Below, in pieces: positions 1 through 32,350 of a stretch of 32,350 nt of DNA. This DNA is from Demequina lutea (GTDB lineage Bacteria; Actinomycetota; Actinomycetes; Actinomycetales; Demequinaceae). Under the pieces are notes generated by a model. The model ran no database searches and was not told the DNA's origin. It saw only the letters and a list, made by a program, of their open reading frames with translations. The position numbers and the translations under genes are program-made. The stretch spans positions 1-32,350 of the forward strand of contig QKAX01000094.1 of the NCBI GenBank assembly GCA_003246255.1, given 5' to 3'. How positions within the stretch are numbered: the stretch's first letter is position 1; each line of letters starts with the position of its first letter.

Positions 1-54
1 GGCGTCGGCATCCGCGACGGAGGATCCTCCGTACTTCTGCACCACGAGAGACAT
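1..54 (-). CDS. lysC: Aspartate kinase, N-terminal fragment (runs off the left edge)
   Basis: Aspartate kinase phosphorylates L-aspartate, the first step towards lysine, methionine, threonine and diaminopimelate. Only the first 18 codons are inside the window. They read MSLVVQKYGGSSVADADA, which matches the family's N-terminal VxKYGGSSV motif that binds ATP and aspartate. The ATG on the minus strand is preceded by GGAG with a 6-base gap, a good ribosome binding site. recR and dnaX lie upstream on the same strand, as in many actinobacteria where lysC is part of the dnaX-recR-lysC neighbourhood. Here unrelated genes separate them. The call rests on a short but highly diagnostic peptide. Confidence 0.85.
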   Translation of the reverse strand, partial: MSLVVQKYGGSSVADADA

Positions 55-191
55 CTGAAACTCCGGTTCACACAAAGGGGGTGTCGCGCCCTGCTGGACG
101 CGGGACAAGTCTAGTGGCGCGGGCAAGCACCGCCGAGCCCGGCTCGTACCGTGAGGACTCTCGTCACCGCGTGGCACCCCAACGGTTCGCG

Positions 192-197
192 TACCGT
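192..197 (+). promoter_or_regulatory. Candidate -10 element for a leaderless ABC ATPase start
   Basis: TACCGT lies 7 bases before an in-frame GTG at 205. This is the geometry of a leaderless actinobacterial transcript. No good -35 is visible. Confidence 0.4.
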
Positions 198-204
198 GAG
201 CGTT

Positions 205-1140
205 GTGGAGCATATGGAGACTTTCGCGCCTCCCGCGCTCGCGGCCACCGGAGTCCGACGGGCCTTCGGGCACGTGCAGGCGGTGGTGAATGCGACGCTG
301 AGCGTGCAGCCTGGATCTGTCACGGCCCTCATTGGGCCCAACGGGTGTGGCAAGACCACTCTGATGCTCATGCTGGCTGGTCTTCTCAAGCCCGACGCGG
401 GCGAGATCACCGTGCAGGGTCACAGCCCCGCGATCGAGCCCAAGCTCACGCGCACCTCGGTGGGATGGATGCCCGACGTGCTGGGCACGTGGGATTCGCT
501 CACCTGCGTGGAGACTCTCGAGACGTTCGGCCGCGCGTACGGGCTGTCGCAGGCCGACGCGCGGGCCGGGGCCTTCTCGCTGCTGGAGCGGGTGCACCTT
601 GCGGACCTGGCGGCTCAGCCGGCGCGCGTGCTGAGCCGAGGCCAGAAGCAGCGCCTCTCGCTCGCCAGGGCCCTGGTGAACGATCCTCCAGTGCTGATCC
701 TCGACGAGCCGGCATCGGGCCTCGACCCACGATCGCGCGTCGAGCTGCGCGACCTAGTGCGCCAGCTGGGCGCCGAGGGCAAGGCCGTGCTCATCTCGAG
801 TCACGTCCTGAGCGAGCTCGACGAGATGGTGGACGACGCCGTCTTCATGTCCAGGGGCTCCACGCTGGGCGAGGCCGCGGATGCCGAGGTGGCGCGCGCC
901 AAGACCCGCTGGCGCGTCGTCGCCGTGGACGGTGACGTGGCCGGCGCGCTCGCGACTCTTGGGCGTGACTTCACGCCCGAGGCCGACGCCAACGCGGCAG
1001 TGGTGAGCATCGCGGACGATGCCGATGCGGCCAACGTGCTCGCCGGCCTAGCGCTTGCCGGGGTCCGGGTGGCGCGCATCGCCCCCGTGGGCTCGGCCCT
1101 CGAACAGGCGTACCTGACGATGGAGGCGGAGCGGCGATGA
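205..1140 (+). CDS. ABC transporter ATP-binding protein (ABC-2 exporter type)
   Basis: This is the cytoplasmic ATPase of an ABC exporter whose permease follows directly. It has a Walker A GPNGCGKT (about residues 44-51), an ABC signature-like LSRGQKQRLSLARAL, a Walker B VLILDEP followed by a D-loop, and an H-loop in LISSHVL. A C-terminal extension of about 90 residues after the H-loop is typical of CcmA/NatA-like exporters. The start is uncertain. GTG 205 sits 7 bases after TACCGT and would be leaderless. ATG 214 has GGAG only 3 bases away, and GTG 151 has no visible signal. The stop overlaps the permease start (ATGA), so the two are translationally coupled. The substrate cannot be told. It is divergent from lysC. 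Confidence 0.9.
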   Translation: MEHMETFAPPALAATGVRRAFGHVQAVVNATLSVQPGSVTALIGPNGCGKTTLMLMLAGLLKPDAGEITVQGHSPAIEPKLTRTSVGWMPDVLGTWDSLTCVETLETFGRAYGLSQADARAGAFSLLERVHLADLAAQPARVLSRGQKQRLSLARALVNDPPVLILDEPASGLDPRSRVELRDLVRQLGAEGKAVLISSHVLSELDEMVDDAVFMSRGSTLGEAADAEVARAKTRWRVVAVDGDVAGALATLGRDFTPEADANAAVVSIADDADAANVLAGLALAGVRVARIAPVGSALEQAYLTMEAERR

Positions 1141-2306
1141 CCACCACCGAAGCGACCCCCGCCCCCGCGTCGGCGCCTCAGCCGGCCCCGTCGTCGGCCG
1201 CGCGCGACGCGTGGCGCGTGTCGTGGACCGGGCTGTGGCTCGTCGCTCAACTCGAGCTCAAGCAGCGCGTGCGTTCCACGCGCTGGAAGTGGGCGCTCGG
1301 GATCGTGGCCGCACTGTTCGCGGGTGTGACGTTCCTGGTCTGGGCCGCCGTGAACGCTAGCGGCGGCGACAACGGTCCCGGCGACCTGGTGTTCGGCCTT
1401 GTGGTGTTCTTTGTGCTCTTCATTGGCCTGGTGGTGTCGCCCACGCTCTCGGCGACCTCCATCAACGGAGACGTCAAGGAGGGCACGCTCGCGCCGCTGC
1501 AGGCCACCGCGCTGAGCGCCGCCGACATTGTGCTGGGCAAGCTGCTGGCCGCGTGGCTCGCGTCACTGGCGTTCCTGGCCGTGGCCGTGCCGTTCATCGC
1601 GATCGCGTACCTGGACGGCCGCATGCCGTTCAGTGCGATGGTGGTGGTGCTGGCGGTGCTGGCCGCCGAGTTGCTGCTCGTGTGCGCGATGGGACTCGCG
1701 TGGTCCGCGCTGACGTCGCGCACGGCGTCGTCGGCCGTGCTGACCTACACGTCGGTGGCCGTCATCACGGTAATCCTGCCCATCATCTTTGGGTTGCTCT
1801 CGCTGGTGGTGACGCACGAGGTCGAGGTCACCAACTCGTACCGCACGTACTACTACGAGGGCGATGGGCGCACGGTGCCGGATGACGCGTACCGCGACGA
1901 GTGGGGCTCGGCGTACACCTGCGAGACGAACACCTACATCAGCGAGCAGCCGCGCACGGACCTGTACTGGTGGCTCCTCGCGGCGAATCCGTACGTGATC
2001 GTGGCTGACTCGGCACCCTCGCCGGGCGCCGATGACGCCAACGCGTACTGGGGAGACGGCATCCTGTCGTCGCTCAAGCAGGGCGTCCGCATGCTCCGCC
2101 TTGGCTCCGAGACGTCGAACGACGACTGCCGCCCAGGGGTGAGCGAGGACGAGCTCTACCGTCAACAACAACTGGATGGGCTGTCGCCGCTGTGGCCGTG
2201 GGGGCTAGCGTTCCAGGCGCTCCTCGCCGCCGGCTCGGTGGCCATCGCCGTGCGGCGCACGGCGGTGCCATACGGCACGCTGCCCACCGGCTCGCGGGTG
2301 GCGTAG
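1137..2306 (+). CDS. ABC-2 type exporter permease
   Basis: This membrane partner of the preceding ATPase overlaps it by four bases. After an Ala/Pro-rich cytoplasmic N-terminus of about 40 residues, there are hydrophobic segments near residues 55-75, 85-105, 130-155, 165-190 and 195-225. A polar, presumably external loop of about 120 residues follows. It is rich in Tyr, Asp and Glu and has two Cys (TCET, DDCR) that could pair. A last membrane helix ends the protein near residue 375. The topology resembles ABC-2 family permeases in which a large extracytoplasmic domain precedes the last helix. Substrate is unknown. It converges with the GAF protein, and no clear terminator is visible in the 28-base gap. 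Confidence 0.85.
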   Translation: MTTTEATPAPASAPQPAPSSAARDAWRVSWTGLWLVAQLELKQRVRSTRWKWALGIVAALFAGVTFLVWAAVNASGGDNGPGDLVFGLVVFFVLFIGLVVSPTLSATSINGDVKEGTLAPLQATALSAADIVLGKLLAAWLASLAFLAVAVPFIAIAYLDGRMPFSAMVVVLAVLAAELLLVCAMGLAWSALTSRTASSAVLTYTSVAVITVILPIIFGLLSLVVTHEVEVTNSYRTYYYEGDGRTVPDDAYRDEWGSAYTCETNTYISEQPRTDLYWWLLAANPYVIVADSAPSPGADDANAYWGDGILSSLKQGVRMLRLGSETSNDDCRPGVSEDELYRQQQLDGLSPLWPWGLAFQALLAAGSVAIAVRRTAVPYGTLPTGSRVA

Positions 2307-2334
2307 GCCGTCCGCAGCGCCGACGCCGGGGAGG

Positions 2335-3888
2335 CTAGCGCAAAATGCTGCGCGTGGTCTCCTGCTGCGTGGCCAACACGGACTCGATCTCGCGCTGCGT
2401 CGAATGGACCCGGTCAACCACGTCGCCGATCCGCGCGAGCGCCTCGATGACGGCGCCCACCTGGTGCTGAATAGCGCCCACCTTGGTGCCCACCTCGGTG
2501 GTGGCGGTCGCCGTCGCGTCGGCAAGGGCCTTGACCTCCCGCGCGACGATGGCGAATGCGAGTCCCGCCTCTCCCGCCCGCGCGGACTCGATGGTCGCGT
2601 TGAGCGCCAGCAGGTTTGTCTGCGACGCAATCGTCTGAATGACGGTGACCACCTCGCCAATCTCGGCGCTGGACTCCCCGAGCGCCGCCACCTCGCCGTT
2701 GGCCCGAGCCGCGAGCCGCTGGCCCTCGTCGGCGACTGTGGTTGCCTGCTCGATCTGCGCCTCGACGCGCTGGATGGAGTCGGCGAGCAGGGACGCCGCC
2801 TCACGAAGCCGGTCGGTACCGGCGTGGCGCTCGAGCGCCTGGCCCACGAGGAACGCCGTGTTGCGCAGCGCCGATTCGCGCGACGCGGAGAGCTCCACTG
2901 ACCTCACGGTGAAGAAGTCCATGGTGCCCACGACCTCGCCGTGCACGATGATCGGCAGGCATACGCCCGACCTCACCCCGGCACGACGCGCGGCGGGAGC
3001 GCGCACGCAGTCGGTGACCTCGGCGAGATCCGGGACAAAGACCAGGTCCTTCGCCTTCCACGTGCGACCAGCCAGGCCGACGCCGTAGGCAAAGCTTGCC
3101 TCGCGGGTCACCTGCCTGAACTCGTCGCCTGCGGTGCCGGACTCCTGCACGAACGTGAGGGCATTCAGCGCGGGGTCGATGCGCCAGAACGAGGCGTACT
3201 CCCACCCAAAGCCGAGGCGGATTGCTTCGAGCGCGCGCTGCAGGGCCTCCTCGCGGGATTCGGCGACTGTGACCTCGCGGATCACGGTGGCGACTGACTC
3301 GACGTCTTGGGTGTCCTCGCGGTGCTGTTCCACGGCCGCAAGCCGCTCGATGGTCTGCGACACGATGAGCCCCACGCACCGCAACGCGGCGAGTCGACCC
3401 TCACTGGGCGCGATAGGGTCGAGCGTGAAGAAGTCCATGGTGCCCGCCACGGCGCCATCCCGCATCAGCGGAAAGCACACGCCCGAGCGCACGCCAGACT
3501 TTTGGGCGACGGGTGCGCGCACGCAGTCGTCAACCTCGCCCAGGTCCGGCACAAAGACCAGGTCGCGCGACTTCCACGCACGTCCACAGAGGCCCACACC
3601 CTCGCGGAACGACGCTGCCTCGGTCACGTCGCGGAACTCGGGTGACACCGTGCCGGCTTCGAGCGACCACTGCAAGGTGCTGTCGTGGGCAACCTTCCAG
3701 TACGAGCCGTAGGCCCAGCCAAACTCCTCGCGCACGGTGTCAAGCGCTACGCGCGCGGCATCGTCGGCGGATCGGGCGCTCTCAAGTCGCCGCACCACGC
3801 GGGTCACGGCATCCACGTCCGAGCGAGCCTCGTCGAGCGCTGCCTGCATCCATGCCGCCGGCTCCCTGCCGCGTCGAGTGAAGCCCAT
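2335..3888 (-). CDS. Soluble chemoreceptor-like protein with two tandem GAF domains
   Basis: This 517-residue protein has no membrane segment or signal peptide. It has two GAF-like domains in tandem (roughly residues 40-185 and 205-350) that are clearly copies of each other. Both carry FGWxYxS[YF]W, a GVGLxGRxWK block, [14 protein letters not shown] and GVRSGVC. They are followed by a methyl-accepting signalling hairpin whose tip reads [19 protein letters not shown]. The signalling part is short: the protein ends about 90 residues after the tip, so the second methylation helix looks reduced. The start at 3888 is chosen because AGAGGA lies four bases upstream. The longer reading from 3975 has no such signal. 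It probably senses a cytoplasmic small molecule or redox state and feeds a CheA array. The ligand is unknown. The conserved Cys pair in each GAF could bind a cofactor (inference). Confidence 0.85.
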
Positions 3889-4034
3889 GAAGTCCTCTCG
3901 TGCCCGAGTGGGTGGCGGACACGCACTGTCCGCTGTCTCACGTTGGATCGGTCGCGGCACCGGTTGCGTAAGCATCGCAATCTCACAGTCAGCGCAGATT
4001 TCCCCGCGTGGGGGAGAGGGACACGTCGCCGTGC

Positions 4035-4631
4035 CTAGGAGACCTTGCGACGCCCCTCGAAAGCGCGACCGAGGGTGACCTCGTCGGCGTACTCTAGGTC
4101 GCCGCCCACGGGCAGGCCGGAGGCGAGGCGCGACACCGTGATGCCCATGGGAGCGAGCATGCGGGTGAGGTAGGCGGCGGTGGCCTCGCCCTCGATGTTG
4201 GGGTCGGTCGCAATGATGACCTCCTCGACCTTGCCATCACCCAGACGGGCCAGCAGGTCGCGGATGCGGAGATCGTCGGGCCCCACGCCGTTCATCGGAT
4301 CGATCGCGCCGCCCAGCACGTGATAGCGGCCGCGGAACTCGCGCGTGCGCTCGATCGCGACCACATCCTTGGGCTCCTCGACCACGCAGATCGTGTCGTC
4401 GCCGCGCCGCGGATCCGCGCAGATGCGGCACAACTCGTCCTCGGCGACGTTGCCGCACACGCTGCAGAACCGCACGCGAGCTTTGACGGTGGTGATCGCG
4501 TCGGCCAGGCGTGCCACATCGTCGGCATCGGCTGCGAGCAGGTGGAAGGCGATGCGCTGGGCGCTCTTGGGGCCCACGCCGGGAAGCCTTCCCAACTCGT
4601 CGATCAGATCCTGCACCGCGCCGTCATACAT
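4035..4631 (-). CDS. recR: Recombination mediator RecR
   Basis: RecR works with RecF and RecO to load RecA on gapped DNA in the cytoplasm. The protein shows the N-terminal helix-hairpin-helix ([20 protein letters not shown]), a four-Cys zinc finger (C56-x2-C59 and C68-x2-C71) and a Toprim domain with [12 protein letters not shown]. The C-terminus has the family's [13 protein letters not shown]. Its length of 198 residues is normal. ATG 4631 (MYDGAVQDL) matches the conserved family start. A second ATG two codons upstream is less likely. There is no Shine-Dalgarno, but TACGCT lies exactly 7 bases upstream, suggesting a leaderless mRNA. The gene normally between dnaX and recR (ybaB/EbfC) is absent here. 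Confidence 0.96.
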
Positions 4632-4638
4632 GCGCACC

Positions 4639-4644
4639 AGCGTA
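4639..4644 (-). promoter_or_regulatory. Candidate -10 element for leaderless recR
   Basis: On the minus strand, TACGCT ends 7 bases before the recR ATG. The same spacing recurs at several other genes in the window. No clear -35 is seen. Confidence 0.45.
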
Positions 4645-4667
4645 GGCGTCGCGGACGACGCAGCGGG

Positions 4668-6002
4668 TCAGGCGCTCGCGGCGAGCAGCGCCAAGAAGCG
4701 CGAGAAGGTCAAGTGCACCGACTCGGTCTCCACCGGTTGGGCCAGGTCGCGGCTCATCGCCGCGATCTCGCGCAGGCGTCGCATGCGGCCCATGCCCTTG
4801 TTGAGCTGCTCATCGATGGGGCCAAGCCTCGCGGCGTAGGTGTCGGAGAGGTTGAACCGCACCACCAAGTGGCGCCACGTGTGCAGTGCGCGCTGGAAGT
4901 CGCTTGCTCGGTTGTCGAGCGCGGCGATGTCATCGGCCACGCCGCTCAGGCCGCGCGCGATGTCGGCAAGAGTGGCGTCCACCTGGTCGAGGGTGTGGGC
5001 CAGCGAGTGGGTGAGCTGCGTGATCTGCCTGCGCAGGGCCGCATCCGGCTGTGGCTGCGCCATCTCCCGCACGAACGCCGTCACCGCAGTGGCGTGCAGC
5101 TTGGCGAGTGCGATGCTGAGGCGCAGGTCGAGCGACAACTCGTGACACGCGTGGAGGCAGGCCGTGAGGCGAGACATCACGTCGAGCACCTCCCGCGCTT
5201 GAGTGACAACCCCCTCCCCCGTCTTGCCGAGCACCGGCGACTCGTCGGAGACCTGCGAAGAGATCTCGGCGGCGACGCGAACCGCCTCCTCCATGTTGGC
5301 CGCGGCGTGGCTCGCCTCATCGAGGGCTCCGGCTACGGCTACGTAGTCCGCGAGCGCTGCGAGGAGGTCAAGAAGGGAGCGTTCGGTCTCGAGGCTCGCC
5401 GCCGCGAGACGCTGCAGTTCGCCTGGCTCCGCGACCACGGACTCGGCGACGGAGAGCGCCGGGGCGTGGCGCAACACCTCGTCCGGAAGCAGGTGCCGCA
5501 TGTAGTCCTCGACGCTGGGCAGGCCCATCTCCGCGAGCCGGTCGACCAGAAACTGCTTGCCCACCTGTGCGACGTCGCGCCGGTTGAGTCCAGCCTCGGC
5601 GGCCTGCGTCTCGACACCGAGCGCGGCGCGATACAGGCTCTTGATGCGATCAAACACCTCGTGGTTGGCGGGGGCGACGCGCACCGAGAGGTAGTCGTCG
5701 CCCAGCGGGCTCATCGTGGCAAGCACCCAGTAGTCGCTGCCGTCGGCGGCGCGGTTGAGCACGTGGGCAGCGGCCACCTTTCCCGCTCCCAGCAACTCCC
5801 ACACCATCGCGAAGACGCCTGCCGGCATCTGCGGGTGGCGCAGGATGTTGTGCGGGTGGCCGTGCAGGCTCTCCTTGGAGTAGGCCGCGATGCGCTCAAA
5901 GGCAGCGTTGCTGGACTGGATCACGCCGCGAGAGTCGGTGGTGGAGAACAGAAACTCGCCGGGCAGGACAACCCGTTCGGTGGTCTCAGTCATGGTGGGC
6001 AT
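4668..6002 (-). CDS. PAS-domain sensory protein, Aer-like, without a methyl-accepting domain
   Basis: The N-terminal part (about residues 14-115) is a PAS domain of the Aer/aerotaxis type. It reads FSTTDSRGVIQSSNAAF, then PHNILRHPQMPAGVF and a WVLATMSPL strand. In Aer this domain binds FAD and reports redox state or oxygen. The remaining 330 residues are mainly Leu/Ala-rich helices without membrane segments. They lack the chemoreceptor signalling tip, a kinase domain and a GGDEF domain. The start at 6002 is supported by GGGAG 6-7 bases upstream. A second ATG three codons in is an alternative. The output is unknown. It may act through protein contacts, perhaps with the chemoreceptors encoded nearby (inference). 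The gene sits between recR and an alpha/beta hydrolase in the dnaX-recR neighbourhood. Confidence 0.8.
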   Translation of the reverse strand: MPTMTETTERVVLPGEFLFSTTDSRGVIQSSNAAFERIAAYSKESLHGHPHNILRHPQMPAGVFAMVWELLGAGKVAAAHVLNRAADGSDYWVLATMSPLGDDYLSVRVAPANHEVFDRIKSLYRAALGVETQAAEAGLNRRDVAQVGKQFLVDRLAEMGLPSVEDYMRHLLPDEVLRHAPALSVAESVVAEPGELQRLAAASLETERSLLDLLAALADYVAVAGALDEASHAAANMEEAVRVAAEISSQVSDESPVLGKTGEGVVTQAREVLDVMSRLTACLHACHELSLDLRLSIALAKLHATAVTAFVREMAQPQPDAALRRQITQLTHSLAHTLDQVDATLADIARGLSGVADDIAALDNRASDFQRALHTWRHLVVRFNLSDTYAARLGPIDEQLNKGMGRMRRLREIAAMSRDLAQPVETESVHLTFSRFLALLAASA

Positions 6003-6112
6003 CGTCCGCTCCCTCAGCGCGCCCTCGTGGGGTGACGGCGCAACGCGTCGATGATCGTATCGGCGCGACCTCAGATCTTTCCAAGACTTTGGGGCGCCCG
6101 GTTCAGAAACCG

Positions 6113-6679
6113 CTAGGTGCGCTCCCACGCGTCTGCCTCGACGCCAAGCGCCCATGCGAGGGCGCCCGGGTACGGACCGAGGCCATCCTCGGGCGTGAGG
6201 TGACCGGGGCCGGGGATGGTGATGGCGCGCGCGCCGAGCCGCGCAGCAAACGTGGGCAGCGGCTCGGGCCTGTACGGGTCCGTCTCGCGACCGATGACCA
6301 CCGTGGACGTCGCGTCCACCTGGCCCTGGTCCAGCGCTGCCCACGCGGGCGCGACACGTTCAAGCACCGACACCGACGGCGGGGAGACGAGAGCCACCCT
6401 CGCTGGGCGCAGGTGCGCCGGCAGCTGCTCGGCGAGGTGGCACCACAGCACGGTGCCGAGTGAGTGGGCGATCACCGTGTGTCCGCCACCCAGCATCTCC
6501 AGCTCGGTGAGCGCGATCTCCGTCCACGCGGAGGGGTCCGGCTGATCGGGTGACGGCAGCTGTGGATACTGCACGGGGACGCGACGTTGGCGAAGCTCCT
6601 CGGCGAGCCACCACAGCCAGTGATGGCGCGGCCGGTGGTGCTCCAGGCCGTGGAGCAGCAGCACGCGCGTGTCTGGCAT
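6113..6679 (-). CDS. Alpha/beta hydrolase, RBBP9/YdeN family
   Basis: This small serine hydrolase of 188 residues has the usual length of the RBBP9/YdeN family. The probable catalytic triad is Ser73 in the nucleophile elbow AHSLGT, Asp134 in GRETDPY and His160 in GPGHLTPEDG. The N-terminal strand LLLHGLEHHRPRHHWLWWL resembles the family's HG...W oxyanion segment. It starts three bases after the dnaX stop, with GGAGG at the end of dnaX as its ribosome binding site, so it is translationally coupled to dnaX. The natural substrate is not known for most members of the family. A housekeeping esterase role is only a guess. Confidence 0.88.
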   Translation of the reverse strand: MPDTRVLLLHGLEHHRPRHHWLWWLAEELRQRRVPVQYPQLPSPDQPDPSAWTEIALTELEMLGGGHTVIAHSLGTVLWCHLAEQLPAHLRPARVALVSPPSVSVLERVAPAWAALDQGQVDATSTVVIGRETDPYRPEPLPTFAARLGARAITIPGPGHLTPEDGLGPYPGALAWALGVEADAWERT

Positions 6680-6682
6680 GAT

Positions 6683-8749
6683 CTAGTCCTCCACGATCGT
6701 GCCGCCGAGCATCGCGGCGATCACCTCGGCGCCGCTCAACTGGGCCTCAGGTGCCCGGGCGTCGTCCTCGGAGATGTCCTCGATGTCGTCGTACGCGGGC
6801 GGTGGCGCTTCAGTGGGTAGCGGCGGCTCGTTCGCGGACAGTGGCGCCGATCCAGTCGCAGGGGCGCCGACAGCTGGCATTGCTCCGGTAGACGGCATGG
6901 GCCGGCTCGGTGCGCTCGCCGCTGCGGGGGCCGCCGCCACCGGACCCACGAGCGACTCCACGCGCACATGCAGGCCGAGCGTCTCGCGCACGGCGAGCGC
7001 CACGTTCTCTGCGTGCTGCCCGCTGCCAAAGCGGCTGGCGATGGCGGGATTGTCGAAGGCGAGCTTGAGGACACCGCCCTCGACCGACTGCACCTGCGAG
7101 TTCGCGCTCACGAGGGCCCACGTCACGCGGCGCCTCTCGAGGGTGCCCAGCACCTCGGGCCAGCGCCTGCGCACGAGCTCGGAGTCCTCGGCGCCGCCGG
7201 CCACGTCACCCGTGGGTGCGGCGACCTGCGGGGTCGCCTCGGTGGCGGGGGGCTGCTGCGCGGGAGCCGTGCGTGGCTCCACGCGCGGGGTGGGGGCGGT
7301 CGCGGGCGGCGGCGTCTTGACAGCGGGCACGGCCTGCGTCATGACCTCCTCGCGCGCCGCAGCAACCGCAGCGCGCGCGGCGGCGAGGCCGGAGCCGGCG
7401 GGGGCCGACGCGACGGGCGGTGGAGCGGCGGCCGGGCTCGCGGGGGCCGATGCGGGGGCGCCCCCAGCGTCCGCCGGCACGTCCCACGGCGGCGCGGAGG
7501 AGCCCGACGCGGGCGCTGAGTGCGTGGGCGCCGGCGCGGCGGGCATGGGCGCCGCGCTCGACGCGGGAGTGGGGGCGGGCTGCACTGTGGCGGGCTGCAC
7601 TGTGGCTGGCTGCACTGTGGCTGGCTGCACTGCGGCCGGCGTGGGTGCGGCGTCCGCCGCCAGCAGCCGAGCACACAGCAGCTCGAGGTGGAGGCGGGGT
7701 GAGGTGGCGCCGATCATGCCGGTGAGCGCGTCGTTGACGATGTCGCCTGCGCGCGACGCCCGCGCCAGACCCACGCGCCGGGCCTGATCGATCATGCGCT
7801 CCCGCTGGTCGTCGGGTGCGTCAGCGAGGGCCTGCGCGCCGGACGGCCCCGCGGCGGCGAGCACGATCAGGTCTCGCAGCCGCTCCAGGAGGTCCTCCAC
7901 AAAGCGCCGGGGCTCGTGTCCCGTCTCGATTACTCGCCCCACGACAGCGAACAGCGAGGCGCCGTCGCCTGCGGCAAGGGCGTCGACGGCGTCGTCAAGC
8001 AGCGTGGCGTCGGTGAAGCCCAGCAGCGAGATGGCCCGCTCGTACGTGACCCCGCCCTCTCCCGAGCCGGCGATGAGCTGGTCAAGCACCGAGAGCGAGT
8101 CGCGCACCGAGCCGCCGCCGGCGCGCACCACGAGCGGGTAGACGCCCGGGTCCACGTGGACGCCCTCCTCGCCGGCGAGCTTGGCCATGTACTCCGAGAG
8201 CACGCCTGGCGCCACGAGGCGGAACGGGTAGTGGTGCGTGCGGGAGCGGATGGTGCCGATCACCTTGTCGGGCTCGGTGGTGGCAAAGATGAAGCGCACG
8301 TGGGGAGGAGGCTCCTCGACCAGCTTCAGCAGCGCGTTGAATCCCTGCGGCGTGACCATGTGCGCCTCGTCGAGGATGAAGACCTTGTAGCGATCGCGCG
8401 CAGGCGCGAAGGCCGCGCGCTCGCGCAACTCGCGGGCGTCGTCGACGCCGTTGTGGCTGGCGGCGTCGATCTCCACCACGTCCACCGAGCCCGGGCCGCC
8501 GCGAGCCAGCTCGACGCACGACGGGCACGTGCCGCACGGGGTGTCGGTGGGCCCCTCGGCGCAATTGAGGCAGCGCGCCAAGATGCGGGCAGACGTGGTC
8601 TTTCCGCAGCCGCGCGGGCCCGAGAAGAGGTACGCGTGAGCCACCCGGTCTGAACGCAACGCCTGCATGAGCGGGGCGGTCACGTGCTCCTGGCCCACGA
8701 CGTCGGCAAAGGAGTCGGGCCGGTAGCGGCGGTACAGCGCGGTGGTCAT
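6683..8749 (-). CDS. dnaX: DNA polymerase III subunits gamma/tau
   Basis: DnaX is the clamp-loader motor of the replicative polymerase. The AAA+ part shows MTTALYRRYRPDSFADVVGQ, Walker A GPRGCGKT (44-51), the zinc-binding Cys set (C63, C72, C75, C78), Walker B VFILDEAHM and the sensor-1 region FIFATTEPDKV. After about residue 370 comes a long Ala/Pro-rich linker with a (PATVQ)n repeat. A C-terminal domain follows near residues 525-600 (VRRRWPEVLGTLERRRV), like the tau region that contacts polymerase in other bacteria. No slippery frameshift site is obvious. There is no Shine-Dalgarno. TAGGCT lies 6 bases before the ATG, so the mRNA may be leaderless. The downstream hydrolase is coupled to it. 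Confidence 0.96.
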   Translation of the reverse strand: MTTALYRRYRPDSFADVVGQEHVTAPLMQALRSDRVAHAYLFSGPRGCGKTTSARILARCLNCAEGPTDTPCGTCPSCVELARGGPGSVDVVEIDAASHNGVDDARELRERAAFAPARDRYKVFILDEAHMVTPQGFNALLKLVEEPPPHVRFIFATTEPDKVIGTIRSRTHHYPFRLVAPGVLSEYMAKLAGEEGVHVDPGVYPLVVRAGGGSVRDSLSVLDQLIAGSGEGGVTYERAISLLGFTDATLLDDAVDALAAGDGASLFAVVGRVIETGHEPRRFVEDLLERLRDLIVLAAAGPSGAQALADAPDDQRERMIDQARRVGLARASRAGDIVNDALTGMIGATSPRLHLELLCARLLAADAAPTPAAVQPATVQPATVQPATVQPAPTPASSAAPMPAAPAPTHSAPASGSSAPPWDVPADAGGAPASAPASPAAAPPPVASAPAGSGLAAARAAVAAAREEVMTQAVPAVKTPPPATAPTPRVEPRTAPAQQPPATEATPQVAAPTGDVAGGAEDSELVRRRWPEVLGTLERRRVTWALVSANSQVQSVEGGVLKLAFDNPAIASRFGSGQHAENVALAVRETLGLHVRVESLVGPVAAAPAAASAPSRPMPSTGAMPAVGAPATGSAPLSANEPPLPTEAPPPAYDDIEDISEDDARAPEAQLSGAEVIAAMLGGTIVED
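7581..7640 (-). repeat. 15-bp tandem repeat inside dnaX (four copies)
   Basis: Four consecutive 15-base units run from 7581 to 7640. Two are identical and two differ at one to three positions. The plus-strand unit is TGCACTGTGGCTGGC. They encode repeated PATVQ in the dnaX linker. Because the unit is a multiple of three, copy number can vary without breaking the frame. Confidence 0.9.
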
Positions 8750-8755
8750 TCCCCG

Positions 8756-8761
8756 AGCCTA
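8756..8761 (-). promoter_or_regulatory. Candidate -10 element for leaderless dnaX
   Basis: TAGGCT on the minus strand ends 6 bases before the dnaX ATG. A leaderless start is inferred from this geometry and from the lack of a Shine-Dalgarno. Confidence 0.45.
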
Positions 8762-8816
8762 GTGGGCGCGAGGGACATCGTCAGGTGGCATCGGCTCCGC
8801 CTGTGCCCGGGCATAG

Positions 8817-8907
8817 AAGGACCCCCCACGCACCCGTCAGAGCCCGCTTACCCTTGCTTCGTTCCCGACCTGGGGGAGTTGGGCGAGGTAACGCCACGTG
8901 GGGGGTC
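8817..8907 (-). ncRNA. ffs: Small signal recognition particle RNA (4.5S type)
   Basis: This RNA scaffolds Ffh in the signal recognition particle. Read on the minus strand, it opens with GACCCCCCACG and closes with the complementary CGTGGGGGGTC, forming the long terminal helix. The apical part contains CCAGGTCGGGAACGAAGCA, the conserved SRP tetraloop region with the symmetric and asymmetric loops that bind Ffh. TAGACT at 8914-8919 ends 6 bases before the proposed first base, giving a consistent promoter and 5' end. Location next to dnaX and a serine tRNA is common in actinobacteria. The 3' end is approximate, within about 10 bases. Confidence 0.9.
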
Positions 8908-8913
8908 GCTGAC

Positions 8914-8919
8914 AGTCTA
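8914..8919 (-). promoter_or_regulatory. Candidate -10 element of the SRP RNA gene
   Basis: TAGACT on the minus strand lies 6 bases before the start of the SRP RNA terminal helix. No recognisable -35 is seen. Confidence 0.4.
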
Positions 8920-8951
8920 ATAGGCTCCGCGACGGCGCGCGGCCCGGGCGG

Positions 8952-8981
8952 TTCGCTCCACCGCCGATGCTCGGGTACCAT
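8952..8981 (+). promoter_or_regulatory. Possible promoter of tRNA-Ser(GGA)
   Basis: TACCAT (8976-8981) sits 10 bases before the tRNA, with a poor -35 (TTCGCT, 8952-8957) at 18-base spacing. Confidence 0.35.
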
Positions 8982-8991
8982 TGCCGGGCCT

Positions 8992-9079
8992 GGAGGATTC
9001 GCCTAGTGGCCTATGGCGCACGCTTGGAAAGCGTGTTGGGTGCAAGCCCTCGGGGGTTCGAATCCCCCATCCTCCGCCA
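8992..9079 (+). tRNA. tRNA-Ser, anticodon GGA, CCA encoded
   Basis: The acceptor stem GGAGGAT (8992-8998) pairs fully with ATCCTCC (9069-9075). The discriminator is G and CCA is encoded. The anticodon loop TTGGAAA puts GGA at 9026-9028. A long variable arm and the T-loop GGTTCGAATCC mark a class II serine tRNA. It reads UCC and UCU codons. Confidence 0.97.
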
Positions 9080-9110
9080 GTTGTCCCTTGTGACCTCGAC
9101 CCGCAGGTAG

Positions 9111-9812
9111 GTGACCGTGGCCTCTCGTACGATGCGAACGCGTCGGGAGATTCTGCGTCGGCACCGTCGCGAACGCCAGTTCCTGGTGTTCGGCCTGCTG
9201 GTGGTCCTTCTCGCCGCCATCGCGACCATCGCTCTGGGCGTGTACCAGGGCCGCGTCGTGTCGCCGTTTGCCGAGCCGATCTACACGCCGCCGCCGGACT
9301 ACCAAGACACCGCGACGCTTGCGTGCGCTCCTCGCGACGAGGGCAACGGCGAGAACATGCCGCTGCCTGCCGATCAGGTGCCCGTGCGCGTGCTGAACGG
9401 CACCGATCAGTCGGGCCTTGCCCGTGGCACGCTGGACGTGCTGGTGGGTCGCGGCTACGTGAGCACTGGCGCCACCAACTGGAACCTCACCTACTCGGGG
9501 GCCGTGCGCATCCAGTTTGGCGTCGATGGGCTGCGGGGTGCCTACACCGTCGCGCGCAACTTCCCCACGGTGGAGTACGTGCTGGACTCGCGCCAGGGAG
9601 CGGTGGTGGACATCATCCTGGGTGAGCAGTTTGAGACCTCGGACATTCGCCCCGCGTATGCTCCTGAGCTCGACGACGCCGAGGAGCTTGCAGGCCCCGT
9701 GAACTGCGTTCCGGTTGACCGTGCGCAGCAGGTGCCGGCGCCGCGCATCATCCCCGTGGACCCGCTGGCTCCCTCCGAGTCAGCATCTCCGTCGCCCACG
9801 CCCGCCGCGTAG
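9111..9812 (+). CDS. Membrane-anchored LytR C-terminal domain protein
   Basis: This 233-residue protein has a basic cytoplasmic N-terminus (RTRREILRRHRRERQ) and one membrane helix near residues 24-43. The external region contains a LytR_C-type domain (about 90-175). That domain begins VPVRVLNGTDQSGLARGTLDVLVGRG on reading, matching the family's xVxVLNGTxxxGLA pattern. The C-terminus is Pro/Ser-rich. LytR_C domains occur in cell-wall proteins of actinobacteria, alone or after LytR-CpsA-Psr ligases. This protein lacks the ligase domain, so an accessory cell-envelope role is inferred. GTG 9111 is the likeliest start, although the ribosome binding site is weak. An ATG seven codons downstream is possible. 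Confidence 0.85.
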   Translation: MTVASRTMRTRREILRRHRRERQFLVFGLLVVLLAAIATIALGVYQGRVVSPFAEPIYTPPPDYQDTATLACAPRDEGNGENMPLPADQVPVRVLNGTDQSGLARGTLDVLVGRGYVSTGATNWNLTYSGAVRIQFGVDGLRGAYTVARNFPTVEYVLDSRQGAVVDIILGEQFETSDIRPAYAPELDDAEELAGPVNCVPVDRAQQVPAPRIIPVDPLAPSESASPSPTPAA

Positions 9813-9820
9813 CAGTCGCG

Positions 9821-9833
9821 TCACAGTGTGACG
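9821..9833. promoter_or_regulatory. Palindrome upstream of the chemoreceptor gene
   Basis: GTCACAGTGTGAC is a perfect 13-base palindrome around a central G. It lies just after the LytR_C stop and about 80 bases before the chemoreceptor start. It could be an operator. No regulator can be assigned. Confidence 0.35.
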
Positions 9834-9865
9834 GCCAGCACAGAGTTTGCTCAGAACCCTCAGTT

Positions 9866-9893
9866 GGGGGGCACTTCAGTCGAAGTGTTCCCC
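9866..9893 (+). promoter_or_regulatory. Strong hairpin in the leader of the chemoreceptor gene
   Basis: Bases 9866-9877 pair with 9882-9893 around the loop AGTC. This gives a 12-bp stem (core CACTTC/GAAGTG) with two G-U pairs. No T-run follows. It ends shortly before the ribosome binding site at about 9900. It may be a terminator for the upstream gene, a leader structure or an operator. Confidence 0.5.
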
Positions 9894-9914
9894 AGATAGA
9901 AAGAGGGAACTCCC

Positions 9915-11588
9915 ATGACTTCTGCAGCACCATCGCTCAAGGCCGCAGGTAAGGCACCCCGCCGCACCAATGCCGCGATCCGTGTTTACGAGAACTTTGG
10001 CCTGCGTGCCAAGATCATCGCCATCGTGGTGGTCTTTGCCATCGTGACGTCCGGCGCCGCTGCCGTGGCCATCACTGGCATCGTGCGCGCCTCGAACGAC
10101 ACCGCCGCTGTGGTGGCGCTCCAGAACACGGTGGCCGCGCCTATCGGCGTGGTGCACCAAGAGGAGCTCAAGGCGCGCATGCTGATCAGCACGTACGCCG
10201 CGATGCCCGCCGACACCGCCGCGGAGCAGCAGGTGTGGGTGGACAAGATCGCCGGCACTGACGCCGACCTCGACGCGGCAGCCGCTGCCTACGAGGCGGG
10301 CGTGGCGAGTCTTGGCAACGTCACCGCACAGCTCGGTGGCGACGACTGGCAGGCGTTCAAGGACGCGTGGGCGCAGTGGAAGCAACTGCGCGACACCAAG
10401 ATGCAGCCGGCCGCAGCCGACACCGACCAGCAGGCGTTCCAGGCTGCGGCCGAGGAGGCGCAGAGTGCCCTCGACGCCGCGATCGCGAGCCTCGAGGCCG
10501 AGGAGGCGACGCTTGCCGCCACCGCCGACGCCGTTGCCGCTCAGTCCGAGCGTGAGGCCAACACCGCCATCGTTCAGTCGATCCTCATCGTGGCGATCGC
10601 GCTGATCGTCTCCATCTTCCTCGCGCTGGTTGCCGCCGGCATCCTGCGCAACCAGGTGCACCACGTGCGCCGTGTGACGGATGCCCTGGCCGAGGGCGAC
10701 TTCACCGTCGAGTGCGGACTCGAGTCGCGTGACGAGCTGGGCCAGATGGGCAAGTCGCTGGACAAGGCCACCGCCGAGCTGCGCCAGACCATGGCACGCG
10801 TCGCGGGCTCCGCGATCCAGGTCGCCGAGTCGTCCCAGTCGCTGGCCGCTGGTCGCGAGCAGGTGGTTGCCTCCACCCGCGACGTGTCGGCCAAGGCCGA
10901 TATGGTCAACGCGTCCGCCTCCGAGGTGAGCCGCAACCTGACCGATGTGTCCCGCGGTTCCGAGGAGATGACGGCGTCGATCCGCGAGATCGCGCACTCG
11001 ACCACCGAGGCCGCGCGTGTGGGTCAGCAGGCCGTGGAGGCCGCGTCGGCCGCTAACGACCAGATTGCCCGCCTGGGCGTCTCGAGCCAGGAGATCGGCA
11101 ACGTCGTCAAGGTCATCACCTCGATTGCCGAGCAGACGAACCTGCTCGCCCTGAACGCCACCATTGAGGCGGCCCGCGCAGGCGAGGCAGGCAAGGGCTT
11201 CGCGGTCGTGGCAGGCGAGGTGGGCGAGCTTGCCCGCGAGACGGCCAAGGCCACCGAGGACATCGCCCGTCGTGTGGACGCCATTCAGGGCGACGCGCAG
11301 GGTGCCGTGACGGTGATCGGCCAGATCGCCGAAATCGTCCAGTCCATCAACGAGTTCCAGTCCACGATCGCCTCTGCGATCGAGGAGCAGACCGCCACCA
11401 CCAACGAGATGGGCCGCAACGTGGCCGATGCCGCGGGTGGCGCCGAGAATATCGCTGGCGGCATCTCGTCGGTGGCCGAGTCCGCCGTCACCTCGGTGCA
11501 GGTGCTGGACAAGGTGTCTGACGCTGTGAACGAGCTCAACCAGCTCTCCGCGGATCTCACCGAGCGCGTCTCGAGCTTCCGCTTCTAG
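9915..11588 (+). CDS. Membrane methyl-accepting chemotaxis protein
   Basis: This 557-residue protein has classical chemoreceptor architecture. It has a short cytoplasmic N-terminus, TM1 (about 33-57), a helical external sensor of about 160 residues rich in Ala and Glu (four-helix-bundle type), TM2 (about 218-243), a HAMP domain and a full cytoplasmic signalling hairpin. The hairpin tip carries [20 protein letters not shown] followed by [10 protein letters not shown]. It ends in SSFRF and lacks a CheR-tethering pentapeptide. AAAGAGGG about 7 bases upstream supports the ATG. It should signal to CheA/CheW, which are not in the window. The ligand is unknown. A stem-loop terminator follows. Confidence 0.95.
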
Positions 11589-11614
11589 GAACCCACACTG
11601 TCCCTCAGACACGA

Positions 11615-11651
11615 CAACGGCCCGGCTCCCCTCGAGGAGACCGGGCCGTTG
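11615..11651. terminator. Bidirectional terminator between the chemoreceptor and tRNA-Ser(CGA)
   Basis: A perfect 11-bp stem (CAACGGCCCGG at 11615-11625, CCGGGCCGTTG at 11641-11651) surrounds a 15-base loop. There is no clean T-run, as is common in high-GC actinobacteria. It sits between convergent genes and can serve both. Confidence 0.75.
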
Positions 11652-11659
11652 CCGTTCGG

Positions 11660-11746
11660 CGGTGACGGTGGGATTTGAACCCACGGTGGACTTTCACCCA
11701 CACACGCTTTCGAGGCGTGCTCCTTAGGCCGCTCGGACACATCACC
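11660..11746 (-). tRNA. tRNA-Ser, anticodon CGA, CCA not encoded
   Basis: On the minus strand the acceptor GGTGATG pairs with CGTCACC (one G-U pair), with discriminator G at 11660. The next bases are CCG, so CCA must be added after transcription. The anticodon loop CTCGAAA gives CGA (11710-11712), reading UCG. The long variable arm and GGTTCAAATCC T-loop are typical of serine tRNA. Confidence 0.96.
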
Positions 11747-11756
11747 TTGCCGGACG

Positions 11757-11785
11757 AGGATACCGGTTTGCGGTGCCCCCACCAA
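11757..11785 (-). promoter_or_regulatory. Promoter of tRNA-Ser(CGA)
   Basis: On the minus strand, TTGGTG (-35, 11780-11785) and TATCCT (-10, 11757-11762) are 17 bases apart. The -10 ends 10 bases before the tRNA. It overlaps an inverted repeat that may terminate tadA. Confidence 0.6.
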
Positions 11786-11790
11786 ACCGG
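11763..11790. terminator. Inverted repeat after tadA
   Basis: CCGGTTT (11763-11769) pairs with AAACCGG (11784-11790), and an inner GGTG/CACC can extend the stem. A second small hairpin (CCGCG/CGCGG) lies between it and the tadA stop. Together they could end tadA transcription, although the element overlaps the tRNA promoter. Confidence 0.5.
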
Positions 11791-11811
11791 GGCCACCCGC
11801 GTCACACGCGG

Positions 11812-12261
11812 CTAGCGCCGGGCCTCGAAGAACTCGCGCAGCAGCGCGGCGGATTCGGCCTCGCGCACGCCCGCGATGACTTCCACCTTGGAGCCAAGAC
11901 GCGCGTCGCGCACGAGGTCCCATTGACTGCCCGTCGCGCCGGCCTTCTCATCCCATGCGCCGATGACGAGTCTGGGGATGCGCGCGGCCAGCACCGCGCC
12001 CGCACACATGGCGCACGGCTCGAGCGTCACCACCAGGGTGTGTCCCTCGAGCCTCCACGTGCCCAGTGCCTCTGCGGCGGCTCGTAGCGCCAGTACCTCG
12101 GCATGGGCGGTGGGGTCGCCGTCGGCCTCGCGTCGGTTGTGGCCGATGCTCACGACCTCGCCGGCGGGGCTCAGCACCACAGCGCCCACTGGCACGTCGC
12201 CGTGCTCGGCCGCCGCGCGCGCCTCGCCCAGCGCGAGGGCCATCGCGGCGTCGTGATTCAT
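11812..12261 (-). CDS. tadA: tRNA-specific adenosine deaminase
   Basis: TadA converts the wobble adenosine of tRNA-Arg(ACG) to inosine. This 149-residue protein has the cytidine/adenosine deaminase zinc site: HAE in PTAHAEVLAL supplies the His ligand and the catalytic Glu, and PCAMCAG supplies two Cys ligands. The N-terminal AAAEHGDVPVGAVV and IGHNRREADGDPTAHAE are family hallmarks. The length is normal when ATG 12261 is used. A longer reading from 12312 adds a low-complexity Ala/Arg stretch and is unlikely. There is no Shine-Dalgarno, but TAGGTT lies 7 bases upstream, consistent with leaderless translation. It is divergent from upp, a common actinobacterial arrangement. Confidence 0.94.
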   Translation of the reverse strand: MNHDAAMALALGEARAAAEHGDVPVGAVVLSPAGEVVSIGHNRREADGDPTAHAEVLALRAAAEALGTWRLEGHTLVVTLEPCAMCAGAVLAARIPRLVIGAWDEKAGATGSQWDLVRDARLGSKVEVIAGVREAESAALLREFFEARR

Positions 12262-12268
12262 ACGCGCC

Positions 12269-12274
12269 AACCTA
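12269..12274 (-). promoter_or_regulatory. Candidate -10 element for leaderless tadA
   Basis: TAGGTT on the minus strand ends 7 bases before the tadA ATG. Confidence 0.45.
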
Positions 12275-12340
12275 GCCGACGCCGCGCGCGCGGCCGCCAG
12301 AAAGGGCCTCAAGCCGCCCCCGTCGCGGGCCCCGTCGCGG

Positions 12341-12346
12341 TAGCGT
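12341..12346 (+). promoter_or_regulatory. Candidate -10 element for leaderless upp
   Basis: TAGCGT ends 7 bases before the upp ATG at 12354, and no Shine-Dalgarno is present. Confidence 0.5.
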
Positions 12347-12353
12347 GTGCCCC

Positions 12354-12989
12354 ATGCAGCTTCACGTCGCCAATCACCCGCTCATTGACCACAAGGTCAC
12401 CGTCCTGCGCGACAAGAACACGCCGTCGCCCACGTTCCGCCTGTTGGTGGACGAGTTGGTCACGCTGCTGGCCTACGAGGCGACGCGTCACGTGCGCGTC
12501 GAGGAGCGCGAGGTAGAGACCCCGCTCACCACCACGGTGGGCACCCGCATCGCTGATCCGGCCCCCATCATTGTGCCGATCCTGCGCGCTGGCCTCGGCA
12601 TGCTCGATGGCATGACGCGGCTGCTTCCTAGCGCGGAGGTGGGCTTTCTTGGCCTTAAGCGCGACGAGGAGACGCTCGAGGCGATCACCTACGCGAACCG
12701 CCTGCCCGAGGACCTGAGCGGCCGCCAGGTGTTCCTCATTGACCCGATGCTTGCCACGGGCGGCTCGCTCATCATGGCGATCGATTACGTTCTGGAGCGC
12801 GGCGCCACAGACGTGACGTGCGTGTGCCTGCTCGCGGCGCCCGAGGGTATCGAGAACGTCAAGAAGGCCGTGGGCGACCGAGCCGACGTGTCGGTGGTGG
12901 TCGCGTGCGTCGACGAGAAGCTCAACGAGGTGGGCTACATCGTCCCCGGGCTGGGCGACGCGGGCGACCGCCTGTACGGCATCGTCTAG
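12354..12989 (+). CDS. upp: Uracil phosphoribosyltransferase
   Basis: Upp salvages uracil by joining it to PRPP to make UMP. The 211-residue protein begins with [20 protein letters not shown], the usual N-terminus. It has the PRPP-binding loop [12 protein letters not shown] and the uracil-binding C-terminal [19 protein letters not shown] 12354 is chosen over one three codons upstream because it matches the family start and lies 7 bases after TAGCGT, in leaderless geometry. It converges with a lipoprotein gene, and a palindromic terminator overlaps the intergenic gap. Confidence 0.96.
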
Positions 12990-12990
12990 G

Positions 12991-13008
12991 AGGCGGCGCT
13001 AGCCGCCT
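12991..13008. terminator. Palindromic terminator between upp and the lipoprotein gene
   Basis: AGGCGGC (12991-12997) and GCCGCCT (13002-13008) form a 7-bp stem around GCTA. The element starts right after the upp stop and overlaps the stop of the convergent gene, so it can serve both strands. Confidence 0.65.
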
Positions 13009-13525
13009 AGCTGCACTGCTGCAGGTACACGTCGTTGATGTGGGACTGCGCGGTGGGCTGCTCCGAGATCAGCGTGGTCGCCTCTTCGGACGAGGCGAGG
13101 GCCTGCGTCTGGTCAACGAGCTTGCCGTACGAGTCGACCGATGCCGCCACCTGGGCCATACCCAGCGCGTACAGGTTCCAGTACGACGCGAGGGTCGTGA
13201 AGTCGTCGGTGACCTCGGCCGGGGCGACGCTCTTGGCGGTGTCCAAGGTGGCCACGTAGGCGGTCGAGGCGTCCGCGGAGGCGGTGCCGGCGGCGTTCAG
13301 TGCGGCGATGTCGCCGTCGCTCGCGCCAGCAGCCATCGCGTCGATCTTGGCGAACAGATCGTCGAGCGAGGTCGCGGCGGGCGAGGCTGCCGTGGCAGCG
13401 GCCTGCATCGCGTGGCAGAAGTCCTTGGGCGTCCCGGGGGCGGCCGAGGCGTCAGGGGTGGTCGTCGACGAGCACGCGGCAAGCAGGAGCGATGCGGCAA
13501 TGGCGGCGGAAGCGAGGCGAATCAC
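13007..13525 (-). CDS. Small secreted lipoprotein of unknown function
   Basis: This 172-residue protein begins with a lipoprotein signal: IRLASAAIAASLLLAAC, with lipobox LAAC placing the lipidated Cys at about residue 17. A Ser/Thr/Ala-rich spacer follows. The mature part is acidic, Ala-rich and mostly helical, with two further Cys (DFCHAM and the penultimate residue) that could form a disulfide. No domain is recognised. GTG 13525 is chosen because it leaves a normal signal peptide. The longer reading from 13573 would add a basic low-complexity leader, and no clear ribosome binding site marks either. Similar small Ala-rich lipoproteins are common in Micrococcales. It is divergent from nrdA. 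Confidence 0.75.
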   Translation of the reverse strand: MIRLASAAIAASLLLAACSSTTTPDASAAPGTPKDFCHAMQAAATAASPAATSLDDLFAKIDAMAAGASDGDIAALNAAGTASADASTAYVATLDTAKSVAPAEVTDDFTTLASYWNLYALGMAQVAASVDSYGKLVDQTQALASSEEATTLISEQPTAQSHINDVYLQQCS

Positions 13526-13579
13526 GGGACATAGTGTGGCGCGTCCGCGCGCGCGAGGCAAAGGCGCTCCCACGTGTCA

Positions 13580-13619
13580 CACCCCCGCGAGACCCTAGAG
13601 GGGTCCCCTCGGCGGGGTG
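13580..13619. promoter_or_regulatory. Nested hairpin in the lipoprotein-nrdA intergenic region
   Basis: GACCC/GGGTC (13591-13595 and 13601-13605) forms the inner stem. CACCCC/GGGGTG (13580-13585 and 13614-13619) forms the outer stem. It may be the 5' leader or an operator of the divergent lipoprotein gene. No riboswitch class is recognised. Confidence 0.4.
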
Positions 13620-13649
13620 CACACAGTGTCAACAGTTTGAGTCGGCTGG

Positions 13650-13658
13650 TGTGGACGA
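13650..13658 (-). promoter_or_regulatory. DnaA-box-like site upstream of nrdA (8/9)
   Basis: TCGTCCACA on the minus strand differs at one position from the actinobacterial DnaA box TTGTCCACA. It faces a perfect box 9 bases away. Confidence 0.5.
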
Positions 13659-13667
13659 CACGCCGAG

Positions 13668-13676
13668 TTGTCCACA
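13668..13676 (+). promoter_or_regulatory. DnaA box upstream of nrdA (9/9)
   Basis: TTGTCCACA is an exact match to the high-GC actinobacterial DnaA box. With the facing site it forms the inverted repeat TGTGGAC-N13-GTCCACA. DnaA controls nrdAB in Escherichia coli, and a parallel role here is inferred. Confidence 0.6.
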
Positions 13677-13702
13677 TCCTGCCCACAACGTCATCAACAG
13701 GA

Positions 13703-13718
13703 CCACTACATCTAGTGG
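13703..13718. promoter_or_regulatory. NrdR box 1
   Basis: CCACTACATCTAGTGG is a perfect 6-bp-arm palindrome with the layout of NrdR boxes, which repress RNR operons when dATP is plentiful. Its core ACATCTAG is repeated exactly 33 bases downstream, about three helical turns. Confidence 0.8.
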
Positions 13719-13737
13719 TGTGGGACCGCGACGAACC

Positions 13738-13753
13738 CCAACATCTAGCGTTT
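13738..13753. promoter_or_regulatory. NrdR box 2
   Basis: CCAACATCTAGCGTTT shares the core ACATCTAG with box 1 but has less symmetric arms. It abuts the -35 of the nrdA promoter, a position suited to repression. nrdR itself is not in the window. Confidence 0.75.
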
Positions 13754-13758
13754 CCGGC

Positions 13759-13788
13759 TTGAAAAGGGACCTTTATCGGGGCTACTCT
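13759..13788 (+). promoter_or_regulatory. nrdAB promoter
   Basis: TTGAAA (13759-13764) and TACTCT (13783-13788) are 18 bases apart, a reasonable sigma-70-type promoter. It lies directly after NrdR box 2 and implies a leader of about 140 bases before nrdA. Confidence 0.6.
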
Positions 13789-13934
13789 CGACCTCAGCGC
13801 TCGGGCGGGCGAGGGGGACCACGACCCCCCACACCCCGCCCGGGCGAACGTCCTCGCCAGAAAGTTCTGGCACCACCGTCGCCAACACCCGGCGACACCT
13901 TCGGCCCCTGGGCCACAGTCCTCGAAGGAGCATC

Positions 13935-16841
13935 GTGACGATCACGGAGAACAACGCGGCAGACATCAAGGGCGAGGTGTCGGCGGCAGTTGCCGACGCG
14001 AACCCCCAGCGCAACGGCATTTACGTCACCAAGCGCGACGGCACGCAGGAGCCGTACAACGCCGACCGCATCAACAAGGCGATCGAGAAGGCCGCCGCGG
14101 GTCTGCCCGACCAGATCTCCATCACCACGCAGGTGGCCTCCGAGCTGGCTATCACGCTGTTCGACGGCATCACCACCGAGCAGCTGGACGAGGCTGCGAT
14201 TGGCGTGGCGGTCCAGAACGTCAAGGACGACCCCAACTTCGACATCGTCGCGGCGCGCCTGCTCCGCAAGGTCATCTACAAGCGCGTGCTGGGCGGCTAC
14301 GACACGGAGCTTGAGCTCGCGCTGCTGCACCAGGCCCGCTTCCCCGGCTACATTCGCGACGCCGTCGAGGAGGGGCTGCTCGACACGCGCCTCGTGGAGC
14401 TGTTTGACCTGGACGCCCTCGCCGCGGCGATCGACCACCGTCGTGACGACCTCATGAAGTACATCGGCACCGTGACCATGCGCAACCGCTACATGATCAC
14501 CGATCGCCATGGCAAGGCGCTCGAGGTGCCCCAGTACTTCTGGATGCGCGTCTCCATGGGCCTGTCGCTCAACGAGAACAACCCCACGCAGGCGGCGCTC
14601 AAGTTCTACGACAAGATCTCGAACCTCGAGTACCTGCCCGCAGGCTCCACGCTGGTGAACGCCGGCACCTCGTACCCCCAGCTCTCCAACTGCTTCGTGA
14701 TGCAGATGGAGGACGACATCGAGCACATCGCCAAGTCGGTGCGCGACGTCATGTGGCTCACCAAGGGCACCGGAGGTATCGGCCTCTCGGTCACCAAGCT
14801 GCGCTCCGAGGGTTCGCCTATCAAGTCGAACAACACCACCTCGACCGGCCCCATCCCGTTCATGCACACCATTGACTCGACGCTGCGCGCCGTGTCGCGA
14901 GGCGGCAAGAAGTTTGGCGCGCTGGCGTTCTACATGGAGAACTGGCACCTGGACTTCCACCAGTTCCTTGACCTGCGCCAGAACTCAGGTGACCCCTACC
15001 GCCGTACCCGCACCGCGAACACGGCCGTGTGGATCTCGGACGAGTTCATGAAGCGCGTGCAGAACGATCAGGACTGGTACCTGTTCGATCCCGCCGAGAC
15101 GCCCGACCTTGTTGAGCTCGTCGGCTCCGCCTTCTCGGCCCGCTACGCCGAGTACATCGCGATGGCCGAGTCCGGCCGCATGCACCGCTTCCAGAAGATG
15201 CGCGCCCGCGAGCAGTACAAGCAGATCCTTGTGACCCTGCAGACCACGTCGCACCCCTGGCTCACGTGGAAGGACACGATCAACAACCGTGCCCTGAACA
15301 CCAACACGGGCACCATCCACCTCAGCAACCTGTGCACCGAGATCTGCCTGCCGCAGGACCGCGAGAACATCGCCGTCTGCAACCTGGCGTCCATCAACCT
15401 GCCCGCGCACTTCATCGACGGCGAGATCGACTGGAAGCGCATGGAGACCTCCACGCGCCTCGCCGTGCGCCAGCTCGACAACCTCGTGGACATCACGCTG
15501 TCGTCAGTGCCCGAGTCCGAGCACGCCAACCGCGAGAACCGCGCGATCGGCCTGGGTGTCATGGGCTTCACCGACATCACCGAGAAGAAGGGCCTCGCGT
15601 ACGACTCCGAGGAGGCGTACGAGCTGATCGACGAGATCGTCGAGTTCGTGTCGTACCACGCGATCGACGAGTCGGCCGATCTTGCCCGAGAGCGCGGCTC
15701 GTACGACAACTTCGAGGGCTCCGGCTGGTCGAAGGGCCTCGTGCCGTTCGACACGATCGCCAAGGTAGAGGAGGACCGCGGCGTCGCGCTCACGGTTGAC
15801 CGCACCATGCGCATGGACTGGGACGTGCTGCGCGAGAAGGTCAAGGGCGGCATCCGCAACGCGACCCTCATGGCCGTGGCGCCCACCGCGTCGATCGGCC
15901 TCGTGGCCGGCACCACGCCCGGCTTCGACCCGCAGTTCTCGCAGATCTTCAGCCGCAACACCTCGTCCGGCAAGTTCCTCGAGGTGAACCGCAACCTGGT
16001 CGAGGACCTGCAGAAGCTGGGCATCTGGGAGGACGTCAAGGACCAGTTGCTGGCCGCGCAGGGCGACCTGTCTAAGGTCGAGGGCGTGCCCGAGCACCTG
16101 GTCGAGGTCTACAAGACCTCGTTCCAGCTGGACCCGCACGCGTTCCTCGAGGTCGCCGCGCGCGCCCAGAAGTGGATCGACCAGGCCATCAGCCGCAACA
16201 TCTACCTTGAGGACCGCGACGTCGACAAGATGATGGACCTCTACGCCTTCGCGTGGGAGAAGGGCGTCAAGACGACGTACTACCTCCACATGAAGCCGCG
16301 TCACACCGCCGAGCAGTCGACTGTGCGCGTGAATAAGACGGAGAACATCAACAAGACTGGCTCGGCCTCGGGCCGCGCCGCGGCGTCCACGTCGGGCCCC
16401 TCGCGCACCGGCTTTGGCGGAGCTCGCAAGGGATTCGGCGGGGCCGTCAAGCCCGCGTCGTCCGCCGCGCCCGTTGCTGAGGCGGCGGCCGACGCTCCGG
16501 TCGAGGCTCCCGCTGTCGCACCGGCTACCGCCCCCGCCCGCAAGGGCTTCGGCGGACTCGCGAAGGCAGCGGCTCCCGTGGCCGCCGTCGCCACGGAGGC
16601 TCCCGAGGCGCTTGCCCCGGCTCCGGCCGACAAGCCCGCGCTTCCCCCCACGTCGCTTCCCGAGGCTCCGGCCCCTGAGGCGCAGGAGGCTGCCGCGCCC
16701 GCGATCGCTCCCATGGGATCCACGGTGTTCGAGGTGCTCGACGCCTCGTTCATCAACGCGAGCGGCGACACTGAGCTGGTGGACGGAGTGGCATGCCCCG
16801 TCGACCCGATGGAGCGCCTCCAGTGCGAGTCCTGCCAGTAG
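13935..16841 (+). CDS. nrdA: Ribonucleoside-diphosphate reductase large subunit, long-tailed
   Basis: This subunit reduces ribonucleotides to deoxyribonucleotides with NrdB. The 968 residues begin with one ATP-cone (about 28-120: YVTKRDGTQEPYNADRINKA), the dATP/ATP activity switch. The catalytic barrel carries the redox Cys pair C253 (SNCFVMQ) and C482 (AVCNLAS), and the thiyl-radical Cys C467 with E469 in NLCTEICLP. A radical-transfer Tyr pair is in TTYYLHMKPR. The core ends near residue 800. A linker of about 125 residues, mostly Ala and Pro with RKGFGG-type repeats near 828-835 and 868-873, leads to the tail. The tail ends CESCQ, with the reductant-shuttling C964 and C967. GTG 13935 has AAGGAG four bases upstream. 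NrdB follows 46 bases on. Pairing with a Phe-type NrdB marks a subclass Ic system. Confidence 0.96.
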   Translation: MTITENNAADIKGEVSAAVADANPQRNGIYVTKRDGTQEPYNADRINKAIEKAAAGLPDQISITTQVASELAITLFDGITTEQLDEAAIGVAVQNVKDDPNFDIVAARLLRKVIYKRVLGGYDTELELALLHQARFPGYIRDAVEEGLLDTRLVELFDLDALAAAIDHRRDDLMKYIGTVTMRNRYMITDRHGKALEVPQYFWMRVSMGLSLNENNPTQAALKFYDKISNLEYLPAGSTLVNAGTSYPQLSNCFVMQMEDDIEHIAKSVRDVMWLTKGTGGIGLSVTKLRSEGSPIKSNNTTSTGPIPFMHTIDSTLRAVSRGGKKFGALAFYMENWHLDFHQFLDLRQNSGDPYRRTRTANTAVWISDEFMKRVQNDQDWYLFDPAETPDLVELVGSAFSARYAEYIAMAESGRMHRFQKMRAREQYKQILVTLQTTSHPWLTWKDTINNRALNTNTGTIHLSNLCTEICLPQDRENIAVCNLASINLPAHFIDGEIDWKRMETSTRLAVRQLDNLVDITLSSVPESEHANRENRAIGLGVMGFTDITEKKGLAYDSEEAYELIDEIVEFVSYHAIDESADLARERGSYDNFEGSGWSKGLVPFDTIAKVEEDRGVALTVDRTMRMDWDVLREKVKGGIRNATLMAVAPTASIGLVAGTTPGFDPQFSQIFSRNTSSGKFLEVNRNLVEDLQKLGIWEDVKDQLLAAQGDLSKVEGVPEHLVEVYKTSFQLDPHAFLEVAARAQKWIDQAISRNIYLEDRDVDKMMDLYAFAWEKGVKTTYYLHMKPRHTAEQSTVRVNKTENINKTGSASGRAAASTSGPSRTGFGGARKGFGGAVKPASSAAPVAEAAADAPVEAPAVAPATAPARKGFGGLAKAAAPVAAVATEAPEALAPAPADKPALPPTSLPEAPAPEAQEAAAPAIAPMGSTVFEVLDASFINASGDTELVDGVACPVDPMERLQCESCQ

Positions 16842-16887
16842 GCAGCGCTCACCTCACCCGTAACGATTCGTAAGTAAGGAAGAGACG

Positions 16888-17880
16888 ATGGCCATTCTCG
16901 GCTCCGGCGTCCAGGACGGACTCCTGCTCAAGCCAGTGACCTACCAGTGGGCGATGGACCTGTACGACCAGGCCGTGGCAAACACGTGGTTCCCCAACGA
17001 GATTCAGCTGGGCGAAGACCTCGCTGACTTCAAGAAGATGACGGATGACGAGAAGCACGCGCTGCTTCACCTCATCTCGTACTTCAACCCCAACGAGCTG
17101 CTCGTCAACAAGGCGCTCGCGTTTGGCGTGTACCCCTACATCAACGCTCCCGAGGCACACCTGTACCTCGCCAAGCAGATGTGGGAAGAGGCCAACCACA
17201 CGATGACGTTCGAGTACATCCTCGAGACGTTCCCCATCGACCGCGAGAAGGCGTACTCGGCGCACGTCGAGGTGCCCTCGATGGCCGCCAAGGAGGCGTT
17301 CGAGACCAAGTTCATCAAGCGGATGACCGAGGACACCCTCGACATCAAGACCACCGAGGGCAAGAAGGACTTCATCCGCAACCTCATCGCCTACAACATC
17401 ATCCTTGAGGGCATCTGGTTCTACTCGGGCTTCATGGTCGCGCTGTCGTTCCGTCAGCGGAACCTGCTGCGCAACTTCGGCTCGCTCATGGACTGGATCA
17501 TCCGCGACGAGTCGCTGCACCTGCAGTTTGGCATCAACCTGATCCTCACAGTGCTCGACGAGAATGAGGACCTTCAGGACCCGGAGTTCGCCGAGGAGAT
17601 CCGCGGCATGATCCTCCAGGCAGTGGAGATGGAAGAGGCCTACAACCGCGACATGTTCCCCCGCGGCATCCTCGGCCTCAACGCCGACTACGTGAACACG
17701 TACGTTAAGTACCTCACTGACCGTCGCCTTGAGGAACTGGGCTTCGAGCCCGAGTTCAACGTGTCGAACCCCGCCAAGTGGATGGCGGCCGCCAATGACA
17801 CCCTGCAGCTCGTGAACTTCTTTGAGCAGCAGAACACCTCCTACGAGGTGAACGCGCAGGCCAGCTCCAAGCGCGACTAG
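16888..17880 (+). CDS. nrdB: Ribonucleotide reductase small subunit, subclass Ic (Mn/Fe) type
   Basis: NrdB generates the oxidant that starts radical chemistry in NrdA. All six metal ligands are visible: E70, E101, H104, E174, E208 and H211. Two positions are diagnostic. The Tyr radical site is Phe108 (EANHTMTFEYIL), and the first carboxylate, usually Asp, is Glu70 (NPNELLVNK). The same combination and ligand spacing (31, 3, 4, 66, 34 and 3 residues) is known from Chlamydia trachomatis R2, which uses a Mn(IV)/Fe(III) centre instead of a tyrosyl radical. The block LEGIWFYSGFMVALSF and PRGILGLNADY also match that group. AAGGAAGAG precedes the ATG. Length (330) is normal. The cofactor is inferred from these residues. 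Confidence 0.96.
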   Translation: MAILGSGVQDGLLLKPVTYQWAMDLYDQAVANTWFPNEIQLGEDLADFKKMTDDEKHALLHLISYFNPNELLVNKALAFGVYPYINAPEAHLYLAKQMWEEANHTMTFEYILETFPIDREKAYSAHVEVPSMAAKEAFETKFIKRMTEDTLDIKTTEGKKDFIRNLIAYNIILEGIWFYSGFMVALSFRQRNLLRNFGSLMDWIIRDESLHLQFGINLILTVLDENEDLQDPEFAEEIRGMILQAVEMEEAYNRDMFPRGILGLNADYVNTYVKYLTDRRLEELGFEPEFNVSNPAKWMAAANDTLQLVNFFEQQNTSYEVNAQASSKRD

Positions 17881-17890
17881 TCTCTAGCGC

Positions 17891-17964
17891 CCGACAGGGG
17901 GCGAGGTTCCGCCGGGAGGGCGGTCAGGCTTGATCCTTCCCAGCGCAACCTCGCCCCCTGTCGG
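17891..17964. terminator. Large inverted repeat after nrdB
   Basis: An 18-bp perfect stem (17891-17908, CCGACAGGGGGCGAGGTT, with 17947-17964) encloses 38 bases. These contain a nested CCGCC/GGCGG hairpin. It starts 11 bases after the nrdB stop and is probably the operon terminator, though the long loop is unusual and no T-run follows. No target-site duplication is evident, so a mobile element is not claimed. Confidence 0.6.
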
Positions 17965-18037
17965 CGTTTCGGCATCGGTCGCGCTCGGAACGGGGGAGGG
18001 AAACGCGGGGCGGGAAGAAGCGCGGAGGTCGAAACGT

Positions 18038-18043
18038 TATGAT
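18038..18043 (+). promoter_or_regulatory. Possible -10 element for the MFS transporter
   Basis: TATGAT is a good -10 hexamer about 100 bases before the transporter start. No matching -35 is seen. Confidence 0.35.
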
Positions 18044-18144
18044 CCAACGGCGGCGCTTGTCGCCGCCTACCTGCCGACGCCGGTACCCACCGTTGTGTGC
18101 CCACGCCGTGCTTCCTACGATCTTTCTGGAGGCGACGCGCGCCC

Positions 18145-19395
18145 ATGACTGCGCCCACTGCTACGACCACCACCGAGGCCATCGTGCACCCCGGAGACCA
18201 GCTCACCAGCGCCGAGCGCCTGCGCTACATCCTGCTGCTCGGATCGCTCGTGGCGCTCGGTCCCTTCACCATCGACCTGTACCTGCCGGCGTTCCCGGCA
18301 GTCGCGCAGGATCTGATGACCACCAATGCGGCCATCCAGCTCACGCTGACGGCCACCACCATCGGGTTTGCGCTGGGCCAACTCATCGTGGGCCCGTTCT
18401 CCGATGCGGTGGGCCGACGCTGGCCACTGCTGGGCGCCACGGTGCTGCACATTGCGGCCAGCATTGGTGTCGCAAGTGCGCCGTCGGTCGAGTGGGTGAT
18501 GGCGGGACGCGTGCTGCAGGGCATCGGCGCCGCAGGTGGCGCAGTGGTCGCGATGGCAGTGGTCCGTGACCTGTTCGGAGGCCAGCGGTTGGTGACGATG
18601 CTGTCGCGCCTTGCGCTCGTCAACGGGCTCGCGCCGGTGATTGCGCCGGTCGTGGGCTCGCAGCTGCTGCGGGTCATCCCATGGCGAGGCGTCTTTGTGG
18701 TGCTTGCCGCCTACGGCCTCATTGTGATGCTGGTGGCCGCCGTCATGCTCGTCGAGAGCCTCCCGGAGCACCGCAGGGGATTCTCCAAGCCTGAGCTCAA
18801 GCGCCGCTATCGCGTGCTGGTGACAGACCCTGCGTTTGTGGGCGTCGCCATCGTGGGGGCGGCGGCATTTACAGCGCTCTACTCGTATCTCTCCGCCTCG
18901 TCGTTTGTGCTTCAGGACACGTACGGCCTGAGCGCGCAGGAGTTCGGCATGGTGTTTGCCCTCAACTCCGTGGGCCTCGTGGCCAGCACTCAGATCTCGG
19001 CGCGCCTGATGCGTCGCATGCCGCCGCGCTACGTCACCGGCATCGGCCTCGCCATCATGACCGCCGGAGGGGTGGCCCTGTGGGTGGTCGATGCGCTGGG
19101 CGGTGGACTGGTCGGCCTGCTGATCGCGCTCTTCTTTGTGGTCTCGCCGGTGGGCATCGTGATGCCCACAGTTCAGGTGATGGCGCTTGTCGACCACCCC
19201 ACGGAGGCGGGCACCGCCGCATCCCTTGTGGGCGCCACCAACATGATCGTCGCGGGAGCGTTGTCCCCGCTGGTGAGCGTCGTGGGCGGCACGGCTGCGG
19301 GCATGGCCGTGGTGATTCTCGGCGCGCTCGTGGTGGGCCAGGCGAGCCTGTGGCTGGTGGTGCGACGACGCGGCTCCTCGCAGGTCATCGCTTAG
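18145..19395 (+). CDS. MFS drug transporter, Bcr/CflA (DHA1) family
   Basis: This 416-residue protein has the hydrophobicity of a 12-helix major facilitator. The first helix carries the Bcr/CflA pattern LGPFTIDLYLPAFPAVAQDL. Motif A reads GPFSDAVGRRWPL after helix 2, and helix 5 carries a Gly/Pro-rich motif C-like stretch (LAPVIAPVVGSQLL). Bcr/CflA proteins export drugs such as bicyclomycin or sulfathiazole by proton antiport. Substrate here is unknown. ATG 18145 gives a normal short N-terminus. GGAGG lies about 12 bases upstream, rather far. A start at 18097 would add a basic leader and is less likely. No local repressor gene was seen. Confidence 0.9.
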   Translation: MTAPTATTTTEAIVHPGDQLTSAERLRYILLLGSLVALGPFTIDLYLPAFPAVAQDLMTTNAAIQLTLTATTIGFALGQLIVGPFSDAVGRRWPLLGATVLHIAASIGVASAPSVEWVMAGRVLQGIGAAGGAVVAMAVVRDLFGGQRLVTMLSRLALVNGLAPVIAPVVGSQLLRVIPWRGVFVVLAAYGLIVMLVAAVMLVESLPEHRRGFSKPELKRRYRVLVTDPAFVGVAIVGAAAFTALYSYLSASSFVLQDTYGLSAQEFGMVFALNSVGLVASTQISARLMRRMPPRYVTGIGLAIMTAGGVALWVVDALGGGLVGLLIALFFVVSPVGIVMPTVQVMALVDHPTEAGTAASLVGATNMIVAGALSPLVSVVGGTAAGMAVVILGALVVGQASLWLVVRRRGSSQVIA

Positions 19396-19409
19396 GGGCC
19401 AGTTCCGGG

Positions 19410-19439
19410 CTGACAGGCGCGCACTGGCGTCGCTAGCGT
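19410..19439 (+). promoter_or_regulatory. Leaderless promoter of the DJ-1/PfpI gene
   Basis: CTGACA (19410-19415) and TAGCGT (19434-19439) are 18 bases apart. The -10 ends 6 bases before the ATG at 19446, so the transcript probably starts at or next to the start codon. This is the best-formed leaderless promoter in the window. Confidence 0.6.
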
Positions 19440-19445
19440 CGTGCC

Positions 19446-20054
19446 ATGACTCGACGCATCGCGATCCTGGTGTTTGACGGCTTTGACCTCATCGACGCGG
19501 GCGGACCCTACGAGGTCTTCCTCACGGCCTCGAGGCTCGCCGAGCGTGACGGCGAAGCCCCGTTGTACGAAGTGGTGCTGGTGAGTCCGGATGGCGAGGA
19601 CGTCTCAGCGTTTGGCGGTATGACCCTCACGAAGTTGACGGCCGCCGGCGACGTGGGGCCCGTGGACACAGTGGTAGTACCCGGCACGATCGACGTGGCT
19701 GCGGCGCTCGCCCAGCCGGGACTCATGCGCGCCGTCGAGGCGCTCGTGGGCGTGGCGCCGGTCGTGACATCGGTGTGCACTGGTGCATTCCTGTTGGCGC
19801 GCGCGGGGGTGTTGGAGGGCCTGCAAGCCACGACTCACTGGGAGGACGTGGACGATCTCGTCGCCACAGGCCAGGTGGGTGATGCACAGCGCGGCGTGCG
19901 CTGGGTTGATGCCGGCGACGTGGTGACGTCGGGCGGCCTCACCTCGGGCATTCACATGGCGCTGCACATGGTGGCACGCGACTGCGGCGAGCCGATGGCG
20001 ATGCGCACAGCTCGGCAGCTCGACCAACCGTGGGACCCCGCCGGCCGCATGTAG
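19446..20054 (+). CDS. DJ-1/PfpI family protein (isonitrile hydratase-like)
   Basis: This 202-residue class I glutamine amidotransferase-like protein has the N-terminal strand IAILVFDGFDLIDAGGPYEVF and the nucleophile elbow SVCTGAFLLARAG with Cys111. Asp17 and the Cys match the pattern of isonitrile hydratase and of the N-terminal domain of GlxA/FtrA regulators. The C-terminal helix-turn-helix of those regulators is absent, so it is not a transcription factor. The Gly-Leu rich TSGGLTSGIHMALHMV is also family-typical. The exact reaction is uncertain. Related enzymes hydrate isonitriles or glyoxals. There is no Shine-Dalgarno, and a leaderless promoter lies immediately upstream. Confidence 0.85.
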   Translation: MTRRIAILVFDGFDLIDAGGPYEVFLTASRLAERDGEAPLYEVVLVSPDGEDVSAFGGMTLTKLTAAGDVGPVDTVVVPGTIDVAAALAQPGLMRAVEALVGVAPVVTSVCTGAFLLARAGVLEGLQATTHWEDVDDLVATGQVGDAQRGVRWVDAGDVVTSGGLTSGIHMALHMVARDCGEPMAMRTARQLDQPWDPAGRM

Positions 20055-20081
20055 CGAGGAACGCCGGCACGCCGGGCGAGG

Positions 20082-23000
20082 CTACTCGTCGTCGGCGATG
20101 GTGACCGTGAGCGTGCTGAGCAAGAAGTTGTCGCCCGAGGATCTGACGGTGACTGTGTGGACTCCAGCCGGCACCGTTCCTGGGCGGAACAGCTTCACGT
20201 CCACTCCCAGCGCATTGGCGTACAGGCCTCCGGTGGCCGTGGAGTCCGCCGCATTGCCCGAGTCGCCCACAAACGATCGAGTTCCATCCCAGCGCATGGG
20301 CGCGTACGTGTCGCCGTCGACGTCGATCCGGTCGCCGATCAGCGCTCGGTCGCCCTCCCATGCGGTCCAGCCGAGGGTGACCTGGGCGCGCGAGTTCGTG
20401 GAGAACGTGAAGTCGGCCTTGTTGGCGGTGGAGACCCACTCGGAGCCGTCGAAGAGTGCGACGCGCGAGTTGGCGAGCGTGGGATCGGCGTAGACGATGG
20501 TGAGGGCCCAGCCGCCAAAGTAGGTGCTGTTGGGGTCCTTACGTGTCGCCGCGAGCGCCACGTCGGCGACCGACCACTCGCCGGAGCCGAACTCGTCGAC
20601 CAGGTCGGTGACGTCGGCGCGTGCCTGGTAGTACACGCGACCGTCGGGGTCATAGGTCTGCGACACGGAGTCGGCGGTGATGTCGAGGTACTGAGCCTGA
20701 CCCGGCGCGCGCAGCCGTGCGGCGTCCAGTGGGCCGCTGAAGGCGTCGGTGGAGTAGCGGTTGGCCGCCCACTCGAGGCTCGCGTACGTCACGTGCGCGC
20801 CCGCGGGGAGCTGCAGCATCGAGGAGGAGGAGTTGCTGGTGCCGCCTGCCTCGTTGAGCGCCAACATGGTCCACGAGTTGTTGTTCGCGGAGCTGTTGGT
20901 GGTGCTCCCTGCGGAGCTCATGACCGCCACGCACGAGGAGTCGCGCTGGTCGCAACCCATCAGAGTGGCGCCCACGTGCATGGCCGCGAGGTGGCCCTCG
21001 TCGGAGTAGACGACGTCAACGTCCTCCTCGTTCTGCTCCACTCCGGTGAGCACCGAGTAATCGATCGACTGGTCGCCCGACGCCACCTTGAAACTGGTGC
21101 TGGCATCGTGCGCGAGCGCTCCGCCCACGCTTACCGGGAGCTCGAGCCGCGATGCCCCGCCAGCTCCGAGCGTGGTGAGCAAGCAGTCCGCCGTCGCGTT
21201 GCCGTCGGCGTAGGTGCAGGTCCAGTCGCCAGCCGCAAAGGCTCCCGTGGTGGCAAACTCCATATAGGCGGCGAGGCGCTGGGCAGGGAACGCGCTGAGC
21301 GCTGCGGCTCCGCCTGGCGGCGGGCCGAAGGTCAGTCCAGCCGGAAGCGTGATCTGCGCCGTGATGTCATCAGCCGCGCCGTCTCCCGTGTTGGAGAGCG
21401 ACATGGCGAGGCGCGGGTTGGTGTGGGGAATCTCTAGGTAATCGAGTGGCGCCTTGGCGAGGCTCAGGAGCGCCACCGGCGCAGCGGGCGGTACGTCGCC
21501 GGAGCCTGGGCCATCACCCGTGCCGTCGCCGGAACCGGTGCCTGGATCGGTACCAGTGCCCGTACCGTCGCCGGAACCGGAACCGGAACCGGTGCCGGGG
21601 TCGGTACCAGTGCCAGCTCCCGAGCCGTCGCCGGGACCCGATCCGGTACCTGTGCCGGTGCCGCCGCTAGTTCCCGTGCCTGCACCTGCACCTGCACCTG
21701 TGCCTGTGCCGGTGCCGTCGCCGGTGCCGTCGCCGGTTCCCGTTCCGGTGCTGGTTCCCGTTCCGGAACCGTCGCCGGTTCCCGTTCCGGAGCCGTCGCC
21801 GGTTCCCGTTCCGGTGCTGGTTCCCGTGCCTGCGCCTGTGCCCGACGTGCCGCCGGAGGTGCCGCCGCGCGTCGCTCCAGGGTGGGAGTCTGTGGAGGGC
21901 GGCGCGTCGGTGGTGCCGTCGCCGGGGTCGGTGGCGGCATCCGACGGTGTCGTCGTCGACTCAGAAGCGACGCCCCCATCGCGGGCCGCAGATCCCGAGC
22001 CATCTCCCGCAGCGTCGTCGTGCGGGACGGGTCCGGTCTGAGCCTGCGGCGGCAAGCCGGGGTCGCCCGTGGGGTCGCCGCTGATCGCTCCAAAGAATCC
22101 CGCGCCGGCAATGGCGACGGACGCGACGCCCACCACCGCTGCGGCTGGCAGTAGCAGAGCGCCCGCGCCGGCAAGAAGGCCGCCGATGCCAGCACCCGCG
22201 CCCACTGATGCGCCGGCAGCGACGCCCGCACCGGTTGCCGCCCCCGCGCCTACAGCCGTCCCAGCGCCCGCAGCCGCGCCAATCGCACTCGTTGCGGCTC
22301 CGCCAGCTCCTGCCGTGCTGCCCGCAGCGCCCGCTCCCGCCGCGCCCACGGCTGCGGGTGCGGGAGCCCCGCCGGAGGTGAGCATGGCCGCGACTCCGGC
22401 GCCCACAATGGCCGCTGCTCCTCCGGCACCTGCGGCGACGCCCCCGGTGCCAGCGCCAGCAATACCTGCGCCGGTGCCCGCTCCTGCGCCAGCACCGCCT
22501 GCCGCAGCGGCGCCGGTTCCAAACGCGCCGCCGATCGGGAGGCCGCCCTGCAACGCGCCAAGGCCCGCGGCTCCGAGGATGAGGGGCGCGATCACCGCGC
22601 GCATGCCGCGGTTCACGTCTTCAAGCTCAGCGATCAGGGCTGCGCACTTGGGGCACAGTTGCACGTGGTTGTCGACGCGTGCCGCCTCGCGCTTGCTCAG
22701 CCCGCCGCGCACAAAGGCACCCAACTGCGTGTTGACCTCGATGCAGTCAACATCGTCGGCGCCGGCGAGGTGCTGCTGAAGGTATGCCTGGCGCAGAGCC
22801 TCGCGGGCGCGATACGACAGCGCCGCGACGCCGTTCGCTGTGAGGCCAAGCAGAGGCGCGATCTCCTTGGGGCTCTTCTTTTCCACCTCGGTGTACCAGA
22901 GCACCGCCTGCCAGCGTTCGGGGAGCGACTTGAAGGCATCGGCGACGAGGCTCTGCTCAAAGCCGGCCATGGCGGGCTCGTCGGAGGCGGCCTCGTAGCC

Positions 23001-23345
23001 GAGAGCATCCTCGAAGGTGCTCATGTCGTCGCGCGGCCGGGTGCGGATGCCCTTGTTGATGAGGTCCATGCCCGTGCGTCGCACGATGGTGAAGAGGTAG
23101 GCGCGGAAGGCAAGGTCGGGGCCGTCGCCCTGTTGCAGCGCCCGCAACACGCGCGAGAAGGACTCGGAGACCACGTCATCGATGTCCGACGCGGCGTTGG
23201 TGTACTGCGCCGCAACCTTGCGTGCGGCGTCGGCGTGGCGCTCGTAGAGCACGCCAAAGGCAGCCGAGTCGCCGGCGCGCACACCGGCAATCAGCTCGGG
23301 ATCGCTGGACGTCTCCGTCCACAGCGCGATCTGGTTCTGCCCCAT
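20082..23345 (-). CDS. ECF sigma factor fused to a zinc anti-sigma motif, membrane segments and exported ectodomain
   Basis: This 1087-residue protein starts with an ECF sigma factor: region 2 (about 28-95, with [17 protein letters not shown]) and region 4 (about 135-190, with [21 protein letters not shown] on reading). A canonical zinc anti-sigma motif follows, H227-x3-C231-x2-C234. Next comes a very Gly/Ala-rich stretch (250-420) with plausible membrane helices near 250-268 and 386-420. An export-type Gly/Thr/Asp/Pro linker spans about 425-620. The ectodomain (625-1087) has a DUF11-like strand set ([20 protein letters not shown]) and a module with GEWSVADV and [12 protein letters not shown]. 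It also has four Cys able to pair. ATG 23345 has GGAAAGG upstream. The sigma part would be tethered inside the membrane. The signal and release mechanism are unknown. Confidence 0.85.
21490..21860 (-). repeat. Low-complexity Gly-Thr/Asp repeat in the sigma-fusion gene
   Basis: Short imperfect repeats of 6-18 bases, built on plus-strand units such as CCGGTTCCCGTTCCGG, encode runs of GTGTG, GDGSGTG and GTDPGTG. This is the stalk between membrane and ectodomain. Repeat number is likely to vary between strains. Confidence 0.85.
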
Positions 23346-23358
23346 AGCGCCTTTCCGT

Positions 23359-23378
23359 TTTGTCCCCGGCGAGACAAA
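23359..23378. promoter_or_regulatory. Inverted repeat before the sigma-fusion gene
   Basis: TTTGTC (23359-23364) and GACAAA (23373-23378) are separated by 8 bases, just upstream of the ribosome binding site. A third copy, CCTTTGTC (23434-23441), lies about 60 bases further upstream. It may be an operator or leader hairpin. No regulator is known. Confidence 0.4.
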
Positions 23379-23525
23379 GGTCACACTATGTTCCCTCGCA
23401 CCCCATCGTGCGCACAAGAACACGCGGCAGTGGCCTTTGTCACAAACCTCGACCATCTTGGTGCATTTCTGAAGTTTTTTGAAGACCTCGCGTCATAGGG
23501 TGTGCACTCGCCCCTCTCATGGGGC

Positions 23526-24299
23526 ATGACAGGCAATGAGCACTCCACGAGCGAGGTCGGCACGTCCGACCTGTTGCTCCTGTGGCAGTCGCGCAGCATC
23601 GACTCCGTGTGGCTGCGCCCCGGCGATTGGTACACGCCTGCCGCCGAGGCTCTGGTCGAGGCTCTCGAGGCCCGCCTGGACACGGCGCCCGCGGCGTTCC
23701 GCCTGGGTCAGGCCCGCTCCGAGGCTGGAGTGGGCATCACCGAGGCCATCGACGACATGGCGGTGCTCTTCAAGTCGGCCGGATATGAGACGGCTCCCAT
23801 CCGGTCCGTCCGCGCGCTGTGCGCCGGCTGGACAGAGGGCACCGTCGCGGCACCTTCGGTTCCTCAGATGGCCGATGCGGAGTCGGGCCTGGGCAGCGCC
23901 GAGTACCTCACGCAGCGGTTGGCGGAGGTGTACGGCTCGGCGACGCGCCACGGCACCACGGTGCCGCAGACGCACGCGCTGGTGATGATCGACGTGACGG
24001 CGGATGACTCGGACCCGTGGCAGCGCATGGCGCGCAACGCGGCCGTTGGTCAGGCGCTCAAGGGCGCCTATGGCGACGGCTACCCCATGTCGCGCTTGGG
24101 CGATGGCCTCTACGCCGTCCTCGTCGAGCGCGGACCGATGCTGGGCCACGGCATCGCGGTGCTGCGCGACCACATTTCCGAGCGGGCGATCACGATGCGG
24201 GTGGGGAACCTGGTGCGACAGCCCCCGCGTGTATGGATCGAATCGCTGCCAGAGACCCACCGCTACGCGCACGAGCTGATCGACTCGCTGCAGCGGTAG
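23526..24299 (+). CDS. Protein with a degenerate GGDEF domain
   Basis: This 257-residue soluble protein has an N-terminal helical part of unknown type. From about residue 117 it follows a GGDEF domain: DAESGLGSAEYLTQRLAEV corresponds to the usual D-x-LTGL-x-NR start, and HALVMIDV to the LxxxDxD strand. SRLGDGLYAVLV (189-200) stands where active enzymes have RLGGDEFAVLL. The signature is GDGLY and lacks the catalytic acidic residues, so diguanylate cyclase activity is not expected. It could bind a nucleotide or serve as a protein-interaction module (inference). The start is uncertain: ATG 23526 is used, GTG 23502 is in frame, and neither has a good ribosome binding site. It is divergent from the sigma-fusion gene and ends at a strong terminator. 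Confidence 0.75.
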   Translation: MTGNEHSTSEVGTSDLLLLWQSRSIDSVWLRPGDWYTPAAEALVEALEARLDTAPAAFRLGQARSEAGVGITEAIDDMAVLFKSAGYETAPIRSVRALCAGWTEGTVAAPSVPQMADAESGLGSAEYLTQRLAEVYGSATRHGTTVPQTHALVMIDVTADDSDPWQRMARNAAVGQALKGAYGDGYPMSRLGDGLYAVLVERGPMLGHGIAVLRDHISERAITMRVGNLVRQPPRVWIESLPETHRYAHELIDSLQR

Positions 24300-24304
24300 A
24301 AGGG

Positions 24305-24349
24305 GACAAGCGGTGCGTGGCGAGCTGAGGGCGCCACGCACCGCTTGTC
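24305..24349. terminator. Strong bidirectional terminator
   Basis: A perfect 18-bp stem (24305-24322 with 24332-24349, core ACAAGCGGTGCGTGGCG) has a 9-base loop and is followed by TTTCC. It separates the degenerate-GGDEF gene from the convergent exporter operon. Confidence 0.85.
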
Positions 24350-24374
24350 TTTCCGGTGGGGTGGCTGCGCCGAC

Positions 24375-25208
24375 CTACGCCCTGCGGTTGTAGGCGCGGA
24401 TCGCGAGCGGCGCGAACACCACCACAAAGATGCCGCACCACACGAGCGTCCAGGTGACGGGTCCCACCCAGTCGCCGTTGTTCGACATGACGGGCCCCGC
24501 GGCAGGGTCGTTCCACAGCGCGCGCAGCGCGAGCACCAGGTGCGACAGCGGGTTGGCGTTCGCGAAGGCGGCGAGCCAGCCGGGCATCGACTCGGTGGGC
24601 ACGAACGCGTTTGACGCGAACGTGAGCGGGAACAGCGTCATGAAGACGATGCCCTGCACGGCGCGCTCGGTGCGCGCGATGAGGCCCACGAGCATCGGCG
24701 CCCAGGCGAGGCACATGGCAAACAGGATCGCGAGCGCGCAGCCTGCCACGAACTTCACGGGGTCGGTCTCGATCCGGTAGCCCAGCGCGTAGCCGGTGCC
24801 GAGCATCACGGCGATGAGCAGCAGGCCGCGCACCACGTCGCCCAGGGCCGCGCCAAACAGCGGCGCGATGCGCGAGATGGGGAGCGCCCGGAAGCGGTCA
24901 AAGATGCCCTTCTCCATGTCGGCTTTGAGCTGGATGCCGATGCCCACGGACGCGAACGCGATGTTCTGGCCGATGAGTCCTGTCACCAGTAGCGGCAGGT
25001 AGTCGGACGTGGAGCCCGCAATCGCGCCGCCAAAGATGTACGTGAACAGCAGCGTGAACATGATGGGCGAGAGCGTCACGTCGATGAGGCCCTCGGGGGT
25101 GCGCCATGTCTTGATGAGCGAGCGCTTGGCGAGCACCCACGAGTGGCGGACCACGTCGAGCGGGCCGTGGGGGATCGTGGAGACCTCGTGGGTGGCGGTG
25201 CTGGTCAT
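24375..25208 (-). CDS. ABC-2 exporter permease, DrrB-like
   Basis: This 277-residue membrane protein has six predicted helices, about 55-80, 85-110, 135-160, 168-192, 198-220 and 245-270. The N-terminal region RSLIKTWRTPEGLIDVTLSP and the loop DMEKGIFDRFRALPISRIAP are hallmarks of the daunorubicin-resistance DrrB and ABC-2 permease family. It forms an exporter with the ATPase upstream, whose stop codon overlaps its start (ATGA). ATG 25208 is the true start. The frame stays open far upstream only as a shadow of the ATPase gene. Substrate is unknown; relatives export lipids, antibiotics or glycolipids. Confidence 0.92.
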   Translation of the reverse strand: MTSTATHEVSTIPHGPLDVVRHSWVLAKRSLIKTWRTPEGLIDVTLSPIMFTLLFTYIFGGAIAGSTSDYLPLLVTGLIGQNIAFASVGIGIQLKADMEKGIFDRFRALPISRIAPLFGAALGDVVRGLLLIAVMLGTGYALGYRIETDPVKFVAGCALAILFAMCLAWAPMLVGLIARTERAVQGIVFMTLFPLTFASNAFVPTESMPGWLAAFANANPLSHLVLALRALWNDPAAGPVMSNNGDWVGPVTWTLVWCGIFVVVFAPLAIRAYNRRA

Positions 25209-26191
25209 GCGCTGGCCTCCTCGCTGGCCTCGGCGGCGGCGGGCTTTGAGCGCTCGCCCGTGAGCGTGAAGAACACCTCGTCGAGGCTCGGCAGCAACAG
25301 CGACAGCTCCGTGACCTCGATGTGTGCCTGTGCGAGCCGCGCCACGGCGTGACCCAGAGCGGCATCGTCGGTGACGGGGATCGCGAACTCGCCCGGCCGC
25401 GGCTCGCCGATGGTGGCCCCGTCTGCGCCCAGGCCCAGCAGAATCTCCTTGACGTCGCCGCCCCGCGCGGCGTCGGCCGGGCGTACCCGCAGTGTCTGCG
25501 AACCGACCACGCGCTTGAGGTTCTCGGAGGTGTCGTGCGCGATCACCTCGCCGTGGTTGATGACCACGATGTCGTCGGCCAGGGCATCGGCCTCCTCCAA
25601 GTACTGCGTGGTGAGCAGCACCGATGTGCCGCGCCCCACGATGTCGCGCACCACGTCCCACATGTCCTCGCGCTTGGCGGGGTCGAGGCCCGTGGTGGGC
25701 TCGTCGAGGAACACGATCTCGGGGTGCCCGGTGAGCGAGGCCGCCAGGTCGAGCCGACGCCGCATGCCGCCCGAGTAGGTCTTGGCGTTGCGGTCGGCGG
25801 CGTCGGTGAGGTCGAACCACTCGAGCAGCTCCGCGGCGCGCGCCTTGGCCGTCGCGCTGCGCATGTTGAGCAGCTCGCCGATCATGCGGAGGTTTTCGCG
25901 GCCTGTCAGCTCCTCGTCGATCGACGCGTACTGCTGGCCCGTGAGGCCCACGCGCTTGCGCACCTCGCGCGGCTGCGTGGCCACGTCGAAGCCAGCGACC
26001 GTGGCGCGCCCGGCATCGGGCCTCAAGAGGGTGGCAAGGATGCGCACGGCGGTGGTCTTGCCGGCGCCGTTGGGCCCGAGCACTCCAAGCACCTTGCCGC
26101 GCGGCACTTGGAACGAGACGCCCTTGAGCGCCTTGGTGTCCTTGAAGGACTTGACGAGGCCATCCGCCTCCACAGCGATGTCGGTGGACAT
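25205..26191 (-). CDS. ABC exporter ATPase, DrrA-like
   Basis: This 328-residue ATPase is paired with the DrrB-like permease. It has Walker A GPNGAGKT (39-46), Q-loop GLTGQQYASIDEELTGRENL, signature YSGGMRRRLDLAASL, Walker B IVFLDEPTTGLDP and H-loop LLTTQYLEEAD. The C-terminal domain reads ...LSLLLPSLDEVFFTLTGE, the motif typical of DrrA proteins that helps couple to the permease. ATG 26191 (MSTDIAVEADGL) lies 6 bases after TACCGT without a Shine-Dalgarno, so it is probably leaderless. A longer reading from 26284 runs into the divergent DUF167 gene and is rejected. Substrate is unknown. Confidence 0.95.
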   Translation of the reverse strand: MSTDIAVEADGLVKSFKDTKALKGVSFQVPRGKVLGVLGPNGAGKTTAVRILATLLRPDAGRATVAGFDVATQPREVRKRVGLTGQQYASIDEELTGRENLRMIGELLNMRSATAKARAAELLEWFDLTDAADRNAKTYSGGMRRRLDLAASLTGHPEIVFLDEPTTGLDPAKREDMWDVVRDIVGRGTSVLLTTQYLEEADALADDIVVINHGEVIAHDTSENLKRVVGSQTLRVRPADAARGGDVKEILLGLGADGATIGEPRPGEFAIPVTDDAALGHAVARLAQAHIEVTELSLLLPSLDEVFFTLTGERSKPAAAEASEEASA

Positions 26192-26197
26192 GGCACC

Positions 26198-26203
26198 ACG
26201 GTA
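26198..26203 (-). promoter_or_regulatory. Candidate -10 element for the leaderless DrrA-like gene
   Basis: TACCGT on the minus strand ends 6 bases before the ATG at 26191. An identical hexamer with the same spacing serves the divergent DUF167 gene. Confidence 0.5.
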
Positions 26204-26247
26204 GGGACAACCTCCGACACGCGCGCGCTGAGCCGGTCCGGCGCCGC

Positions 26248-26253
26248 TACCGT
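26248..26253 (+). promoter_or_regulatory. Candidate -10 element for the leaderless DUF167 gene
   Basis: TACCGT ends 6 bases before ATG 26260. The GGAG after it is only two bases from the ATG, too close to act as a ribosome binding site. Confidence 0.5.
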
Positions 26254-26259
26254 GGAGCC

Positions 26260-26487
26260 ATGGCGCGCCACCGCATCCAGGCAAAGCCCGGCAGCAAGAA
26301 GGGCCCGATGGTGGAGCCAGGCGCCGACGGTGTGCTCACCGTTTACGTACGGGAACGGGCTGTCGACGGCGCGGCCAACGAGGGCGTGATTGCCGCGCTC
26401 GCGGAGCACTTTGGGGTGCGCAAGCGCGACGTGAGGATCGTGAGTGGGCACACGGCCCGCATCAAGACAGTCGAGGTGGACGCGTAG
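26260..26487 (+). CDS. DUF167 (YggU) family protein
   Basis: This 75-residue protein shows the DUF167 pattern IQAKPGSKK near the start, then VYVRERAVDGAANEGVIAAL, in which RA.DG.AN is the family hallmark. It ends in VRIVSGHTARIKTVEV. The fold is a small alpha/beta domain. The function is not established. The length is normal for stand-alone members. It is divergent from the DrrAB-like operon. Confidence 0.88.
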   Translation: MARHRIQAKPGSKKGPMVEPGADGVLTVYVRERAVDGAANEGVIAALAEHFGVRKRDVRIVSGHTARIKTVEVDA

Positions 26488-26499
26488 TCTGCGCAAACT

Positions 26500-26530
26500 G
26501 TGAGCAAGCCACAGGCGATTGCTCCTCACT
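26500..26530. terminator. Weak hairpin after DUF167
   Basis: GTGAGCAA and TTGCTCctCAC form an imperfect stem around about 11 bases in the gap before the GGDEF-EAL gene. It may be a weak terminator or an operator. Confidence 0.3.
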
Positions 26531-26560
26531 GCCCCCCGGTGTAGGGACGATAGGTGACGC

Positions 26561-28873
26561 ATGAATCGTCCTCGCGCCGCCGTGTCTGTTGCGCGGCTGC
26601 GTCAGGCCGTCACGCGCCTTCCAGCCCCCGTGTTGCTCCTTCTCGTTGCACTGGGTAGCGGCTGGGTAGGGCTGCTCGCGTGGCTCATCATCGTGGGCCC
26701 TGGTGACTACCCCGATCGTGACGCGACGCTGTACCCCGCGCTCATGTTCGGTGCCTCGGGGTTGACGATCGCGCGAGGGATCGTACGCCGCAGCGATAGG
26801 TCGGTGTGGGTACTGCTGGGTCTTGCCATGGCCCTCTCGGCCGTCGCGGATCTCATCTATGCCAGCGTGGTCTCGAGAGCCGACGTTGACGCGTTTCCCA
26901 CTGTGGCCGATCCCGTATACCTCTCGTATTACCCGCTCGCGGTCGCGGGCGTGGTCACCTACGTGCGTCGTCGGGCGAGGAACGTGCCCCGCGTGGTGTG
27001 GACCGACGGCGTGACGCTGGCGCTTGCCGCTGGTGCCCTCGTGGGCGCGATCTTCCTTGCCCCACTCACCGAGACGCTGACCGGAGGTCCGCTGGCAATC
27101 CTCGTGGGTGCCGCATATCCCGTGGGCGACACCGTGGTGATGCTGATCGCCGCCGTCGGCGTCGCGATCGTGGGCCTCCGGCGGGGCGAGTCGCTGGTGT
27201 GGCTTGGTGGAGCGATGGTGGTCTCGGGGCTCGCCGACCTCATCTACTGGAACGAGCTGGCCTCCGGCGCCTACGTCGAGGGGACGTGGCTCGACGCGCT
27301 GTGGCCGTTGAGCGCGCTGCTGTGTGCGGTGGGCGCGTGGGTCCCCGTGAGCGACAGGGCAGAAGAGGCGCACGGCGCCCGCGGTCTCATGGTGGTGCCC
27401 GCCGGCACGGTGGTGGCCGCCACCGGCACCTTGCTTTTTGGCACGTTCCACCATACGCCGCTCGTGACGGTGGTCATGGCCGTGGTGGCCATGGCGGGCG
27501 TGCTGCAGCGCCTCAACGGCACCGTGCGGCACACGCTCATGATGATGGATGCGCGCCGCGACGCCAGCACTGACGACCTCACCGGTCTATTGAACCGGCG
27601 TGGCTTCACCACCGCGGCGCAGCGCGAGCTCGCTGCCCGTGTGCACGGCGTGCCAGTGGCGCTGTTGCATGCCGACCTCGATGGCTTCAAGGAGGTCAAC
27701 GACAGCCTGGGTCACGAGGCCGGCGACACAGTCCTCAAGGCCGTCACCGCCAGGCTCGCTGCCGACATCGATGCCCCGGGCATCCTGCTGGGCCGCCTGG
27801 GAGGAGACGAGTTTGCCGTGCTCGTGCCGCGCGCGATGGCGGTCGAGGCGAGCGGGGTGGCGGCGCGCATGCGCCAGGCGCTCGGCGCGCCGTTTGAGGT
27901 GGCTGGCACGCACATCACCCTGGATGTGAGCGTGGGGATCTCCGTGGCGCCCTACGACGGCCAAGACCTGTCCACGCTGCTGCGCCGCGCCGACATCGCG
28001 ATGTATCGAGCAAAGGCCGATCGCCAGGGCGTGGCGATCTTTGACAGTTCGGTGGATGAGGCGGGTGAGGGTCACCTGCAGCGAGTGGCGGAGCTGCGAC
28101 GTGCGATCAGCGCTGGCGAGCTTGCGCTGCACTATCAGCCAAAGATTGCGCTGGCGACGGGCCGCGCCGAGGGAGTCGAGGCGCTCGTGAGGTGGAACCG
28201 TCCCGGACACGGTGTCGTGCCGCCCGATCGGTTCCTGCCGCTCGCCGCGAAGGCTGGCCTCATGGGTGCGGTGACCTCGACGGTGCTGGAGCTCGCTGCC
28301 GTGCAGGCCGCCTCGTGGCGTAGGGCGGGCATTGAGCTGCCCATCGCCGTCAACATCCCCGCCTCGGCGCTGGTGGACGAGGGGCTACCCGGCCAGATCT
28401 CCGTGCTACTCTCGCACCACGGACTGCCAGGCGACGCGCTGCAGGTGGAGATCACCGAGGAGGCGCTGTTGAAGGATCGCGAGCGGGCTCAGCGGGTGCT
28501 CGCCGGTCTGCGGTCCTTGGGCGTGCGCGCCGCGATCGACGATTACGGCACCGGCTACTCGTCCCTCGTGTACCTCCATGAACTGGTGGTGGACGAGGTC
28601 AAGATTGACCGGTCATTTGTGGTGCCGCTGCTGCTCGACGAGCGCTCCGGCTCGATCGTGAAGTCCACGATCGACCTGGTGCATTCGCTGGGCTTGCGCG
28701 TCGTGGCCGAGGGCATCGAGGAGGCGCGCGTGGCCGACGAGCTGGTGCGCATGGGCTGCGATACCGCGCAGGGCTACCACTGGACGAGGCCGCTTCCCGC
28801 CGACGAGTTTGACGCCTGGTATGCGATGCACCGCACGCTCTCGACGGCGTGCGGCGCGGAGCCAGTGGCCTAG
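26561..28873 (+). CDS. Membrane GGDEF-EAL cyclic-di-GMP protein
   Basis: This 770-residue protein can make and/or break cyclic di-GMP. The N-terminal 320 residues hold about eight or nine hydrophobic helices with no recognised ligand domain. GGDEF follows (about 335-490), with DDLTGLLNRRGF, DLDGFKEVND and intact RLGGDEFAVLV. EAL follows (about 510-755), with EALVRW, EITEEAL, IDDYGTGYSS, DEVKIDRSFV, VVAEGIEE and AQGYHWTRPLP. The catalytic residues of both domains appear present, including the EAL Glu, the DD pair and the Lys. No RxxD inhibitory site is seen in the usual position. The ribosome binding site is weak (TAGGTG). The stop overlaps the stop of hspR on the other strand. No target effector is encoded nearby. 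Confidence 0.93.
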   Translation: MNRPRAAVSVARLRQAVTRLPAPVLLLLVALGSGWVGLLAWLIIVGPGDYPDRDATLYPALMFGASGLTIARGIVRRSDRSVWVLLGLAMALSAVADLIYASVVSRADVDAFPTVADPVYLSYYPLAVAGVVTYVRRRARNVPRVVWTDGVTLALAAGALVGAIFLAPLTETLTGGPLAILVGAAYPVGDTVVMLIAAVGVAIVGLRRGESLVWLGGAMVVSGLADLIYWNELASGAYVEGTWLDALWPLSALLCAVGAWVPVSDRAEEAHGARGLMVVPAGTVVAATGTLLFGTFHHTPLVTVVMAVVAMAGVLQRLNGTVRHTLMMMDARRDASTDDLTGLLNRRGFTTAAQRELAARVHGVPVALLHADLDGFKEVNDSLGHEAGDTVLKAVTARLAADIDAPGILLGRLGGDEFAVLVPRAMAVEASGVAARMRQALGAPFEVAGTHITLDVSVGISVAPYDGQDLSTLLRRADIAMYRAKADRQGVAIFDSSVDEAGEGHLQRVAELRRAISAGELALHYQPKIALATGRAEGVEALVRWNRPGHGVVPPDRFLPLAAKAGLMGAVTSTVLELAAVQAASWRRAGIELPIAVNIPASALVDEGLPGQISVLLSHHGLPGDALQVEITEEALLKDRERAQRVLAGLRSLGVRAAIDDYGTGYSSLVYLHELVVDEVKIDRSFVVPLLLDERSGSIVKSTIDLVHSLGLRVVAEGIEEARVADELVRMGCDTAQGYHWTRPLPADEFDAWYAMHRTLSTACGAEPVA

Positions 28874-29289
28874 TCGCCCGTCGTGGGGGAGCGCCACAGT
28901 ACGACCGCGCGGCCCTCGTCGCGTCGGCCGCGTCGGCCGCGCTCCACGATCACCACGTTGCCGCTCGCGCCCGCGGAGAAGACCCGGGAGCCGACGTCGG
29001 CACGGGGGCGCAGGCGCTCCACCTCGCGCTCAAGGCGCTCCACGTGCTTGCTGAGCGTCAGGATGCGCGCGATGCCTGCGAGGTTGATGCCCTCTTCTTG
29101 GCTCATGCGCTGCACCTCGCGCAGCACTGCCACGTCCCTCAGCGAGTAACGGCGGCCGCCACCAGGACGACGCTGGGGCACCACAAGCCCCAGGCGGTCG
29201 TACTGGCGCAGCGTCTGGGCGTGCATGCCCGCAAGCTCCGCCGCGGCGGAGATGAGGAACACGGGCTCGTCCACGTCTGGCTGCTCCAT
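28870..29289 (-). CDS. hspR: Heat-shock repressor HspR (MerR family)
   Basis: HspR represses the dnaK operon with DnaK as co-repressor. This 139-residue protein has the MerR-type winged helix with AAELAGMHAQTLRQYDRLGLV, RPGGGRRYSLRDVAVL and the helix RMSQEEGINLAGIARIL, all diagnostic of HspR. A coiled coil (HVERLEREVERLR) and an Arg-rich tail follow. GGAGAGG precedes the ATG. It closes the operon dnaK-grpE-dnaJ-hspR, the standard actinobacterial order. The binding site (HAIR) is expected before dnaK, outside the window. The gene ends head-on with the GGDEF-EAL gene, sharing CTAG. Confidence 0.95.
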   Translation of the reverse strand: MEQPDVDEPVFLISAAAELAGMHAQTLRQYDRLGLVVPQRRPGGGRRYSLRDVAVLREVQRMSQEEGINLAGIARILTLSKHVERLEREVERLRPRADVGSRVFSAGASGNVVIVERGRRGRRDEGRAVVLWRSPTTGD

Positions 29290-29359
29290 GACCTCTCCTT
29301 CCTGCCTTGTCTCTCAGGGTAGGGCGGGCGTGCCGCCCCTGACGGGTGACCTGCCGCGA

Positions 29360-30292
29360 CTACTTGGCCGCGTCGTCGTACAGCGCCTTGCGGGGATCTT
29401 CCTTGGCGGTCTCCAGGGCGAAGGCCTGGAGTGCCTCCCTGGCGTGCTTGTTGAGCTTGCTGGGCACGTACACGTCCACTCGAACCAGCAGGTCGCCAGT
29501 GCCCGTCTTGGTGACGAGGCCGCGGCCCTTGACGCGCAGCGTGGTGCCCGACGAGGTGCCCGGGGCCACCTTGACCTTGACGCGGTCGCCGGTCAGCGTG
29601 GGCACCTCGACGGTGGCGCCAAAGACCGCCTCGTCAAAGCTCACCGGCAGGCTCATGCGCAGGTTCTTGCCGTCCACCGTGAACACGGGGTGCTTGCTCA
29701 CGTGCACGGTCAGGATCAGGTCGCCTGCGGGGCCGCCGCCCTGGCCGGGTCGCCCCTTGCCGCGCAGGCGGATCTTCTGGCCGTCGGTCACGCCTGCGGG
29801 CAGGCGCGTGGAGATCTTCTGGCCGTCGAGCGACAGGCTCACGGTGGCGCCCTCCGCCGCCTGGCGGAACGATACCTCGGTGGCTGCCGCCACGTCGTTG
29901 CCCTTCTGCGGGCCGCGGTTGAAGCCGCCGAACAGGCCGCCGAGGATGTCCTCGAAGCCCTGCCCGCGCGTCTGGCCGCCGTTGAACATGCCGCCAAAGA
30001 CGTCCTCAAAGCCCGCTCCGCCGCCCGGGCCGCCCGCCTGGAAGCGGGCGCCTCCGGAGCCCATGGCGCGCACGGCGTCGTACTGCTGGCGGTCCTTGGG
30101 GTCGGAGAGCACGTTGTACGCCTCGCCCACCTCCTTGAACCGCTGCTCGGCCGCGGCGTCGCCCGGGTTGCGGTCCGGGTGAAGGTCGCGTGCGAGCTTG
30201 CGGTAGGCCTTCTTGATGTCGGTCTCGGAGGCGTCCTTTGGCACGCCGAGCGTCGCGTAGAAATCCTTGCTGAACCAATCCTGGCTTGTCAC
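29360..30292 (-). CDS. dnaJ: DnaJ-type co-chaperone lacking the zinc finger
   Basis: DnaJ stimulates the DnaK ATPase and delivers unfolded clients. This 310-residue protein has a J domain with HPD at 38-40, a Gly/Phe region (about 75-130) with [10 protein letters not shown]-like repeats, and the C-terminal substrate-binding domains. It has no CxxCxGxG motifs, so it is a type II (CbpA-like) J protein. GTG 30292 is supported by AAGGAGG five bases upstream. It lies between grpE and hspR in the heat-shock operon. A second, zinc-finger DnaJ is likely elsewhere, as in many actinobacteria (inference). Confidence 0.95.
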
Positions 30293-30319
30293 GGAAACCT
30301 CCTTCCGGCGGGGTAGTTG

Positions 30320-30886
30320 TTAGTCCTCGGGCTGGGCGACGATGACGCGCGCGGGGCGCACCACTCGCTCGCCGATACGGTGGCCAGGCTGGGCGACCAT
30401 CTGCACCGTGGGGACGGAGACGTCGGCGCTGGGCTGGCTCATGAGCGCCTCGTGGACGATCGGGTCGAACACGTCGCCCTCGGCGCCAAAGCTCGACCAG
30501 CCAAACTTGCCCAGCGATTCCTCGAGCTTCTCGGCGATCGACGCAAACGGGCCCTCGGCGAGGTCGCCGTGGGCGCGCGCGCCTGCGAGGTCGTCGAGCA
30601 CGGGGATCAGCGCCTCGATGACCTTGGCGGTGGCCACCTCGGTGACGGCCGCGCGGTCGCGGTCAACGCGCTTGCGGTAGTTGACGTACTCGGCCTGCAG
30701 GCGCTGCAGATCGGCCAGGTGCTCGGCGGCCTTGTTCTCGGCCTGGGCGAGAGCGTCGTCGGCACCCGCCTCGTCCGAGGAGAACTCGTCGCCGGCCGCG
30801 GCGTCGTTGATGATCTGCTCGGCCTCGGACAGCGCGTCCTCCGCGCCGTCGTCGTCGGGCGAGGTGTATCCGGTGTTGTCGTTCAT
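30320..30886 (-). CDS. grpE: Nucleotide exchange factor GrpE
   Basis: GrpE releases ADP from DnaK. The 188-residue protein has an acidic disordered N-terminus, a long helix ending in LADLQRLQAEYVNYRKRVDRD, the helical bundle ALIPVLDDLAGARAH, and a C-terminal beta domain with FDPIVHEALMSQPS and GHRIGERVVRPARVIVA. These are all family features. GAAAGGA precedes the ATG. It sits between dnaK and dnaJ, with 27 bases to dnaJ, and is co-transcribed with them. Confidence 0.97.
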   Translation of the reverse strand: MNDNTGYTSPDDDGAEDALSEAEQIINDAAAGDEFSSDEAGADDALAQAENKAAEHLADLQRLQAEYVNYRKRVDRDRAAVTEVATAKVIEALIPVLDDLAGARAHGDLAEGPFASIAEKLEESLGKFGWSSFGAEGDVFDPIVHEALMSQPSADVSVPTVQMVAQPGHRIGERVVRPARVIVAQPED

Positions 30887-30943
30887 GACGTCCTTTCGGG
30901 CGCGGGCACGGCGGGCGGGGTGTCCCGCCCGCCGTGCGTCACG

Positions 30944-32350
<1,407 letters not shown>

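Follow-up and report, generated by a model that had tools for sequence, protein, structure and literature searches.

A fused ECF sigma factor of Demequina lutea, probably tethered to the membrane, with a conserved divergent partner gene and a promoter-like element

A gene on the minus strand of a 32,350-nucleotide stretch of DNA from Demequina lutea (the window) encodes a single polypeptide in which an ECF sigma factor is followed by a zinc anti-sigma domain, a linker, a probable transmembrane helix, a stalk and a beta-rich ectodomain. The domains and their conserved order can be read from the sequence, as can a conserved, divergently transcribed partner gene and a promoter-like element, GCGTCAT-N18-TCTCA, in front of that partner. 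Our main reading, to which we assign a probability of roughly 70%, is that the protein is a tethered switch in one chain, whose fused sigma factor would be released by proteolysis and would then read GCGTCAT-N18-TCTCA promoters. The features of the locus, in window coordinates, are:

20082..23345, minus strand: entire gene, coding for 1,087 aa (in order: ECF sigma, zinc anti-sigma domain, linker, transmembrane helix, stalk, ectodomain)
23052..23249, minus strand: sigma region 2, residues 33-98 (Pfam PF04542 Sigma70_r2, 8.8e-12, above cut-off)
22794..22943, minus strand: sigma region 4, residues 135-184 (Pfam PF08281 Sigma70_r4_2, 4e-5, 23.6 bits, just below the cut-off of 25.7)
22641..22745, minus strand: core of the zinc anti-sigma domain, residues 201-235, with C201 and H227-x3-C231-x2-C234 (Pfam zf-HC2, 8.9e-7)
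22542..22610, minus strand: hydrophobic segment, conserved, directly past the zinc domain (residues 246-268), taken to close the anti-sigma domain and not to span the membrane
22161..22535, minus strand: Gly/Ala linker free of charged residues (no K, R, D or E), residues 271-395, 35% G and 40% A, predicted disordered
22086..22160, minus strand: probable single transmembrane helix, residues 396-420 (hydropathy; AF2 helix 399-417, block pLDDT 44-63)
21486..22085, minus strand: stalk rich in Gly, Thr, Asp and Ser, residues 421-620; its coding sequence is made of degenerate tandem repeats
21030..21485, minus strand: ectodomain part 1, residues 621-772, Ig-like beta-sandwich, DUF11-like (AF2; structural matches fall mainly here)
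20085..21029, minus strand: ectodomain part 2, residues 773-1087, beta-rich, weakly DUF3344-like (AF2; DUF3344 in some relatives)
23490..23519, plus strand: predicted ECF-type promoter of the partner, GCGTCAT-N18-TCTCA, core invariant in 17 aligned loci
23526..24299, plus strand: partner gene, transcribed divergently, 257 aa; no match to a Pfam family, weak hints of a degenerate GGDEF-like fold

The start codon at 23345 (MGQNQIALW...) is the one used by the majority of homologues. Residues 29-187 matched the NCBIfam model for ECF sigma factors (sigma70-ECF, TIGR02937, 6e-20), and a Pfam match to sigma region 3 was not found in the window protein. It has regions 2 and 4 without region 3, which is the make-up of an ECF sigma factor. 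A profile of 45 sequences matched the anti-sigma factors RslA (3.6e-4), which aligned with the zinc core, and ChrR (6.7e-4); in this alignment H227, C231 and C234 are invariant and C201 is nearly so. The protein contains seven cysteines, three of which (201, 231 and 234) fit as zinc ligands together with H227, while the other four (710, 721, 798 and 805) lie in the ectodomain. The Hx3Cx2C motif, its upstream ligand and the kinship to known anti-sigma domains identify a class I zinc anti-sigma domain. The initial annotation had placed ECF regions 2 and 4 and an HxxxCxxC zinc motif in one frame, and the Pfam and NCBIfam matches, in a frame open across 1,087 codons, bear this out. By sequence profile the zinc domain is like those of SigL-RslA and SigE-ChrR, but these are pairs of separate ECF sigma and class I anti-sigma proteins, whereas the window protein is a fusion in cis with a long ectodomain. 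The AF2 model from the sigma domain to the transmembrane helix had a pTM of 0.37 and a mean pLDDT of 68.1, so packing of the zinc domain on the sigma domain is not visible in it.

The same architecture recurs in related genomes. A genome scan returned 31 Demequina-type loci, 29 of them in Demequina or Demequinaceae, with 61-86% identity over the best-matching segments. The gene could be read to the end of its frame in 27 of the 31, and both the sigma start and the ectodomain were present in all 27. Two of the remaining loci (L005 and L029) run off contig ends, and two (L025 and L031) are broken by at least two and four frameshifts, respectively, which we read as sequencing error; splitting of the gene by frameshift was rejected on these grounds. 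One locus, L030, retains the ectodomain but has 34 unknown (masked) residues. More widely, 101 of 297 genomes of the order encode a relative matched by residues 1-250 at 1e-20 or lower. Most of these relatives are long frames (a hand count gives nine of those listed below 400 aa, some of them at contig ends), and sigma region 2, sigma region 4 and the zinc finger were each matched in 33 of the 34 order relatives of at least 400 aa that were scanned. A relative was also found in 105 of 296 genomes of the class, which would make fused, membrane-tethered ECF sigma factors common in actinobacteria. The presence of the ectodomain in every readable locus, and of sigma-zinc relatives throughout the order and class, makes a chance fusion unlikely. 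The proposal of a single gene with one domain order extends beyond the window: the frame is not a frameshifted pair, and the homologues are not always divided into a sigma factor and a surface protein.

Published fusions show that the architecture is of a known kind. According to excerpts of PMC8999054, ECF48, ECF52 and ECF53 have a zinc finger fused C-terminally to the sigma factor, together with one to two membrane helices, and are expected to be activated by proteolysis; SCO4117 of Streptomyces coelicolor (ECF52) is the best understood of the fused groups, and IutY of Pseudomonas putida (ECF243), a sigma factor fused to a membrane anti-sigma factor and freed by Prc and RseP, is the tested case. 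Some ECF52/53 proteins carry glycosyl hydrolase or carbohydrate-binding domains (excerpts of PMC10766802). The window protein belongs with the ECF48/52/53 kind of fused sigma, anti-sigma and membrane proteins, its helix and the outside location of its ectodomain being predictions. ECF48 and ECF53 resemble it, by description, in joining sigma, zinc finger and membrane helix; IutY is alike in its fused sigma and anti-sigma parts, but serves iron-siderophore cell-surface signalling. SCO4117, too, combines sigma, zinc finger, transmembrane segment, low-complexity stretch and ectodomain in one protein. However, the low-complexity stretch of ECF52 is Pro-rich and its ectodomain holds a carbohydrate-binding module (smart00776), whereas the window protein has a Gly/Thr stalk and a DUF11/DUF3344-like ectodomain. 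The motif proposed for SCO4117, CSGYN-17bps-SRHA, is unlike GCGTCAT-N18-TCTCA; its own authors call that promoter theoretical and could not identify the step that activates SCO4117 (excerpts of PMC5826349).

Placement in a tree separated the window protein from the relatives with an NPCBM domain, which is found in 7 of 20 class-level relatives. In a tree of 49 rows, a sample that SCO4117 lies outside, the window protein fell in a clade of 22 rows (95/94) together with other families of the class, and the seven NPCBM-type relatives formed a clade of their own (100/100). These seven are without GCGTCAT-N18-TCTCA and have no partner gene adjacent within the stretches covered. Membership of ECF52 proper was rejected on three grounds: the ectodomain is not of the NPCBM type, the stalk is only 9% Pro and the sigma domain lies outside the NPCBM clade. 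The architecture had been called under-described; for the kind as a whole this did not stand, since fusions of sigma, zinc anti-sigma and membrane parts are published (excerpts of PMC8999054 and PMC5826349), but the window protein is not ECF52 proper. As far as our searches show, the variant, its partner and its promoter are new within the literature searched, as no description of the clade, partner or promoter was found by title or abstract among the matches listed from open-licence PMC literature.

The partner gene adjoins the sigma gene divergently in all 31 Demequina-type loci (one copy is cut by a contig end). With other families included, it stands beside the sigma gene in 21 of the 22 rows of the clade, the exception being L213, and with weak scores in L208-L210. 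Its relationship to GGDEF proteins amounts to hints: GGDEF_2 was matched by 1 of 19 partner proteins at 0.026, and in a PDB search a GGDEF protein (0.097) ranked behind an unrelated match (0.043). A stretch of the form D..SGL.T..YL..RL is, we presume, also reminiscent of GGDEF domains.

The promoter-like element accompanies the partner. TCTCA lies six bases upstream of the partner start codon in the window, and GCGTCAT is present at 52 of 53 partner loci, with GCGTCAC at the other (L093). The exact pair GCGTCAT-N18-TCTCA occurs at 40 of the 53: at 32 of 32 Demequina-type loci, which are the set in which the motif was discovered, and at 8 of the 21 others. When the -10 is relaxed to TCnC or TCC, a choice made once the upstream sequences were known, the pair is present at 49 of 53 loci, among them 17 of the 21 outside the Demequina type. 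With a narrower pattern, no partner-side site was found at the class-level loci L202-L214, and L205-L207 have no recognisable -10 on the partner side. Among 35 related genes taken as partnerless, meaning that no strong partner match was found in the stretch covered (which for some reaches a few hundred bases upstream), GCGTCAT was present at 4 and the full pair at none; L064 and L202-L204, which are among these 35, have weak matches to the partner profile and are without the element. The pair was not found in the sigma gene's own direction at any of the 53 loci, so the usual autoregulation is not seen. A typical ECF promoter, AAC-N14-19-CGT, was also sought upstream of the sigma gene and was rejected, with 0-1 of 32 loci matching per spacing.

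Across genomes, the motif is far more frequent than its reversed control and follows the sigma factor. In 41 Demequina genomes the pattern with a spacing of N17-19 had 148 matches, compared to 5 for the reversed control, and 134 of the 148 were at N18 by hand count. Within the order, 34 of the 101 sigma-positive genomes contain the strict motif, compared to 2 of the 196 sigma-negative ones. Outside the window's own family the corresponding figures were 12 of 77 and 2 of 196 for the strict motif, and 20 of 77 and 14 of 196 for a looser one. Reversed controls of the order-wide strict and looser scans gave 4 matches each (hand count). The genome lists were compiled by hand, and Fisher values for motif against sigma presence are nominal, as the genomes are not independent.

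DNA alone cannot name the reader of an element, and the alternative that survives best is that the protein is a tethered sigma factor but that something else reads the element, either another sigma factor or, as a two-part operator, a transcription factor, with the element only happening to sit between the two genes. We regard this as unlikely, though it deserves weight. Sigma region 2 was matched 8-24 times per genome in the seven genomes checked (17 times in the window's genome), so another sigma factor could use the motif. The absence of the pair in the sigma gene's own direction also fits a different reader, and the looser motif in sigma-negative genomes speaks against the main reading as well. 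However, element and partner co-occur across one sigma clade, the pair is absent from the genes taken as partnerless, and motif presence tracks sigma presence across genomes; the fixed N18 spacing and the position of the partner start codon just past the -10 look like those of a promoter.

With the fused sigma factor as the reader, the element also predicts further targets. We hand-picked 99 N18 sites, leaving out most of those adjacent to the sigma gene, and clustered them by downstream protein using single linkage. There were clusters for an LRV-type protein (28 sites), a BldC-like regulator (16), a nitrate-sensing kinase (12), a small exported protein (8) and the partner (7), with 16 sites unclustered. 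Among example proteins, LRV was matched at 1.4e-6, BldC (NCBIfam) at 4.5e-30 and the NIT domain at 2.4e-14; the small exported protein had no convincing family match. The window's genome contains six N18 sites, among them those of the partner, the nitrate-sensing kinase, the BldC-like gene and the small exported protein; of the last two, one precedes a gene common to one other site and one is without a clear target. Recurrent targets in family f9, which may be akin to Cellulomonadaceae as f37 may be to Streptomyces, were a LuxR-type HTH protein (4 sites) and an EAL protein (2 sites).

How would such a switch work? We infer inhibition in cis, the topology, proteolysis, the signal and the reading of the promoter by this sigma factor as follows. 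The sigma domain would lie in the cytoplasm, where the zinc anti-sigma domain would inhibit it in cis; the chain would then cross the membrane as a single helix and continue outside as the stalk and the beta-rich ectodomain, in which two disulphides are likely. A surface signal would bring about cleavage outside and then within the membrane, and the freed sigma fragment, together with RNA polymerase, would transcribe from GCGTCAT-N18-TCTCA promoters. The proposed targets are the partner and, in Demequina, the LRV-type protein, the BldC-like regulator, the nitrate-sensing kinase and the small exported protein.

A quite improbable variant of this scheme does without proteolysis: a signal would loosen the zinc domain and RNA polymerase would transcribe at the membrane with the sigma factor still tethered. 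The long Gly/Ala linker would give the reach for this, but the models published for this kind of protein favour release, and IutY is reported to be cleaved by Prc and RseP (excerpts of PMC8999054). Peptidase_M50 proteins are encoded at two places in the window's genome and would be available for cleavage within the membrane; as the family is present in all 14 control genomes too, this is a weak pointer to proteolysis.

A wider form of the release scheme is possible, and we offer it tentatively: the tethered-sigma clade may be widespread in actinobacteria and form, with its divergent GGDEF-like partner, a two-gene module that acts as a one-component programme for sensing surfaces, with its own promoter code, GCGTCAT-N18-TCTCA. 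If so, contact sensed by the DUF11/DUF3344 ectodomain would free the sigma factor, which would switch on exported surface proteins along with the partner, the BldC-like regulator and the nitrate-sensing kinase. For one clade, the element and the conserved partner thereby offer a defined sequence to aim at, a regulon that is predicted and a second protein to study.

The topology that this scheme needs is the most likely one: a single membrane helix near residues 396-420, with the N-terminal part inside and the ectodomain outside. A simple hydropathy threshold was passed by four 19-residue windows of the window protein (247-265, 303-321, 381-399 and 403-421), and two hydrophobic segments recur across the family. 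The first of these aligns with a soluble domain, as profile positions 204-267 (window residues 205-268) match residues 9-72 of the ChrR anti-sigma domain. Over 62 of 72 proteins (ten were left out as truncated, frameshifted, lacking the region or, for L022, mis-started), the later segment had the better membrane-insertion score, with a median of 0.88 compared to 1.82 for the first, using a hydropathy scale and insertion parameters entered by hand. An acidic flank follows the last hydrophobic segment in 60 of the 62. A point against this topology is the linker, for which disorder is predicted to about residue 398: it carries almost no charge, and such charges as occur are acidic (33 of 62 proteins) more often than basic (13 of 62), which makes for a weak positive-inside signal of the classic type. 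The alignment with ChrR, the insertion score, the acidic flank, the helix in the AF2 model and the conserved pairs of ectodomain cysteines together favour a single in-to-out helix. The membrane helix that the initial annotation placed between zinc motif and stalk is predicted with low confidence, and its plural membrane segments reduce to this one, the other hydropathy windows belonging to the ChrR-like end of the anti-sigma domain or to the disordered linker.

Two helices (247-267 and 396-420), or another even number, would leave the supposed ectodomain in the cytoplasm. The four hydropathy windows allow for this, and the published groups are stated to have one to two helices (excerpts of PMC8999054), but such a topology is very improbable given the poorer score and soluble counterpart of the first segment, the disorder predicted for the linker, the acidic flank and the four invariant cysteines of the ectodomain.

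Beyond the single helix, the stalk of about 200 residues (35% Gly, 21% Thr, 11% Asp, 9% Pro) and an ectodomain of about 467 residues continue in the same frame, and the ectodomain is probably exported, as originally proposed. AF2 modelled the whole ectodomain with high confidence from 26 sequences (mean pLDDT 90.7, pTM 0.86), mainly as beta-strand. Its four cysteines are invariant in 26 aligned ectodomains, out of 28 at full length, and likely form two disulphides. The likeness to DUF11 that had been suggested was found in the family, where 19 of 26 ectodomains matched DUF11 and 2 of 26 matched DUF3344 (Pfam, E up to 1), but not in the window protein itself, whose ectodomain had no Pfam match at E up to 1, DUF11 and DUF3344 included. 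DUF3344 was also matched in 2 of the 20 class-level relatives.

Structure matches cover mainly the first 150 or so residues of the ectodomain and are to generic Ig-like domains. They include the CLIPPER domain of a fibrillar adhesin (9ifr; Z 10.6, 115 aligned residues, rmsd 2.9) and domains of alpha-2-macroglobulin, integrin and complement proteins. Matches of such a generic kind and limited extent ruled out reading a ligand from the fold, and a PDB sequence search with the ectodomain profile returned nothing useful. A role in sensing or adhesion is plausible; a cell-wall or adhesion signal would be a guess. The same type of ectodomain was strong in 10 of 60 more distant proteins, nine of which are rows of the window protein's sigma clade, the tenth (L092) being outside the tree sample. 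The ectodomain and stalk do look adhesin-like, but it is extremely improbable that the protein is a surface protein whose N-terminus resembles a sigma factor by accident and is inactive, since the best-matching segments across the 31 loci are far more alike than the ectodomain alone (37-58% identical), and the invariant columns of the 45-sequence alignment fall in the sigma and zinc parts.

In relatives from another family (loci L202-L204), lectin-like C-terminal ends follow the same sigma, zinc and transmembrane parts as in the window protein, and immunoglobulin (Ig) and ricin-B lectin family matches occurred in 3/20 class-level relatives, a count that is not assigned to particular relatives. 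Because of these ends and matches, the ectodomains look to have been swapped between clades. A relative from the sister genus (L077, on G159:C7) was 60% identical to the window protein across the sigma-zinc part, and its frame ended directly after the zinc domain. It is a fusion of sigma and anti-sigma domain that appears to be soluble.

The sigma gene was frameshifted in two Demequina genomes (L025 and L031), one of which is a record titled complete genome. Phase variation may be the source, while sequencing error in GC-rich repeats is the probable one.

Alignment of the loci revealed a second invariant box in the intergenic region between the sigma gene and its divergent partner:

Window 23440-23444, + strand: TCACA, reading TGTGA towards the sigma gene

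The box was retained in 17/17 aligned loci and lies upstream of an apparent housekeeping-type promoter of the sigma gene; it is possibly a regulator site.

The predicted ECF-type promoter motif was also found in an atypical layout, identified from the motif search and the position of a sigma relative:

G271:C1:2335007-2335036, same strand as the sigma relative: motif occurrence

Here the motif lies ~800 bases upstream of the relative, in contrast to the divergent layout at other loci.

Elsewhere, the window holds an ordinary gene pair:

Window 13935-17880: genes for both ribonucleotide reductase subunits, large and small, lying next to each other
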